Assembly (NCBI RefSeq): GCF_000468755.1
Contig: NZ_AWEZ01000045.1
Coordinates: 124,001 to 188,000, forward strand
Source of the DNA: Olsenella profusa F0195
Lineage (GTDB): Bacteria; Actinomycetota; Coriobacteriia; Coriobacteriales; Atopobiaceae
Direction: 5' to 3'
Length of the DNA stretch: 64,000 nucleotides
Below, piece by piece: positions 1-64,000 of the stretch; within the stretch, counting starts at the first letter, position 1; each line of letters begins with the position of its first letter. Made by a program: the position numbers and the translations under genes. Below the pieces are notes generated by a model. That model was not told where the DNA came from. It worked only from the letters and a program-made list of their open reading frames with translations, and searched no databases.

Positions 1-879
1 AACCGAAAAGAACAGAAAACTCAACACCATTTTTTCAGGATTGCTGCCTGTGTTGAACAGGATTATACCGCCGGGAATCAGGAAAAAGAAGATGCCGTTA
101 ATTGCGGCATGGTAGGCACTGTCTGCATTTTGCATGGAGAGCGCGTATTTCAGCAAATAATCACCGTACTCTTTTACCGCAGCCTTATAGCGTTGGAAAG
201 AATTGGCGGTTTGCCCAAACACCTTTACAACAGCAATGCCCCTGACATATTCCGTGACGGAATTGCTGATGTCCTCGGCAGACTTTTGATATTGCTTAGC
301 AAAGCCTTCGCTCTCATCCTTCAGCATATGATAAAGAATAACAAAGCCGACCAGGATCGGGATCAGGCAGATTAAAGACAGACGCCAGTCATACATAAAC
401 ATGAATACAAGAAAAGCAATCGGCAACGCAACAGCTCCTGCAAAGTCTGGAATCTGGTGTGCGATCAGCGTTTCCAGATTGTCCGAGTTCTTTTCAATGA
501 TTTTTCGTTGTTTCCCGCTGGGATTTGTCGTGTGATACCCCAAAGGCAGATTCCCAATGTGTCGGACAATCTGAATCCGCAGTTTTGCGACCGTATTGAA
601 AGCGGTGATGTGGGAAAACAGCAATGCCATCCCGTATATTCCAAATGACATAATGATCAAGGATACAGCGCGCCAGCCCATATCGACCATATAGGTCTGA
701 TCCAGCGAATGGATATTACCAAGAGACTGAACGATCTCCTTTGCCACGTTATACACGCACACAAAGGCATATAGGTTGATGACCGACGAGACAGCAGATA
801 ATACAATGGAGATGGCCATTGTGATCCTAAACATGCCCATATGTCGGAACAGACGCCCCAGCACTCCTTTTTCTTTCAT
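1..879 (-). CDS. ABC exporter, transmembrane part (3' end outside window)
   Basis: The gene reads leftwards from an ATG at 877-879 and is still open at base 1, giving 293 residues. A GAGGGG ribosome site lies about 9 bases before the ATG. The product starts MKEKGVLGRLFRHMG and has several hydrophobic helices (for example FAGAVALPIAFLVFMFMYDW) and the cytoplasmic-loop motif EYVRGIAVVKVFGQ, which is typical of the ABC exporter membrane domain. The ATPase domain should lie left of the window. The gene is AT-richer than the rest of the window and is divergent from a TetR regulator that probably controls it. The substrate is unknown; in established ABC/TetR pairs it is often a drug or peptide. The family is secure, the substrate is not. 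Confidence 0.85.
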   Translation of the reverse strand, partial: MKEKGVLGRLFRHMGMFRITMAISIVLSAVSSVINLYAFVCVYNVAKEIVQSLGNIHSLDQTYMVDMGWRAVSLIIMSFGIYGMALLFSHITAFNTVAKLRIQIVRHIGNLPLGYHTTNPSGKQRKIIEKNSDNLETLIAHQIPDFAGAVALPIAFLVFMFMYDWRLSLICLIPILVGFVILYHMLKDESEGFAKQYQKSAEDISNSVTEYVRGIAVVKVFGQTANSFQRYKAAVKEYGDYLLKYALSMQNADSAYHAAINGIFFFLIPGGIILFNTGSNPEKMVLSFLFFSV

Positions 880-905
880 ACCGTCAACCCCTCGACTTTG
901 TATAA

Positions 906-925
906 TAGTTAGATAAAGCTAACTA
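906..925. promoter_or_regulatory. Perfect inverted repeat, possible operator
   Basis: TAGTTAG (906-912) and CTAACTA (919-925) are perfect 7-base arms around a 6-base spacer. They sit 27 bases upstream of the ABC exporter start, overlapping a TATAAT-like box (901-906). This is a plausible operator for a dimeric regulator. Confidence 0.5.
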
Positions 926-952
926 CAGAGCCAAAATTCTCCTTTCCTGAGA

Positions 953-975
953 CATTTGAAACATCGTTTCAGATG
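953..975. promoter_or_regulatory. TetR-type palindromic operator candidate
   Basis: TGAAAC (957-962), spacer ATC, and GTTTCA (966-971) form a perfect core. The match extends to 10-base arms with one mismatch (953-962 against 966-975). The size and odd-length centre fit TetR-family operators, and the site lies midway between the divergent exporter and TetR genes. The pairing is visible; binding is inferred. Confidence 0.6.
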
Positions 976-998
976 TAAAAATACAGCTTATACTGATC

Positions 999-1026
999 CA
1001 TGTCAAGCTGTTTCTTTCTTGACATG
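999..1026. promoter_or_regulatory. Perfect 9-base inverted repeat upstream of tetR-type gene
   Basis: CATGTCAAG (999-1007) and CTTGACATG (1018-1026) are perfect arms around a 10-base spacer. The right arm contains TTGACA (1019-1024), which could be the -35 box of the regulator promoter, so occupation would give autoregulation. Confidence 0.55.
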
Positions 1027-1086
1027 CTACATTCTGTCCCATGAGATGAAAACAGAGTTTCAATCTTTCGGAAAGAGAGGATTCAC

Positions 1087-1704
1087 ATGAAACGAATTGC
1101 CGGTGTATCAGAACGCTTATTAGCGTGTGCCAGAAGCGAATTTTTAGATAAGGGGTTTCAGGCTGCCTCCATACGGGAGATTGCCAAAAAAGCAGAAACC
1201 AGTGCCCGCGCTATCTATACGCGCTTTCCCAATAAAGAGGGACTTTTCGACGCAATTGTTTCGCCCATTTCAGACGGGCTTATCGAGCTATATCAGAATT
1301 ATGCGGATCAGTTTTGGTCGAAGGACATAGGGGTGGATGGAACAGACGCCATCTCTTTTGATGATACTGCAATCTATGTTGACATGATTGACTATATTTA
1401 TGACCATAAAGATGAGTTCCTGTTGATTCAAACGTCCTTAGATGGCAAATGCCACACGGCGCTGATTGAGGATTTGACTGACAAGAACATTTCCTACATC
1501 TCCAAATGGACAGAATCAGCAGGGGGTGCAGGGAACGAAGAAGAATTGATGATGAAAGTGCTGCATATGCTGACCAATTCCTTTTATGCGTCTATGTTTG
1601 AACCTCTCCGCCACGACATGAACCGCAGGGAGGCACGTTTTTATATTGAGAAGCTATGTGCCTTTTTTGTCGCAGGAATTGATCGTCTGTTGAAAAAGCA
1701 ATGA
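1087..1704 (+). CDS. TetR/AcrR-family transcriptional regulator
   Basis: The 205-residue product has an N-terminal helix-turn-helix (residues about 9-55): LLACARSEFLDKGFQAASIR, then EIAKKAETSARAIYTRFPNK, the classic TetR signature ending in Y-x-R-F-x-N-K-E-G-L. The rest is a helical ligand-sensing and dimerisation domain. AGAGAGG lies 8 bases before the ATG. The gene is divergent from the truncated ABC exporter, with three palindromes in the shared spacer, so repression of that exporter and of itself is the natural reading. Base composition is low-GC, unlike everything after 1.8 kb, which suggests transfer from a Firmicute. The ligand is unknown. Confidence 0.9.
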   Translation: MKRIAGVSERLLACARSEFLDKGFQAASIREIAKKAETSARAIYTRFPNKEGLFDAIVSPISDGLIELYQNYADQFWSKDIGVDGTDAISFDDTAIYVDMIDYIYDHKDEFLLIQTSLDGKCHTALIEDLTDKNISYISKWTESAGGAGNEEELMMKVLHMLTNSFYASMFEPLRHDMNRREARFYIEKLCAFFVAGIDRLLKKQ

Positions 1705-1862
1705 TGCTTTTAAAACTATTTCTCTCAGAGTTAAATCGTCCATCGACACCTTATATTACCCTTGATTTTACGGGTCAATCCTCCGCCCTTGTTGAGCAGC
1801 AGTGATTTGGTTGTGGTTGTATGACGAAGCGTTCAGGGGGTGATGCTCGCCCTAGACGCGAG

Positions 1863-3087
1863 ATGGCCAACCAGGCCTTTCTCATCTGCGGGAGGGTCTC
1901 GGTGGCTTTGGCGACATATTCTTCGACTATGCGAACAGCCTCTGGTTCGCCAGCCAGGGTGCCGTTGGCCAGTTCCTTCTGGGGATCTATCAGATTGGTC
2001 AGTCTGTCTGCTCGCTCGTCATTGATCCCGTGGGTGGAGTTGTTGCCGATCGCTTCGATCGCAAGCGCATCTTGGTGGTCGCAGATATGCTCTCGGCCTT
2101 CGTTTGCCTGGTGGCCGCTGCATTTTTTGTCACACCTGTCTTTGTCTACGCGCTCATCTCAGCAAATGTGCTCCTCAGTGCTGCCAGTGGGTTTTACCTG
2201 CCCGCGTATCACTCGGTACTTCCCTTTCTCGTTCGGAAGTCACAGATATCGAACGCTGACTCTCATCTTGAGCTTGCCGCACACAAGTACTGAGTGTGGT
2301 GGCACTCATGCTGAGCGCCGCGTTACTGACCCTGTGCCATGAGCAAGGTGCCCTGCTCGTCAATGCGATGTCGTTTGGCACATCTGCACTGCTGAACTCC
2401 ATGCTCAGGACAGCACCCCATGCTGAGGTACCAGCTGCGGGCCGCACGTCACCTCGCCAGTTCGTCAGCGACTTCGTTGAGGGTCTGAGGTTCATTGGTG
2501 GGTCCTCGGAAGTTCGCTATCTCCTGCTCATGAGCTCGCTGGTCAACTTCTTCCTCGCGGGATACAACCTCATGACCCCATTCGTGCAGATGAGCTTTGG
2601 TGCAGGCGACGCAGCTTACGCCGAGCCCTTGACATCGTCATCGGTGGGTGGAGTGCTTGGCGCCATCCTCACCCGCCTTCTTGGCGACCGGCTTGGTGGC
2701 CCCAGGGTCACGCTCTTCGCTGCGCTATTCGGATGCGGCCTCAGCCTTGCCCTGTTGCCCGCGTTCCTTCACCTGTGGCAGGCATTTGCTGCCGTGCTTG
2801 CCTGCATACTTGTGTTTGCTGTCCTGCTCACCTTCTACAACATCCAGTTCTTCAGCGTCCTGCAGGCCAGTGTCGATGAAGCGTACTTGGGAAGGACGTT
2901 CAGCTGCGTTTTCGTGATAGCCACGCTTCTCATGCCACTGGGGACCCTGGTCTTCAACAGGCTCATCGTCGCGCCTGAGGCCTTTTGGTATGCGGCCTTT
3001 GGGGGTATCTGTGCATCGAGCCTACTTGCCCTTGTGCTGGCTGTGGGCGTCGAGGGGAGGGATAGTACGCCATGGGAGATGTGCTGA
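1863..3087 (+). pseudogene. Decayed MFS exporter (macrolide-efflux type)
   Basis: Pieces of one 12-helix MFS transporter occur in order in three frames. A start-like MANQAFLICG is at 1863. The second piece reads GGFGDIFFDYANSLWFASQG and VVADRFDRKRILVVADMLSA (the MFS loop 2-3 signature D-R-x-x-R-K-R) up to a TGA at 2291-2293. The third piece, from 2296 to the stop at 3085-3087, carries the remaining helices. There is a frameshift near 1890-1900. A second break at about 2290-2296 seems to have lost part of a helix. The last piece overlaps the next gene by 16 bases. A functional protein is unlikely unless the breaks are sequencing errors. Confidence 0.75.
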
Positions 3088-4115
3088 GCTTTGACTCAAA
3101 ATACTATGCGAGCATCATTCGAGAGTATGGCTATGATCCCGTTGGGTTTTCATCCGTACCGATGATGCCAGCCTTGGCGAATCGAGCTGATGAGCAAGCT
3201 CTTTGGTGCTGCTCTTACAATGTGGAAGCTGTTTTGGACCCAGATGGCCAGACTCTCTTCTCGACGGGAGTCGGCATGTCCGGATGCCCTCACATGGGAA
3301 CCGTCTCGCAGATAGCCAAAGCCAAGATGCTTCAGGAGGCGGGGTATCGGGTTCAGTTGGTCTTGGGTGACATAGATGCCTACACGGGCAGGAATATCAC
3401 TTGGTCAAAGACGCAGGAGCTTGCGGAGAGATATTCACACTTCATAACGGCGCTTGGATTCAGTTCTGACATCCTTTGCCCGCGAAGGCAATCAACATCC
3501 GAGTACATGCTTACTTGCCTCTCGCTGGTGGCCAGGCACATGTCCTATGAGCTTGCCTGTGACTCTGAGGAAGACCTGCAACCGCTTGTGATGGGTGATG
3601 GAAACATCGCTCGTTTGTTGGTATTCGAGCTGAATAGGCAGGGCTTGGTGCCGGACGTTCTTACACGTAGTGGCGAGTGGCCCTATCTTGACCTCCTGCA
3701 GGCTCGGGCGATGGGGTCGTACGAGGATCTTGCCTCGGTGGCTGTGGGGCAATATGACTTGCTCTTTGAGTGCGTCGGTTTTTCTCAGGCAAAGACTCTT
3801 CAGGCAAGTCTGAGATGCGCTCGCCCAGGAGCAACGCTCCTGTTTCTTGGGGTATATCCAGAGACCTATGAAATACCCTTGCGGCTACGTCCACTCTTTG
3901 AGCATGAATATAGGATCTATGGCGTCAGGTCGTTTCTTCGCAGCGATTTCTCTGAGGCGGTTCAGCAGATGGAACGGTGCTTTGGTGAGCTCTCAAGGGC
4001 GTTTCCCCTGAGGATTGTCGACGCTCAAGATGTCACAGCTCTCGAAGAGTGTCTCAGGCACCCTTCGGCCTCCAAGGTTGTCATCGATTTCATGGAGGGG
4101 CGCCCGACACCCTAG
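3072..4115 (+). CDS. Fusion of class I aaRS-like fold and MDR dehydrogenase domain
   Basis: The 347-residue product combines two unrelated halves. Residues about 60-165 resemble the first half of a class I aminoacyl-tRNA synthetase: TGVGMSGCPHMGT carries a HIGH-like P-H-M-G (73-76), followed by VQLVLGDIDAYTGRN. The closest look is class I LysRS or TrpRS/TyrRS. No KMSKS motif is visible. Residues about 171-340 look like the nucleotide-binding half of a zinc-type alcohol dehydrogenase: PLVMGDGNIARLL (a GxGxxG-like turn whose last Gly is Ala) and later ECVGF and RPGATLLFLGVY. The zinc-binding catalytic half is absent. The ATG overlaps the end of the MFS gene by 16 bases, implying translational coupling. 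It may be a real fusion enzyme or a deletion chimera; the function is unknown. Confidence 0.6.
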   Translation: MGDVLSFDSKYYASIIREYGYDPVGFSSVPMMPALANRADEQALWCCSYNVEAVLDPDGQTLFSTGVGMSGCPHMGTVSQIAKAKMLQEAGYRVQLVLGDIDAYTGRNITWSKTQELAERYSHFITALGFSSDILCPRRQSTSEYMLTCLSLVARHMSYELACDSEEDLQPLVMGDGNIARLLVFELNRQGLVPDVLTRSGEWPYLDLLQARAMGSYEDLASVAVGQYDLLFECVGFSQAKTLQASLRCARPGATLLFLGVYPETYEIPLRLRPLFEHEYRIYGVRSFLRSDFSEAVQQMERCFGELSRAFPLRIVDAQDVTALEECLRHPSASKVVIDFMEGRPTP

Positions 4116-4206
4116 GCCCGGCGCCTCGGCTCGTGATGTGAAATGCACGCATGCTATAAGCGCGTCATTTCGATTTTGCTATCATGTGAAAGCTATGCGT
4201 CACGAT

Positions 4207-4293
4207 GCGGGCGTGGCGGAACTGGTAGACGCGCTGGATTTAGGTTCCAGTGGGGGAGACTCCGTGAAGGTTCGAGTCCTTTCGCCCGCACCA
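4207..4293 (+). tRNA. tRNA-Leu, anticodon TAG
   Basis: The acceptor arms GCGGGCG (4207-4213) and CGCCCGC (4283-4289) pair perfectly, with discriminator A and an encoded CCA (4291-4293). The anticodon stem CTGGA/TCCAG (4234-4238, 4246-4250) encloses the anticodon TAG at 4241-4243. The long variable arm (GGGGGAGACTCC region) and the T-arm GGTTCGAGTCC mark a class II leucine tRNA. Confidence 0.97.
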
Positions 4294-4314
4294 CCGGCAC
4301 CTACGAGGAACTTC

Positions 4315-4337
4315 GCGGGACGGCCCCATCGTCCCGC
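4315..4337 (+). promoter_or_regulatory. Hairpin between tRNA-Leu and tig
   Basis: GCGGGACG (4315-4322) and CGTCCCGC (4330-4337) pair perfectly around a 7-base loop. It ends 14 bases before the tig GGAGG. There is no T-run, so it may be a processing or leader hairpin rather than an intrinsic terminator. Confidence 0.5.
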
Positions 4338-4360
4338 ACGAGAAACTAACTGGAGGAACG

Positions 4361-5692
4361 TTGAACATCACCGTCACTGCCGAGAGGCCTGAGAACGACC
4401 AGGTGGTCGCCAAGCTCACCGTCCCCGCCGCCGAGGTGGACAAGGCCGTCGCCAAGGCGTACCGGGACATCGCCCGCAAGTATGCCTTCCAGGGCTTCCG
4501 CCGTGGCCGCGCCCCGCGCCCCGTCATCGATGGCATTGTCGGCCGTGCGGCCGTGCTGGCGCAGGCTACCGAGGACCTCATGAACGACGTCCAACCCGAG
4601 ATGTTCAACGAGCTTGACATCGTCCCCATCGGTCGTCCCGACTACGGTGAGGATTCCGTGGCCGTCGTGGAGCATGAGGACTTCAGCGTCACTGCCACGA
4701 TCTCTGTGCCGCCTACCTGCGAGCTTGACTCCTATGACGCTCCCGCCATCAACATGCCGCCTGACGAGCCCACCGATGCCGAGGTGGAGCAGCAGGTGGA
4801 GCAGCTCCTGAGCTACCACGTGACCTATGAGGACGATGACACCGACCGCGCCTGCGCCGAGGGTGACACCGTCGTGGTCGACGCCGTGGACAAGGAGGGC
4901 GCGGACAGCCTTGCGGGCACCGATCGTCAGCTTACCCTCGACACCAACTATCTCCCCAAGGAGTACGTCGAGGGCATCGTGGGCATGAGGCCAGGCGAGA
5001 CCAAGGACATCGAGTGGACGCGCAGCCATGGCGACCACGAGCACAGGATCGCCGTCGCCGTCACCCTCAAGGGCCTGAAGAAGGCCGTCGAGCCCGAGCT
5101 CACGGATGACTTCGCCAAGAAGAACTTCGGCTTCGACACCGTGGACGCCTTCAAGGATGCCGTCAAGGAGGAGATTGGCGAGGACAAGGTCAACACCCTG
5201 CCCCACCTCAAGGAGGACCGTGTCGTCGAGGCCATCGGTGAGCACCTGCAGCTCGAGGAGGTCCCCGAGGCCTACGGCAACCAGGTCTTCAACGAGCTTG
5301 CCAACGAGGTGCTCTCCCGGCTGCAGCGCCAGGGCATGTCGCTCGACATGTACCTCGCCGCGCGCCAGATCAAGAGCGACGAGTTCATCGACGACCTTCG
5401 CAAGCAGGCTGACGAGCGTGCCCGTCAGTCCCTCGCCCTGGATGCCCTTGCACGCCATCTCGACATCGAGGCCACCGAGGACGACATCAAGGGCGAGTTC
5501 GAGAATGCTGGCGTGAAGGACGTGAGCAAGTCCATGAAGGAGTTCACCGAGGGTGGCCAGATGCCCGCCATCCGCGAGTCCATCCGCCGCACGAAGGCCG
5601 TCAGGTGGCTCGTCGAGAACGCCACCGTCACCGTGGTCGATGAAATCGCCGAGCGCCGTGCCGAGGCCGAGGAGAGGCAGGACGCGGAGTAA
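4361..5692 (+). CDS. tig: Trigger factor, ribosome-associated chaperone/PPIase
   Basis: The 443-residue product has the usual trigger factor length. The N-terminal ribosome-binding domain carries the signature [14 protein letters not shown] (GFRxGxxP), followed by an FKBP-type domain (about residues 150-240, [11 protein letters not shown]) and the long helical C-terminal chaperone domain. It binds nascent chains at the ribosome exit near protein L23. The start is TTG, chosen because GGAGG sits 4 bases upstream and the sequence begins in the family manner, [12 protein letters not shown]. It precedes clpP and clpX, the classic tig-clpP-clpX order linking folding to proteolysis. Confidence 0.97.
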
Positions 5693-5723
5693 CCCGTCCC
5701 CGTCGTCGCACGAATCAATCGGA

Positions 5724-5749
5724 CTCCCCGGGGGTACAGTACCCCGGAG
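5724..5749 (+). terminator. G/C-rich hairpin between tig and clpP
   Basis: CCGGGG and CCCCGG pair around GTACAGTA, with extra CTC/GAG pairs and one or two bulged bases. It is followed by GTCTCTTACC. It could attenuate tig read-through or shield the clpP leader; the clpP ribosome site begins about 14 bases later. Confidence 0.45.
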
Positions 5750-5775
5750 CGTCTCTTACCAAAGAAGGAGAACAC

Positions 5776-6390
5776 ATGGTCAGTCCCACAGCAACGCCCC
5801 TCATCCCGTATGTCATCGAGCAGACCCCACGCGGCGAGCGCAGCTACGACATCTACTCGCGTCTGCTCAACGACCGCATCGTCTTTCTGGGCGAGGAGAT
5901 TACCCGCGACACGGCGAACCTCGTGATCGCCCAGCTCCTGCACCTCGAGAGCCAGGACCCCGACAAGGACATCTCGCTCTACATCGACTCTCCTGGTGGG
6001 GAGGTATACGCCGGCCTCGGCATCCTGGACACCATGAACTTCATCAAGCCCGACGTCTCCACCATCTGCGTGGGCATGGCCGCCTCCATGGCCTCCGTGC
6101 TGTTGGCTGCGGGCACCAGGGGCAAGCGCCTGGCGCTGCCCAACGCCATGGTCCTCATCCACCAGCCCTCCAGTGGCGCCCAGGGTCAACAGACCGAGAT
6201 AGAGATTGCCGCCAAGGAGACCAAGTGGCTCCGCACCCACATGGACGAGCTGCTCGCGCAGTACACGGGCCAGACGGTGGAGAAGGTTCACGCCGACACC
6301 GAACGCGACAACTATCTGCGTGCCCAGGCTGCCGCCGACTACGGCCTGGTCGATCGCGTGATCACCTCGCGCATGGAGCAGGGCGAATAG
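5776..6390 (+). CDS. clpP: ATP-dependent Clp protease proteolytic subunit ClpP
   Basis: The product is 204 residues, with AAGGAG 6 bases before the ATG. The serine-protease triad is in place: Ser in [10 protein letters not shown], His in AMVLIHQP, and Asp in the C-terminal part (YGLVDRVI). [10 protein letters not shown] forms the oxyanion/handle-region Gly motif. ClpP forms double heptamers that degrade proteins delivered by the ClpX hexamer encoded next door. Some actinobacteria carry two ClpP paralogues; only one copy is in this window. Confidence 0.98.
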
Positions 6391-6503
6391 GCTTCCCTCG
6401 CATGCGGGTCTGCCGCCCGGGGCCGCGTGGCAGCCTCGGGCGGCCTGCGGTGGGATACCAGTGGTAGGATCGAGACACAGCCGCTGCTATCGAGAGGATG
6501 CTG

Positions 6504-7819
<1,316 letters not shown>

Positions 7820-7823
<4 letters not shown>

Positions 7824-8593
7824 CTCCACGAGCCTTGCCGCACGAGCCGTTCCGCATTCCGTGCCACCTTGTCCCGGAGGTCATCGAGGTCGAGGTGGCG
7901 CAGCTGTGCCATGGTGGCGATGCTGCGCTCGAGCGAGGCCTCTATCTTCCGCGCGGAGAAGGGTGCTCTCCCATGGGGAGGGAGGTCCGTCTCGGTGAGC
8001 AGACGCCCCAACGGCACCTGGCGGGCGTACTCGCGGCCACGCCGGGTGGCGAGCATCATCTCGTTGACGGAGAACCAGCATCCTGAGGTCACGGCGCGAT
8101 GCAGCTCGTCCGAGCTATCGCTGAACCAGTGGAACACGCAGTGGCAGCGCTCGAGGCAGCCCGTGTCGGCAAGGATGTCGAGGCATGTGTCCGCCGCGCG
8201 CACGGAATGGATGGAGAGCACCGAGGAGGACGTCCGGGCAGCGGCTGCACAGACGCGCGCGAAGGCCGCTGCCTGGCGTCCGTGGGAGTCGGGTGCCGTG
8301 TGGGTGTCGGAGAAGTCGAGGCCCACCTCGCCCAACCAGCGCGTGTGGCCAGCGAGCTCCTCGAAGTGGCGGACATCCCGCTCTTTGCAGCGCCCGTCCG
8401 CGACCCACCAGGGATGGAGACCGAGGGCAAGGCACACGTTGGGGACGTCGTCCAGCTCCGGATGGGCCGCGTCATAGCCCGCGGGCGTCACCGTGGCGGC
8501 ATAGAGGCCGAGCCCGTCTCGGGCGGCATCTGCGGCCACCTCTGCGGCATTGGACATGAAGTCCAGGTGCACGTGGGCGTCAACGAGTCTCAT
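7820..8593 (-). CDS. TatD-family metal-dependent hydrolase
   Basis: The 257-residue product starts [12 protein letters not shown], whose HxH binds metal. It carries LGLHPW, the acidic LGEVGLDF and the late TETDLPPHG, all signatures of the TatD TIM-barrel hydrolases. Family members act as 3'-5' exonucleases or D-amino-acyl/related hydrolases in quality control. It lies just after tcdA (stop 2 bases from the TatD start) on the same strand, so the two are probably co-transcribed. It is somewhat divergent from canonical TatD in the middle ([12 protein letters not shown]). Confidence 0.88.
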
Positions 8594-8595
8594 GG

Positions 8596-9354
8596 CTAGG
8601 CGTTCTCCCAGGTGAGATCGGCAAGGCGGCAGATGACGCGTCCCGCGATCATCTGGCCCATGATGGGTGGCATGTAGCTCATGGTACCGAGGATGGAGGC
8701 ACCCTCGCGCACGAGGCCTGCCTCGTCGATGGCCTGTACCTTCCCCTCAGGCTCACGGGGTCGTTCGTCGGAGTAGAGCACCTCGAGTCCCCTGACGCCG
8801 CGCCTGCGGCACTCCTTGCGGACGGTACGCGCCAGGGGGTCTCCCGAGGTGCGCTCGATGCGTGCGAAGCGCAGTCGCGTGGGGTCGAGCTTGTTGCCCC
8901 CACCCATGGAGCTGATGAGGGGGATGTCCCGATCCTGGCACCACTGGGCAAGCACGAGCTTCTGGCTGACGGTGTCGATGGCGTCCACCACGTAGTCTGG
9001 ACGGGGGAGTGCGGCAAGCGTGGTGGGGAGCCCCTCCCTCGAGAGGAAGACCCGCTGGGCGATGACGTCGCATGTGGGATTGACGTCTGCCACGATGCGG
9101 GCCATGACCTCGGCCTTCTCCTGGCCGATGGTGCTCTGGTAGGCCACTGCCTGGCGGTTGACGTTGCTTGGTGCCACTACGTCGCGGTCGAGGAGGACGA
9201 GCGACCCCACGCCACCACGTGCCAGCGCCTCGGCACAGTTTGATCCCACGCCACCCAAGCCGATGACCATCACGCGCGCGGCCTGCACACGCGCAAGCGC
9301 CTCGCTGCCCATTACCAGCCGCAGCCGGTCGAGCGCGGTCTCCTCGGTATCCAT
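8596..9354 (-). CDS. tcdA: tRNA threonylcarbamoyladenosine dehydratase (ThiF/E1-like)
   Basis: The product has the E1/ThiF Rossmann motif VMVIGLGGVGSNCAEALAR and the NVNRQ segment that precedes adenylation chemistry. It also has DYVVDAIDTV and the C-terminal GTMSYMPPIMGQMIAG typical of TcdA/CsdL, which cyclises t6A37 to ct6A in tRNAs. The ATG at 9352-9354 was chosen over upstream starts because GGAGG lies 4 bases before it and the protein then begins in the usual place. It is upstream of and coupled to the TatD gene. Confidence 0.9.
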   Translation of the reverse strand: MDTEETALDRLRLVMGSEALARVQAARVMVIGLGGVGSNCAEALARGGVGSLVLLDRDVVAPSNVNRQAVAYQSTIGQEKAEVMARIVADVNPTCDVIAQRVFLSREGLPTTLAALPRPDYVVDAIDTVSQKLVLAQWCQDRDIPLISSMGGGNKLDPTRLRFARIERTSGDPLARTVRKECRRRGVRGLEVLYSDERPREPEGKVQAIDEAGLVREGASILGTMSYMPPIMGQMIAGRVICRLADLTWENA

Positions 9355-9485
9355 GTGCCTCCACTCGCATACGGTGCATATCCTCATTGTAGGGGAGGCA
9401 TACGTCGAAGGCATGTGACGCGAGCCCACAATCCTTCGTCCGTTTGTGAGCTTGGGCTACGTCTGCCCAGTTGGCAAGCATGGTG

Positions 9486-9511
9486 CGTGCAATCTGTACG
9501 TGGATTGCACG
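9486..9511. terminator. Hairpin downstream of nagB
   Basis: CGTGCAATC (9486-9494) and GATTGCACG (9503-9511) are perfect 9-base arms around an 8-base loop, 13 bases beyond the nagB stop. There is no T-run on either strand, so terminator activity is uncertain. Confidence 0.45.
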
Positions 9512-9523
9512 CTCGGTAGGGCG

Positions 9524-10255
9524 CTACTGGGGGCACAGCGAGAGCGCCGCCTCGTCGGCGATGACCACGCAGTTGGTGTGCAGCTGCAGTATGGAGGCGG
9601 GGCACTGCGGGTCAACAGGGCCCAGGCACATGCCGCGCACGGCCTTGGCCTTGTCCCTCCCGCTGGCAATCACCAGCACGCCGCGGGCGTACATGATGGC
9701 CTGCACGCCCATGGTGTAGGCTTGGCGCGGCACGTCGTCGGGACTGTCGAACAGGCGGCTGTTGGCCTTGATGGTGCTCTCGGTGAGGTTCACCAGGTGG
9801 GTGCCCTTGGAAAAGACGGAGTCGGGCTCGTTGAAGCCGATGTGCCCATTGCGGCCGATGCCCAAAAGCTGGAGGTCGGGGTAGCCTGCCGCGGCCACCA
9901 TGTGGTCGTACGCCGCACAGGCGGCCCTGACGTTGGGGTTGGAGCCATCGGGCACGTGGGTGTTGGCCAGGTCGATGTTGACGTGGTCGAAGAAGTTGAC
10001 GCGCATGAAATGGTGATAGCTCTGGACATCCTCATGGGAGAGGCCGCGATACTCGTCCAGGTTGTAGGTGGATACCTGTGAGAAGTCCACGTCGCCGCGC
10101 TCGCACCACCGGGCCAGCTGCCTATAGGCCCCCAGGGGTGTGGTGCCGGTGGCCAGGCCCAGCACGCTCGTGGGCTTGAGGATCACCTGGGCGGAGATGA
10201 CGTTGGCGGCCTTGCGGCTCATGTCGTCGTAGTCGGTGGTGCGGATGATCCTCAT
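9524..10255 (-). CDS. nagB: Glucosamine-6-phosphate deaminase
   Basis: The 243-residue product converts glucosamine-6-P to fructose-6-P and ammonia. Motifs seen are LGLATGTTPLGAY, STYNLDEYRGL, GIGRNGHIGFNEP (catalytic Asp/His/Glu region) and the allosteric-type C-terminal segment. The ATG at 10253-10255 has GGGAGG 5 bases upstream; a longer in-frame start at 10279 has no better site. It is divergent from the GntR regulator and nagA, together forming the amino-sugar catabolic locus. Confidence 0.96.
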   Translation of the reverse strand: MRIIRTTDYDDMSRKAANVISAQVILKPTSVLGLATGTTPLGAYRQLARWCERGDVDFSQVSTYNLDEYRGLSHEDVQSYHHFMRVNFFDHVNIDLANTHVPDGSNPNVRAACAAYDHMVAAAGYPDLQLLGIGRNGHIGFNEPDSVFSKGTHLVNLTESTIKANSRLFDSPDDVPRQAYTMGVQAIMYARGVLVIASGRDKAKAVRGMCLGPVDPQCPASILQLHTNCVVIADEAALSLCPQ

Positions 10256-10343
10256 GGCGTCCTCCCGGTGCTCTCGCATCTATGCTCCCTGATGACGGTA
10301 CTCCATTGCGATACCGAAAACATGCATATTATCTTGATACCAG

Positions 10344-10575
10344 TTGGTGTGGAACATCTGTGCGCCTGGTATGTGGAACGAAGGGTAGGAGGTGAGGGGA
10401 GCCTATCGTCCCTATGTCACATCTTCGCTTTTCGTCCGATTCGATATAGTCTTAGCTGCACATACACCCTGACCGTTCCCCTGCGTTCGGCGAGCGGTGC
10501 ACCGGGCGTGAGCGTTTCCCGTGCCGTTCCCAGTCGGCCCGAAGAAGGGCTACAGTTGGTATGTGGTAGTAACCA
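10344..10575. promoter_or_regulatory. nagB / gntR intergenic region with repeated TTGGTATGTGG-type motifs
   Basis: The 351-base spacer between divergent nagB and the GntR gene holds three related motifs: TTGGTGTGGAAC (10344-10355), CTGGTATGTGGAAC (10366-10379) and TTGGTATGTGGTAG (10556-10569). The last runs into TGGT-AGTA-ACCA (10564-10575), which matches the TGGT-N4-ACCA pattern of NagR/DasR (HutC-type) operators. They are probable binding sites for the adjacent regulator. No gene is seen in this spacer. Confidence 0.55.
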
Positions 10576-10606
10576 GTAAAGTCAGAGACTATCCAAGGGG
10601 TGGGCC

Positions 10607-11335
10607 ATGACCAAGCTATCCGGGAAGCAGCCCCTGTACAGCCAGCTATTCGATGTCCTGCGGGACGGGATCCAAAGTGACATGTCGCCCGGTGACCTCC
10701 TGCCCTCGGAGCGGCAGCTCTCCGAGCGGTATGGCCTCTCACGTACGACCGTACGGCTCGCCCTCGAGAGACTGGAGAGTCGGGGGCTCATCCACCGCCG
10801 GCATGGCAAGGGGACCTTCGTGGCCGACGCAAGGCACTCCGCAGCGGACCTCTCCCTGTGCTACAGCTTCACCGATGAGATGCGCGCGCTGGGAAGGGTG
10901 CCGTCCACGCGCATCCTGGGCTTCGCCGAAAAGGAGGCCAACAAGGCCGTGAGCTCCGCGCTTGGCCTGCACCTGGGTACGCACGTCTACGACCTGTACC
11001 GTCTGCGCCTGGCCGATGGCGTGCCCATGCTGGCGGGTCACACCTACCTGCCCATGCGGCCGTTCCCCGGCCTCAGCCAGAAGATCGCCTCGGAGCGTCC
11101 CCTATACGACATCCTGGAGCACGAGTACCACCAGCAGATTGCGACGGCGGAGGAGGAGATTCGCGCGGGATGCGCCCGTCCTTCCGACGCGGAGCAGCTG
11201 GGCATCCCCGCCGGCGCCCCCATGCTGGAGATCGCGCGCGTCACCCGCAACGTCGCCGGGGATGTCATCGAGTACACACAGAGCGTCGCACGGGCGGACA
11301 AGTTCAAGTATCACGTGGTGCACAGCAGGGTCTAG
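10607..11335 (+). CDS. GntR/HutC-family regulator of amino-sugar genes (NagR-like)
   Basis: The 242-residue product has an N-terminal winged helix (about residues 5-75: PLYSQLFDVLRDGI, LLPSERQLSERYGLSRTTVR, GTFVAD). A UTRA effector domain follows, of the kind that binds glucosamine-6-P or GlcNAc-6-P in NagR/DasR. It sits between nagB (divergent) and nagA (56 bases downstream, same strand), so it very likely represses both until amino-sugar phosphates accumulate. Operator-like repeats lie upstream. Confidence 0.9.
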   Translation: MTKLSGKQPLYSQLFDVLRDGIQSDMSPGDLLPSERQLSERYGLSRTTVRLALERLESRGLIHRRHGKGTFVADARHSAADLSLCYSFTDEMRALGRVPSTRILGFAEKEANKAVSSALGLHLGTHVYDLYRLRLADGVPMLAGHTYLPMRPFPGLSQKIASERPLYDILEHEYHQQIATAEEEIRAGCARPSDAEQLGIPAGAPMLEIARVTRNVAGDVIEYTQSVARADKFKYHVVHSRV

Positions 11336-11391
11336 AGGCGAGCGCTCCGGTGCGGGCACGAGCCTGTGGACGAAGCCATGAGGAGGCATCC

Positions 11392-12543
11392 ATGGAGGCA
11401 TATGCGGTCAAGGCGGATCGGTTCTTCCTGCCGGGCAGGGTGAGTGGGGCGGGCTATCTCACGGTGGAGAATGGCAGGTGTGGCCGCTTCACGCGGCAGC
11501 GACCGGACTGCAGGGTCGTTGACCACACGGGCAGGTGGGTCGCGGCCGGTCTGGTGGACACCCACATCCACGGCTTTCTGGGCTATGACGTGCTGGACGC
11601 TGACTCCGAGGGCGTGGGCAGGGTCGCGCGCGGTCTCACTGCGCACGGCGTGACGTCCTGGCTTCCCACGATCCTCACGGCAAGCGTGGGGCAGATGGGC
11701 GATGCCTGTGCCTCGGTGGCCGCGGCCGATGATGTGGGTGGTGCCCACGTGCGGGGCATCTTCCTGGAGGGGCCCTTCTTCACGGAGCGGCACAAGGGCG
11801 CACAGAACCCCAGATACTTCCAGGATCCCTCGGTGGAGGTGTTCGACGGCTGGCAAAGGCGTGCCCGGGGGCTCGTGAGGAAGATCGCCATCGCACCCGA
11901 GCGCGCAGGGTCCATGGCGTTTACCGAGGCCCTCGCCGCACAGGGCGTGCACGTGGCACTGGCACACAGCGACGCCAGCTACGAGCAGGCCATGGCGGCC
12001 GTGGACGCGGGCGCGGACGTCTTCGTGCACACCTACAACGGCATGAGCCCGCTCCATCACCGCGAGCCGGGCATGGTGGGCGCGGCCATGACCTCCCGTG
12101 GCACCTATGCCGAGGTCATCTGTGACGGCCTGCACGTGAGCCCGACGGCCGCGGAGGCGCTCGTGCGGGCCAAGGGCACCGACCACACGGTGCTGGTGAC
12201 GGACTGCCTGCGCTGCGGCGGCATGCCCGACGGCGACTACTACCTGGGCGAGTTTCCCATCGTGGTGCGGGATGGCGTGGCGCACCTCAGGGACGGTGGC
12301 AACCTGGCGGGCTCCACCCTCACGCTCGACCAGGCCGTGCGCAACGTGGTGGACTGGAACGTCGCGACGGCGGAGCAGGCCCTGCGCATGGCGAGCGAGG
12401 TTCCCGCACGGTCGAGCGGCCTTGCCGACGTGTGCGGCTCCCTGCGTCCCGGCCTGGACGCGGACTTCGTGGTGCTCGACCGCGACCTCACGGTAGAGGA
12501 GACCTACGTGAGCGGGAGCAGGGTGTATCAAAGAGGGGAGTAG
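11392..12543 (+). CDS. nagA: N-acetylglucosamine-6-phosphate deacetylase
   Basis: The 383-residue amidohydrolase removes acetate from GlcNAc-6-P, supplying NagB. Metal and catalytic motifs are visible: VDTHIHGF, FLEGPFF, the histidine segments VALAHSDASY and VHTYNGMSPLHHREPG, CDGLHV, and the catalytic Asp in HTVLVTDCL. GAGGAGG lies 5 bases before the ATG at 11392. The same frame is open far upstream through the end of the GntR gene, but that extension overlaps it and is not real. Confidence 0.95.
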   Translation: MEAYAVKADRFFLPGRVSGAGYLTVENGRCGRFTRQRPDCRVVDHTGRWVAAGLVDTHIHGFLGYDVLDADSEGVGRVARGLTAHGVTSWLPTILTASVGQMGDACASVAAADDVGGAHVRGIFLEGPFFTERHKGAQNPRYFQDPSVEVFDGWQRRARGLVRKIAIAPERAGSMAFTEALAAQGVHVALAHSDASYEQAMAAVDAGADVFVHTYNGMSPLHHREPGMVGAAMTSRGTYAEVICDGLHVSPTAAEALVRAKGTDHTVLVTDCLRCGGMPDGDYYLGEFPIVVRDGVAHLRDGGNLAGSTLTLDQAVRNVVDWNVATAEQALRMASEVPARSSGLADVCGSLRPGLDADFVVLDRDLTVEETYVSGSRVYQRGE

Positions 12544-12605
12544 GGAGGGTACGCGCGGTTGCACCTCCCGTACGACCCGCACCCGCCTTTCGCAGCCTGT
12601 CTTTC

Positions 12606-12808
12606 GGAGTCGTATGCAATCCGCTCGCGTGTCGTTCCGAGTCGTATGCAATTCTGACGGCTGTTTGTCGGAGACATTCTCCATCACGAGACACCATGGC
12701 GAGAGGAACCGCAGGTATATGAGGTGAGCTGCAAGTGCCCGTCATTCCCTCACGACACAGGAATGCATACGACTCGCATGACCCCCGGGCAAAAGTGCGA
12801 ACGACTCG
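12606..12808. repeat. Four copies of GAGTCGTATGCA-type motif in nagA downstream spacer
   Basis: The 350-base spacer 12544-12893 has no convincing gene. It holds GGAGTCGTATGCAAT (12606-12620) and CGAGTCGTATGCAATT (12638-12653) in direct orientation, and on the other strand CGAGTCGTATGCATTC (12761-12776) and a shorter CGAGTCGTTCGCA (12796-12808). Two direct and two inverted copies suggest a protein-binding array or the ends of a lost small element. Confidence 0.6.
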
Positions 12809-12893
12809 TCGTGAAGCGCATCCAAGGGCTTTGCCATCCGTCTCTCATGGGAAGATAATGGCATGGCTGTTCCTACACTGAATTGGGGGATCC

Positions 12894-14867
12894 ATGCCCA
12901 CTGACCAGATTCGTATCGTCACGTTCGATGACGTGCTTAGCTATCTCGCTTCCCATGAACGTATCACGCATGACAAGGGCGACCTATGGGAACGCGTAAC
13001 GGCGTGGTATCTGCGCAACGACCCTGAGCTGCGTCAGGTAGTGGGGCATGTCTGGCGATGGGACGACATGGAGAACCCTCTGCGCACGGGACGTGACGCC
13101 GGTATCGGCATCGTGGCCGAGCGTCTCGATAGGCCAGGGACGTATTGGACCGTACAGTGCAAGAACTACGACGAGCGCCACAAGCTCACTTACAAGGAGC
13201 TGGGCACTTTTTTTGCAGCTGCCGAGGCAGACGAGCGCTATTCGGGGCTGATCGTGGCTACCGTGGGCGAGGAGCTCTCGTCAAACGTGAATGCCCACCT
13301 ACGGCCCTGCAGCAGAATCGCGGCATGGCGTCGATGGTGTTCACGCCCTCTGACATGGCCCAATCGAATGTGGATTGGGCCCTGCTCATGCAGGGCAGCG
13401 TCCAGGATGCGGGGGCTCGCTGGGCGAGGACCTTCGGCCCGGGGCCGTACCAGCAGGCTGCCATCAACCAGATACAGGCATGCTTTGAGTCGCATGACCG
13501 TGCCAAGTCGATCATGGCATGCGGTACGGGCAAGACCCCCATGTCGCTGCGCCTTGCCGAGGAGCGCTTCCGTGACAACAACTGCCATGATGTGCTCTTC
13601 TGCGCACCGTCAATCGCGCTCGTCGCGCAGGCGATGCGCGAGTGGACCAACCAGTCGCGTGTGGAGCTCAGGAGTCTCGTGGTGTGCTCCGATGCCAAGG
13701 CGTCGAAGGTCGGTGAGGACGATGTGCTCGATGACGTGGTAGGCGTGACCTTCCTGGCGACCACGGACTCGGCGAGCCTGCGCCAGCGCTATTAGTGGAC
13801 GCGCGAGAACTGTCCCGATGCCATGATCGTCGTGTTCAGCACGTACCAATCCATGCAGGTGGTTCAGGGCGCCCAGGAGGCTGGCCTGCCGGGCTTTGGC
13901 CTGTGCGTGTGTGACGAGGCGCACCGGACCGCCGGTACCAAGTACGCCGACGATGATGACGTGGCGAGCTATCAGATCGTCATCGATGGCACGCGGATTC
14001 GCGCCGACAAGCGCCTCTTCATGACGGCGACCCCCAAGGTCTATGGCGACAACGTCAAGACGAAGGCTGGCGAGGTTACAGCCGAACTCTACTCCATGGA
14101 CGATGAGGACAAGTATGGCCCTATTGCCTACGAACTCACCTTTGCCTCGGCTGTCGAACAGGGGGCTGCTCTGCGACTACCGCGTGGTCGTGCTTGCGAT
14201 AAACGAGGACGCCGTGCCCGGATCGAAGCTCGTCGTTCCCCATGGCAGCAACGATACAGAGCTCGACGTGGGCGATGCCGCAAAGATCATCGGTTGCTGG
14301 AGAGGCCTGGCCACGCACGGCGAGGAGGCCTAGAGGAGGCTTGATGCCTACGAGGGCGACGAGGCTGCCGTGACGACTGACTTCCTCCTGGTGGACGACT
14401 TCGACGAGTGGGACGTGGATCGTGACGCCCTTTCGCTCGATGACGAGGGCAAGCGTATCGAGCCACTACACCGTGCCGTGGGCTTCTGCTCCACCACTCA
14501 GGCCTCGAAGGACATCGATTACGCCTTCAAGCAGGTGGTGAAAAACTACGTGTGCAACACGGGCGAGTCGGGCCCCGACTGCGAGCTCGACCACGTGGAC
14601 GGCTCGATGGATTCCAAGCTGCGCGTGAAGAAGCTTGGGTGGCTTGCGGAGAGTGACGGCAGGAACGACTGCCGCATCCTCACGAACGCGCGCTGCCTGG
14701 CCGAGGGCGTGGACGTGCCGTCGCTCGATGCCGTCATCTTCTTTAGCCCCAAGCGCAGCAAGGTGGATGTCCTTCAGGCCGTCGGCCGTGTCATGCGTAC
14801 GTTCACGAACAAGCGCACGGGCGAGAGCAAGCAGCTTGACTATATCAGGTCTTTAACAGTTGAATAA
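12894..14867 (+). pseudogene. Broken restriction-type helicase (Mrr-like nuclease + DEAD helicase, type ISP/COG4889 style)
   Basis: The N-terminus (MPTDQIRIVTFDDVLSYLAS) leads into a PDDEXK Mrr-like domain: GRDAGIGIVAE and YWTVQCKNYD. The frame shifts near 13300, then gives the helicase: SIMACGTGKTPMSLR (motif I), VCDEAHRTAG (motif II), LFMTATPKVY (motif III), and later NARCLAEGVDVPSLDAVIFF and LQAVGRVMRT (motifs V-VI). There are two in-frame TAG stops (13793-13795, 14331-14333) and a second frameshift near 14160. The gene ends at 14849, where a MITE-like hairpin begins, so the methylase part expected in this family is gone. It is a dead phage-defence gene. Confidence 0.85.
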
Positions 14868-14922
14868 AAACCCGTTCAGCAGGGCGACTGAAAGTCAGGT
14901 TCTTTATTCAACTGTCAAAGAC
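14849..14922. mobile_element. MITE-like long inverted repeat truncating the helicase gene
   Basis: GTCTTTAACAGTTGAATAAA (14849-14868) and its near-complement (ending GTCAAAGAC at 14922) form 24-25-base arms with about two mismatches. An inner TTCAG/CTGAA pair adds to the stem. The outer sequence looks like terminal repeats of an insertion sequence with everything between them lost. It interrupts the helicase frame right after SKQLDYI. No target duplication is obvious. Confidence 0.6.
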
Positions 14923-15050
14923 TCAATTATGGCTGGGACCTCCCATGACTGCGGTAAGCCGACTGCGGACAGCTGAAACCTAACTCAAGCTGTCTCCAAG
15001 AGGGCCTTCTGCTTCACAAGCGAGGCCCCAGCCACCTCGCTCCATATCGT

Positions 15051-15857
15051 CTAGATGACCTCAACGTTGGCGCGCGCGCACGCCTTGAGAAAGTCTTGGG
15101 GCAGACCCCCGTCCGATACGACGATGTCGAGGTCTGGGATGTCGCAGATCATGAACGTGCCCCTACGCTCTATCTTGCTGGAATCCATGAGGAGAATAAT
15201 CTCCTCCGAGCGCGCCATCGCCGCCCTCTTGAGGTGTGCCTGCTCGTCAAGCTCACAGGTGAAGCCTCCCTCCGCATACGCCGTTGCCCCTAGGAACATC
15301 TGCTCGAACCTCATGTCACTGATGCCGTCAATCGCTCGCGAGCCCTCTAGGCACATGCTTTCCTCGTTGAGGGTGCCGCCAGGCATGATGGTGGTGACCT
15401 TCTGAAGGCTGGCCAGCTCGTTGGCGCAGCTCAGGCTGGGAGTGAACACGGTGTATCTTGCGTCGGGTAGCACGCGAGCGAGTGCGGTCGTCGTGCTTCC
15501 GGAGTCGAGAAAGATGGTACCGTTTCCGCTCACCAGCGATCGGACCTTTGCAGCAATGGCGCGCTTGGCCGCGGCGCTGCGCGCAATCCGCTGGTTGATG
15601 GGGATGTCCACGCCAATGGCGTAACGTATCGAACGGGCCCCACCATAGGTTCTTACTATCAGGTGGTCGGCGTCGAGCTGCTTGAGGTCACCTCGTAGGG
15701 TGACCTCCGAGAGGGTGGGGAACCTGTCCCGGATCTCTCTGAACGAGATGCTTCCCTTTGTGTCTATGAGCTGAACGATTTCTTGTCTGCGCTGATCCTT
15801 CATCGACATGTGGGCATCCATTGCTCTCGGAACCAGAGACTTAAGTTGTCTTGCCAT
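15051..15857 (-). CDS. DeoR/GlpR-family sugar-phosphate-responsive regulator
   Basis: The 268-residue product has a DeoR winged helix (MKDQRRQEIVQLIDTKGSIS, then FREIRDRFPTLSEVTLRGDL, DHLIVRTYGGA). The sugar-phosphate sensor domain follows (FLDSGSTTTALARVLP; GATAYAEGGFT). The likely true start is one of the internal ATGs just before MKDQRR (for example 15809), as no clear ribosome site precedes 15857. It is divergent from the sorbose-type PTS operon, so control of that operon is likely. Inverted repeats lie in the spacer. Confidence 0.9.
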   Translation of the reverse strand: MARQLKSLVPRAMDAHMSMKDQRRQEIVQLIDTKGSISFREIRDRFPTLSEVTLRGDLKQLDADHLIVRTYGGARSIRYAIGVDIPINQRIARSAAAKRAIAAKVRSLVSGNGTIFLDSGSTTTALARVLPDARYTVFTPSLSCANELASLQKVTTIMPGGTLNEESMCLEGSRAIDGISDMRFEQMFLGATAYAEGGFTCELDEQAHLKRAAMARSEEIILLMDSSKIERRGTFMICDIPDLDIVVSDGGLPQDFLKACARANVEVI

Positions 15858-16083
15858 TCACAGTAGTCTAGCAGGGGCATGGGGCGTGCGTCCCATCCAC
15901 GCGCGACGGGCTGTGCTGCCGTTACGACATTACCGATTGTAGCCCAAGCCTGCAATCCAGCATCCGTGCACGGCTCTAGGTAAACCCGCCGCTCAGGGCG
16001 CTTCCCTTACCTTTTGCAGAGTAATTTTCTCTCCACTGCTATTTTTGGACATGACTGCCAGAACTCTGTATTACTATGCTCAT

Positions 16084-16125
16084 AACTTACGAAATGAAAG
16101 AAAATCTATCTAAGATTAGTAAGTT
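16084..16125. promoter_or_regulatory. Promoter/operator region of the PTS operon
   Basis: The AT-rich spacer 15858-16163 contains AACTTAC (16084-16090) and GTAAGTT (16119-16125) as perfect inverted arms 28 bases apart, plus repeated GAAAGAAAAT/GAAAGATAAG blocks. A TTGGAC / TATTAC-like promoter lies just upstream (about 16049-16080). It is a likely binding region for the divergent DeoR protein. Nothing that looks like a gene is present. Confidence 0.45.
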
Positions 16126-16163
16126 CTTATTTTGAAAGATAAGATTGGAAGACGGGGATTGGT

Positions 16164-16577
16164 GTGACACAGATACTTTTGGTTGCACACGGGAGGCTTG
16201 CCCAAGAGATGAAGGCCTCTTGTGAGATGATCTGCGGCGTGTGCCCGCAGATATCTTGCGTGACGTTTCTTCCGCAAGAGGGGTTCGACACGGTCAAACA
16301 GCACATCCTGGCCACCCTCTCCGCACACGAGGAGACTCTCATCATCGCCGACCTGTTTGGCGGAACTCCCTTCAATGTCGCATGCGCTGTGGCCATGAAA
16401 AGGGAGATGTCCGGGATAGAGGTTCTCTCGGGCATGTCTCTTGCGCTCGTCCTGGAGGCAGCGTTCTCCTCGGACGAGATGGGGGCGACGGATCTCGCCC
16501 AGGCGCTCATTGACCAGGCTCCGCAGGTCGTCCGTAGGTTTGTCCCTGAGGCCATCGACGAGGACGATGACTTCTAG
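16164..16577 (+). CDS. PTS EIIA, mannose/sorbose family
   Basis: The 137-residue product starts from GTG. The phosphorylated histidine is in ILLVAHGRLAQEM (His9), and LIIADLFGGTPFNVA is the family signature. It takes phosphate from HPr and passes it to EIIB, encoded 36 bases downstream. It is the first gene of a seven-gene operon. A separate EIIA and EIIB, as here, is typical of the sorbose-type subfamily, unlike fused ManX. Confidence 0.93.
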   Translation: MTQILLVAHGRLAQEMKASCEMICGVCPQISCVTFLPQEGFDTVKQHILATLSAHEETLIIADLFGGTPFNVACAVAMKREMSGIEVLSGMSLALVLEAAFSSDEMGATDLAQALIDQAPQVVRRFVPEAIDEDDDF

Positions 16578-16613
16578 AGCCAGTTGCGGGAAGTCAGCAG
16601 AAAGGAGAGGGAC

Positions 16614-17105
16614 ATGCAGATTAGGTTGGCAAGGATCGATGACAGGCTCATCCATGGGCAGGTCGTCACGGTGTGGTCCAAGGAGGCACAGGCCGAGCGA
16701 ATCCTCATCGTGGACGACGGGGTTGCCAAGGACGACATTCGCAAGGTCCTGCTGAAGCAGGCGGCGCCTCCGGGAGTCAAGGTCAACGTCGTGAACGTGG
16801 AGAAGTCAATCAAGGTCTTCAACAACTCCAAGTATGGCCCCGAAAAGGTCATGTTCCTGTTCACGGGGCCCTCGGCTCCCCTGCGCATGATTAAGGCCGG
16901 GGTGCCCATCACGTCGGTCAACATCGGCGGCATGCAGTTCAAGGAGGGTAGGACCCAAGTTACCAAGGCCTGCTCAGTCGATCACCAGGACGCAGCTGAC
17001 TTCAAGGAGCTCATGAATCTTGGTATCGAGCTTGACCTGCGAGTGGTTGTCTCTGATAAGAAGGAGGACTTTGGCAAGAAGCTGAGCGCGGCCGGACTGG
17101 TGTAG
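16614..17105 (+). CDS. PTS EIIB, mannose/sorbose family
   Basis: The 163-residue product carries the phosphorylation site in MQIRLARIDDRLIHGQVVT (His15 in R-L-I-H-G-Q). AAAGGAGAGG precedes the ATG at 16614 by 4 bases; the longer in-frame reading from 16584 includes this ribosome site and is rejected. It transfers phosphate from EIIA to the incoming sugar at the IIC/IID membrane complex. Confidence 0.94.
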   Translation: MQIRLARIDDRLIHGQVVTVWSKEAQAERILIVDDGVAKDDIRKVLLKQAAPPGVKVNVVNVEKSIKVFNNSKYGPEKVMFLFTGPSAPLRMIKAGVPITSVNIGGMQFKEGRTQVTKACSVDHQDAADFKELMNLGIELDLRVVVSDKKEDFGKKLSAAGLV

Positions 17106-17177
17106 CGGTCGAGAGAGTGCCACGCGTCGGCTCGCGCGCAGACACGTGGCATGTTGGACTACAGACAGGAGAGAACC

Positions 17178-17981
17178 ATGGCATTACCCCTCGGTACCAT
17201 CATCCTCATCTTCATATGGTCTGCCATCACAGGTATGGGCAGCGTTCTGGACGAGTGGCAGACCCATCGTCCGCTTATCGCCTGCTCCATCACGGGCCTT
17301 ATCCTTGGCGACCCCATCACGGGCATTATCCTGGGAGGTACGCTCGAGCTTATCGCGATAGGCTGGATGAACATTGGCGCCGCGCAGTCGCCCGACTCCG
17401 CGCTGGCGTCCGTCATCTCCACCATCCTCGTCGTCGTCGGCCACCAGGACATTCAGATGGGCATAGCCATCGCCCTGCCCGTTGCCGCGGCTGGACAGGT
17501 CCTGACGGTCATCTGCCGCACCATCACGGTCTTCTTCCAGCACGCCTCTGACGTTGAGGTCGAGAAGGCAAACTATCGGGGCATCATCACCCTGCACTTC
17601 ACGGCCCTTATTGTCCAGGCGCTGCGCGTCGCCATTCCCTCCACCATCGTCGCGGCGACCGTGAACCCCGAGATGGTCAGCGCGATGCTTGCGGCCATAC
17701 CTGATGTCATTACGGGCGGCCTCGCGGTGGCGGGCGGGTTCATCGTGGTCGTCGGCTATGCCATGCTGCTCAACATGATGAACATCAAATACCTTATGCC
17801 CTTCTTCTTCCTGGGATTCTTGCTCGGCAGCTACCTGACTGACATCAGCCTGCTTGTCTGGGGTGGCATCGGAGTCATCCTTGCAATCATCTATGTGCAG
17901 CTCAACCCGAAGTTTAATGTCTCCGCGCCATCCGTCCAGGCAGCGCCTGCAGAGCTGCCCGATGACGAGCTTGAGGATTAG
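17178..17981 (+). CDS. PTS EIIC membrane component, mannose/sorbose family
   Basis: The 267-residue membrane protein has many hydrophobic helices. Family motifs include RPLIACSITGLILGDPITGI, LGGTLELIAIGWMNIGAAQS and MLLNMMNIKYLMPFFFLGF. AGGAGAG lies upstream of the ATG at 17178. It forms the sugar channel together with EIID, which starts 11 bases after its stop. Confidence 0.95.
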   Translation: MALPLGTIILIFIWSAITGMGSVLDEWQTHRPLIACSITGLILGDPITGIILGGTLELIAIGWMNIGAAQSPDSALASVISTILVVVGHQDIQMGIAIALPVAAAGQVLTVICRTITVFFQHASDVEVEKANYRGIITLHFTALIVQALRVAIPSTIVAATVNPEMVSAMLAAIPDVITGGLAVAGGFIVVVGYAMLLNMMNIKYLMPFFFLGFLLGSYLTDISLLVWGGIGVILAIIYVQLNPKFNVSAPSVQAAPAELPDDELED

Positions 17982-17992
17982 GAGGACAGCCC

Positions 17993-18817
17993 ATGGCAGA
18001 GAAGAAGATTACGAAGGGCGACCTTTTCAGGACCTTCGTCTACGAGAACTTCCAGCAGGCTTCATTCAACTACGAGAGAATGCACGCCCTCGCGTTCTGC
18101 GTCGACATGATCCCAACCATCAAGCACCTCTATCGCGACGATAAGCAGGAGGCGACGGCTGCGCTCGAGCGCCACAACCAGTTCTTCAACGTGACGCCCG
18201 CCGTCTGCGGTATCCCCGTCGGCGTCACCATCGGCCTGGAGGAGGCACGGGCAAACGGGAAGGAGATTGATGCGGAGACCATCCAGTCTCTCAAGGCCGG
18301 TCTCATGGGGCCCCTGTGCGGCGTTGGCGACCCCCTGGTCTGGGGCACGCTACGCCCCATCACGGCCGCCCTCGGCGCCTCGCTCGCCACCCAGGGCAAC
18401 GCGCTCGGCCCCACCCTGTTCTTTGCCCTGTTCAACGTCATCCGTCTGGCGTTCAAGTGGTACGGCCTCACTTATGGCTACAAGGCCGGCCTCGGCATTG
18501 TCAAGGACCTCTCCGGCAACGTGCTGCCCAAGCTGACCGAGGGCGCCACGATACTCGGCCTCTTTGTCATGGGCGTCCTCATCACCAAGTGGACGACCAT
18601 CAACATTCCTGTCATCGTGTCCCAGACCATGGTCGATGGCGTCACGACCACTACGACGATCCAGACCATTCTCGACGAGCTGTGCCCCGGGCTGCTCGCG
18701 CTTGGCCTTACGCTGCTATGCATGAAGCTGCTCAAGAGGAAGTTCAGCCCCATCGTGCTCATCTTTGTCCTGTTTGCGGTCGGCATCGTCGGCTACGGCC
18801 TTGGCTTCCTCGCCTAG
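17993..18817 (+). CDS. PTS EIID membrane component, mannose/sorbose family
   Basis: The 274-residue product starts MAEKKITKGDLFRTFVYENF and has the family segments QQASFNYERMHALAF, FFNVTPAVCGIPVGVTIGLE and GLMGPLCGVGDPLVWGTLRP. C-terminal membrane helices follow. AGGAGG sits 7 bases before the ATG. EIID is present only in mannose-family PTS complexes, which confirms the class. Confidence 0.95.
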   Translation: MAEKKITKGDLFRTFVYENFQQASFNYERMHALAFCVDMIPTIKHLYRDDKQEATAALERHNQFFNVTPAVCGIPVGVTIGLEEARANGKEIDAETIQSLKAGLMGPLCGVGDPLVWGTLRPITAALGASLATQGNALGPTLFFALFNVIRLAFKWYGLTYGYKAGLGIVKDLSGNVLPKLTEGATILGLFVMGVLITKWTTINIPVIVSQTMVDGVTTTTTIQTILDELCPGLLALGLTLLCMKLLKRKFSPIVLIFVLFAVGIVGYGLGFLA

Positions 18818-18859
18818 GGCCATTGAGAGGGACACGGACGAAAGGCTTGAAATTTAGCG

Positions 18860-20086
18860 ATGAAAACCAAGGCAGTGCGCATCTATGGCAAGCACGACGT
18901 ACGGCTTGAGGAGTTTGAGCTTCCCGATATCAAGGATGACGAGATTCTGGCCAAGGTCGTGACGGACAGCATCTGCATGTCCACCTGGAAGCTCGTGGAG
19001 CAGGGAGCCGACCACAAAAAGGCGCCGTCCGACCTTGCGACGCGCCCCGTCATCACGGGCCATGAGTTCTGCGGCGAGATTATGGCCGTCGGCGATGCAC
19101 GGAAGGGGCAGTTCGAACCAGGTCAGCGCTTTGTGATACAGCCCAACCTACAGCTCCCGAACGCCCCGTGGTGCCCTGGGTACTCCTATCGCTATTGCGG
19201 CGGCGACGCAACTTATATTGTGATTCCCGCAGACGTGATGGAGCATGGGTGCCTGCTGCCGTATAAGGGTGAGACCTTCTTCGAGGGGTCGCTGCTGGAA
19301 CCGCTGTCATGCGTGGTCGGGGCGTTCAACGCCACCTATCACGTTCCACTTGGGACCCACGACCATCGCAGGGGCATCAGGGATGGTGGCAACCTGCTCA
19401 TCCTTGGCGGGACGGGGCCCATGGGCCTGCTTGCCGTTGACCTTGCGCTGCATGGGAAGAACAATCCGCGCACCATCATCGTTACAGGCCGCAACCAGGA
19501 GAAGCTCGAGCATGCGGCTAGGCTTTACCCAAGCGAGGGGGGCACGCGTGTCCGCTACGTGAACACGTTTGGCGCGGAGGATGTCGTGGGCCTGTTGCGG
19601 TCGGCGGCGTCCGGGCTGTATGACGACGTCCTTCTCATGGTGGCCGACCAGCAGATGATTACGGATTGCTCTCTGCTGCTTGCCCCGGACGGATGCCTTA
19701 ACTTCTTCGCAGGTCCCCTGGACAAGCAGTTCATGGGCACGACGAACTTCTATGACATCCACTACAACGGCTCGCATTACGTGGGGACGTCCGGCGGCAC
19801 GACGGGCGACCTCAGGGAGTCAATCCGGCTCGTGGAGGAGAAGGTCGTCAACGTGGCAAAGGTGGTGACCCATGTCCTGGGGCTCAATGACTGCGCCCGC
19901 GTCACGGAGGAGCAGCGCCAGATTGGCGGGGGAAAAAAGCTCGTCTACACGCACAAGCACCTTGCACTGCGTGAGCTGTCTGACATAGACCCAGCCTCCG
20001 AGCTGGGAGCCATCCTTGCGAAGACGCATGGCGTCTGGAGCAAGGAGGCGGAGGACTACGCGCTTGCCACGGTGCCGGAGCTTTGA
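18860..20086 (+). CDS. sorE: L-sorbose-1-phosphate reductase-like zinc MDR enzyme
   Basis: The 408-residue medium-chain dehydrogenase has ITGHEFCGEIMAVG (zinc site and MDR signature), GSLLEPLSCVVGAF, and the NAD(P)-binding turn LILGGTGPMGLLAVDLAL. Length and motifs fit SorE, which reduces L-sorbose-1-P to D-glucitol-6-P, the substrate of SorD encoded downstream. The order after a mannose-family PTS matches known sor operons. Substrate assignment rests on this context. Confidence 0.85.
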   Translation: MKTKAVRIYGKHDVRLEEFELPDIKDDEILAKVVTDSICMSTWKLVEQGADHKKAPSDLATRPVITGHEFCGEIMAVGDARKGQFEPGQRFVIQPNLQLPNAPWCPGYSYRYCGGDATYIVIPADVMEHGCLLPYKGETFFEGSLLEPLSCVVGAFNATYHVPLGTHDHRRGIRDGGNLLILGGTGPMGLLAVDLALHGKNNPRTIIVTGRNQEKLEHAARLYPSEGGTRVRYVNTFGAEDVVGLLRSAASGLYDDVLLMVADQQMITDCSLLLAPDGCLNFFAGPLDKQFMGTTNFYDIHYNGSHYVGTSGGTTGDLRESIRLVEEKVVNVAKVVTHVLGLNDCARVTEEQRQIGGGKKLVYTHKHLALRELSDIDPASELGAILAKTHGVWSKEAEDYALATVPEL

Positions 20087-20109
20087 CGAGCACGGGTGAT
20101 TGGGGTGCC

Positions 20110-20742
20110 ATGAGCGGAACAGCCACCACGATTGTGCTGGTCGCGGTCTTTGTGGGCATCATCGTCTATGACCTGGCGACGTCATTGCTACGCCACGTCG
20201 TTAGGGCAAAGGCGGATGCCCTCTTTGCGACGGGAGACTTCGACCTCCTCGATCGGTATCTCCAGAGGGGTCTCCCATCGTTTGTGCTCGGGCGCTACGG
20301 CACGGGGATTGCCCGCTTCAACGCGTACGTCCAACGGGGCGACGGCGAACGTGCGGAGCGCCTCATCACGGAGCTGCTTGGTGCACGGGTTCCCGTGCGC
20401 CAGCGCCATGAGCTGATCGTCAAGGCATTCAACTTCTACCTGGAGCAGGGTGACTACACCTCTGCCAAGGAGCTTCTTCCCGAGATTAGGCAGACCCTGC
20501 CGCAGGAGACGGGCAAGAACTGCGAGATGAGCTATAACATCCTAGCGCGTCACAGTCACTCCTACATTCAGGAGCTGAAGGACGAGTTTCCCAGAGCATC
20601 CAAGATGAGGCAGCTCGAGTTTGCGTATCTCCTCTCGGCCCAATATCGCAACCTAGGGAATCACGCAAGCCAAGAGACATGGCAAAGAAAGTTTGAGAGG
20701 CTTGCCAAGGATTTGGGGACGCAGGGGCCATCGCGCGGCTGA
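20110..20742 (+). CDS. Unrecognised membrane-anchored helical-repeat protein in sor operon
   Basis: From the ATG at 20110 the product is 210 residues; a TTG at 20083 overlapping the sorE stop would add nine. One N-terminal membrane helix (TTIVLVAVFVGIIVYDLA) is followed by a soluble helical part with TPR-like spacing (ALFATGDFDLLDRYLQRGLP; FNFYLEQGDYTSAKELLPEI; QLEFAYLLSAQYRNLGNHAS). No catalytic motif is seen. Its place between sorE and sorD suggests an operon-linked role, perhaps as a scaffold, but no function is claimed. Confidence 0.75.
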   Translation: MSGTATTIVLVAVFVGIIVYDLATSLLRHVVRAKADALFATGDFDLLDRYLQRGLPSFVLGRYGTGIARFNAYVQRGDGERAERLITELLGARVPVRQRHELIVKAFNFYLEQGDYTSAKELLPEIRQTLPQETGKNCEMSYNILARHSHSYIQELKDEFPRASKMRQLEFAYLLSAQYRNLGNHASQETWQRKFERLAKDLGTQGPSRG

Positions 20743-20933
20743 AGCCGTCGCACGGCCGAGGGCACCGCATGGCTGAGCTGGCCGCGTGGCCGTGCCATTC
20801 GTCCAGCCGTTTGCAGCATGGCTACGAAGGACAACGCTATTGTGCGGCAACGTCGCAGGTATATTCACAGATAAAGAGGCTCCCGGACAAAGGGGCCTTG
20901 CACGAGGCACATCAAAGAGGAAGGAAACGCACC

Positions 20934-21734
20934 GTGGAAAAGCAGTGGCTTGAGCTTGAGGAGAAGGTCGCAATCGTGACGGGCGCGGCGTCGGGCATCG
21001 GCAAGCACGTGGCCGAGGTGCTCAAGGCGGCGGGGGCCACGGTGGTGGTTGCCGACCTCACCGTCGAAACAGGCAAAGAGCTCGAGAGCATGTACTGCGT
21101 CAAGTGCAACGTCGCCGACCCCGATAGCGTCAACGCCATGGCGAAGGCCGTCATCGACAGATACGGCTCCATTGACATCCTGGTCAACAACGCCGGCCTC
21201 AACAGGCCACGCCTGCTCGTCGACGTCAAGGGCGAGCGGCCCGAATACGAGCTCAACGTCAAAGACTTCGATCTCATGTTCAACGTCAACGTCAAGGGGC
21301 TCTTCCTCGTCGCGCAGGTCTGCGCGCGCCAGATGATCAAGCAGGGCAAGGGCGTCATCGTCAACATGTCGTCCGCATCTGGCAAGGAGGGCTCGGTCGG
21401 CCAGTCGGCGTACTCGGCGACCAAGGGTGCCGTTGATTCCTTCACGAGATCCTGGGGCAAGGAGATTAGTCCGCACGGCGTCCGCGTCGTGGCCGTTGCG
21501 CCCGACATCATGGAGGCCACCAGCCTCAGGACGCCCGCCTACGAGGAGGCGCTTGCCTACACGCGTGGCACCACGCCCGACAAGCTCAACACTGACTACA
21601 AGAAGTCGATTCCCGTCGGCAGGCCCGGCAAGCTCGACGAGGTGGGTTGGACGGTCGCCTTCCTGGCATCCGACCGCGCAGGCTACATCACCGGCACCAC
21701 CATCAACGTCTCGGGAGGAAAGTCGCGCGGCTAG
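20934..21734 (+). CDS. sorD: Sorbitol-6-phosphate 2-dehydrogenase-like SDR
   Basis: The 266-residue short-chain dehydrogenase carries the cofactor motif VTGAASGIGKHVAEVL, the NNAG motif LVNNAGLNRP, catalytic Ser in VNMSSASGKEG, and Y-x-x-x-K in AYSATKGAV. It ends TGTTINVSGGKSRG. The start is a GTG at 20934 preceded by AGAGGAAGG; an open frame extends upstream to 20769 but begins outside any ribosome site. It should oxidise glucitol-6-P to fructose-6-P, finishing the sorbose route. Confidence 0.88.
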   Translation: MEKQWLELEEKVAIVTGAASGIGKHVAEVLKAAGATVVVADLTVETGKELESMYCVKCNVADPDSVNAMAKAVIDRYGSIDILVNNAGLNRPRLLVDVKGERPEYELNVKDFDLMFNVNVKGLFLVAQVCARQMIKQGKGVIVNMSSASGKEGSVGQSAYSATKGAVDSFTRSWGKEISPHGVRVVAVAPDIMEATSLRTPAYEEALAYTRGTTPDKLNTDYKKSIPVGRPGKLDEVGWTVAFLASDRAGYITGTTINVSGGKSRG

Positions 21735-21799
21735 GCGTCACGTTCGGCGGAATCGTGGCATAGAGCACGTTGGCGTGCGCATGTGAGGGGGTGGCGGCT

Positions 21800-22221
21800 G
21801 TGAGCACGATAGTCAACAATCGCATCGTGGCCATAGCCGGCCACTTCGCCAAGAGCTCAACGGGAACCTTCAAGGAGCTTGCGGCGCGTCTGGGCGCGAG
21901 CGTCCGCTCGGTGCGCGATGACGTCGCGCGGCTGAACGAGCTGCTTGATAGCACGGCATCGCTGGAAGCGCACCAAGGCGTCCTCAGCATGCTCGTATAT
22001 AACTCGCAAGGCTACGCGTCGAAGCTGGCGGGCCTGCTCAAAGCAGGGGAGTCCGCCCGCGAGGATAGTGCGCAGTGGCGAGAGGGTAGGCTCTTTGGCC
22101 TGCTCCTGCATGCCACCGGTCCCGTCACCACCGGAGGAGCTTAACAACAAGCTCCACATGAGCAGGAGTACCCTTGCGATCGTCACATGCCAGCTGAAGC
22201 AGGACGCGACGCCCTATAGCA
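21800..22221 (+). pseudogene. Truncated BglG/MtlR-type PTS regulator
   Basis: A GTG start at 21800 follows GAGGGGG by about 10 bases. The first segment STIVNNRIVAIAGHF...TFKELAARLGASVRSVRDD is an N-terminal helix-turn-helix, and LEAHQGVLSMLVYNSQGYAS continues the family pattern. The frame then shifts at about 22125-22140 into PPEELNNKLHMSRSTLAIV, the second helix-turn-helix. Homology stops at about 22220, where an inverted IS3 fragment begins. The PRD and EIIB-like domains are missing. It was probably the activator/antiterminator of the sor operon just upstream. Confidence 0.7.
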
Positions 22222-22367
22222 TCTCCCCCGCCGTCTTGCCACTCTCTGTGCCAGCTGGCCAGCTGAACGCGACCGGGGCGCCCGAGCTCCCGCATGGCTG
22301 CCGCGGCCTTGGGGCCGTACCTGACGTAGAGCTTGGCCGCCCTGATCTTCCCCTCCTTGCTGTACAC
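22222..22367 (-). mobile_element. IS3-family orfA fragment
   Basis: The minus strand encodes MYSKEGKIRAAKLYVRYGPK followed by a helix-turn-helix ending in ASWHREWQDGG, typical of the first codons of IS3/IS150 orfA. The frame runs on into antisense of the BglG remnant, so only the first roughly 48 codons are IS-derived. It joins the truncated regulator directly, suggesting the insertion caused its loss. Confidence 0.65.
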
Positions 22368-22442
22368 CCTGCCCTCCGAGCGTCACCGTTTGGTACGGAC
22401 CTTCAGTACCAGACCCAATCCGTAAGACGGACATTATCAAAC

Positions 22443-22817
22443 ACAGCATTCAGGACGCATATGGCACCGGAATCCTCGCTCGTCCACGACCTGGAGCCAT
22501 CCCACCGCATCCTCGTCGGCCGCCTGCATCTGGAGAGCGAGGCACACAACGCGAAGGCATGCCTCAGGCTTCCCGACGACCGGGACTCGCTCCGCAGGAT
22601 CGACGAGGGGTACGGGCTGCTCAAGAAGTCCCTCGGGGCACATGGCGGCTTCAGGACTTCCGACATCCAGGGGTGGCTCGACCTCTGGTGGGTGTCGCGC
22701 AACGTTGGCGGCAGCATGGCCGAGAGGGTAGCATGGCTGCCGGACCGGGCAATGAGATGCCGGGCGACGCTTGGATGCCGGGACTACCATCAGAAGAAGG
22801 CAAGCTCAGGGAGCTGA
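22443..22817 (+). mobile_element. Probable transposase C-terminal fragment
   Basis: This plus-strand frame encodes SLVHDLEPSHRILVGRLHLE, then LLKKSLGAHGGFRTSDIQGW, LDLWWVSRN and a basic tail YHQKKA. The S-H-x-x-L-V, L-L-K-x-L-x-x-H-G-G-F and D-L-Q-x-W-L-D-L patterns resemble the C-terminal third of a DDE transposase. There is no start, no inverted repeat and no upstream domain. The family is not certain. Confidence 0.5.
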
Positions 22818-22912
22818 TGCCCCCGCCAGCCAGCCCAGCTATACAAATTGGGCTTGAATGGCTATTTAGCGGCGTAGACTGCCTGCTGTCATCACTGTAT
22901 TTGACGCAACTC

Positions 22913-22944
22913 ATGTAAGGCAATAATATATAGACGTCTTACAT
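22913..22944. promoter_or_regulatory. Inverted repeat upstream of antitoxin gene
   Basis: ATGTAAG (22913-22919) and CTTACAT (22938-22944) are perfect arms around an AT-rich 18-base spacer holding the palindrome AGACGTCT (22932-22939). The right arm abuts the TTGGAGG ribosome site, as expected for an autoregulated toxin-antitoxin promoter. Confidence 0.55.
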
Positions 22945-22955
22945 TGGAGGTAGTT

Positions 22956-23222
22956 ATGGCGTCAGTAACAGTGCGTGTGGACGATGAGACAAAGGCAGAG
23001 GCAACAGCGATTGTGGAGGACTTCGGCTTTGACCTCTCGTCGGTCACGAGGGCTTTCTACCGGCAGATCGTCCGGGAGAACAGAATCCCTCTGAACCTCT
23101 CGTACGGCGAGCCCAACGAGGAGAGCCTGCAAAGCGCAAAGGATGCCGAGGAGATCTTGGCAAAAGGCGGGCATGGGTACCACAGCGCCCGCGAGATGCT
23201 CGACGCGGCACTGAAAGACTAG
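22956..23222 (+). CDS. RelB/DinJ-family antitoxin
   Basis: The 88-residue product begins MASVTVRVDDETKAEATAIV and continues DFGFDLSSVTRAFYRQIVRE, the ribbon-helix-helix DNA-binding fold of RelB/DinJ. The C-terminal half would wrap the toxin. The start at 22956 is set by GGAGG 6 bases upstream rather than the ATG 12 bases earlier. It is followed after 2 bases by a frameshifted RelE/YafQ-type toxin, so it may now be an orphan. Confidence 0.88.
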   Translation: MASVTVRVDDETKAEATAIVEDFGFDLSSVTRAFYRQIVRENRIPLNLSYGEPNEESLQSAKDAEEILAKGGHGYHSAREMLDAALKD

Positions 23223-23224
23223 CG

Positions 23225-23540
23225 ATGAGCAGGCTTGAGCCGGATTACACGCCGGCGTTCTCCCGCGACGTGAAGAGGCTCGCCAAGCGGCACGTGAACC
23301 TCGACCCGCTGGAGGTCATCATCGAGCCTGTGTGTCAGAACGACTCCGAGGCGCTTGACGAGCTCAAGCGCAGGCACAACATGCACACGCTCAAGGACGG
23401 CTGGGCGGGCAGCCATGAGTGGCCACGTAGCTAACGCGGACGACTGGCTACTCATCTGGCGCTCGAGTGACAAGGTGGCAGCCTTCCAGAGAACCGGCAT
23501 CCACGACGAGCTGTTCCGTAGGCAGGCTGCTCGACTTTGA
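23225..23540 (+). pseudogene. RelE/YafQ-type toxin with one-base frameshift
   Basis: The first frame reads MSRLEPDYTPAFSRDVKRLA and LKDGWAGSHE, then stops at 23432-23434. The +1 frame continues HVANADDWLLIWRSSDKVAA and RTGIHDELFR, the conserved C-terminus of YafQ-like mRNA interferases (D-W-L-L-I-W, R-T-G-x-H). Removing one G of the pair at 23421-23422 restores a full-length toxin of about 95 residues, with GSHECHVANADDW across the join. The fault is either a genuine inactivating mutation or a sequencing error. Confidence 0.8.
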
Positions 23541-24250
23541 AGACGTCGATCTCGCCGGACATGAGCTTGGGGAGCAGGGCGTCACGGAGGGAGGCAAGAC
23601 TTACGTTCTCGCGACTGCACGCCCCGATAGTTTTGAAGCACGAACCTATTTGTTGCAGTAACTGGCTGTCATAACCGCTGGTAGGAATAGCTACAGAAAC
23701 TTCCGCCAGATCAGATGGCTTAACCGAGGGAATAGTCGAAGCGCTAGTTTCGGCAAGCTGCTGGAGGGACTTCAGCACATTTCGTTCAGTCAGTGCCAGG
23801 TAGATAAGAGGTGAAAGGTCGGGACTGGTCCTGATAACCGTGAAGGCAGTTGAAACCAGCGTGTCGAGTGGAAGGCTGTTGACGATTTCGAAGTGACATT
23901 GATTTGGTCTCACGGTTGAAAACAGCACATCTCCATCTTTGATTTTGCGGCGCGCTCGACTCGGAAGCTTCTCCTCATTCGGACTGATGCTCTGCAGCTC
24001 GCTAAAGATGTTGTCCGCTAATGACCTGGTATCGAGATAGCTGACATGATTTCATCTCTCTTTAGGCGAGTAGATCTCTAGATTGATTGCCGCTATTGCC
24101 CCGACCTTGGAAATGGAGGCATTATCCACTTGGAGTCTGGCGTACAGCTGTCTTGCCAACTCCGCCAAATAGCCATTTGTGCCTTTTCGTTCATTAGGTT
24201 ATGGATGGTATCTGTGATGATTGGGCCACATTCATTTCCCCAATCAGGTC
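23452..24250 (-). pseudogene. Type I restriction specificity subunit (HsdS) remnant
   Basis: Minus-strand pieces in order are LYARLQVDNASISKVGAIAA and NLEIYSPKER, then (after a frameshift at about 24048) VSYLDTRSLADNIFSELQSI, KLPSRARRKIKDGDVLFSTV, RPNQ, TIPSVKPSDLAEVSVAIP, and the C-terminal SLRDALLPKLMSGEID. These are hallmarks of HsdS target-recognition and helical spacer segments. The first recognition domain is missing and hsdM/hsdR are absent nearby. The 3' end runs into antisense of the toxin gene, marking a recombination joint. The segment is AT-richer than its surroundings, in line with transfer. Confidence 0.75.
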
Positions 24251-25002
24251 ATCGACCAAATGCTGCATACGCCTTGTCTGGTCCTCCAGAACGCTTAGGG
24301 GTAAAACGATGACCGAACGATGACAGACGACTCCGCAGGAGCACTCCTCTTGATATGCCCCATCGTTGTCGTGCAATCTCTTGCCATAGTGATGAATGGC
24401 TGTATATGGTGTTTTATCCACATCCAATAGAACCAGTTCGGTCGCTTCGAAGATGTCACCCTTTTAGTATCGGCAAGTCAGCATGCGGACAGCCCCGCGG
24501 AGCCACCGCTACTCGGATGGTCGCCTAAAAGTGCGCGTTTCCGTCGTCTCGAGGGCCCGGACGATTTCTCGGACAGGCTAAGCAGCGATGCCCAGCCTCT
24601 TCCCTCTGCTTGCAAGGCCATAGAAGCATCTAATTCACTTGCAATCACCTCGCCGCGAAAGGCGGAAGGCATCCGCACTGGCCTGGTGCCAGCGCCTGAC
24701 CTGCGTCCTTGGCATCGCCTTCAACGAAGATCGTCCGGCTGTACGGCAGCCAAGAGCCGCGACGGCCATGCGGCGCAGGCCTCGCCGGACACGTCACGAC
24801 CACTTCCATCGACTTGCCGGCCACGAGCGGCCTCATCATGGCGCTACAATCGAACCCGAACGTGCGTCCGCGACACACGTTGTTGAGCAGCGTGTGGGTT
24901 CGACCTGAGCATGCCGCGTTGATGCGTGGGACTACGGGAATGGGTGGGTCGCCCCGCTCGGTGGCCTGTTCCTTGCGCTCACGTTTGGGAGGGTGAGACA
25001 TC
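24251..25002. other. Degraded stretch without a recognisable gene
   Basis: A minus-strand frame (24194-24427, extendable upstream by LLDVDKTPYTAIHHYGKRL) may be a relic of an upstream restriction or regulatory gene, but I do not recognise it. From 24480 to 25002 there are only short overlapping frames with no start, ribosome site or known motif. This is probably eroded sequence between the HsdS remnant and the LysR gene, whose promoter must lie near its right end. Confidence 0.4.
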
Positions 25003-25878
25003 ATGGACATGTTGAGGGCACGCATATTCCTGGAGGCAATCAGCTCTGGAAGCCTCTCCCAGGCTGCCAGGCATTACGGATACACGCCCTCCGGCGTCAG
25101 CCATATGATGGATGCGCTGGAGAGCGAGGTGGGCTTCTCCCTTCTGATTCGTACGAGGAAGGGCGTGGCACCCACGCCGAACGCAGAGAGGCTCATTCCC
25201 CTCATGCGGGATGCCTGCAACAAGGATGAGCAGCTCTCCCAAGCGATCTCCGAGGTAAGGGGCCTTGCCACGGGAACGTTGAGAATCGCCGCCTATGCCA
25301 GCATGGCAAGCAGATGGCTTCCCAAGGTCATCGCCTCGTTCCATAGGGACTACCCGCAGATCAGAATCGATCTGTTCGAGGGGGTGTGGCAAGAGGTTGC
25401 GAGCTACCTGTCCAACCAGAAGGCGGACATCGGCTTTTACAGTTACTTTCCCACCATTCCATATCGGTGGGTCTTTTTGAAGAAAGACCCCATGGTGGTC
25501 GCCGTTCCTCCCAACCATCGTCTTGCCGAACGATCCTTCGTGCGCCTTGAGGAGCTGGTCGACGAGCGTCTCATCTTTCCGGCCTATGGCTCGGACGTAG
25601 ACGTGCTCCACCTGATCGAGGGCACCGACATCAAGGCTGACTACCAGATCTCGACGCTTTACAATTACTCGGCCTTCAGCATGGTGGAGGAGGGCCTGGG
25701 CATCGTGATCACGAACCGATTGATCACCGAGGGGCTGGCCACACGCATCAAGCTGTTGCCCTTTGACCCACCGCGGTCAATTGATCTGGGTGTTGCCATC
25801 CCAGAGGAGAGTGAGCGCACGCCTGCCGTGCGCCGCTTCGTGGAACATGCGAGCAAGATCGTGCCCGAGCTGCCTTGA
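25003..25878 (+). CDS. LysR-family transcriptional regulator
   Basis: The 291-residue product has the LysR winged helix (LRARIFLEAISSGSLSQAAR, YTPSGVSHMMDALESEVGFS) and a type 2 periplasmic-fold effector domain (GTLRIAAYASMASRWLPKVI; FSMVEEGLGIVITNRLI). GGGAGGGTGAG lies about 10 bases before the ATG. It sits directly upstream of, and on the same strand as, the grd genes, so it is a good candidate to regulate them. The effector may be the reductase substrate. Confidence 0.9.
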   Translation: MDMLRARIFLEAISSGSLSQAARHYGYTPSGVSHMMDALESEVGFSLLIRTRKGVAPTPNAERLIPLMRDACNKDEQLSQAISEVRGLATGTLRIAAYASMASRWLPKVIASFHRDYPQIRIDLFEGVWQEVASYLSNQKADIGFYSYFPTIPYRWVFLKKDPMVVAVPPNHRLAERSFVRLEELVDERLIFPAYGSDVDVLHLIEGTDIKADYQISTLYNYSAFSMVEEGLGIVITNRLITEGLATRIKLLPFDPPRSIDLGVAIPEESERTPAVRRFVEHASKIVPELP

Positions 25879-25920
25879 TTTTTGCATCTCCTGTCGCATG
25901 TCGAATCACGTCGGACCCGT

Positions 25921-25944
25921 TCAAAGTAAGAACCTTACCTTTGA
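25921..25944. promoter_or_regulatory. Near-palindrome upstream of grd cluster
   Basis: TCAAAGTAAG (25921-25930), AAC, CTTACCTTTGA (25934-25944) is an inverted repeat with a single extra base in the right arm. It lies between the LysR gene and grdX and could be a regulator site. Confidence 0.4.
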
Positions 25945-25966
25945 CCGAAACGCCAGCTAAGCCAAA

Positions 25967-25981
25967 GCCCCAAGATGGGGC
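25967..25981 (+). terminator. Hairpin after LysR gene
   Basis: GCCCC (25967-25971) and GGGGC (25977-25981) pair around AAGAT, followed by CCTTATG. This is a small stem without a full T-run, possibly the terminator of the regulator gene. The rest of the 300-base spacer (to 26175) is AT-rich and probably holds the grd promoter. Confidence 0.4.
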
Positions 25982-26175
25982 CCTTATGCTGTGGCATTGC
26001 GACCTGTTATGAGCCTGTCTCACATCATCTTGAAATTGTCGCAATTGTGCGGTTGCCTTCTTGGCCTAGATTCTTACATGAGATAGAAAGACATAATCGC
26101 AATTTGATTATCTAATTTCGTTGGTGCCTCTGCTTTTGCCCATGCCAGTCTCATGACGCTGAGGAGGAGGTGGAA

Positions 26176-26568
26176 ATGACGGTCATAACCAACAACCCCC
26201 ATCTGCGGGGAGCGGCAAACGTGCAGTTCGTGGACGGTAGCTTCAGGGATGTCCTCATCAAGGTCAGGGATTTGGTCTATGTCGGACACGAGCTTGTCAG
26301 CCACCCGCTGTTCGCGTCCTTGGGCATGATGTTCTCTCCCTATCGCACAGTCATCCTGAGCGAGCGCAAAGATACGCCCTCTGCCGAGCACGCACGTGTC
26401 GTAGAGGACTCGATTATCTCCTATGACCATGCGACGCAGGAACGTCAGCACGTCGGGCGCAATGACGAGGACTACGCACGGATGGACCTTGAGCTCTACA
26501 GATCTGCCTGTGAGGAGTGCGGGACGGCGCTTCGGGGACGTGAGGTATGCGAGGGGCTTGGGCGATAG
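26176..26568 (+). CDS. grdX: GrdX family protein
   Basis: The 130-residue product starts MTVITNNPHLRG and includes VGHELVSHPLFASLGMMFSP and YRTVILSERKD, resembling the small GrdX protein encoded at the head of glycine/sarcosine/betaine reductase operons. GAGGAGGAGG lies 5 bases before the ATG. The biochemical role of GrdX is not established. Its presence directly before grdE and grdB supports the cluster identity. Confidence 0.8.
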   Translation: MTVITNNPHLRGAANVQFVDGSFRDVLIKVRDLVYVGHELVSHPLFASLGMMFSPYRTVILSERKDTPSAEHARVVEDSIISYDHATQERQHVGRNDEDYARMDLELYRSACEECGTALRGREVCEGLGR

Positions 26569-26662
26569 CCTTGCGGGTATGGCGAGGCACGCGCCTCGCC
26601 TTACAGTGTCCGGGAGCCATGCGCACCGGATGACACGAGGTCACAGAAGGGGATGCTGACCT

Positions 26663-27949
26663 ATGAGACTAGAAGAGGGTTTGATTCACATCAAAGACGT
26701 GGGTGCCGGTGACAGGACGGAAGTGAGGGATGGCATACTGACGGTCAATGTCGACGAGCTGAGGCAGTTGGTCATGCGGGACTCGAAGGTGGCGAGCGTC
26801 TCCGTTGACTTCGCCCGGCCAGGCGAGAGGGTTCGCATCATACCCGTCAAGGACGTCATCGAGCCACGCTACCAGGTGGATCGTGATGGCAACGGCTTCC
26901 CTGGAGCGACGTCGAAGTACGTGCAGTGCGGCAACGGGAAGGTGAACGTCCTCAAGGGTGCCGCCATCGTCACCATCGGTGACATCGTCGGCTTCCAGGA
27001 GGGCGTCATTGACATGTGGGGCGAGGGCGCCAAGTGGACGCCGTTTTCGAAGACCCTCAACATCGTCGTGGACGTCTCCGCGGTCGATGGCCTGGAGCCA
27101 CACGAGCGCGAGACCGTCATGCGGACCGCAGGCCTGACGGCGGCGGAGTACGTCGGTGCGGCGGCAAGGAACGTCACCCCCGACGAGACCAAGGTCTTCG
27201 AGCTAGGTTCCCTCGACGAGGAGGCGGCCAGGTATCCCGACCTTCCCAAGGTCGCCTATGTCGAGATGACCATCTCGCAGGGGCTGCTGCACGACGTGTA
27301 CCTGTACGGCTGTGATGCGAAGCAGCTCATACCGACGTGGCTGCATCCCAACGAGGAGCTGGATGGCGCGGTGGTCTCGGGCAACTGTGTGGCTGCCTGT
27401 GACAAGATAACGACCTACCAGCATCAGAACAACTCACTGATCGAGGATCTGTATGCCCAGCATGGCAAGACCATCAACTACGTCGGCAACATCGTCTCGC
27501 CCGAATTGACGACGTTGGATGGAAAGTTCAGGACCTGTGACTACACGGCCAAGCTTTGCGAACTGCTTGGTGCGGATGGCGTCATCGTCTCTGAGGAGGG
27601 CTATGGCAACCCTGACTCCGACCTGGTCATGATCAGCCAACGGCTCGAGAGGAGGGGCATCAAGACGACGCTCGTCACTGACGAGTGCTCCGGTTGGGAC
27701 GGCAAGAGCCAGCCCTTGGCCGACACCGCACGGGAGGCTGTCGCGGTCGTATCCACCGGTAACGTCAGCAAGGTCGTGGAACTGGGCGTGGCTGACAAGG
27801 TGCTGGGCAACGCGGAGGCGGTTCAAACCCTCGCGGGTGGCTGGCAGGGCTGCATCGACGAGGCGGGCAACATCAAGGCCGAACTGAACGCCGTTATCGG
27901 CTCCACCTCCGAGATCGGGTATCACAACTGCACCGTCGAGCTGCTTTAG
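26663..27949 (+). CDS. grdE: Glycine/sarcosine/betaine reductase component B, alpha/beta proprotein (GrdE type)
   Basis: The 428-residue precursor begins MRLEEGLIHIKDVGAG. In the family it is cleaved autocatalytically before a cysteine to give two subunits, the second carrying a pyruvoyl group that binds the amino substrate as a Schiff base. The cleavage site is visible as VVSGNCVAACDKITTYQHQN. Residues further on (LLGADGVIVSEEGYGNPDSD) also match. It is followed after 11 bases by grdB. Whether the amine is glycine, sarcosine, betaine or another compound cannot be read from sequence alone, so the symbol is by type. Confidence 0.88.
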   Translation: MRLEEGLIHIKDVGAGDRTEVRDGILTVNVDELRQLVMRDSKVASVSVDFARPGERVRIIPVKDVIEPRYQVDRDGNGFPGATSKYVQCGNGKVNVLKGAAIVTIGDIVGFQEGVIDMWGEGAKWTPFSKTLNIVVDVSAVDGLEPHERETVMRTAGLTAAEYVGAAARNVTPDETKVFELGSLDEEAARYPDLPKVAYVEMTISQGLLHDVYLYGCDAKQLIPTWLHPNEELDGAVVSGNCVAACDKITTYQHQNNSLIEDLYAQHGKTINYVGNIVSPELTTLDGKFRTCDYTAKLCELLGADGVIVSEEGYGNPDSDLVMISQRLERRGIKTTLVTDECSGWDGKSQPLADTAREAVAVVSTGNVSKVVELGVADKVLGNAEAVQTLAGGWQGCIDEAGNIKAELNAVIGSTSEIGYHNCTVELL

Positions 27950-27960
27950 GGGGACGTGCC

Positions 27961-29262
27961 ATGAGCAATAAGCGGATAGTCTATTACGTAAACCAGTTCT
28001 TTGGCCAGCTCGGTGGCGAGGAGAAGGCCGATCTCGGCCCCGAGTACCGGGAGGAGGCCGTCGGGCCCGCGGCAGGCTTCCAGGGGCTGCTCAAGGACGA
28101 GGCGGATGTGGTTGGCACCATCATCTGCGGCGACAACTACTTCAACGAGAAGAACGACGATGCCCTGGCCTTCATCCTGAACGTCCTGCGGGAGCAGAAG
28201 CCCGACGTCGTGGTGGCGGGGCCGGCGTTTCTGGCCGGTCGCTATGGCATGGCGTGCATCGGCGTGTGCAAGGCAGCCAAGGGCGAGCTGGGGGTTCCCG
28301 TCGTTACGGGCATGCACGAGGAGAACCCCGGCGTCGACCTGGGCAGGGGGGATGCCATCATCGTCAAGACCGGTGGCTCTGCCGCGGACATGCGCAGGGC
28401 CCTGCCGAAGATGGCGCAGGTCGTGCGGAAGATCTGCAGGGGAGAGGCCATCCGTCCCGATGAGGACGGCTACTTTGCGCAGGGAATTCGTGATACGGTG
28501 TTCGCGGACAAGCGCGGGTCCGTCAGGGCCGTGGAGATGCTGTTGGCACGACTTCACGACGAGCCCTACAAGACCGAGCTCCCCATGCCTACGTTCGACA
28601 GCGTGGATCCAGCTGCGCCCATAGCCGACCTGTCCCATGCGACCATCGCCCTGGTCACCTCCGGTGGCATCGTTCCGAACGGTAACCCCGACCACCTCCA
28701 GTCGGCGTCGGCACAACAGTGGAACAAGTACGACATCACGGGTCAGAAGACGCTCAAGGGCGGCTACTGCACGATACATGGAGGCTTCGACCCAGTCTAT
28801 GCCAACGACGACGCGAACCGCGTCATCCCACTGAACGTCCTGAGCGAACTGAAGGATCAGGGGGTCATCGGTGACATCTACCAGTACTTCTACACGACGA
28901 CCGGCACCGGTACGTCGGTGGCCAACGGCCTTAGGTTCGGGCGGGAGATAGGCAGGGAGCTCAAGGAGGCCGGTGTGGACGGCGTGCTCCTTACCAGCAC
29001 TTGAGGCACCTGCACTCGTTGCGGTGCAACGATGGTAAAAGAGATCGAGCGCTACGGCATCCCTATCGTCCACATGGCCACTATTACCACGATCTCCGAG
29101 TCCGTGGGGGCAAACCGGATCGTTCCGACCGTCGCGATTCCCTATCCCGTGGGCAACCCCACGCTGACGCCACAGGACGAGCATTCCGTCCGTCGCGCGT
29201 TGGTGGAGCAGGCCCTGAGGGCCCTGACGACGGCTGTCGACGGGCCGACGCAGTTCGAGTGA
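27961..29262 (+). CDS. grdB: Selenoprotein B of glycine/betaine/sarcosine-type reductase, UGA read as Sec
   Basis: The frame runs 434 codons with one internal TGA at 29002-29004 (codon 348) that must be read as selenocysteine. Upstream sequence ends DGVLLTST; downstream continues GTCTRCGATMVKEIERYGIP to ALTTAVDGPTQFE. The active site is thus U-G-T-C-T-R-C, the U-x-x-C-x-x-C of GrdB, close to the known Sec position of about 350, and total length (433) fits the family. A hairpin just after the UGA fits a bacterial SECIS. A naive gene call would split this into a truncated protein plus a fragment starting near 29032. With GrdE it forms component B, which passes a carboxymethyl group to selenoprotein A; grdA, grdC and grdD are not in the window. 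Confidence 0.93.
29005..29036 (+). promoter_or_regulatory. SECIS-like hairpin in grdB mRNA
   Basis: Immediately after the UGA, CGTTGC (29017-29022), loop GGT and GCAACG (29026-29031) form a perfect 6-base-pair stem. T29016-A29032 extends it, and ACC/GGT (29008-29010, 29034-29036) may close a lower stem. The apical loop starts 19 nt after the UGA and opens with GG, as known bacterial SECIS elements do (for example the GGUC loop of fdhF). Confidence 0.8.
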
Positions 29263-29425
29263 CGTCGCGGTCTGAGATCGCGGCCAAACGCTCCTGGGAG
29301 GCCATGGCGGCTGGCCGCTCTGACAGCCCTGGTTGCCCGGGGATGCTCGTCATGGGCGTGATCCTGGTACGGGTGGTCAGCCCCTGGCCATATGTTCAAC
29401 GATTCTGATTCGTGATGGGAATGAC

Positions 29426-30523
29426 ATGAAAGACTCGAGCTTCCTAAGGATCATCGCGTTCTGTGGATCCTGCATAGCCTTCTACATCGGCGCTGGGTTT
29501 GCCACGATGCAGGAGGTCATGCAGTACGAGGCATCGTATGGTTCCCTCTTCATGGTGGTCATCGCGGTGGCAGCCGCAATCTACGTGTACACCAACCTGT
29601 CCTTCACGACAAACGGCAGCAAGCATCGGCTGACCACCGGTTCCGACGTCTTCACGCTGTACTGCGGCAGATACATCGGTGCATTCTACAAGTGGTTCGC
29701 CACCATCTTCTGCTACATGTGCTTCATCGTCATGTGCGGTGGCGCAAACTCTACCGCCATGCAGCAGTGGGGCCTTCCCAACGGGGTGGGTGCGGTGATT
29801 CTCACCGTGGCCGTCGTCGCGACTGCCGTCTTCGGGCTCGATGGCATCCTGAATGCCTTGGGCAAGATAGGCCCCGTCATCATCGTCTGCTTGCTGGTCG
29901 TTGCTATCATCTCGGTAGTCACGGGCATGCCGGACTATGCCGCGAACCTGCAGAAGGTCGACAGCGGTGTCTTCGACCTGAAGCAGGTGGGCGGCAACAA
30001 CCCCTTCGCATCCGGCGCGTCGTATGGAGGGTTCGTCATCATCTGGTTCTCCACCTTCCTATCCGAGGTAGGCGCTAAGAATAACGTGAAGGAGGTCAAC
30101 AGGGGCGTGTTGCTTTCGACCCTCTTCATCTTTGCGACTGCTGCCATCTGCTGCATCGCGCTCGTCGCGCACATCGACATCACGGCGACCGCGGACATTC
30201 CCACGCTGATGCTTGCGGACAGGATCAACCCCCTGCTCGCCCAGGCATTGGCCATCATCATCTTCTGCGGCATCTACACCACTGCGGTCCCGCTGCTGTG
30301 GACGGGCATCAGTGCCATCTCCAAGGAGGGCACGCCACGCTACAAGCTGCTCACGGTCATTGGAGGCGCGATCGGCTGTCTGGTGTCATCGTTCCTTCCT
30401 TACAAGGACCTGGTCAACGTCCTGTACGGCCTGAACGGCTACCTGGGGTTCATCCTCATTGCCTTCATGATCGTACACGACGTGCGTCACGCACTTGCAA
30501 CGAGAAGGTCGACCGTACAGTAA
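29426..30523 (+). CDS. YkvI-type multi-pass membrane transporter
   Basis: The 365-residue product has about ten membrane helices, starting FLRIIAFCGSCIAFYIGAGF with the GAGFATMQE motif near the N-terminus. That motif and overall pattern match the YkvI group (COG3949) of the APC/LeuT-like superfamily. It follows grdB after 163 bases on the same strand and is a good candidate for import of the reductase substrate (an amino acid or methylated amine). The ribosome site is weak (GGGA). Substrate is inferred only from context. Confidence 0.8.
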   Translation: MKDSSFLRIIAFCGSCIAFYIGAGFATMQEVMQYEASYGSLFMVVIAVAAAIYVYTNLSFTTNGSKHRLTTGSDVFTLYCGRYIGAFYKWFATIFCYMCFIVMCGGANSTAMQQWGLPNGVGAVILTVAVVATAVFGLDGILNALGKIGPVIIVCLLVVAIISVVTGMPDYAANLQKVDSGVFDLKQVGGNNPFASGASYGGFVIIWFSTFLSEVGAKNNVKEVNRGVLLSTLFIFATAAICCIALVAHIDITATADIPTLMLADRINPLLAQALAIIIFCGIYTTAVPLLWTGISAISKEGTPRYKLLTVIGGAIGCLVSSFLPYKDLVNVLYGLNGYLGFILIAFMIVHDVRHALATRRSTVQ

Positions 30524-30665
30524 GCAGGGCTGGGGCCTGCCCACGGCAGGGCCCGGGACCCAGGTTGCAAGAAGGGAGATGAGGGACCGGAGCAATCGAC
30601 ATGCTTCATCCAGGGGGTCCGCGCGCGGGCCCGTCACGCCACTTCTACGAGGAGGATCTCACATC

Positions 30666-31046
30666 ATGGCCAAGAGAATCGCAACGGACGGCGCCCCGGC
30701 GGCTATCGGACCCTATTCGCAGGCGATCAAGGTCGGCAAGACCCTCTACGTCTCGGGGATGATGCCGATCGACCCGGAGACGGGAGCGTTCGCCGGCACC
30801 ACCATAGAGGCGCAGGCCGAGCAGATTATGAAGAACATCGGCTCAGTGCTGCGGGAGGCCGGCTTTGGCTTCCAAGATGTGGTGAAAGCCACCTGCTTCC
30901 TCTCCGACATGAATGACTTCGCAAAGTTCAACGAGGTCTACGCCGGCTACTTTGTCAGCCTTCCCGCGCGTTCCTGTGTGGCAGTGAGGCAGATTCCCAA
31001 AGGCGCCCTTGCAGAGATCGAGGTCATCGCCGTCAAGGAGCAGTAG
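30666..31046 (+). CDS. RidA-family enamine/imine deaminase
   Basis: The 126-residue product has the RidA signature AAIGPYSQAIKVGKTLYVSG, the conserved Arg in LPARSCVAVRQIPKGALAEI, and the final glutamate segment IEVIAVKEQ. GAGGAGG lies 9 bases before the ATG at 30666. RidA proteins hydrolyse reactive enamines/imines released by PLP enzymes. Its position after the grd genes and transporter suggests it clears an imine formed during use of the same substrate. Confidence 0.92.
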   Translation: MAKRIATDGAPAAIGPYSQAIKVGKTLYVSGMMPIDPETGAFAGTTIEAQAEQIMKNIGSVLREAGFGFQDVVKATCFLSDMNDFAKFNEVYAGYFVSLPARSCVAVRQIPKGALAEIEVIAVKEQ

Positions 31047-31148
31047 CGTCCGTGCATGGATCGCACCTGTCTGGCTCGCGTCCTTGGCAGGGGTGCTGCG
31101 GCCAGCAGCGGTGGACGTGCTATCCTGTTAATCCACCTGTCGATACAT

Positions 31149-31177
31149 GAGCCGTACGACCCAAGGCCGTACGGCTC
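31149..31177 (+). promoter_or_regulatory. Strong leader hairpin of valS
   Basis: GAGCCGTACG (31149-31158) and CGTACGGCTC (31168-31177) are perfect 10-base arms. Inside, after an A-C mismatch, CC/GG pairs close a CAA loop. It ends 8 bases before the AAGGGG ribosome site of valS. A TATCCT-like -10 box is at about 31121. No T-run follows, so it is more likely a leader control or stability element than a terminator. Confidence 0.65.
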
Positions 31178-31197
31178 ACAGCTATGAAGGGGCCATC

Positions 31198-33903
31198 GTG
31201 GAAGAGATGCCAAAGACCTACGACCCGGGTGCCGTCGAGCCCGAGCTCATCGAAGCATGGATGAACGCGGGGTGCTATCAGCGCTCCAAGGGCACAGGCG
31301 ACTGTACTGTCACCATACCGCCCCCCAACGTCACCGGCATCCTCCACATGGGCCACGCCATGGATGACACCATCCAGGACACCTACGTGCGCTACAGCCG
31401 CATGCGCGGCCGCTCCACCCGTTGGATCCTGGGTACCGACCACGCCGGCATCGCCACGCAGACCAAGGTGGACAAGAAGCTCAAGGAGGAGGGTATCTCT
31501 CGTCTTCAGATGGGGCGCGAGAGGTTCCTCGAGGCCTGTTGGGACTGGCGCCGCGAATACGGAGGCACCATCGTCAACCAGATCAGGCGCATGGGCTGCT
31601 CCATCGACTTCGACGACGAGAAGTTCACGATGAGTCCCGAGTACGCCCGGGCCGTGCGCAAGGTGTTCTGCGACTGGTACCATGATGGCCTCATCTACCG
31701 CGGCAGGCGCATCGTCAACTGGTGTCCCAGCTGCAAGACGGCCATCAGCGACGACGAGGCCGAGTACCGGGGCGAGAAGGGTCACCTCTGGTACCTGCGC
31801 TACCCCTTGACCGAGCCCGTTGACGGCATCGATCACATCACGGTGGCCACCACGCGACCCGAGACCATGCTCGGCGACACGGGCATCGCCGTCTCGCCGG
31901 AGGATCCGGAGAAAGCCAAGCTCGTGGGCAAGACCGTGATGCTTCCCATCGTGAACAGGGAGATTCCAATCTTCTCCGACTGGCATGTGGACGTGGGCTT
32001 TGGCACCGGTTTCGTGAAGGTCACGCCCGCGCACGACCCCAACGACTATGCCATGGGCCAGGCGCATGACCTGCCGCAGATCAACGTCTTCGATGCAACC
32101 GCCCACGTAGTCGAAGGCTATGGCGCGTTCAGCGGCATGGATCGCGACGAGGCGCGTGACGCCATCGTCGTCTGGTTCGACGAGCATGGCCTCCTGGAGA
32201 GGGTCGAGGAGCTCGACCACTCCGTCATGCACTGCTACCGCTGCGGCACGGCGCTGGAGCCCTGGCTCTCCGAGCAGTGGTTCGTTGCCGTGGACAGGCT
32301 CAAGGGCCGCGCCACCGAGGTCGTGCGCTCGGGGGAGGTCACGTTCCACCCCACGCGCTGGACGGACACCTACCTCACCTGGATGGACAACCTCAAGGAC
32401 TGGTGTATCAGTCGCCAGCTGTGGTGGGGCCACCGCATCCCCGTGTTCTACTGCGACGACTGCGGCTGGCAGGACGCCCTCATGGAGGATGTCGACGCCT
32501 GCCCCAACTGCGGCGGTCACCACGTGCACCAGGACGAGGACGTGCTGGACACCTGGTTCAGCTCGCAGCTGTGGACCTTCGCTACGCAGGGCTGGCCCGA
32601 CCACCCCGAGCAGATGCGGGGCCATCACCCCACCAAGGTCCTCGTCACCGCCCGCGACATCATCGCGCTGTGGGTGGCGCGCATGATCATGAGTTCGCTC
32701 TACTTCACCGACGAGATCCCCTTCCATGACGTCTACATCTACGCGACCATCCTCGCCAAGGACGGCAGCCGCATGAGCAAGTCCAAGGGCAACGGCGTGG
32801 ATCCCATGGATCTCATGGAGAAGTACGGCGCGGACGCCATGCGCCACAACCTGCTGACCCTCATCACCAACAATCAGGACGTCAAGTTCGACGCCAACCT
32901 GGACAAGAGGACCCATGCCCTCATCGACAGCCCCCGCACCGAGCAGGCCAAGGGCTTCGTGACCAAGATCTGGAACGCGAGTCGCTTCGTGCGGATGAAC
33001 CTCGACGGCTACACGCCCGGCGAGCCCAAGGCCGAGACCCCCGAGGACGCCTGGATGCTCTCGCGCCTTGCAAGGGTCGTGGCTGAGTCCACCTGCGAGC
33101 TCGAGGACTACACCTTTGGTGACTACGCCCGCGGCCTGCAGTCCTTCTTCTGGAACGAGGTCTGCGACTGGTACATAGAGCTCTGCAAGGGACGCCTGCT
33201 GGACGGCACGTCCAGGGAGCGCCTGCAGGTGCAGCGCAACCTCGTCTTCGTGCTGGACACGTCCCTGCGCCTGCTGCACCCCATGATGCCGTTCGTGACC
33301 GAGAGGGTCTGGGACGCGCTGCCCGAAAGCGTTCTTGGTCGCGCGTTGGCAGACGGCGAGGGGGAGGCCCGCTTCCTCATGCTGGCGGCCTGGCCCGAGC
33401 CCGACGACTTTGACCAGTTTGAGAACGACAGGGCCGAGTACGACTTTGACCTCGCCAAGCGCGTGATCTCTGCGGTGCGCTCCACGCGCGCACGCTATCG
33501 TCTGTCTCCCAAGGCCGAGCTCGACGTTGCCGTGCACAGCTCCGTGGACGACGTCCCCGCCCTCGAGGCGCAGCGCGGCTTCATCTGCTCCGTGGGTCAC
33601 GTGGACCAGCTCGCGCTCGGTGCTGCGCAGGACAAGCCCCAGGGCTCCGTCTCCGTGTCCGATGGCACGCTGGAGGTCTTTGTGGCCCTGGGCGGCCTCG
33701 TCGACCTCGCTGCCGAGACCAGGCGCCTGGAGAAGGAGCTCGAAAAGGCGCAGGGGGAGCTTGCCAGCGTGACGCGGACCCTCTCCAACGAGGGCTTCAT
33801 CGCCAAGGCGGCGTCCGAGGTCATTCAGAGGAAGCGTGGCCAGAAGGCCGAGCTCGAGCGGGCCATCGCCCAGCTCAAGGCCCAGGTGGCCGACCTGGCA
33901 TAG
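31198..33903 (+). CDS. valS: Valyl-tRNA synthetase
   Basis: The product is 901 residues from the GTG at 31198, which has GAAGGGG 5 bases upstream (an ATG at 31207 is an alternative). The HIGH motif is in PPPNVTGILHMGHAMDD and KMSKS in DGSRMSKSKGNGVDP. Cys pairs in CDDCGW and CPNCGG suggest a zinc knuckle in the editing/insertion region. The C-terminal coiled-coil arm typical of ValRS is visible (ETRRLEKELEKAQGELASV). It charges tRNA-Val and edits Thr. A strong hairpin precedes it. Confidence 0.97.
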   Translation: MEEMPKTYDPGAVEPELIEAWMNAGCYQRSKGTGDCTVTIPPPNVTGILHMGHAMDDTIQDTYVRYSRMRGRSTRWILGTDHAGIATQTKVDKKLKEEGISRLQMGRERFLEACWDWRREYGGTIVNQIRRMGCSIDFDDEKFTMSPEYARAVRKVFCDWYHDGLIYRGRRIVNWCPSCKTAISDDEAEYRGEKGHLWYLRYPLTEPVDGIDHITVATTRPETMLGDTGIAVSPEDPEKAKLVGKTVMLPIVNREIPIFSDWHVDVGFGTGFVKVTPAHDPNDYAMGQAHDLPQINVFDATAHVVEGYGAFSGMDRDEARDAIVVWFDEHGLLERVEELDHSVMHCYRCGTALEPWLSEQWFVAVDRLKGRATEVVRSGEVTFHPTRWTDTYLTWMDNLKDWCISRQLWWGHRIPVFYCDDCGWQDALMEDVDACPNCGGHHVHQDEDVLDTWFSSQLWTFATQGWPDHPEQMRGHHPTKVLVTARDIIALWVARMIMSSLYFTDEIPFHDVYIYATILAKDGSRMSKSKGNGVDPMDLMEKYGADAMRHNLLTLITNNQDVKFDANLDKRTHALIDSPRTEQAKGFVTKIWNASRFVRMNLDGYTPGEPKAETPEDAWMLSRLARVVAESTCELEDYTFGDYARGLQSFFWNEVCDWYIELCKGRLLDGTSRERLQVQRNLVFVLDTSLRLLHPMMPFVTERVWDALPESVLGRALADGEGEARFLMLAAWPEPDDFDQFENDRAEYDFDLAKRVISAVRSTRARYRLSPKAELDVAVHSSVDDVPALEAQRGFICSVGHVDQLALGAAQDKPQGSVSVSDGTLEVFVALGGLVDLAAETRRLEKELEKAQGELASVTRTLSNEGFIAKAASEVIQRKRGQKAELERAIAQLKAQVADLA

Positions 33904-34035
33904 CCGCCGCGCGCGTGGCCGAGGCCCACCCCCCGCTCGGTGGGATGGGCCCTTGCGCTCCATGGGACCATGTCGGGCGGATGATTGGCCGCCGTGGGTC
34001 CTATGCGGTACGGTTGACAGGGGAGAGGAGGGACC

Positions 34036-34611
34036 ATGGCAAGCGCAAAGGAGGAGCTGCGCGGGCGGCTGCTTCGACAGCGGGGTGCGCTGGCGCCACG
34101 CGAACGCTCGGCAATCGACGACGCCATCGCCCGACACGTGCTCTCCCTTCCAGAGTTCCATGACGCTAGGGTCGTGCTATGCTACCTCTCCATGGACTCC
34201 GAGGTGGAGACGCGCGACGTCATCGAGGCGTCGTGGCGGGTGGGCAAGGTGGTCGCACTGCCGCGTGTGATGGGGGCACATAGCATGCGCTGGTATCGCG
34301 TGGATGGCCCCGATGGGCTTGCCGCGCTGGAGCGTAGCCCCTTTGGGGTGCTGGAGCCGGTGGCGGATTCCGCACGGGAGGTGGCACCGGACGCCGTGAC
34401 GCTCGTCCTCGTCCCTGGCCTCGCCTTCGATCGCGTCGGCCAGCGCCTGGGCTATGGCGGCGGCTTCTACGACGTGTTCCTCGCGGACTTCGTGGGCCCC
34501 TCCATCGGCCTGTGCCGAAGCGCCGCCCTCGTCGAGACCCTGCCGTGCACGGAGCCACACGACCTTCCCGTGCAGAAGGTCGTGACGGAACGCGGCGTCG
34601 TGGGGGCCTAG
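34036..34611 (+). CDS. 5-formyltetrahydrofolate cyclo-ligase family protein
   Basis: The 191-residue product opens KEELRGRLLRQRGALAPRER and carries the C-terminal signature VPGLAFDRVGQRLGYGGGFY-D, the ATP/folate-binding segment of the family. It recycles 5-formyl-THF to 5,10-methenyl-THF, connecting to the fhs-fchA-folD block 4 kb on. GAGAGGAGGG precedes the ATG. It is convergent with the radical SAM gene. Confidence 0.93.
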   Translation: MASAKEELRGRLLRQRGALAPRERSAIDDAIARHVLSLPEFHDARVVLCYLSMDSEVETRDVIEASWRVGKVVALPRVMGAHSMRWYRVDGPDGLAALERSPFGVLEPVADSAREVAPDAVTLVLVPGLAFDRVGQRLGYGGGFYDVFLADFVGPSIGLCRSAALVETLPCTEPHDLPVQKVVTERGVVGA

Positions 34612-34680
34612 CCAAGCCGCAACGTCGTGGAGGGTCGTGCGCCGCGGAACGCAGGGATCCCGCACGCAGCTCGCCTCGCG

Positions 34681-35538
34681 CTAGCCCGTCTCCCGCAGCT
34701 TTGCGATCATGCCGCGTAGCCAGGGTAGCTGGGTGGGCAGGTAGGCCTGCAGCGTGTACTTGTCGAGCACGGTCGAGTCCACGAACTCGCAGTCCTCGAG
34801 CTCGAGCATGTCGGTGAGGCGCTGCAGCTCCTCCAGGCGCTGCTTGGGAGTGAGCTCGTGGAACTCTCCCCGACTCACGAGCGCGGCGAGGGGCGTGTGA
34901 GGCCACACGAGCAGGCGCGAGATCCACAGGCGCTTGGGTTGCGTCCTGTTGAGAAAGACCGCCGAATGGTAGGCGTGCTCGGGCGACATGTTCTGCCCGC
35001 CCAACCCCGAGATCATCGTGAAGGTGTAGTCGATGCCATGCTCCCTGAGCTGCTTGCAGGCAAGCTCTGCGGCGGGGATCCTGACGCCCTTGTCCATGTA
35101 GTCAAGCAGGTGCTGGTAGCCCGTCTCCATGCCGATGTGCAGTTCCTTGAGGCCACACTCATGCAGGAGCTGGAGCTCTTGATCGGTCTTGCCCAGCACG
35201 TCGGTGTAGCGGGAATACATCGAGAACCCTTCGATCCAGGGCATGTACCTGAGCACGATCTGGATGATCTTCAGCAGCTTGACGGCGGTGTAGTGCATGG
35301 GGTTGGCACCCAGGAGGAACATGCGGGCCTTTCCCTGTGCATGGGGCGCGAGCTGCTGCGCCTTCAGCTCGATCTCCTCAAGGGGGAGCTCGCGATAGCC
35401 GTCATTGGGGAAGTCGCAGAACTTTCAACGTCCCCAGCTACAGCCAATCTGCACTTCGAGCAGGGCGCTGTCCTGCTCGAAGATGGGCCTGTACACCTCT
35501 TCGCTCGAATAGAGGGGAACATTTGCGATGTCGCCCAT
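34681..35538 (-). CDS. Radical SAM protein with in-frame UGA at a cluster cysteine (candidate selenoprotein)
   Basis: Starting at the ATG 35536-35538 (GGGAGGGCATC upstream), the frame runs MGDIANVPLYSSEEVYRPIF, then EVQIGCSWGR, TGA, KFCDFPNDGYRELPLEEIE, and continues unbroken to the TAG at 34681. The TGA (complement 35425-35427, codon 38) falls exactly where related proteins have the second cluster cysteine, as in GCS-x-x-x-C-x-F-C. The remaining 285 residues have normal family features (SMYSRYTDVLGKTDQELQLL; LHIGMETG). One reading is selenocysteine insertion, supported by the Sec gene grdB in the same genome. The other is a TGC-to-TGA nonsense mutation. The hairpin after the codon is weak. 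Confidence 0.7.
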
Positions 35539-35726
35539 GATGCCCTCCCGCCACGTGGCCCTGTGAGTCAGGAGGGAGTATACCCAGGCACGTCCGCCGC
35601 CCCAGAAAGCGGATGCCCCACGTCGACAGGAGGGAACGAGTGGCTGCAGAGTGCTCTGTCAGGTACACAGAATTTTGTGAAACTGTGAGCTTGTCTCACG
35701 TTTGTCCAGGTGGTGGATGAGAGGCG

Positions 35727-35748
35727 CACATAGATTCAAGAATCTGTG
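35727..35748. promoter_or_regulatory. Operator-like inverted repeats in 35.5-35.8 kb spacer
   Basis: AGATTC-AA-GAATCT (35732-35745) lies within CACA/TGTG flanks (35727-35748) with one bulged T. A second pair, GTGAG (35685-35689) and CTCAC (35695-35699), lies just upstream. Both are in the 376-base spacer between the divergent radical SAM and flavoprotein genes. They are candidate regulator sites. Confidence 0.4.
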
Positions 35749-35808
35749 AGCACGCGCACCCAGGCTTGGGAGTGTGGTCTGCATCGCCTTGCCCCTTGCG
35801 GACATTCT

Positions 35809-35880
35809 CCCGCATTTCGGCATTCCGTTGCAGCCTGTCGCATGATCCTCCCCATCATGGTGCCAACGGAATCATGCGGG
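35809..35880 (+). ncRNA. Nested three-stem structured element upstream of flavoprotein remnant
   Basis: Three sets of perfect arms nest in order: CCCGCAT (35809-35815) with ATGCGGG (35874-35880), ATTCCGTTG (35822-35830) with CAACGGAAT (35864-35872), and CATGAT (35841-35846) with ATCATG (35854-35859) around CCTCCCC. The 22 pairs are separated by asymmetric internal loops, like a folded RNA. It ends about 22 bases before the next ribosome site. It matches no riboswitch class I know; it could also be a mobile hairpin. Confidence 0.5.
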
Positions 35881-35914
35881 GCCATGCGTGTGCCCACATG
35901 GGGAGGGAGAACAC

Positions 35915-37046
35915 ATGAACAGCTTGTTTGACCGTACCAGCTTGGGAACCATGAAGCCCAAGAACCGTATCTTCATGTCACCTATGGGCACGACGGGGGA
36001 GTCCGATGGCTCCTACCGCGATGAGGGCATCGACTACTTTGAGGAGCATGCCAGGGGAGGGGTCAGGCTCATCATAGCGGGCGCCAACATGGTTTCCACC
36101 AAGTGCGAACCGTTTCCATACCATTGACGAGGAAAAGGAGATGGCATGGGTTCTCGAGGGGGCTGGTGTGGCTGCATTGCATGTGGATACGGGTCGCTAT
36201 GAGGAGTGTCTCCAGGCCATTGCGACCATCTATCCCAAGCCGGGTCACAAGCTTGACGTGCAGCATGCTATCAAGGAAGCTGCTAACGTGCTCGTGATCG
36301 GTGGTAGCCCCGCCGATGTTGCGGCGGCCATCACCGCACGCAGGCGCGGCTACTATGTCGAACTTTGGGAGAAGGAGGACCGACAGGGGGATAACCTCTG
36401 GGCTGCGGGTGGTCCCGTCTTCAAGACCGACATCCTCAAGCTCATCAGGTATCAGGTCCTGCAAGGTAACAAGCTGGGCGTCAAGCTGTGCCTCAATCGC
36501 TCGGCCGATGAGCACAACGTGTGCGGGGGCATCTGGGACAAGGTTATTCCTGCCGCAGGCGCCTCTCCCGCCCTGCCTCCCATCAAGGGCGTTGTCATCA
36601 CCGGTGGTGGGCTGGCGGGCACCGAGGCGGCGTGCGACATCGCAGCTACGGCGGAGAGCGTCACCATTCTTGAGATGCTGCCAGATATCCTCCTTGCGTC
36701 GGAGGGGTGCCCCAACAGCGGCCAGCACCTGCGCACGATGGCCGGGAATCGCGACATTCACGTGATGGTCGGCGCCACGGTCGGGGAGATTGGCCCTTCG
36801 GGCGTCACCTCTACGAAAGGGATGGCGAGATCCATACGATTGCCTGTGACACTGTGCTCAATGCTGCTGGCTTTCGGACGGGAGACCAGCTCGAGGATGT
36901 GCTTGAGGATGCCCATGATGACGTGTCCATCGTGGGAGATGCTGTCCGCCCGTGCAAGATCCTTGATGCCGTTCACGAGGGATGCCACGCCATCCGCGTT
37001 ATGGGGTAATCTGCTATCGGATGCGGCGGGCGGGCTGGACGCTTGA
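35915..37046 (+). pseudogene. Decayed Old-Yellow-Enzyme/enoate-reductase-like flavoprotein
   Basis: The start is sound (GGGAGGGAG before the ATG; MNSLFDRTSLGTMKPKNRIF and MSPMGTTGE are the OYE N-terminus). The frame shifts near 36120, with IDEEKEMAW then in another frame. There are large internal losses: the TIM barrel jumps from GAGVAALHVDTG to the FAD/NAD domains VLVIGGSPADVAAAITARRR and VVITGGGLAGTEAACDIAAT. A further shift near 36815 puts the C-terminus (NAAGFRTGDQLEDVL, VSIVGDAVRPCKILDAVHEG) in a third frame. The normal family length is about 650 residues; about 365 remain. The gene is dead. Confidence 0.85.
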
Positions 37047-37182
37047 TCGATTTGGCGCGGTCTTCCACGATTCCCGTGCGCTTTTGGTCATTTCCAGACC
37101 TTTTGCAGCTTGTAAGGGCTCTTCTCACATACAATGGAAGAGAGTAAGAGAATGAGATATCAATAAATTAGGGCAGGTAGAA

Positions 37183-37953
37183 ATGGCTGGCTATACCGAG
37201 CGCGAATGGTGGGGCAAGCGGGAGGACAAAGACATCTACGGCAAGCTCTTCCTGCCCGAGGGCATCGAGGATGGCCGTCCGCGCGCGACCGCGGTCTTCT
37301 CACATGGTCTGTCGACCAACCACGGTGACATGGAGCCCTATGCGCGAACGGCCGCAGAGCGCGGCATGGTCACCTACGTGTTTGACTTCTGTGGCTCCGG
37401 GCGATACAGCCGCTCGAGCGAGCAGCCGGGGGGCATGTCCCTCTTTACCGAACAGCACGACCTCGAGTCCGTCACGTGGGAGCTCTCGCGCGAGCCCTTT
37501 GTGGACGAGAACAACATGTTCCTCATGGGCGCGAGCCTGGGGGCCACGATCACGCTCATGGCAGCGCGCGCCAACGCCGAGCTGGTGCACGGTTGTGCCT
37601 TGCTGTATCCTGCCTTCAACCTCTACGATGCCGTGCATGCGGCGGTTCCCAGCCGCGATCAGCTGCCCGACGGCTACCAGATCATGTCGGCCACGGTGAG
37701 CAAGGCCTTCCTCTGCAGCTGCTGGGACTACGACTTCTTTGATCACATCGGCTTCTTCCCGCGCGACGTCATCCTGTTCCACGGCGACGCGGATCCCAAC
37801 GTGCCCCTCGAGTACTCCGAGCGTGCGGCCAGGGTCTTCCCCCACTGCGAGCTGCACGTGATCCATGGCGGCGGCCACGGCTTTGAGGAGCCAGCCTACA
37901 GCGAGGTCGTCAACACCACGGCGGATTGGCTGCTTGCGCACATCCAGCACTAG
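37183..37953 (+). CDS. Alpha/beta-hydrolase (esterase/peptidase-like)
   Basis: The 256-residue product has the alpha/beta-hydrolase landmarks: AVFSHGLSTNHGDM (oxyanion HG), YVFDFCGSGRYS, the nucleophile elbow FLMGASLGAT (G-x-S-x-G), the acid in LFHGDADPNVP and His in VIHGGGHGFEEP. It resembles cinnamoyl-esterase/BAAT-type cytosolic hydrolases. The promoter region is AT-rich (37080-37180). Substrate unknown. Confidence 0.9.
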   Translation: MAGYTEREWWGKREDKDIYGKLFLPEGIEDGRPRATAVFSHGLSTNHGDMEPYARTAAERGMVTYVFDFCGSGRYSRSSEQPGGMSLFTEQHDLESVTWELSREPFVDENNMFLMGASLGATITLMAARANAELVHGCALLYPAFNLYDAVHAAVPSRDQLPDGYQIMSATVSKAFLCSCWDYDFFDHIGFFPRDVILFHGDADPNVPLEYSERAARVFPHCELHVIHGGGHGFEEPAYSEVVNTTADWLLAHIQH

Positions 37954-38164
37954 GCCCCGCTCACACTTTGCGGGAGGCATGCGATCCTTGCTCGCATTTG
38001 ACCAGGTCGTGAGCGGAATGTTCAGGCATTGCCACGGAGCTGCGAGGTCCGGTCGGCTCCGGAGTGGCCGCTGAGATGTTCCTTCAGAATGATGCCAGCG
38101 GACGCGTGCCAAGTGAGCCACAATGGGGACCAGGTCAGTCGTCCCGTGAAACCCGGTAACCTTT

Positions 38165-38186
38165 GGCGCGGTTGGCCAACCGCGCC
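38165..38186 (+). promoter_or_regulatory. Perfect palindromic hairpin in fhs leader
   Basis: GGCGCGGTT (38165-38173), GGCC, AACCGCGCC (38178-38186) form a perfect 22-base palindrome. It ends about 8 bases before the AGAGGAG ribosome site of fhs. It could be a leader hairpin or a protein operator. The rest of the 258-base spacer 37954-38211 shows nothing else. Confidence 0.6.
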
Positions 38187-38211
38187 ATGAAGCGAAGAGG
38201 AGAGCCCAGCC

Positions 38212-39879
38212 ATGGTCAAGCCCGACATCGAGATTGCCCAGGAAGCCACGATGCTGCCCATCACCGAGGTGGCGAGCAAGGTGGGGCTCACGCCGGAGCA
38301 GCTCGAGCTCTACGGTAGTCACAAGGCCAAGGTCGACATCCATACGCTTGCGGACAGGCCGATGCGCGGCAAGCTCATCCTCGTGACCGCCATCAACCCC
38401 ACGCCTGCGGGCGAGGGCAAGACCACCACGTCGGTGGGTCTGGCGGACGCCATGAACCTCCTGGGCCACCAAACCATGCTGGCCCTGCGCGAACCGAGTC
38501 TCGGTCCCGTCTTTGGCATCAAGGGCGGCGCGGCCGGTGGCGGCTACGCCCAGGTGGTGCCCATGGAGGACATCAACCTGCACTTCACCGGGGACTTCCA
38601 CGCCATCGGAGCGGCCAACAACCTCTGCGCGGCCCTGCTCGACAACCACGTCAAGCAGGGTAACGCCTTGGGCATCGACCCGCGGCGCATCGTGTGGAGG
38701 CGCTGCGTGGACATGAACGACCGCCAGCTGCGCGACATCGTGGATGGCCTCGGCGGCGTGGCCAACGGCATGCCGCGCGAGGACGGCTTCGACATCACGG
38801 TTGCCTCCGAGGTCATGGCCGTGTTCTGTCTGGCGACGGATCTCATGGATCTCAAGTGCCGCCTTGGCCGCATGGTGGTTGCCTACACGTACGACCAGAG
38901 GCCCGTCACCGTGCACGACATCAAGGCCGAGGGTGCCATGTGCGCCCTGCTCAAGGATGCCCTCAAGCCCAACCTCGTGCAGACGCTCGAGGGCAGTCCC
39001 GCGTTCGTGCACGGCGGCCCCTTCGCCAACATCGCCCACGGCTGCAACTCCGTGGAGGCCACGACGACGGCGCTCAGGCTCGCGGACTACGTGGTCACCG
39101 AGGCTGGCTTCGGTGCGGATCTCGGTGCGGAGAAGTTCTGCGACATCAAGAGCCGCATGGCCGGCCTGCACCCGGATGCCGTGGTGCTCGTGGCCACCGT
39201 GCGTGCGCTCAAGTACAATGGAGGCGTCCCCAAGGCCGAGCTCACCACGGAGGACCTCGAGGCGCTCAGGGCGGGCATGCCCAACCTCATCCAGCACGTG
39301 GGCAACATGCGGGACGTCTTTGGCCTGCCCGTGGTGGTGGCCATCAACGCCTTCCCCACGGACACCACGGCGGAGCTCGCGCTCGTGCGCGAGGAGTGCG
39401 AGAGGGTTGGCGTCGGCGTGGCACTCTCCGAGGTGTGGGCCAAGGGCGGTGCGGGTGGCGAGGCGCTTGCGCGCGAGGTCATTCGCCTGTGTGACAAGCC
39501 GAACGACTTCCGCTTTGCCTATGACGCCGATGCCCCCCTCAAGGACAAGATCGCCGCCATTGCGACCAAGGTGTACCACGCGGATGGTGTCGACTACACG
39601 CCCATGGCGGAGCGGCAGATCAGGCAGCTCGAGGACAATGGCTTTGGCGGTCTGCCCATCTGCGTGGCCAAGACCCAATACTCGTTTTCGGACGACCAGG
39701 CCAGGCTCGGGGCGCCGCGTGGCTTCCGCATCACGGTGCGCACCGTGCGGGCGTCTGCGGGCGCCGGCTTCGTGGTGGCACTCACGGGCAGCATCATGAC
39801 GATGCCAGGCCTGCCCAAGGCCCCCGCCGCCGAGAGGATCGACGTTACCGAGGACGGCGGGATCGTCGGGTTGTTCTAA
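38212..39879 (+). CDS. fhs: Formate-tetrahydrofolate ligase
   Basis: The 555-residue enzyme makes 10-formyl-THF from formate, THF and ATP. The P-loop is in [18 protein letters not shown], followed by [20 protein letters not shown] and [12 protein letters not shown], all family signatures. Length is standard. It heads a one-carbon group with fchA, folD and folC downstream. Formate could come from pyruvate formate-lyase, which is not in the window. Confidence 0.98.
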
Positions 39880-40115
39880 TTCCTTGGGCCCCGTCATTCT
39901 CGCTGAGTCACCTCGCTTCGCCCAGAAGGGCCTCTTAGAGAGTGACGGAGCCCCATGTCGCAACATCCGGCCTGCATGTTCGTGGCGTCGATCCCTTCGG
40001 CGCACTATGGGCAGGCCATGTGCGGGGGATGGAGAAGGTCAAGGTCACTGGGATGCTGGGAGGTTGTGAGGCGTTGACAGAGGATACTCGCGAGGTCGTG
40101 CTGCCGAGGGAGAGC

Positions 40116-40721
40116 ATGACCTACTTTGCCGATGAGCTGGCGGCGCGGAAGCCCACTCCCGGTGGCGGTGGCGCCGCTGCCTATGTGGGCGCCCTCGGCG
40201 CAGCCCTCGCCTCCATGGCGGGCCACTTCACACTGGGCAAGCCACGCTATGCGGATGTGGAGGATGACGTCCGCCGCCTGCTGGGAGAGGCGGAGGAGGT
40301 TCGTTGCGCGCTGCTCGACCTTGTCGATGACGATGCCCGCGCCTTCCAGAGGGTGACGTCGGCCCTGTCCATCCCCAGGGGGAACCCCCGTCGCGCCGGT
40401 GCGCTCGAGGCGGCCACGCGTGGTGCCTGCGAGCCACCGCTCACGATGATGGACTGTACGACGGAGGTCATCGGGATCCTCGAGGAGCTCCACCATAAGT
40501 GCTCGCGCCTGCTGCTTACGGATGTGGGCTGCGCTGCCGTGCTCTGCTCCGCATCGCTCAGGGCGGCCAGCCTCAACGTATACGTGAACACACGGTCCCT
40601 CTCCGACCGCGCGGCGGCCCGTGAGCTCGATGGGCGCTGTGACGCCTTGCTGGCGAAGTGGGTGGGCCGCGCCGACGTCCTTGCCGAGGGCATCACGGCT
40701 GACGTGAGGGGTGAGTCCTAG
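40116..40721 (+). CDS. fchA: Formiminotetrahydrofolate cyclodeaminase/cyclohydrolase family
   Basis: From the ATG at 40116 (GAGGGAG 4 bases upstream) the product is 201 residues, the usual size. The family signature LAARKPTPGGGGAAAYVGAL is near the N-terminus. In-frame starts at 40029 and 40053 would add an unmatched tail, so the exact start is uncertain. It may act as methenyl-THF cyclohydrolase between Fhs and FolD. The folD ATG follows its stop by one base. Confidence 0.87.
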   Translation: MTYFADELAARKPTPGGGGAAAYVGALGAALASMAGHFTLGKPRYADVEDDVRRLLGEAEEVRCALLDLVDDDARAFQRVTSALSIPRGNPRRAGALEAATRGACEPPLTMMDCTTEVIGILEELHHKCSRLLLTDVGCAAVLCSASLRAASLNVYVNTRSLSDRAAARELDGRCDALLAKWVGRADVLAEGITADVRGES

Positions 40722-40722
40722 C

Positions 40723-41592
40723 ATGGCCCGTCTGCTCAAGGGGGCGCCCGTCACCAGGAGGCTCATCGAGTCGCTTGTCCGTCGTGCCGCGGCGCTGCGA
40801 GATGGGGGCATCGATCCCACGCTGGCCATCGTGCGAGTGGGCGCGCGTGAGGACGACCTCGGCTATGAGCGTGCCCTTGCCAAGCGCTGCGACGCGGTGG
40901 GCATTGGGATGCACGCCGAGGTGCTGCCCGCGGACTGCTCCCAGGCCGCCCTCAAGGAGACGATCGCGCACATCAACGGGGATGCCGGCGTTCATGGCTG
41001 CCTGCTCATGAGGCCCCTGCCGCCGCAGCTCGACGAGCGTGCCGCAACGGGCCTCATCGCGCCTGGCAAGGACGCGGACGGGGCGACGGACGCATCGCTT
41101 GCCGCCGTGCTCACGGGCACGGGGGTGGGCCATGCCCCCTGCACGGCCGATGCCGTCATGGAGTTGCTGCGCTTCTACGACGTGCCGCTTGATGGCGTGC
41201 GTGCGTGCGTGGTCGGTCGCTCCCTGGTCGTTGGCAGGCCGGTGGCGCTGCTCCTGCAGGCGGCAAACGCCACCGTGACGCTCTGCCATAGCCATACGAG
41301 GGACCTGGCCACGGAGTGCCATCGTGCGGATGTCGTGGTGGTTGCCACGGGGCGCCCCGCCACGCTTGTGGCTGCGTGCACCCGGCCCGGCCAGACCGTT
41401 GTCGACGTGGGCATCCACTGGGACGAGCGACGACAGCGCCTTGTGGGCGACGTGGACTTCGATGCCGTGGAGCCCATCGTGGGGGCCATCACGCCCGTGC
41501 CGGGTGGCGTGGGTTCGCTTACGACCGCCATCCTGGCACGCCATGTCATCGATGCGGCGGAGCGCGCGGCTGGAGGGACGATGGGCGCATGA
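40723..41592 (+). CDS. folD: Methylene-THF dehydrogenase / methenyl-THF cyclohydrolase
   Basis: The 289-residue product has the catalytic Y-x-x-x-L-x-K segment (GYERALAKRC), HGCLLMRPLPPQLDE, the NADP site CVVGRSLVVGRPVALLLQAA and the C-terminal GAITPVPGGVGSLTTA. It follows fchA closely and overlaps folC by four bases (ATGA at 41589-41592), indicating tight translational coupling in the folate operon. Confidence 0.95.
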   Translation: MARLLKGAPVTRRLIESLVRRAAALRDGGIDPTLAIVRVGAREDDLGYERALAKRCDAVGIGMHAEVLPADCSQAALKETIAHINGDAGVHGCLLMRPLPPQLDERAATGLIAPGKDADGATDASLAAVLTGTGVGHAPCTADAVMELLRFYDVPLDGVRACVVGRSLVVGRPVALLLQAANATVTLCHSHTRDLATECHRADVVVVATGRPATLVAACTRPGQTVVDVGIHWDERRQRLVGDVDFDAVEPIVGAITPVPGGVGSLTTAILARHVIDAAERAAGGTMGA

Positions 41593-42998
41593 CATATCGG
41601 CTTCCCTTTGAGGTCCCCGAGCTCACCTACGGGGCAGCGCTCGAGACGCTGCATGCCGCGCTCACGTTTGGCATCCAACCGCTGCTGGAGACCGTGGTGG
41701 ACATGCTTGTCGAGCTGGGTGGCCCCGACCGGTGCTTCCGTGCCGTGCAGATTGCGGGCACCAACGGCAAGACGTCGACGGCCCGCTACACGGCGGCCGT
41801 CCTTGCAGGAGAGGGGTTGCGGTGCGCCCTCTACACCTCGCCCGAGCTCGTGAGCTATACGGAACGCATCGAGATAGACGGCCATCCCGTGGGCGAGAGT
41901 GCCTTCGCCCACGGCATCGCAGCCGCTCACGAGGCTGGGCTGCGCGTGAACGCGCGGCGCAGCGCGACAGGGGAGCGGCCCTATGACGTGACGGAGTTCG
42001 ACACGCTCACGGTGGCAGCTTGCGTGCTCTTTGCGGAGGCAGGCGTGGACGTGGCCGTGCTCGAGTGTGGCATGGGCGGGCGCTGGGATGCCACGAGCGC
42101 CGTGGGCTCCATCGAGTCCGTGGCTGTGACGGGCGTGGGGCTCGACCATACGCGCATCCTGGGCGACACCCTCGAGGCCATCGCGGGTGAGAAGGCCGCC
42201 ATCATCAAACGGGGACGAGGCTGCGTGCTGGGCGTGGGTACGACGACACCCGCCTCGGTGGAGGACGTGTTCCTGGGGCAGTGCGCCTGCGAGGGGGTGG
42301 TGCCCACGCTGCTTCGCCCCGAGGACCCTGCGGATGCGACGGGGGAGATGCGGCCCGGTGCGCCTCGCCCGCACGCCAAGCTTCCCCATGCGAGCTACCG
42401 CGTGACGAGGCGTCCGCGTCGCCTGGGCTTTCCTGTGGAGCTCACGGTGACGACGCCGCGTACCACCTATGCGGGGCTTGCCGCCCTCAAGCCCACCTAC
42501 CAGGCCGCCAACATCGCCTGTGCCGTGGCGCTTGCGGAGGGTTTCCTGGGTCGGGCACTCGACCAGGACCGCCTGTACGAGGGTGTCGTTGCCTGTCCCA
42601 CGCCAGGGCGCTTCCAGCTCGTGCGCCCCGATCCGCCCCTCCTCATCGATGCCTGCCACAACCCCCAGTCGGTGGCCACGTTCCTCTCGTCGCTGGAGGA
42701 GATGGCTCCGAGCGTGCAGGAGCGTCCGGCGCTGCTCTGCGCCGTGCTCGCCGACAAGGATGCCGCGGGGATGGCGGAGCTGCTCGCACCGGCGTTCCTG
42801 CGAGTGTATGTCACGCAGACGACCTCGCCGCGCGCCCTGCCCGCCCGGGAGCTTGGCCTGCTCTTTGTGGCGCGGGGCAGGAAGCCCGTCGATGCGTTCC
42901 CGTCGGTGAGCGAGGCGCTGCGTGCCCTTTCCCACACGCCCCTCGTGGCTTGTGGCTCCATCACGCTGGCTGGTGAGGTTGCGGCGCAGCTCCGATAG
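41589..42998 (+). CDS. folC: Folylpolyglutamate/dihydrofolate synthase
   Basis: The 469-residue Mur-ligase-type enzyme has the P-loop IAGTNGKTSTARYTAAVL, LYTSPELVSYTERI, LECGMGGRWDATS and LIDACHNPQS. It adds glutamates to folates, retaining them in the cell. The ATG overlaps the folD stop. A poorly conserved 30-residue stretch (around DATGEMRPGAPRPHAK) is an insert relative to typical FolC. Confidence 0.95.
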   Translation: MTYRLPFEVPELTYGAALETLHAALTFGIQPLLETVVDMLVELGGPDRCFRAVQIAGTNGKTSTARYTAAVLAGEGLRCALYTSPELVSYTERIEIDGHPVGESAFAHGIAAAHEAGLRVNARRSATGERPYDVTEFDTLTVAACVLFAEAGVDVAVLECGMGGRWDATSAVGSIESVAVTGVGLDHTRILGDTLEAIAGEKAAIIKRGRGCVLGVGTTTPASVEDVFLGQCACEGVVPTLLRPEDPADATGEMRPGAPRPHAKLPHASYRVTRRPRRLGFPVELTVTTPRTTYAGLAALKPTYQAANIACAVALAEGFLGRALDQDRLYEGVVACPTPGRFQLVRPDPPLLIDACHNPQSVATFLSSLEEMAPSVQERPALLCAVLADKDAAGMAELLAPAFLRVYVTQTTSPRALPARELGLLFVARGRKPVDAFPSVSEALRALSHTPLVACGSITLAGEVAAQLR

Positions 42999-43079
42999 AT
43001 TTGCTACAATCGCAAGAGGTTATCTGTCCGTGATGTCAGGCTGCGGCGCCTGAACCGATAGCAAAGGAGCACGCGCTCT

Positions 43080-43511
43080 ATGTCAGACCTGCTTGATCAG
43101 CTCATCACCCCTGAGGTCCGTATGGTGCTCTACCTCATGGTGGCAACGGTCGTGATGCTCTATGTGCTGTCCATCGTCTATGTCATCCGCGACGCCCAGC
43201 GTCGCGGCGCAGAGCCCTGGTGGCTCTGGGCGCTCATCTCGGTCATCCCCATTGTGGGCCTGCTTGCCTATGTCATCCTGCGCCCCAGCTCCTACCTCGT
43301 CGATCGCGAGGAGCAGGACCTGGACATCGCCCTGCGCGAGCATCAGCTCTCGCACTATGGCATCTGCCCCAAGTGCGGCGCGCCCATCGACCGCGACTTC
43401 GTGGTCTGCCCCGTCTGCAACACGCAGGTGCGCAACGTGTGCCCCACCTGCCATAGGCCCCTCAACGCGGACTGGAAGGTGTGTCCCTACTGCCGCACCC
43501 GCATCCAGTAG
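43080..43511 (+). CDS. Small membrane protein with zinc ribbons
   Basis: The 143-residue product has two N-terminal membrane helices (VLYLMVATVVMLYVLSIVYV; WWLWALISVIPIVGLLAYV, similar to the PLDc_N module). Cytoplasmic double zinc ribbons follow, with Cys pairs CPKCG, CPVCN, CPTCH and CPYCR. AAAGGAG lies about 9 bases before the ATG. The function is unknown. Similar proteins occur widely in actinobacteria. Confidence 0.85.
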   Translation: MSDLLDQLITPEVRMVLYLMVATVVMLYVLSIVYVIRDAQRRGAEPWWLWALISVIPIVGLLAYVILRPSSYLVDREEQDLDIALREHQLSHYGICPKCGAPIDRDFVVCPVCNTQVRNVCPTCHRPLNADWKVCPYCRTRIQ

Positions 43512-43907
43512 GGTAGGGGCGTGTGGGTACGCACGTCCGGCATAAGCCGTTCCCACGCATCCCTCACCCCCACGCCCATCGTTTCCGAGCCGTCCATTCT
43601 CGCGTCCTGTGTCAGGCGCACAACGTATGCATCGCGTTGCGTGCCTTTCGGGTACGGTCTATGTGAGGGTCCATCCCTGCCATGTGGCTCGTCATTGCCT
43701 GGCGTGACGCCCTGCCAAGGTGACGGGTAGGGTGGCTGTCCCCTATGCTGTGCCATCGTTGCAGGTAGCTGCGGTAGCTGCCGCTACAGTGTGCAAGCTG
43801 GCGCCCCGCCCCGACGAATCGTAACGTGTCCTCGTCCATCTCCTGCCTGAGAGACCGTGCGTGTTAGACTGACCTGGCTTCTGGACATTGGCAGGAAGGG
43901 ACACGAC
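43512..43907. other. Intergenic stretch without visible gene
   Basis: About 400 bases with no frame that has a start, ribosome site and plausible composition. There is no tRNA or strong terminator. The next gene's promoter is likely near the right end (TTAGACT at about 43862). Confidence 0.5.
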
Positions 43908-44894
43908 ATGTTTTGTCCGCACTGTGGCAGGCCCGTCGCGGATGGTACCAAGTTCTGTGGCAACTGCGGTCAGCCCCTAGGCGCGAGGGAGGTCCCGACG
44001 TCTGAGGCCCAACCGGCCGCGGCTCCTGCGACTGAACCCGGGCCTGCTCCCACGGCCAGAGCTGAGCCGGAGGGCGTCCAGTCCCAGTACCAGCCGCAGC
44101 CCATGCCGATGGTGCCTCCGCAGCAGCCGGGCTGCCTCGGCAGCGCCTGGCACGACATCACCTCGTCTCCCAATTGGGTGAGGTGGGTCCTTTTGCTCAT
44201 GGTCATGAAGTGTGTGCCCATCCTGGGGTTCCATGTGACGGGCTATGGGCTCGAATGGTCGGCCGACGCGGCGCGCGGCAGCGTTTCGACCCAGCTTCCC
44301 CAGGGCAACTTCAGCACGAGGACCTTCCTTACGGGCCTGTTCACCGCCATCCTCGGCCTCCTGTTCGGCATCGCGAACGTCTGGCTGTTGGCGCTGGCAG
44401 CGATTCCCGTTCTCGGTTGGGTCATCCCCATCGCCGTCCTCGTCTTCGGCAGCGCCCTCTACACGCTCGCCTGCGTCCGCATGGCGTTGTTCGGTAGGTT
44501 CGGCCAGGCCTTCCAGCTCTCTGACCTGTTCTCGGCGTACAAGAGGGGCGTCGGCTCCCTGGTGGCCGCCGTCGTGCTACCGGTCGTCATCGTGAACGCC
44601 ATCTACTTCCTGATCGTCCTGCTCTTTGGCGACGGCACCGCCGTCGGCCTGTTCCTGACGTCCCTGCGTGGTAGCACCTATGGTGCCGCTCACATGGCGT
44701 CGCCTGTCGGCACCCTCTTCGGTCTCGGCGCGCTGTTCGTCGTGCTGTGCCTCATCGGCCAGTTCCTCAACGGCTTCGCCGAGATCTGGTCCTTCCGAGC
44801 AGCCGGCATCTGGGTCAGGCGCAACGCCCCCGAGTGGGCCAGCGAGGCCCAGGGCATGGCCCGACGTCGGTGCTCGAGACCGCCATGGATGTGA
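43908..44894 (+). CDS. Zinc-ribbon, multi-pass membrane protein of unknown function
   Basis: The 328-residue product opens with a zinc ribbon, MFCPHCGRPVADGTKFCGNC, followed by a Pro/Ala/Gln-rich linker (residues about 28-75) and about five membrane helices such as TGLFTAILGLLFGIANVWLL. GGAAGGG precedes the ATG at 43908. This ribbon-linker-membrane plan is common in uncharacterised coriobacterial proteins. I do not recognise a specific function. Confidence 0.8.
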   Translation: MFCPHCGRPVADGTKFCGNCGQPLGAREVPTSEAQPAAAPATEPGPAPTARAEPEGVQSQYQPQPMPMVPPQQPGCLGSAWHDITSSPNWVRWVLLLMVMKCVPILGFHVTGYGLEWSADAARGSVSTQLPQGNFSTRTFLTGLFTAILGLLFGIANVWLLALAAIPVLGWVIPIAVLVFGSALYTLACVRMALFGRFGQAFQLSDLFSAYKRGVGSLVAAVVLPVVIVNAIYFLIVLLFGDGTAVGLFLTSLRGSTYGAAHMASPVGTLFGLGALFVVLCLIGQFLNGFAEIWSFRAAGIWVRRNAPEWASEAQGMARRRCSRPPWM

Positions 44895-45019
44895 CCGTGC
44901 CACCATGCCCATAGTCGCGCATCGTGGCACGACCTGCCCCATTTGTCGCCTTTTTGGTGGCGAGCGGTCAAGGCGGCGAATGTTGTAGACTAGCCGTGCA
45001 GTACGAGCATGGTATGGTC

Positions 45020-45055
45020 GCGGCGACCTGAGCCACACGAGGCCCAGGTCGCCGC
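45020..45055 (+). promoter_or_regulatory. Strong leader hairpin of thrS
   Basis: GCGGCGACCTG (45020-45030) and CAGGTCGCCGC (45045-45055) are perfect 11-base arms. Inside, after an A-C mismatch, GCC/GGC close an ACACGA loop. It ends 11 bases before AAAGAGAGG, the thrS ribosome site. There is no T-run. The architecture parallels the valS leader hairpin. Confidence 0.65.
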
Positions 45056-45080
45056 CCGTATGGGCCAAAGAGAGGTCGAT

Positions 45081-46847
45081 ATGAAAGCACTGTTCAACGA
45101 TGGCCGCGTCGACGAGATCCCCGAGGACGAGGAGCTCCATGTCATCCGCCACTCCGCGGCCCACATCATGGCCCAGGCCATCAAGCGCCTGTACCCAGAG
45201 GCTGACTTCGCCTATGGCCCCGCCACGGAAGGCGGCTTCTACTACGACATCGACCTCCCCGAGGGCACCAGGATCTCCGAGGACGACCTCCCTGCCATCG
45301 AGGAGGAGATGAGGAGGATCTGCAAGGAGAACCTCAAGTTCGAGACCTACGAGCTCCCCCGCGAGAAGGCCCTCGCCCACATGCGGGAGCGTGGCGCGAA
45401 GTACAAGGTGGAGCACATCGCCGACCTTCCCGCCGATGCCCGCATCACCTTCTACAGGCAGGGCGAGTATGTCGACATGTGCGTGGGCCCCCACCTGCTC
45501 TACACCAAGGCGCTCAAGGCCTTCAGGCTCACGGGCGTCTCGGGCGCCTATTGGAGGGGCGACAAGGCCAACAAGATGCTCACGCGCGTGAGTGGCGTGG
45601 CATTCCGCAGCAAGGCCGAGATGGACGAGCACTTCAGGCTGCTCGCCGAGGCCGAGAGGCGCGACCACCGCAGGATCGGTCGCGAGATGGAGCTCTTCAT
45701 GACGAGCGACGCCGGCCCGGGCTTCCCGTTCTGGCTGCCCAACGGCATGCGCGTGAAGAACGCCCTCATGCAGTACTGGCAGGAGATGCAGGACGCCTAC
45801 GGTTACGAGCAGGTGCAGACCCCCATCATCCTCTCGCGCAGCCTCTGGGAGACCTCCGGCCACTGGGACCACTACAAGGACAACATGTACACGACCCGGA
45901 TCGACGACGAGGACTTCGCCGTCAAGCCCATGAACTGCCCAGGCGCCTGCCTCATCTACAGGAGCCGGCCGCGCTCCTACCGTGACCTCCCGCTCAAGCT
46001 GGCGGAGGCGGGACTGGACCACCGCCACGAGCTCAAGGGAGCGCTCCACGGCCTCTTCCGCGTGCGCGAGTTCACGCAGGACGACGCCCACCTCTTCATC
46101 ACACCCGAGCAGATCACCGATCAGGTCACCGACACCGCGCACCTCATCACCACCTACTATCACCAGTTTGGCTTCCCCTACAGGGTTGAGCTCTCCACCC
46201 GTCCCGACGACTGCATGGGTTCCGACGAGGACTGGGAGCGGGCCGAGGCCGGCCTCAAGGAGGCCCTGGAGTCCATGGGCGTCGCGTACACCCTCAACCC
46301 GGGCGACGGCGCGTTCTACGGCCCCAAGATCGACTTCCACCTGCAGGACTGTCTGGGGCGCACCTGGCAGTGCGGCACCATCCAGCTGGACTTCCAGCTG
46401 CCCGAGCGCTTCGAGCTCGAGTACACCGCATCCGATGGCAGCAAGCGGCGTCCCATCATGATCCATCGCGCGGGCTTCGGTAGCTTCGAGCGCTTCTGCG
46501 GCATGCTCATCGAGCAGTACGAGGGCAAGTTCCCCACGTGGCTCTCGCCCTGCCAGGTGAAGGTGCTGCCCGTCTCCGAGAAGAGCCTTGCCTATGCCGA
46601 GGACGTGGGCAGGAGCCTGCGCGCTGCCGGTCTGCGCGTGAAGGTGGACGGGCGCAACGAGAAGATCGGCTACAAGATCCGCGAGGCACGTTCCATCGAC
46701 CGTGTCCCCTACATGCTCATCCTGGGCGAGAGGGAGGTTGAGGCGGGCAACATCTCCGTGCGCGATCGCTCGGGGGAGACCGTGCAGCGCAGCCTGGACG
46801 ACTTCATCGCAGACGTGACGGCGGAGGTCGCCGAACGCCGCGGCTAG
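45081..46847 (+). CDS. thrS: Threonyl-tRNA synthetase lacking the N-terminal TGS domain
   Basis: The 588-residue product runs from the ATG at 45081 (AAAGAGAGG upstream). It begins MKALFNDGRVDEI and reaches the editing-domain motif HSAAHIMAQA by residue 25, so the usual 60-residue TGS domain is missing. Class II core motifs are present: IGREMELF, KPMNCPGACLIY, FRVREFTQDDAH and SFERFCGMLIE. The C-terminal anticodon-binding domain follows (VLPVSEKSLAYAED). The upstream hairpin may control it. The next gene encodes a degenerate PLP-fold protein 33 bases on. Confidence 0.95.
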   Translation: MKALFNDGRVDEIPEDEELHVIRHSAAHIMAQAIKRLYPEADFAYGPATEGGFYYDIDLPEGTRISEDDLPAIEEEMRRICKENLKFETYELPREKALAHMRERGAKYKVEHIADLPADARITFYRQGEYVDMCVGPHLLYTKALKAFRLTGVSGAYWRGDKANKMLTRVSGVAFRSKAEMDEHFRLLAEAERRDHRRIGREMELFMTSDAGPGFPFWLPNGMRVKNALMQYWQEMQDAYGYEQVQTPIILSRSLWETSGHWDHYKDNMYTTRIDDEDFAVKPMNCPGACLIYRSRPRSYRDLPLKLAEAGLDHRHELKGALHGLFRVREFTQDDAHLFITPEQITDQVTDTAHLITTYYHQFGFPYRVELSTRPDDCMGSDEDWERAEAGLKEALESMGVAYTLNPGDGAFYGPKIDFHLQDCLGRTWQCGTIQLDFQLPERFELEYTASDGSKRRPIMIHRAGFGSFERFCGMLIEQYEGKFPTWLSPCQVKVLPVSEKSLAYAEDVGRSLRAAGLRVKVDGRNEKIGYKIREARSIDRVPYMLILGEREVEAGNISVRDRSGETVQRSLDDFIADVTAEVAERRG

Positions 46848-46880
46848 GGCATCACACAGAGCGATTGAGAGGGGGCTTCC

Positions 46881-47630
46881 ATGGGTGCGTCCGTGAGGCA
46901 TGCTGGTTCGGGAGACTCCCCGCGCCCCGCTCCCGACCGGCTGTTGGCGCGGGCGCTGGGCGCACATGCCAAGGTGTGGCTCGTGCCGGCGGCGGACGTG
47001 GCCACCTGCGTCGAGATGCTGGGGCTGGATGCCGGGGATGTGGTGGCACCGCTCTCGGGCAGACCCATCGCGATGCACGACGTCCGCGCGCTGGCGCGCC
47101 AGCGCGCGGCGGCGGGCACGCCCCTTGTGGTCGACCTTACGCTCACGACGTTCTTTGGCTGTGCCGCTACCCGCCTGGGGGCTGATGTCTCCCTGGCACC
47201 CGTTGGTGAGGGGGGAGAGGCCGCATCCCTCGTCGCCGTAGGGCTCAGCCGTGACGCAGGGCAGGGTGCCCATGGCTGTGCCGGCCTTGCGGCGCGCCTC
47301 GACGCCCGGGCCACGCGGCGGTGCGCCCCCACTGCGGACACGCTCCATGCACTCGACGCGCGCCGGCGTGCGGCCGGTGATGCCGCGCAGGCGGTCGCGT
47401 CGTATCTGTGCTGCCATCCATGCGTGGGGGAGGTGCGCTACCCCGGTCTGAAGACGGACCCCAGCTTCCCCGTTGCCTCGTCCCAGCTCACGGGCGGCTT
47501 TGGCCCCCTCGTCGATTTCCGGCTGCGCAACGAGGATGGCTGGCGTCGTATCATCGCCGTACCAGAGAATGCAAAGTTCCAGGTCATGGATCTGGAACGC
47601 AAGCTTGCACGCGAGTGGGCGCATGCGTGA
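46881..47630 (+). CDS. Degenerate Cys/Met-metabolism PLP-fold protein
   Basis: The 249-residue product resembles the Cys/Met gamma-synthase/lyase fold: TPLVVDLTLTTFFGCAATRL corresponds to the Asp that holds the cofactor, and GEVRYPGLKTDPSFPVASSQ plus GGFGPLVDF to the C-terminal signature. Where the S-x-T-K-Y catalytic lysine belongs it reads VAVGLSRDAGQGAHGC, so the PLP lysine is gone, and the protein is far shorter than the usual 380-400. It has a good ribosome site (GAGAGGGGG), so it may be a structural or regulatory paralogue, or an early pseudogene. Confidence 0.6.
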   Translation: MGASVRHAGSGDSPRPAPDRLLARALGAHAKVWLVPAADVATCVEMLGLDAGDVVAPLSGRPIAMHDVRALARQRAAAGTPLVVDLTLTTFFGCAATRLGADVSLAPVGEGGEAASLVAVGLSRDAGQGAHGCAGLAARLDARATRRCAPTADTLHALDARRRAAGDAAQAVASYLCCHPCVGEVRYPGLKTDPSFPVASSQLTGGFGPLVDFRLRNEDGWRRIIAVPENAKFQVMDLERKLAREWAHA

Positions 47631-47922
47631 GGCGATGTCTCCCCACACCAGAGGTTCGCTCCCAAATCCACCGACGGAGCCGAGACTATGGCCTATAATG
47701 AAATGCGGCAGTCACTGGTCGCCTTTTCCGCGAGTGGTGCCCAAAGAGAATTGAGCGTGCGGTTCTCCTCGGCAAGCGGTCGATAACGGTGCCACGCTGC
47801 CGCACTGCCTGTTGTTCGTAGGCTCGTCTTCCCGTTTGGTGTCTGTCATGCGTGCTTCCAAGAGGGGCATATGTCAGGGACGGGGGGCGTTCGTGTCAGA
47901 TGCGAGTACGTAGGGGGAGCAC

Positions 47923-50541
47923 ATGGATCAGACAGCAACCAGGATCGACAGCGTCGAGGCGCTGGCTACCCGCATTCAGGAGATGCGTGCAGCACAGGCT
48001 GAGTTTGCAACGTTCAGCCAGGAGAAGGTCGACGAGATCTTCTACCAGGCTGCTCTTGCTGCCAACAAGGCCCGTATCCCACTCGCCCAGATGGCGGTCG
48101 ACGAGACCGGCATGGGCGTCATGGAGGACAAGGTCATCAAGAACCATTACGCCTCCGAGTACATCTACAACGCCTACAAGCACACCAAGACCTGTGGCGT
48201 CATCGAGGAGGACAAGGCCTACGGCTTCAAGAGGATCGCCGAGCCCCTGGGCATCATTGCGGCAGTCATCCCTACGACCAATCCCACCTCCACGGCCGTC
48301 TTCAAGACGCTCGTCTGCCTGAAGACGCGTAATGCCATCATCATCAGCCCGCATCCCCGTGCCAAGGCATGCACCATCGAGGCCGCGCGCATCGTGCGCG
48401 ATGCGGCGGAGGCCGCCGGGTGTCCCAAGGGCATCATCGACTGGGTGCCATCTCCCACCATCGAGCTCACGGGTGCCCTCATGGGTTCCGTGGACTGCAT
48501 CCTGGCGACGGGTGGCCCTGGCATGGTGAGTGCCGCCTACAGCTCCGGCAAGCCCGCCTTGGGCGTGGGGCCGGGCAACAACCCCGCCATCATCGACAGC
48601 TCCGCCGACATTCAGCTCTCCGTCAATTCCATCATCCATTCCAAGACGTTCGACAATGGCATGATCTGTGCCACCGAACAGAACGTCATCGTCCTGGACG
48701 ACGTGTACGATGCCGTGAAGGCCGAGTTCGAGCGCCGTGGCTGCTACTTCCTCAAGGGCGACGAGATTGCCAAGGTCGGCAACACCGTCATCGTCAACGG
48801 TGGCGTCAACGCCAAGATGGTCGGCCAGAAGGCCCCCTACATCGCCGAAGCGGCAGGGGTTTCCGTGCCCGCCAGCACCAAGGTGCTCATTGGCGAGGTG
48901 ACCTCCGTCGACCCCTCCGAGCCGTGGGCTCACGAAAAGCTCACGACCATCCTGGGCATGTATCGTGCATCCGACTTCGACGATGCTCTGGCCAAGGCCT
49001 CGCGCCTCATTGCCGACGGCGGCTATGGCCATACCAGCTCGCTCTTCATCGACACGCACGAGAGCGAGAGGATGGCCAAGCACGAGAGCGCCATGAAGAC
49101 CTGCCGCATCCTCATCAACACCCCGGCAGCCCAGGGTGGCATCGGCGACATCTACAACTTCATGCTCACCCCATCGCTCACGCTGGGATGTGGCTCCTAC
49201 GGCGGCAACTCCGTGAGCGGCAACGTGGGCGTCAACAACCTCCTGAACATAAAGTCCGTTGCTGAGAGGCGTGAGAACATGCTGTGGCTTCGCACCCCCG
49301 AGAAGGTCTACTTCAAGAAGGGCTGCATGCCCGTCGCGCTCCGCGAGCTCAAGGAGGTCTATGGCAAGAGGCGCGCCTTCATCGTCACGGACAAGTTCCT
49401 GTTCGAGAGCGGATTTACGCGCAAGATCGAGGAACCCCTCGACAAGATGGGCATCGTGCACTCCAGCTTCTGGAACATCTCGCCCGACCCCAAGCTGCAG
49501 GACGCGCTCGAGGGCGTCAAGCAGCTGCGCGCCTTCGCCCCTGATGTGATCATCGCCATCGGCGGTGGGTCGGCCATGGACGCCGGCAAGATCATGTGGT
49601 CCATGTACGAGAACCCCGACGAGCGCTTCGAGGACATGTCCATGGACTTCATGGACATCCGCAAGAGGGTCTACGACTTCCCCAAGATGGGCAAGAAGGC
49701 CTTCTTCGTCGCCATCCCCACCAGCTCCGGCACGGGCTCCGAGGTCACGCCGTTCGCCATCATCACCGATGCCGAGACGGGCGTGAAGTGGCCCATCACC
49801 GACTACGAGCTCATGCCCAACATGGCCATCGTGGATACCGACAACATGATGACGCAGCCCAAGGGCCTCACCTCCGCCTCCGGCGTGGACGTACTCACGC
49901 ACTGCCTTGAGGCCTACGTCTCCGTCATGGCCTCTGACATGACGGACGGCTATGCCCTGCGCGGCATGAGGCTCGTCTTCGACTATCTGCCTCGCGCGTA
50001 TGACAACCCCAACGACGTCGAGGCACGCGACCACATGGCCAATGCCTCCTGCCTGGGTGGCCTTGCCTTTGCCAGTGCGTTTCTGGGCGTCAACCACTCC
50101 ATGGCCCACAAGCTGGGTGCCTTCCACCACATTCCGCACGGTTGGGCCAACGCGGTCATCCTGCGGCGCATCATGCGCTACAACGCGGCCGAGCGCCCCT
50201 GCAAGATGGGCACCTTCCCGCAGTACGACCATCCCAAGACCCTGGCCCGCTATGCCGAGGCCGCGCGCTACTGTGGCGTCACGGGCACGGATGATGCCGA
50301 GGTCTTCGAGAAGTTCCTCGACAAGATCGGCGAGCTCTTCGATTACGTGGGCGTCAAGCACACCATCGCGGAGTATGGCGTGGACGAGGACTACTTCCTC
50401 AAGACGCTGGACGAGATGAGTCTCCAGGCATTCAACGATCAATGCACAGGCGCCAACCCCCGCTATCCACTTGTGAGCGAGATCAAGGAACTCTACCTTG
50501 ATGCCTACTATGATCGCCCCGCAAGTTCCTACGAGGATTAA
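47923..50541 (+). CDS. adhE: Bifunctional acetaldehyde-CoA/alcohol dehydrogenase
   Basis: The 872-residue fusion has an N-terminal CoA-acylating aldehyde dehydrogenase, with the catalytic Cys in FDNGMICATEQNVIV and the cofactor segment GPGNNPAIID. The C-terminal domain is an iron alcohol dehydrogenase (AIGGGSAMDAGKIMW; GVNHSMAHKLGAFHHIPHGW with metal-binding histidines). It reduces acetyl-CoA to ethanol, re-oxidising NADH in fermentation, and usually forms spirosomes. GGGGGAG precedes the ATG. The 290-base upstream spacer holds no gene and no clear Rex site. Confidence 0.98.
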   Translation: MDQTATRIDSVEALATRIQEMRAAQAEFATFSQEKVDEIFYQAALAANKARIPLAQMAVDETGMGVMEDKVIKNHYASEYIYNAYKHTKTCGVIEEDKAYGFKRIAEPLGIIAAVIPTTNPTSTAVFKTLVCLKTRNAIIISPHPRAKACTIEAARIVRDAAEAAGCPKGIIDWVPSPTIELTGALMGSVDCILATGGPGMVSAAYSSGKPALGVGPGNNPAIIDSSADIQLSVNSIIHSKTFDNGMICATEQNVIVLDDVYDAVKAEFERRGCYFLKGDEIAKVGNTVIVNGGVNAKMVGQKAPYIAEAAGVSVPASTKVLIGEVTSVDPSEPWAHEKLTTILGMYRASDFDDALAKASRLIADGGYGHTSSLFIDTHESERMAKHESAMKTCRILINTPAAQGGIGDIYNFMLTPSLTLGCGSYGGNSVSGNVGVNNLLNIKSVAERRENMLWLRTPEKVYFKKGCMPVALRELKEVYGKRRAFIVTDKFLFESGFTRKIEEPLDKMGIVHSSFWNISPDPKLQDALEGVKQLRAFAPDVIIAIGGGSAMDAGKIMWSMYENPDERFEDMSMDFMDIRKRVYDFPKMGKKAFFVAIPTSSGTGSEVTPFAIITDAETGVKWPITDYELMPNMAIVDTDNMMTQPKGLTSASGVDVLTHCLEAYVSVMASDMTDGYALRGMRLVFDYLPRAYDNPNDVEARDHMANASCLGGLAFASAFLGVNHSMAHKLGAFHHIPHGWANAVILRRIMRYNAAERPCKMGTFPQYDHPKTLARYAEAARYCGVTGTDDAEVFEKFLDKIGELFDYVGVKHTIAEYGVDEDYFLKTLDEMSLQAFNDQCTGANPRYPLVSEIKELYLDAYYDRPASSYED

Positions 50542-50571
50542 CCGCTACGCTCAATTGGGAGGAAGCACAGG

Positions 50572-51348
50572 ATGGAGCTATCAGGCAACAAGGTTGAGCT
50601 TGTCACCCGACACAACAAGGTCGTCTATCGTGATGGCGACAGAATCGTAAAGGCATTCGTTCCCACCAAGCCCGCCAGCGACGTCTTCCGCGAGGCGCTC
50701 AACCTCGCACGCGTTGCCGAGGGTGATCTTCCGGTTGAGACGCCCGAGGTCATTGAGGTGTCTCGTCTCAAGGACGGCAGCTGGGCACTTGCGACGGATT
50801 GCTTCGAGGGCACGACGCTCGCGGAGCAGCTGCTGGATGCAGGGGGTACGCCCAGGGAGGGCGAGCTGCTCGACCAGTTCGTTGACCTCCAGATCAAGGT
50901 TCAGCAAGCCCCCGTGCCCGCCGCGCTCACCCATCAGTCCGCGAAGGTCGTGCGTATGATCGGGCGCGTGGAGGGTCTCGACCCCAGTGCTCGCTACGAT
51001 CTGCAGATGAGGGCCGACCGTCTGCGCTCCGGCAGGGCCATCTGTCATGGCGACTTCAATCCCTCCAATGTGGTCGTGGGGGAGCAGGGCGTCTGCGTCT
51101 GCGACTGGACGCACGTCACTATTGGCTTGCCCGAGGCGGATGCGGCCATGACCTACATCCTCTTCAAGCTTACCTTCCCTGCCCTTGCGGACGCCTATCT
51201 CGATGCGTACTCCAGGTACGCGGACATGCCCAAGCAGAAGGTTCGCTACTGGCTGCCCGTCGTGGCCGCCGCCGAGCTCTCGCGTGGCCGCAAGGGGAAC
51301 GAGGAGTTCCTGCGCTCCATGGTGAGCGAGTCAAACGACTACGAGTGA
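50572..51348 (+). CDS. Aminoglycoside-phosphotransferase-family kinase
   Basis: The 258-residue product has the APH catalytic loop AICHGDFNPSNVVVGEQG (H-G-D-x-x-x-x-N) followed by VCVCDWTHVTIG, whose Asp binds metal. The N-terminal lobe has RDGDRIVKAFV with the ATP-binding Lys. Such kinases phosphorylate small alcohols or amines (choline, thiamine, homoserine, fructosamine); the substrate is unknown here. It is 30 bases after adhE and ends at a strong terminator, so it is probably co-transcribed with adhE. Confidence 0.85.
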   Translation: MELSGNKVELVTRHNKVVYRDGDRIVKAFVPTKPASDVFREALNLARVAEGDLPVETPEVIEVSRLKDGSWALATDCFEGTTLAEQLLDAGGTPREGELLDQFVDLQIKVQQAPVPAALTHQSAKVVRMIGRVEGLDPSARYDLQMRADRLRSGRAICHGDFNPSNVVVGEQGVCVCDWTHVTIGLPEADAAMTYILFKLTFPALADAYLDAYSRYADMPKQKVRYWLPVVAAAELSRGRKGNEEFLRSMVSESNDYE

Positions 51349-51373
51349 GGCCGGGCATCACCCTAGCGCTATC

Positions 51374-51399
51374 GGGCCGGGTCCTGTGGGACCCGGCCC
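51374..51399 (+). terminator. Strong hairpin after adhE-kinase unit
   Basis: GGGCCGGGTCC (51374-51384) and GGACCCGGCCC (51389-51399) are perfect 11-base arms with a TGTG loop, 26 bases after the kinase stop. No T-run follows, as is common in high-GC actinobacteria. Confidence 0.75.
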
Positions 51400-51506
51400 A
51401 CGCCGCGCCGGTGTCACCCTCTCATTCGAAGGGGTGGCGATACCGTCTCGTGAAGTACTCTATGCGCACAAGAGGCTTTCTCTGCCATATGCATGGGGGA
51501 GGAGAC

Positions 51507-51921
51507 ATGAACGCACGAAGCATGATGCGACGCATGGTGACCGTGGCCGGCGCCGCCGCCGTCGCTGCCGACATGACCGTGGGACTTTCTGCCTGTCAGA
51601 ACGACCAGGAGCTCATCGAGTCTTCCACGAAGGACGTGACGCATGTAAGAACCCCACCGAGGAGAGAACCTCAGGCCCTACATGGGTAATGTCGGCCAGT
51701 CCGATCTGGATGGGATGGAGCGGCATGGCATCGACCCCTACGAGTTGAGGGGTCATGTGCTCAAGCACTTCGACTATGAGATTGAGGACGTCAAGGTGGA
51801 GGGTGACAAGGCGACGGTCTCGCCGTCAGTGACTAACGCCAACGTCAAGGATGCCGCTGAGAGGCCATCAAGGAGATCGAAGAGGGGGTACGACGCGTGG
51901 CATGAGGGGGCTTCCGGCTGA
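51507..51921 (+). pseudogene. Frameshifted lipoprotein remnant
   Basis: GGGGAGGAG precedes an ATG and a signal peptide ending in the lipobox VGLSACQND (lipid-anchored Cys). The first frame stops at 51687-51689. Another frame carries on with MGNVGQSDLDGMERHGIDPY and HFDYEIEDVKVEGDKATVS up to a ragged end at 51921. At least one frameshift lies near 51645-51660 and another near 51860. It appears to be a decayed copy of a small secreted lipoprotein of unknown function. Confidence 0.7.
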
Positions 51922-51935
51922 TGCCGGGAGCCCCC
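51906..51935. terminator. Bidirectional hairpin between lipoprotein remnant and DHFR gene
   Basis: GGGGGCTTCCGGC (51906-51918) and GCCGGGAGCCCCC (51923-51935) form a 13-base stem with one G-T pair and a TGAT loop, followed by TTCTTG on the plus strand. It separates convergent genes. Confidence 0.75.
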
Positions 51936-51961
51936 TTCTTGCTCGTGGATGTGTCTGGGCG

Positions 51962-52486
51962 TCATGCGCCGCGACGATAGGTGACGTACTCGAACGTGAC
52001 GCCGTCATCCGTAGTGCCGCCCGAGCTGCGCCGCACGACCTCCCATGCGGCATCCTCGTCGAGGTCGGGAAAGAAGGCGTCCGCGGGGATGCACGTGTCA
52101 TTTTTGGTGACCTCCACCTCACTGCAGGCCGGGAGCAGGGCGCGGTACAGGCTCTCGCCCCCTATGAGCCACACCCGGTCGGCGCCGTCGCCCGCGACGG
52201 CCGTCAAGGCGTCCTCGAAGGAAGTGCACACCTCATAGCCAGGAACGTCACCCGAGCCCGTTCGCGGGAACCCGGTGCGCTCGTAGGTGCCGTTGTGGGA
52301 GACGATGACGTTACGCCTTCCCCTGAGGGGCCCCTTGGGAAGGCCCTCGAACGTCATGCGTCCCATGAGCACGGTGCAGCCACGTGTGAGCTCCACGAAG
52401 TGATGCATGTCCGCCTTGTTGGGCACCAGCAGCCGCCCATCTCGGCCAATGCCCCAATCGTTCGTCACGGAGACGATTGCCCTCAT
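51962..52486 (-). CDS. folA: Dihydrofolate reductase
   Basis: The 174-residue product has MRAIVSVTNDWGIGRDGRLL, TVLMGRMTFEGLPKGPLRGR (the NADPH-binding M-G-R-x-T segment) and RVWLIGGESLYRALLP. It regenerates THF after the ThyA reaction. GAGGAGA lies 5 bases before the ATG. It follows thyA on the same strand, a common pairing. Key acidic position: Asp in NKADMHHF. Confidence 0.94.
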   Translation of the reverse strand: MRAIVSVTNDWGIGRDGRLLVPNKADMHHFVELTRGCTVLMGRMTFEGLPKGPLRGRRNVIVSHNGTYERTGFPRTGSGDVPGYEVCTSFEDALTAVAGDGADRVWLIGGESLYRALLPACSEVEVTKNDTCIPADAFFPDLDEDAAWEVVRRSSGGTTDDGVTFEYVTYRRGA

Positions 52487-52501
52487 GGTCTCTCCTCGAT
52501 G

Positions 52502-53350
52502 CTAGATGGCGATGGGAATGTCCCTCACCTGCGGGCCGTGCTCGTAGCCCTCCACGATGAGGTCATCGGTCGTGAAGTCGTAGAAGTTCGTGACCAGGGG
52601 GTTGAGGGCCACGTGCGGAGCGGGGTGGTGCGGTCGCCGGACGAGCTCCCTGACGATGTCCACATGGCGGTCGTAGATGTGGGCGTCGGCGATCATGTGC
52701 ACCAGCTCGCCGGCCACCATGTCTACGGACTGGGCCACCATCATGAGCAGGAGGGCGTACTGGCAGACGTTCCAGTTGTTGGCGGCGAGCACGTCCTGGC
52801 TGCGCTGCACGAGCAGCATGTTGAGGGTGGGCTTCTCGACCCCGGGCTCCTGCGTCACGTTGTAGATGGCATTGTAGGCGCAGGGGTAGAGGTGCATCTC
52901 GGAGAGGTCGGAGAACGTGTAGAGGTTCGTCATGATGCGACGGCTATAGGGGTTCTCGCGGAGGTCCTTGAGAACGCGATCCATCTGGTCGAAGTCCCCA
53001 TCGGGGTAATGGGAGACCTGACCCACCTGATAGCCGTAGGCCTTGCCGATGGAGCCTGTCTCGTCTGCCCACTCGTCCCAGATGTGGCTGTTGAGGTCGT
53101 GGATGTCGTTGGACTTTCGCTGGTAGATCCAGAGGATCTCGTCCATGGCGCTCTTGAGGGCCGTACGCCTGAGGGTGAGGGCGGGGAACTCCTCCCTCAG
53201 GTCGTAGCGGTTGCAGATGCCGAAACGCTTGATGGTGTAGGCAGGGGTTCCGTCGGGCCAGTGAGGACGGACCCTTTGCCCCTCGGTTGTGACACCATGC
53301 TCGATGATGTCCGTGCACATCCGCCCGAAGATGTCATCGGCCCTACTCAA
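52502..53350 (-). CDS. thyA: Thymidylate synthase
   Basis: The 282-residue product has the catalytic Cys in MHLYPCAYNAIYNV, the dUMP-binding QRSQDVLAANNWNVCQYALL and the early RRIMTNLYT arginines. It makes dTMP from dUMP using methylene-THF, yielding DHF for the DHFR encoded next. The start is TTG at 53350, overlapping the stop of the upstream membrane-protein gene by 8 bases, so the three genes form one operon. Confidence 0.95.
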   Translation of the reverse strand: MSRADDIFGRMCTDIIEHGVTTEGQRVRPHWPDGTPAYTIKRFGICNRYDLREEFPALTLRRTALKSAMDEILWIYQRKSNDIHDLNSHIWDEWADETGSIGKAYGYQVGQVSHYPDGDFDQMDRVLKDLRENPYSRRIMTNLYTFSDLSEMHLYPCAYNAIYNVTQEPGVEKPTLNMLLVQRSQDVLAANNWNVCQYALLLMMVAQSVDMVAGELVHMIADAHIYDRHVDIVRELVRRPHHPAPHVALNPLVTNFYDFTTDDLIVEGYEHGPQVRDIPIAI

Positions 53351-53858
53351 GGAAGTCTTCCAAGGTCAGGCTGGCGTCCTGGTGCTGTCGGGAGTTGTCG
53401 CCATTGTTGGTGCCATAGGGGCTGGTGTTGCGCTTCTTGGGGGCATCGCTGTCGTCCTTGTCCCTGCTCTTGTCCCTGCTCTTGTCTCTCGTGCTGGTGC
53501 CCTTGTCACGGGTGGTGGTCGTGCTTTCGCCGTTCCTGCCGGTGGGACGGGAAGGCGTCACTTGGCTGCCGAAGGTCATGGCCAGTGCTACGACGAACAC
53601 CACCAGTGCGGCTATCACGACGCCGATGATGGCGTACGCCCGCCTGTTTGAGCCGGTGCTGTTGGGTGGGACCGTGGCGGAGATGGGCTGTGTGGGCATC
53701 TGGGGCGTGCGGGGCGGCTGGTAGGCTGCCTGCTGGGGTGTCGGCTGTGGCGCCTGCGCCTGCTGGTACGGGGCCTGCTGCTGGGGTGTCGGCTGTGGCG
53801 CCTGCGCCTGCTGGTACGGGGCCTGCTGGGGCTGCTGCTGGTTGGGCGTGGGGTCCAT
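53343..53858 (-). CDS. Pro/Gln-rich repeat membrane protein
   Basis: The 171-residue product starts at an ATG (53856-53858) with AAAGGAAG upstream. The cytoplasmic N-terminus contains two exact copies of a 16-residue repeat (QQAPYQQAQAPQPTPQ). One membrane helix follows (AYAIIGVVIAALVVFVVALA), then a charged Thr/Lys/Asp tail with RDKSRDKSRDKDD repeats outside. This plan is seen in DUF4190/septum-associated-like actinobacterial proteins, but no function is assigned. Its stop overlaps the TTG start of thyA. Confidence 0.75.
   Translation of the reverse strand: MDPTPNQQQPQQAPYQQAQAPQPTPQQQAPYQQAQAPQPTPQQAAYQPPRTPQMPTQPISATVPPNSTGSNRRAYAIIGVVIAALVVFVVALAMTFGSQVTPSRPTGRNGESTTTTRDKGTSTRDKSRDKSRDKDDSDAPKKRNTSPYGTNNGDNSRQHQDASLTLEDFLE
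53731..53826. repeat. Exact 48-base tandem duplication
   Basis: Bases 53731-53778 and 53779-53826 are identical, encoding the 16-residue Pro/Gln repeat. Copy number may vary among strains through slippage. Confidence 0.9.
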
Positions 53859-53889
53859 GACGCTTCCTTTCTTTGTGGTTCCTGTCATC

Positions 53890-54627
53890 TTATCGCTTGT
53901 GGACGGTGTCGCGCCACCTCTCGAGATTCACGATGGCATAGGGATTGCCCCTCTTGTCCATGAGCCCAACGGTTCTGTCGCCGGCCGTACCATAGAGGCG
54001 CGGGTGAATGGTGTCACCGAGAAGAGCCATGCTTCTGTACTGCGCGTAGATGCGGTGGGGGATGTGATACCCATCGGCATGCGCTGCGCCGTCGAGCGCC
54101 ATCTGGATGTAGTTCGCATTGTTGACGTGACGATTCGTGTCAAGCAGCCGCTCCGACACCACGATGGGGGCCAGCTCGACGAAGGGACCCTCCACCTGCG
54201 CCCTGCGCCGTGTGGGCGGTAAGTCTATGCGAGGCTCGCCGGAGACGTAGGCCAATTGGCTCGGGGGCACGCGTATGGGCATGCCCTTCTGGGTATCGAA
54301 CACGAACCACAACGAGTCGGCCCTTACGAGTACCGTGCCCGAGGACGAGGTGATGGTAAAGCAGCGCACGGCCTGTGAGCGCCTGAGGCCTGGGCACCAT
54401 GTGCCCGTGGTGATGGTCTCACCCAGGGCCGGCAGGCCCTCGATCTCTATCTGCCAGGCGGCGACGAGCCAGCTGTAGTGGTTCCGCCTCATGTGCTCGG
54501 GTCCCAACCCCAGCTCGATGGCATGAAAGGTGGAGCAGTCCTGGAGGTAGTCGATCATCCCCCGTATGGAGAGGCTGCCCGTTTCGTCACACTCGCTGTA
54601 GCGGATCCTGCTCTCGAAGGAGTACAC
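53890..54627 (-). CDS. Acyl-ACP thioesterase (FatA/FatB family)
   Basis: The 245-residue product starts at a GTG (54625-54627) with GGGGGAGG upstream, beginning VYSFESRIRYSECDETGSLS. It has two hotdog domains; DTNRHVNNANYIQMAL carries the catalytic N-x-x-x-H-x-N pattern of plant-type thioesterases. It releases fatty acids from ACP. The frame is open further upstream but overlaps the kinase gene, so the GTG is preferred. The DAG kinase stop is only 2 bases away. Confidence 0.88.
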   Translation of the reverse strand: MYSFESRIRYSECDETGSLSIRGMIDYLQDCSTFHAIELGLGPEHMRRNHYSWLVAAWQIEIEGLPALGETITTGTWCPGLRRSQAVRCFTITSSSGTVLVRADSLWFVFDTQKGMPIRVPPSQLAYVSGEPRIDLPPTRRRAQVEGPFVELAPIVVSERLLDTNRHVNNANYIQMALDGAAHADGYHIPHRIYAQYRSMALLGDTIHPRLYGTAGDRTVGLMDKRGNPYAIVNLERWRDTVHKR

Positions 54628-54629
54628 CG

Positions 54630-55652
54630 CTACCTCCCCCCGTGGACGTCGACGGTGCCACGTACGAGGCGCGCGCTGGTGTGATAGGGGCTGGCATGGT
54701 CGATGGTCAGGCGTGTTGAGGCAGGACGCACCTGTGCGGAGAAACCGTGCGTGCATCCCTCGATGACCTCGCCATCAATCTGCATCGGCATGGAGCTGTC
54801 GGACTGCACGGATATGCGTCTGCCCCTGAAGTGCTCGATGTGGGGTCGGCCGATGCTTTTGCCCGTACGGTCGAGCACGCCCGCAAAGATGGGGCGCAGG
54901 AGCCCTGCGGCCTCCGATGCCTCGAGCACGATGACGTCAAGCTTCCCATCGTCCATGCGGCAGTCCGAGACGATCTCGATCTCGCCCTGCATCATAGCGT
55001 TGTTGGCGACCATGCAGGAGATGCCGTCACGCTCGCAGACGGTGCCATCGCAGTCGATGGTGAAGTGCAGCATGGTTGGATGGAGGTTCGAGAAGGCGGC
55101 GGCGAAGTAGGCAGCCTCGCCCATACGCCGCTTGTTGGGCAGTGCCGCTCTCATGAGCTGCGCGTCAAAGCCCATGCCCGCCATGAGGGCAAAGCCCCGG
55201 GCATGATCGGAGCCACCATCCGTGTGCCAGCTCATCGTGCCCAGGTCGCCTCGGAAGCAGGTGAGCTCATGGCAGGCATGCGCCATGGCCTGCGGCTCCA
55301 TGGCGTTGCCAAGGTTGGCAAAGAGCAGGTTGGCCGTGCCTGACGGGAAGATGCAGGTGGGAATGTCGCGTCCTGCGAGGGCGTCCAGGGCGTTCGCGAC
55401 CGTCCCGTCACCCCCTGAGAGGATCACGAGGTCAAACGAGGAGGCATCCCGCAGCGCGTGCTCGATGGCCTCCCCCTCGTCCAACACCCGCAGCACGCAC
55501 TCGTCGCCCGGGCGGACAAGGAAGCGCTCGAACTCGAAGATGGCATCCGAGCCAAAGCCAGAGCGATTGTTGTGGACGATGAGGCTCCGCACACGCAGGT
55601 ACCCTTCATTCGCTATGATAGTTGGCATTGCGCACACAGCTCGTGCTCCCAT
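54630..55652 (-). CDS. Diacylglycerol/lipid kinase family protein
   Basis: The product has the DAGK catalytic motif LVILSGGDGTVANALDALAG and FPSGTANLLFANLGNA, then MAGMGFDAQLM and the C-terminal domain with RISVQSDSSMPMQIDGEVIE. It phosphorylates diacylglycerol or a similar lipid; with the adjacent thioesterase it points to lipid turnover. The ATG at 55650-55652 has a weak GGAG; an ATG at 55628 is equally possible and would free space for the divergent rnd promoter. Confidence 0.88.
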   Translation of the reverse strand: MGARAVCAMPTIIANEGYLRVRSLIVHNNRSGFGSDAIFEFERFLVRPGDECVLRVLDEGEAIEHALRDASSFDLVILSGGDGTVANALDALAGRDIPTCIFPSGTANLLFANLGNAMEPQAMAHACHELTCFRGDLGTMSWHTDGGSDHARGFALMAGMGFDAQLMRAALPNKRRMGEAAYFAAAFSNLHPTMLHFTIDCDGTVCERDGISCMVANNAMMQGEIEIVSDCRMDDGKLDVIVLEASEAAGLLRPIFAGVLDRTGKSIGRPHIEHFRGRRISVQSDSSMPMQIDGEVIEGCTHGFSAQVRPASTRLTIDHASPYHTSARLVRGTVDVHGGR

Positions 55653-56835
55653 GATACTCCATGGCGGCCCCTGCGCCGCTCACAGACCGAATCGAGACCT
55701 CGTGTACATATCCGATCCTGTTGGACTGTCGTCATTTTGCGAGAGGGCGCGGCATCACAAGGTGTTGGCCGTCGACACGGAGTTCATCAGGGAACGGACA
55801 TATTACCCTCAGCTCTGCCTCGTCCAGGTGGGGACGGGAGAGGAATGCGCCTGCATCGACCCCATCCTCCTCGATGACCTTGCCCCGCTTGCCGACCTCC
55901 TGGCTGATGACGACATCATCAAGGTGTTCCATGCGTGTACGCAGGACCTGGAAGTCATCCATACCACCCTGGGCATCGAGTGTGCGCCGGTGTTTGACAC
56001 GCAGGTGGCGGCGGCCTTCCTGGGCCTGCGTCAGCAGATTGGCTACGGTGCGCTCGTCGAGTCCTACTGCAAGGTGCATCTGCCCAAGGCGGAGTCGCTG
56101 TCCGATTGGTCGCGCCGTCCACTTGATGCCGACGAGCTGCAATATGCCGAGGATGACGTGCGGTATCTGCCGCACATCCACGAGCGCATGGTGGAGGACC
56201 TCGCCCGCCGCGGGCGGCTCTCGTGGGTCGAGCCCGAGATGGCGCTCGTGACGGATGCGAGCCACTACGTCCGTGATCCTCGCAAGGCCTACACGCACCT
56301 CAAGCGTGTGAACTCGCTCACGCGCAAGCAGCTTGCCGTTGCCCGAGAGCTCTGTGCCTGGCGTGAGGAGCTTGCGGCACAGCGGGACATGCCGCGCAAG
56401 TGGGTCGTCTCCGACGAGGTCGTCGTGGAGGCCTGCAAACGTCTGCCGCACTCGCCCGAGCGCCTGCGACGCATTCGCGGTGCCGAGCAGCTCAAGGGCA
56501 GGGACGCCCAGGGCGCCCTTGCCGCCATCGAGCGCGGTGCCAAGGCACGTCCCGAGACATATCCCAAGAGGAGCCACCACGAGCGCCCCTCCCAGGAGGT
56601 GGAGGGCGTGCTCGACCTCATGTATGCCATGCTCAGGGTCGTCTCCAACAAGAGTGGCATTGCGTCACAGGTCATTGCCACCAAGGATGACCTCCTGGAC
56701 TTCATGCAGGGGCGCAGTGAGGCGCGCATCCGCACGTCCGGCTGGCGCTACGAGCTGGTGGGCAGGCAGTTGGAGCGGCTTCTTGCGGGCGAGACGGGGC
56801 TCACCGTCAAGGAGGGACGCGTGGAGCTCCTCTAG
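55651..56835 (+). CDS. rnd: Ribonuclease D
   Basis: The product is up to 394 residues. The DEDD exonuclease motifs are VLAVDTEFIRERTYYPQLCL, FHACTQDLEVI and YAEDDVRYLPHIHERM, and an HRDC domain follows (KQLAVARELCAWREELAAQR). It trims tRNA 3' ends. The start is uncertain: the ATG at 55651 overlaps the divergent DAG-kinase ATG inside one CATG, has no ribosome site, and later GTG/ATG codons before LAVDTEF are possible. Confidence 0.9.
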   Translation: MILHGGPCAAHRPNRDLVYISDPVGLSSFCERARHHKVLAVDTEFIRERTYYPQLCLVQVGTGEECACIDPILLDDLAPLADLLADDDIIKVFHACTQDLEVIHTTLGIECAPVFDTQVAAAFLGLRQQIGYGALVESYCKVHLPKAESLSDWSRRPLDADELQYAEDDVRYLPHIHERMVEDLARRGRLSWVEPEMALVTDASHYVRDPRKAYTHLKRVNSLTRKQLAVARELCAWREELAAQRDMPRKWVVSDEVVVEACKRLPHSPERLRRIRGAEQLKGRDAQGALAAIERGAKARPETYPKRSHHERPSQEVEGVLDLMYAMLRVVSNKSGIASQVIATKDDLLDFMQGRSEARIRTSGWRYELVGRQLERLLAGETGLTVKEGRVELL

Positions 56836-56948
56836 CCTAGGGTCATGGTTCGTTGTTGTAGCATATGCATGGTATCTTCCCTGTATGGGTGGTCTGCGCT
56901 GCGCAGGGGGTACACATCACCCAGTATCTCTACGTCAGGAGGCCTTCC

Positions 56949-57638
56949 ATGCATACCTCTCTCTTGTACGGAGACATGAGCTACTGGCTCATCATCATCG
57001 TCTCTCTCGTTCTGGGCGGTCTCACCCAGGCATACATCAAGCGCACGTACGCGCGCTGGTCAGCGGTTCCCGCCTCATCGGGGCAGACGGGGGCGGAGGT
57101 CGCCCGTCGCATGCTGGATGCGGAGGGCGCGTCCTTCGTGGGCATCGGCAGCGTCGCCGGCCACCTCACGGACTACTTCGACCCACGTGACAGCATGCTG
57201 CACCTCTCGCCCGAGAACAGCGGCGGCGGCTCCGTCGCGTCCGTGGCCGTTGCCTGCCATGAGGCGGGCCATGCCGTTCAGACGGCCCGTGGCTATCTGC
57301 CCGGCCGCATCCGCACGACCCTCGTGCCCGTCGTCAACTTCACCAGTAATGCCTGGGGCGTCGTTCTTCTGACGGGCATACTCCTCAACTTCCTGGGACT
57401 CATGCGCCTAGCCGTGTTCCTCTTCGCGTTCACGGTGCTCTTCCAGCTGGTCACGCTGCCGGTGGAGATTGACGCGTCCCGTCGGGCCGTCGCTTTTCTC
57501 GGCAGCAATGGTGGTGGCATCGATCAGCGGGGCGCCCGTCAGGTGCTGACCGCGGCGGCCCTCACCTATGTGGCATCGGCTCTCGTGTCCGTGATGCAGC
57601 TGCTCTACTACATGGGCCGCGTCAACAGGAGGAGCTAG
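56949..57638 (+). CDS. YugP-type membrane zinc metallopeptidase
   Basis: The 229-residue product has membrane helices at the N-terminus and in the C-terminal half. The zinc motif is ACHEAGHAVQTA (H-E-x-x-H, with H-E-A-G-H). PRDSMLHLSPE precedes it, as in the YugP/DUF2 metallopeptidase family. AGGAGG lies 7 bases before the ATG at 56949. The physiological substrate is unknown. It ends one base before xseA. Confidence 0.9.
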   Translation: MHTSLLYGDMSYWLIIIVSLVLGGLTQAYIKRTYARWSAVPASSGQTGAEVARRMLDAEGASFVGIGSVAGHLTDYFDPRDSMLHLSPENSGGGSVASVAVACHEAGHAVQTARGYLPGRIRTTLVPVVNFTSNAWGVVLLTGILLNFLGLMRLAVFLFAFTVLFQLVTLPVEIDASRRAVAFLGSNGGGIDQRGARQVLTAAALTYVASALVSVMQLLYYMGRVNRRS

Positions 57639-57639
57639 C

Positions 57640-59019
57640 ATGGCGAACGAGCGAGTCCTCAGCGTCAGCGAGGCCGTGCGCATCGCCAAGGGGGCCGTAT
57701 CCGCCATCCCGACCCTTGTGGTCATCGGCGAGGTGAGTGGGTTCAGGGGACCCAACGCACGCTCGGGACACTGCTACTTTGAGGTCAAGGACGCTGAGTC
57801 ATCCCTGTCGGTCATCGTGTGGCGTGGCATCTATGCAGGCTGTGGCTTCGAGCTCAAGGATGGCCTCAGGATTCAGCTGACGGGCTCGTTTGACGTCTAC
57901 CAGGGATCGGGCCGTCTCTCCTTCATTGTCAAGAGCCTGTCCCAGGAAGGCGAGGGGCGTCTGCGTCAGCAGGTTGCCAAACTCGCGCGTAAGCTTGAGC
58001 GCGAGGGGCTTATGGATCTGGCACGCAAGCGCCCCATACCGCGCTTCTGCACGCGCGTGGCCGTGGTCACGTCCCTCTCGGGCAGCGTCATCGAGGATGT
58101 CAGGCGCACGCTCGCACGCAGGAACCCCCTCGTGGAGATTCTGGAGGTGGGCTGCTCCGTTCAGGGGTCCGAGGCTCCCGCAACCATCATGCGCGCGCTT
58201 GATGTGGCCGCCGCCGCGCACCCCGATTGCATCCTGCTGGTGCGTGGCGGAGGCTCCTTCGAGGATCTCATGACCTTCAACGACGAGGCACTGGCTCGTG
58301 CGGTTGCTGCCTGCCCCGTTCCGGTGGTCACAGGCATCGGTCACGAGCCCGACACCTCCATCTGTGACATGGTCTCCGACCGGCGCCAGTCCACGCCTAC
58401 GGCGGCGGCGGAGTCCGTTGCGCCGGCATTCGACGAGCTGGTGAGCATCACGCAGACGCGCGCAAGTCGCCTCGCGCATGCCTTTGGACAGACGGTGGCG
58501 CTCGGGAAGGAGCGCGTGGGGGTGCTCTCGGCCGAGCTTGCCAAGGCCATGCGGGGCGGGCTTTCCTCCCGTGCCGCACAGCTTGACGCCTATGCCGCAC
58601 GCCCCTGTCTGACCGACCCTGCCGCGCAGCTTCACGCGCGGGAGAGTGACCTCGCGCAGACGGCCGAGCGGCTGCAGGGTGCCATGCCCCGCATGCTGAG
58701 GCAACAGGGTGCCACCCTTGCCCAGAGCGAACGGCACCTGCGAGCGCTTCCCGGCCGTATCCTGCGTCCCTTCGAGGCGGTGATGGCGCGCAGTGCCGGC
58801 ACGCTGGAGGCGCTCTCGCCCCTCAAGGTGCTCGCTCGCGGCTATGCCATCGTGCGGGATGGGAGGGGCCGCGTGGTGTCGCATGCCGCGTCGCTCGCTA
58901 GGGGCCAGGAGGTCTTCGTCCTGTTGGGGCAGGGCTCGTTTGTGGCACAGGTGAGTGGTATCAAGACAGGGAATGCCGACGGGGACGTCAGCACGGGAGA
59001 TGGGAGCCATCGTGGCTGA
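57640..59019 (+). CDS. xseA: Exodeoxyribonuclease VII large subunit
   Basis: The 459-residue product has the N-terminal OB fold (LVVIGEVSGFRGPNARSGHC, YFEVKDAESSLSVIVW) and the catalytic core (RVAVVTSLSGSVIEDVRRTL; LVRGGGSFEDLMTFNDEALA; VTGIGHEPDTSICDMVSDRR). The C-terminal coiled coil follows. It cuts single-stranded DNA with XseB, whose GTG start lies inside the end of xseA, giving translational coupling. Confidence 0.96.
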   Translation: MANERVLSVSEAVRIAKGAVSAIPTLVVIGEVSGFRGPNARSGHCYFEVKDAESSLSVIVWRGIYAGCGFELKDGLRIQLTGSFDVYQGSGRLSFIVKSLSQEGEGRLRQQVAKLARKLEREGLMDLARKRPIPRFCTRVAVVTSLSGSVIEDVRRTLARRNPLVEILEVGCSVQGSEAPATIMRALDVAAAAHPDCILLVRGGGSFEDLMTFNDEALARAVAACPVPVVTGIGHEPDTSICDMVSDRRQSTPTAAAESVAPAFDELVSITQTRASRLAHAFGQTVALGKERVGVLSAELAKAMRGGLSSRAAQLDAYAARPCLTDPAAQLHARESDLAQTAERLQGAMPRMLRQQGATLAQSERHLRALPGRILRPFEAVMARSAGTLEALSPLKVLARGYAIVRDGRGRVVSHAASLARGQEVFVLLGQGSFVAQVSGIKTGNADGDVSTGDGSHRG

Positions 59020-59284
59020 GACGTTTGACAGGAAGATCGAGGACATGAGCTTCAAGGAGGCGTCCGTGGAGCTCGAGCGCATCGTTCGCGAGCTGGAATC
59101 CGGAGACCTCGAGCTCGAGGACTCGCTGGCCTACTACGGCAGGGGGGTGGAGCTCCTTGCCAGCCTCCGTGCACGGCTCGCCGAGGCCGAGCAGAAGGTG
59201 CAGGTGCTTACGGGTGACGACGACGTGTCGGCTGACGTTCCCGACACCACCTCGGCGCCTGCGGCATCGTTCGTCGACGAGTAG
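59012..59284 (+). CDS. xseB: Exodeoxyribonuclease VII small subunit
   Basis: The 90-residue product carries the XseB signature MSFKEASVELERIVRELESG and DLELEDSLAYYGRGVELL. A GTG at 59012 has GGGAG 6 bases upstream; an ATG at 59000 is an alternative. It overlaps xseA by 8 bases. Confidence 0.94.
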   Translation: MAETFDRKIEDMSFKEASVELERIVRELESGDLELEDSLAYYGRGVELLASLRARLAEAEQKVQVLTGDDDVSADVPDTTSAPAASFVDE

Positions 59285-59295
59285 GGAGGGTTGCC

Positions 59296-59664
59296 ATGGC
59301 CACCAAGGACGACTGCATCTTCTGTAAGATCGCGAATCACGAAATCGAGTCTGAGTACGTGTACGAGGACGACAGGGTTACGGCCTTCAAGGATGCCCAC
59401 CCCCTTGCGCCCGTGCATGTGCTCGTGGTTCCGAAGAATCACTATGAGAACATCACCGATGGCGTCCCTGCCGACCTGCTCGAGGCGCTCGTACATGGTG
59501 TTGGCGAGGTCGCGCGCATCACGGGTGTGGACAAGACGGGGTTCCGTGTGATCACCAACACCGGCAACGATGCCGGCCAGACGATCCATCACCTCCACAT
59601 GCACGTCCTTGGCGGGCGGATCATGACCGATGGTGGTCCAGAGGGCGCGGGCACTGTGGAGTAA
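59296..59664 (+). CDS. HIT-family (HinT-like) nucleotide hydrolase
   Basis: The 122-residue product has CIFCKIANHEIES at the N-terminus and the histidine triad TIHHLHMHVLGGR near the end. HinT-type proteins hydrolyse nucleoside phosphoramidates and aminoacyl-adenylates. It has GGGAGG 6 bases before the ATG and follows xseB by 11 bases. Confidence 0.94.
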   Translation: MATKDDCIFCKIANHEIESEYVYEDDRVTAFKDAHPLAPVHVLVVPKNHYENITDGVPADLLEALVHGVGEVARITGVDKTGFRVITNTGNDAGQTIHHLHMHVLGGRIMTDGGPEGAGTVE

Positions 59665-59732
59665 GGGTCACGGAGGGCTATCATGTCCACGTCTACGCAG
59701 GCACGGGGGGCACAGCCCGCGAGAGGAGAGTC

Positions 59733-60911
59733 ATGAGGGTACTGGTCATCAACGCAGGCAGCTCGTCGCTCAAGTATCAGCTGCTCGACACCAAGACGCA
59801 GGAGGTGTACGCGAAGGGCAACTGCGAGCGCATCGGCATCGACGGCTCCTTCGTGGGGCATGAGGAGGACGGTGGCGAGAGGCAGAGGCTCGAGGTCGCG
59901 CTGCCCGATCACAAGCATGCCATCAAGCACGTGTTCGAGATTCTCGATGCCGCTGGCTTTGACGAGGGCAAGATCGAGGGCATCGGGCATCGCGTGGTGC
60001 AGGGCGGCTGGTACTTCCCCGAGTCCAAGGTCGTCACGGACGAGACGCTGGGCTGGGTGCGCGAGGTGGCCCCCCTGGCGCCGCTGCACAACTATGTGGA
60101 GGCCGACGTCATCGAGATCTGCCGCGAAATGTTCCCCTCCATCGGCAACGTCATCGTTGCCGACACGTCCTTCCACTACGGCATGCCCGAGAAGGCCTGG
60201 CGCTACGCCCTGCCGCGCCATGTGGTGGACAAGCTGCACATCCGCAAGTATGGTGCGCATGGCACCTCGCATCGCTACATCTGGAGGCGCACGAGCGAGT
60301 TCCTGAGGGGGGACGTGCACAAGCTGGTGTCCTGTCACCTGGGCTCCGGGGCATCGCTCTCTGCCATCCAGGATGGTCATGACATGGACACCACCATGGG
60401 GCTCACGCCGCTCGATGGCCTCATCATGGGCACCCGCTGCGGCTCCATCGACCCCGCCACGGTGTTCTACCTCAACCGCGTGGGCGGTTACTCCATCGAC
60501 GAGATCGACACCATGATGAACAAACAGTCCGGCCTGCTTGCCCTCTCTGCCGTCTCCTCCGACTCTCGTGACATCGAGGAGGGCATGAACAGGGGGGATG
60601 CCAACTGTACGTTGGCACTGGACATGTTCTACTACCGCACGGGCCAGCTCATCGCCGAAATGGCGCAGGCCATGCATGGCTTTGACACCATGGTCTTCAC
60701 CGCGGGCATTGGTGAGAACTCATCAACGATGCGCATGGGCATCGCCCGGGAGCTCGCGTGGCTCGGCGTCAGGGTCGACGAGACCAGCAATGCCGTCCGC
60801 TCCGATGAGCCCTATGCCATCTCTGCGGACGATTCCGCGGTCAAGGTGCTCGTGGTTCCCACGAACGAGGAGCTCATGATCGCCCTCGATGTCGAGGAGC
60901 TGCTTGGTTAG
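59733..60911 (+). CDS. ackA: Acetate kinase
   Basis: The 392-residue product has MRVLVINAGSSSLKYQLLD (first ASKHA motif), GIGHRVVQGG, KYGAHGTSHRYIW, CHLGSGASLSAI and MVFTAGIGENSS. It makes ATP and acetate from acetyl phosphate. Acetyl phosphate could come from phosphotransacetylase (not in the window) or from glycine-reductase chemistry. GAGAGGAGAG precedes the ATG. Confidence 0.98.
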   Translation: MRVLVINAGSSSLKYQLLDTKTQEVYAKGNCERIGIDGSFVGHEEDGGERQRLEVALPDHKHAIKHVFEILDAAGFDEGKIEGIGHRVVQGGWYFPESKVVTDETLGWVREVAPLAPLHNYVEADVIEICREMFPSIGNVIVADTSFHYGMPEKAWRYALPRHVVDKLHIRKYGAHGTSHRYIWRRTSEFLRGDVHKLVSCHLGSGASLSAIQDGHDMDTTMGLTPLDGLIMGTRCGSIDPATVFYLNRVGGYSIDEIDTMMNKQSGLLALSAVSSDSRDIEEGMNRGDANCTLALDMFYYRTGQLIAEMAQAMHGFDTMVFTAGIGENSSTMRMGIARELAWLGVRVDETSNAVRSDEPYAISADDSAVKVLVVPTNEELMIALDVEELLG

Positions 60912-60912
60912 C

Positions 60913-60945
60913 GGCCCTGTGCGTGATGAAGGCACGCACAGGGCC
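60913..60945. terminator. 13-base-pair bidirectional terminator hairpin (ackA / epimerase)
   Basis: GGCCCTGTGCGTG (60913-60925) and CACGCACAGGGCC (60933-60945) pair perfectly around ATGAAGG, immediately after the ackA stop. A second stem follows at once: GAGGCCCG (60946-60953) with CGGGCCTC (60971-60978). Together they separate two convergent genes. Confidence 0.85.
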
Positions 60946-60999
60946 GAGGCCCGTCCGACCCAGTGCCGGGCGGGCCTCGCATGCCTCTGGGCGCGTTGC

Positions 61000-61881
61000 C
61001 TAGAACGGACGGATGGTGAAGGCATGGGACGCCGTCTCGCCGGGGGCGAGCGAGCTCATGCCCCGCTTGTGCTCGAAGACGTCGTCCTCGTCGGTGGCGG
61101 TGGCACAGCCCGTCCACGGCTCGAGCGCCACGAAGGGGGCATCGTGCGCGGCGGACCAGACACCCAGGTACTGGAAGTCCTCGAACGAGACCTCGATGCC
61201 ATGACCCGCATCGGAGAGCAGGGTGACCGTGCATTCGGGCACATCCTCGAAGACGAGCGTGTCCACGGAGAACAGTGCGTGCGTGAGTGCGAGCGTGTCG
61301 CTGTCATCCAGGAGCGGCAGGCGGTCGGAGAAGTCCAGCAGGCCCGTCTTGGTGTCGATGCGTGGGGTGGCATAGGTCCAGGGACGGGCGAACTCCAGGC
61401 GATAGGAGGAGAAGTCGTTCTCGCTCTGGGGTGTGGGCACGTTGAAGGCGGGGTGTCCTCCCACGGCATAGGGGAGGGCGACCGTGCCGGTGTTGACGAT
61501 GTCGAAGCGCTCCTCGAGTGTGCCGGCATGAACCGCATAGCTCACGTTGAGACGGAAGTCATAGGGGTAGAGCTCGTGGGTCTCCTCGGTGCTGACAAGC
61601 TCGAACCTGACGTCATCCTCGGAGGAGGAGACGATTGTGTGATCGAGGGTGCGTGCGAGCCCATGACGTTTGAGCGACACCTTGCCTGCGGCGCTCAGGG
61701 CATTGTCGCCGCGCAGGCTCCCCACGATGGGGAAGAGAACAGGGGATCGACGGGGCCACCAGGTGGCGTTCCCCTGCCAGAGGAACTCGTCTTCCGCAAG
61801 ACGGATGCTCTGCAGTTCGGCCCCATGGGGGCTCACCTCCGCGGAGAGGCTCCCATTTGCGATGGTTACGTTCTCGGCCAT
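61000..61881 (-). CDS. Aldose-1-epimerase (GalM/LacX) family protein
   Basis: The 293-residue product starts MAENVTIANGSLSAEVSPHG, with FLWQGNATWWPRRSPVLFPI, YAVGGHPAFNVP (catalytic-type His) and the late FVALEPWTGCATATDEDDVF (Glu). This matches the LacX-like subgroup of mutarotases. AAAGGAG precedes the ATG. It interconverts sugar anomers; the specific sugar is unknown. Confidence 0.9.
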   Translation of the reverse strand: MAENVTIANGSLSAEVSPHGAELQSIRLAEDEFLWQGNATWWPRRSPVLFPIVGSLRGDNALSAAGKVSLKRHGLARTLDHTIVSSSEDDVRFELVSTEETHELYPYDFRLNVSYAVHAGTLEERFDIVNTGTVALPYAVGGHPAFNVPTPQSENDFSSYRLEFARPWTYATPRIDTKTGLLDFSDRLPLLDDSDTLALTHALFSVDTLVFEDVPECTVTLLSDAGHGIEVSFEDFQYLGVWSAAHDAPFVALEPWTGCATATDEDDVFEHKRGMSSLAPGETASHAFTIRPF

Positions 61882-62028
61882 GGCGCTCCTTTCTTTGGTG
61901 GATCTAGCTTACCGTGAGTTGCCAGCGGGGTACGTGAGAACGCAGCATTGTTACAAGTTGTGCGCTTGTGGCGCAATCGGGTTACCCTAATAAGGCTAGA
62001 GAAGGAACCAATCACTCAGGGAGGTCCA

Positions 62029-63642
62029 ATGATTCACGACGAACTCAAGGCGTGTGGACTCGGGGAATGCCATGGCTCCATCTTGGTGGATGCCTCGCCG
62101 GCGGTCCTGGTGGAGAAGGCGCTCGCGTCGAACGAGGGCAGCCTCACGGAGACGGGTGCGCTCGCCGTCAAGACCGGGCGCTACACGGGCCGCTCGCCCC
62201 AGGATCGCTTCATCGTCGACACGCCCGACGTACACGACCAGATCGCCTGGGGGTCGGTCAACAAGCCCTTCTCACAGGAGGGCTATGCCAAGGTGAAGGA
62301 GGCCGTCTGTGACTACCTTGAGGCGCGCGACCTCTACATCGTCCATGCCATCGCAGGGGCGGATCGACGGTGGGGTCGCACGTTCCTGGTGGTGTGCGAG
62401 CGGGCGAGCCAGGCACTCTTCGCCCGTCAGCTGCTCGTTCGTCCCTCTCGTCGCCAGCTCGTGGACTTCGATCCCCAGGACTTCTCGGTGCTGGTGGCTC
62501 CGGGCCTCAAGCTCGATCCTGCGGTCTATGGCACGCATTCCGAGGCCGTGGTGCTGCTCAACTTCCAGGAGCATGAGATCCTCATTGCGGGCACCAAGTA
62601 CTCCGGAGAGATCAAGAAGTCCATCTTCTCGGTCATGAACTACCTCATGCCCATCGAGGAGAACGTGCTGCCCATGCACTCCTCTGCGAACATGGACCCG
62701 CGTACCGGTGAGTCGGCCGTGTTCTTTGGCCTTTCGGGCACCGGCAAGACCACGCTCTCGGCGGATCCCCAGCGCACGCTCATAGGGGACGACGAACATG
62801 GGTGGGCCGAGAACAGCATCTTCAACTTCGAGGGTGGCTGCTACGCCAAGGCCATCCGCATCTCCGCGGTCACGGAGCCGGAGATCTTTAACGCCATCCG
62901 CTTTGGCTCCATCTGCGAGAACGTGGTCGTCGACCCCGTCTCGCGTAGGCCTGACTACTACGATGACGCGATCACGGAGAACACGCGCGTCGCCTATCCC
63001 ATCGACTTCATTGATAACGCACAGATCATGGGCCAAGGCCGCTACCCCAACGTCGTCATCTTCCTTACCTGCGACTCGTTTGGCGTGCTGCCTCCCATCA
63101 GCAGGCTCGACACCAATGGCGCGATGTATCACTTCCTCTCGGGCTTCACGAGCAAGGTCGCAGGCACCGAGCGCGGCGTCACCGAGCCCACGCCCACGTT
63201 CTCGACGCTCTTTGGCGAGCCCTTCATGCCGCTCTCGCCGCTCCTGTATGCCGACATGTTCGGTAGGAAGATGGATCGTGTGGGCACGCGCGTGTACCTC
63301 ATCAACACGGGGTGGACGGGCGGTCCCTACGGCACGGGCAAGCGTATGGATCTCGCCTCCACACGTCTGATGGTGAGCGCCGCGCTCAACGGCTCGGCCG
63401 AGAACACCCAGTACGTGCACGACCCCGTGCTCAACGTCGACGTCCCCCAGCACATCGAGGGCGTCGACGAGCACGTGCTCAACCCGCGGGACACGTGGGC
63501 GGACAAGGGGGCATACGACAGGTCCGCGCGTTCCCTCGCGCAGATGTTCGTGGACAACGCCGCCGAGAAGTACCCCGACATGGCCGATGAGGTGCGCGCG
63601 GCTGGTCCCCACCCGGACGCCCAGCCCCCTTCCGCCGCGTAG
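62029..63642 (+). CDS. pckA: Phosphoenolpyruvate carboxykinase (ATP)
   Basis: The 537-residue product has the family's GRYTGRSPQDRFIVD, the P-loop FFGLSGTGKTTLSADP, the kinase-2 metal motif LIGDDEHGWAENSIFNFEGG, and ENTRVAYPIDFIDNA. In anaerobes it often runs toward oxaloacetate, capturing CO2 and ATP on the way to succinate. CAGGGAGG lies 4 bases before the ATG. Confidence 0.98.
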   Translation: MIHDELKACGLGECHGSILVDASPAVLVEKALASNEGSLTETGALAVKTGRYTGRSPQDRFIVDTPDVHDQIAWGSVNKPFSQEGYAKVKEAVCDYLEARDLYIVHAIAGADRRWGRTFLVVCERASQALFARQLLVRPSRRQLVDFDPQDFSVLVAPGLKLDPAVYGTHSEAVVLLNFQEHEILIAGTKYSGEIKKSIFSVMNYLMPIEENVLPMHSSANMDPRTGESAVFFGLSGTGKTTLSADPQRTLIGDDEHGWAENSIFNFEGGCYAKAIRISAVTEPEIFNAIRFGSICENVVVDPVSRRPDYYDDAITENTRVAYPIDFIDNAQIMGQGRYPNVVIFLTCDSFGVLPPISRLDTNGAMYHFLSGFTSKVAGTERGVTEPTPTFSTLFGEPFMPLSPLLYADMFGRKMDRVGTRVYLINTGWTGGPYGTGKRMDLASTRLMVSAALNGSAENTQYVHDPVLNVDVPQHIEGVDEHVLNPRDTWADKGAYDRSARSLAQMFVDNAAEKYPDMADEVRAAGPHPDAQPPSAA

Positions 63643-63764
63643 CGCCTCGGCGCGCGCGCCGTTCCCTGTCCCTTTGGTCTGGTCGGCGATGGCGTGGTTT
63701 TTCTTTCTTGATTGCGTGCGGCCTTTTGGCGAGTATTCTGTGGATGGTGGATCCATAGGCCCAC

Positions 63765-63780
63765 CGCGGCTACGGCCGCG
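63765..63780 (+). promoter_or_regulatory. Leader hairpin with TACG loop
   Basis: CGCGGC (63765-63770) and GCCGCG (63775-63780) pair around TACG, a stable UNCG-type tetraloop, 40 bases upstream of the PhnD-like gene. It could be a leader hairpin or the terminator of pckA. Confidence 0.5.
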
Positions 63781-63820
63781 ACCATGTCCACGCCCACTGG
63801 GGCGCTCTGAAGGGAGACCC

Positions 63821-64000
63821 ATGTCCAACGGCCCATCCTCCAGCCTTACCAGGCGTCAGTTCGTTGGCATTGCCGGCGCGGGCACAGCCCTCTCGGCCCT
63901 TGCGCTCGCAGGCTGCGGCGGCTCCCCGTCGGGCGCCGACGCCAGGTCCATTGACACGCTGCACATCGGGTTCGTGCCCTCGAAGGATCCCGATGACATC
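63821..64000 (+). CDS. PhnD-type (phosphate/phosphonate) substrate-binding lipoprotein, 5' part
   Basis: The first 60 codons are in the window. AGGGAG precedes the ATG. The start MSNGPSSSLTRRQFVGIAGA has a twin-arginine motif (TRRQF), a hydrophobic stretch and a lipobox LALAGCGG. The mature part begins DTLHIGFVPSKDPDDI, typical of phosphonate/phosphite ABC transporter binding proteins. The permease and ATPase genes would follow outside the window. Confidence 0.8.
   Translation, partial: MSNGPSSSLTRRQFVGIAGAGTALSALALAGCGGSPSGADARSIDTLHIGFVPSKDPDDI

Follow-up and report, generated by a model that had tools for sequence, protein, structure and literature searches.

Predicted selenocysteine decoding in a component B subunit, probably of sarcosine type, from Olsenella profusa F0195

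A GrdB-family gene of Olsenella profusa F0195 carries an in-frame UGA at codon 348, and the results of this analysis support the decoding of this codon as selenocysteine (Sec). The window, i.e. the whole 64,000-nucleotide stretch of DNA that was analysed, corresponds to C45:124001-188000 of a genome of 2.72 Mb (99% complete). We give a probability of about 0.85 to the joint reading that the gene encodes a Sec-containing subunit of component B and that this component acts on an amine substrate other than betaine. The substrate is likely to be sarcosine, which would be converted to methylamine and acetyl phosphate. Overall, the gene belongs to a well-known enzyme family, without unusual traits, and Sec decoding in this family is textbook biology; the part worth keeping is the refinement of its assignment, probably to a sarcosine-type clade that has no curated model of its own.

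Results

The UGA codon and the continuity of the frame

The features around the UGA codon are as follows.
27961-29262, + strand: grdB-family gene (probably sarcosine-type, grdF-like) for component B subunit beta with predicted Sec348, based on PF07355, TIGR01918 and the tree
29002-29004, + strand: UGA codon 348, predicted selenocysteine in the motif U-G-T-C-T-R-C, based on TGA in 96/96 homologous copies
29005-29042, + strand: SECIS element (RF01990 SECIS_4), Rfam score 64.1 bits (gathering score 38)
29017-29022/29026-29031, + strand: SECIS apical stem with loop GGU at 29023-29025, based on local folding, codon usage and pairing over 82 sequences

Reading the sequence base for base placed TGA at codon 348 of the frame 27961-29262, the portion up to the TGA being 27961-29004. 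When UGA is read as Sec, 85 in-frame codons follow up to the stop TGA at 29260-29262, and the product has 433 amino acids; the codon number and the 85-codon continuation given in the preliminary description match the sequence exactly. The motif at the Sec residue is UGTCTRCG (context ST-U-GTCTRCG), and the U-G-T-C-T-R-C that had been proposed to arise by readthrough is present at residues 348-354. The product scored 510 bits against PF07355 (cut-off 22) and 599 bits against TIGR01918 (cut-off 65.45), the latter match covering residues 5-433. A PDB sequence search returned only spurious pentatricopeptide-repeat matches on a short segment, and the AlphaFold model of GrdB (pTM 0.54) was uninformative, its PDB matches having TM values of at most 0.25 on the query.

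The codon was compared among 96 full-length homologous copies from several phyla, comprising 79 related loci from a scan of ca. 85,000 genomes, paralogues and named references. All 96 had TGA at the aligned codon, no other stop and an intact C-terminus, and neither a split frame nor a separately translated C-terminal part, which had been named as evidence against readthrough, was found among them. Few or no Cys forms of GrdA and GrdB were reported in a published survey (PMC1794560). The expectation that automatic annotation would split the gene does not necessarily hold, as the annotated P. acidaminophilum and E. gilvus records contain grdF and grdH as full-length coding sequences.

The SECIS hairpin

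The hairpin CGTTGC-GGT-GCAACG lies at exactly 29017-29031, as had been described. Its loop, previously placed 19 nt after the UGA, starts at the 19th nucleotide, with 18 nt in between. SECIS_4 matched over its full length at 29005-29042, with three of the 38 positions differing from the consensus. In the published bSECIS model, the spacing is 16-37 nt, the upper stem has 4-16 bp, the loop has 3-9 nt with a G within the first two positions, and the minimum free energy (MFE) is -7.5 kcal/mol or lower (PMC13188914). The window hairpin, with the loop GGU, a stem of 6-7 bp and a spacing of 18 nt, fits these values, the energy being that of the local fold, and together with the Rfam match this supports its identity as a SECIS.

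Since the SECIS_4 model was probably derived from genes of the GrdB family, a match to it alone could mirror the conservation of the protein, and evidence at the nucleotide level was therefore sought. Local folding gave -8.3 kcal/mol (29014-29045) and -10.6 kcal/mol (29008-29045), with the SECIS stem as the MFE structure in both. When 29002-29045 was folded alone, an alternative hairpin was optimal (-11.3) and the energy was not unusual compared with shuffled sequences (z = -1.08), showing that thermodynamics by itself would not prove a SECIS. The SECIS stem-loop became the optimum once the fold excluded the UGA together with the next three bases, which is nearer to the situation of a ribosome on the codon. 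Given the protein sequence and local codon usage, the probability of a 6-bp stem was ca. 0.024, and the stretch uses locally rare codons, namely CGT (11% of Arg), GCA (12% of Ala), GTA (4% of Val) and AAA (5% of Lys). Of the stem pairs, the inner five were kept in 82 of 82 distinct homologous stretches and the outermost in 65; the Ala codon ended in A in 81 of the 82, although the G+C contents of the genomes differ widely. A divergent paralogue (L118), whose protein motif is UGTSSRGG instead of UGTCTRCG, kept all six pairs with other bases (CGCGGA-GGT-TCCGTG).

Selenium machinery in the genome

The prediction that selA, selB, selC and selD would be encoded elsewhere in the genome was borne out for all four. 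The selC gene (tRNA-Sec, anticodon TCA) is located at C60:43379-43469 (73.1 bits), and SelA, SelB and SelD scored 546, 368 and 387 against cut-offs of 268, 242 and 125, respectively. A further tRNA-Sec match above the Rfam cut-off on C73 was a tRNA-Ser according to ARAGORN. YedF and a putative selenium transporter of the YedE family are also encoded, as are GrdA (one TGA), GrdC and GrdD, on another contig than the window unit. The selD gene itself (L023:17602-18651) contains an in-frame TGA within AAG-U-AAK, and the selenophosphate synthetase of this genome thus appears to be a selenoprotein as well. Rfam detected no SECIS in selD or grdA, which means only that no Rfam family covers these. With TGA in 96/96 copies, the SECIS_4 match and the full Sec machinery, the readthrough originally proposed at codon 348 stands, and predicted Sec decoding of this GrdB-family protein is well supported.

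The component B unit and its neighbours

The unit and the genes adjoining the grdB-family gene comprise the following.
26170-26568, + strand: grdX (NF038093, 92 bits, cut-off 40), with an uncertain start at GTG 26170 or ATG 26176
26663-27949, + strand: grdE/grdG-type gene for component B subunit alpha proprotein (PF09338, 621 bits)
29426-30523, + strand: APC/LeuT-fold membrane transporter, a candidate substrate importer, based on an AlphaFold2 model and PDB matches
30663-31046, + strand: RidA-family gene adjoining the unit (TIGR00004, 161 bits, cut-off 106)

The unit thus has the order grdX, grdE-type, grdB-type and transporter. It has no grdA, grdC or grdD nearby and must therefore borrow them from the C60 locus; sharing of GrdA, GrdC and GrdD is assumed where a genome has several component B pairs (PMC10838667). 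Scanning the unit for promoters and terminators gave nothing above chance. grdX was present at 67 of 72 loci of the clade described below. The RidA-family gene may have a role in the unit; at two loci from Eggerthellaceae, grdB has a RidA-like gene next to it on the opposite strand.

The alpha subunit (428 amino acids) has the pyruvoyl-processing Asn-Cys in SGNCVAACDK (Asn241-Cys242). SGNC occurs in the glycine and sarcosine types and SGSF in the betaine types, and the Asn-Cys processing site is absent from the betaine and fluoroacetate types. This site is expected for amine substrates (PMC10838667), and its retention in the window partner is in keeping with an amine that can form a Schiff base.

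The transporter had no Pfam or NCBIfam match. Its AlphaFold2 model (pLDDT 88.5, pTM 0.87) had APC-superfamily (LeuT-fold) transporters as best PDB matches, and the protein may be YkvI-like. Of the clade loci, 68 had 1.3 kb or more of sequence behind grdB. One of two recognised transporter families was present at 40 of these, namely this family alone at 26, the neurotransmitter-sodium-symporter family alone at 13 and both at one, and neither was present at the other 28, which suggests that the alternating transporter families import the same substrate. Searching the literature for this transporter family together with sarcosine gave no relevant result.

Other observations were made in the window. 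A YafQ-type toxin gene (23225-23540, + strand) is split over two frames and looks disrupted; it adjoins a RelB-type antitoxin gene (22944-23222). NADH:flavin oxidoreductase-type remnants in several frames (Oxidored_FMN and Pyr_redox fragments) at 35888-37046 (+ strand) look like a pseudogene. Long antisense ORFs at 27946-29184 (- strand, 412 amino acids) and 31120-34161 (- strand, 1013 amino acids) lie opposite conserved genes and showed no sign of being genes themselves; such ORFs are expected because of the high G+C of third codon positions.

Assignment of the subtype

Three GrdB-type genes, each with one TGA and a SECIS_4 match, are encoded in the genome. The copy at C60:11694 exceeded the betaine GrdH cut-off (791 vs 775) and is followed by trxB, trxA and a BCCT transporter gene. 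The copy at C60:27029 exceeded the glycine cut-off (658 vs 602); it lies after grdX-grdE and is followed by an alanine/glycine-symporter-like gene, grdA, grdC and grdD. The window protein stayed below the cut-offs for glycine GrdB (TIGR01917, 545.9 vs an equivalog cut-off of 602.2), sarcosine GrdF (NF040794, 598.4 vs 800) and betaine GrdH (NF040795, 537.1 vs 775), and its partner has SGNC, not SGSF. The alpha subunit was also below the GrdG cut-off (534 vs 780). No clade member tested reached the NF040794 cut-off, while some members, such as L043, reached that of glycine GrdB (609 vs 602). The name grdB used in the preliminary description is thus correct for the family but not in the strict sense of glycine reductase, in view of the score (546 vs 602) and the different clade.

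In a maximum-likelihood tree of 95 sequences, the window gene fell into a 69-row clade (support 100/99) apart from the glycine and betaine clades, and the alpha-subunit tree agreed. This clade includes the second copy of T. creatinophila and Formimonas GrdF (L043). The named GrdF of P. acidaminophilum, which shares 51.5% identity with the window protein, falls within the glycine clade. GrdB-type genes over the cut-off were present in only five of 140 genomes of the bacterial family and in none of three other genomes of the same genus; the trait is patchy in the family.

Single GrdB-like selenoproteins with UGTSTRCG were observed at L086-L091 and L096, in Betaproteobacteria, Rokuibacteriota, Tectomicrobia and other lineages; the alpha subunits at L086 and L088, the two checked, are without the Asn-Cys site. 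Fluoroacetate reductase has been described from Synergistota. A further component B pair was observed in uncultured Olsenella RUG001 (G002:C88; L151:80-2614, - strand), whose alpha subunit exceeded the curated cut-off for the fluoroacetate reductase FarE (698 vs 675) and whose beta subunit has UGTSSRGG without CxxC, as reported for FarB (PMC10838667).

Evidence on the substrate

Both glycine and sarcosine reductase were reported for Tissierella creatinophila (PMC5364220). Full-length Sec-GrdB genes number only two in this organism: the first lies in a standard trxBA-grdE-A-B-C-D glycine reductase operon, the other in the clade of the window gene. At the Formimonas locus L043, the genes run trxB, trxA, grdA, grdC, grdD, grdX, grdE, grdB, an order that matches that of Ga0180325_114795-803s, the proteome cluster named sarcosine reductase. 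This cluster was strongly raised on glycine betaine, and the fate proposed for sarcosine was cleavage into methylamine and acetate (PMC9768040). The putative sarcosine assignments in these two organisms rest on elimination or expression. The clade neighbours include isochorismatase-fold (N-carbamoylsarcosine-amidase-like) genes at 13 loci, D-hydantoinase genes at nine and MttB-type methyltransferase genes at 11, and these give routes to sarcosine that start from creatinine, N-methylhydantoin or betaine. The O. profusa genome showed neither a close hydantoinase nor a close carbamoylsarcosine amidase (best identities, 34% and 30%), and sarcosine would therefore come from outside or via another route.

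Discussion

The clade, its neighbour genes, the published proteomics and the Asn-Cys site of the partner indicate that the window copy is probably of sarcosine type and not of glycine type. The mechanism through component B, GrdA and component C is established for the family and is applied here to the window protein by homology. SelB and Sec-tRNA, guided by the SECIS immediately after the codon, would decode UGA-348 as Sec. The alpha partner (26663-27949) would cleave itself at Asn-Cys to form a pyruvoyl group, and the alpha/beta component B would bind the amine substrate as a Schiff base. An attack of Sec348 on the alpha carbon would then release the amine, and the carboxymethyl group would be handed to selenoprotein A (GrdA) and then to component C (GrdC, GrdD), which would yield acetyl phosphate and, from it, ATP. 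Import of sarcosine by the LeuT-fold transporter encoded alongside is slightly favoured.

Other readings of the locus have to be weighed. That UGA 348 is a true stop, leaving a truncated or split gene and a hairpin that is a by-product of the protein sequence, is hardly credible; while a downstream ORF starting with ATG (29032-29262) and the ordinary fold of the whole 44-nt stretch (z = -1.08) would suit it, this reading conflicts with the TGA in 96/96 copies of several phyla with intact C-termini and unsplit frames, with the complete Sec machinery, and with the rare codons and compensated stem pairs.

As to the substrate, the unit might be a second glycine reductase component B, i.e. a paralogue with different regulation or affinity that is not specific for sarcosine. 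This is unlikely: although the Asn-Cys processing type is the same as in glycine GrdE and L043 (609 vs 602) is among the clade members that attain the cut-off for glycine GrdB, the clade is separate with strong support on both subunits, its neighbour genes lead to sarcosine, and the genome already has a glycine-type copy with a glycine-symporter-like neighbour. A different primary or secondary amine, so far unassigned to this enzyme family, is quite improbable as the substrate. The failure of all three substrate-specific cut-offs, a transporter outside the named families and the ability of component B to switch substrate, as in fluoroacetate reductase (PMC10838667), are consistent with such an amine, but the clade context and the expression in Formimonas favour sarcosine. 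The difference between this clade and the GrdF lineage of P. acidaminophilum may mean that sarcosine reduction arose twice; alternatively, the substrates may differ. It is conceivable, though somewhat less likely than not, that the clade is a separately evolved sarcosine reductase, not derived from the P. acidaminophilum GrdGF lineage, with the LeuT-fold partner as sarcosine importer.

The readthrough gives a further well-supported selenoprotein from an Atopobiaceae-type actinobacterium and a clear case for curators. The useful new point is that the present curated models leave a whole component B clade without a substrate name. Members of this clade occur in Tissierellia, Clostridia, Sporomusa, Desulfosporosinus and Coriobacteriia. 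The gene context links the clade to sarcosine derived from creatinine or betaine, a route to methylamine, and pairs it with an uncharacterised transporter family that is open to direct testing.

Among known systems, the SECIS_4 family of Rfam (RF01990) resembles the window element over its full length, with nothing notable that differs. GrdB of glycine reductase (TIGR01917, PF07355) belongs to the same family as the window protein and shares the UxxCxxC motif, the SECIS position and an Asn-Cys-containing alpha partner, whereas the window copy is in a separate clade and is without grdA, grdC and grdD beside it. GrdG/GrdF of Peptoclostridium acidaminophilum (NF040793, NF040794) probably have the same substrate and chemistry, with the Asn-Cys site in GrdG and UGTCTRCG in GrdF; unlike the window pair, they fall in the glycine clade and are accompanied by a BCCT transporter. 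The Formimonas cluster also carries trxBA, grdA and grdCD, and the T. creatinophila locus carries grdA, none of which is in the window unit, but the GrdGF predicted as sarcosine reductase in Candidatus Formimonas warabiya and the second T. creatinophila GrdB belong to the same clade on both subunits, share 64-67% identity and have the order grdX-grdE-grdB as in the window.
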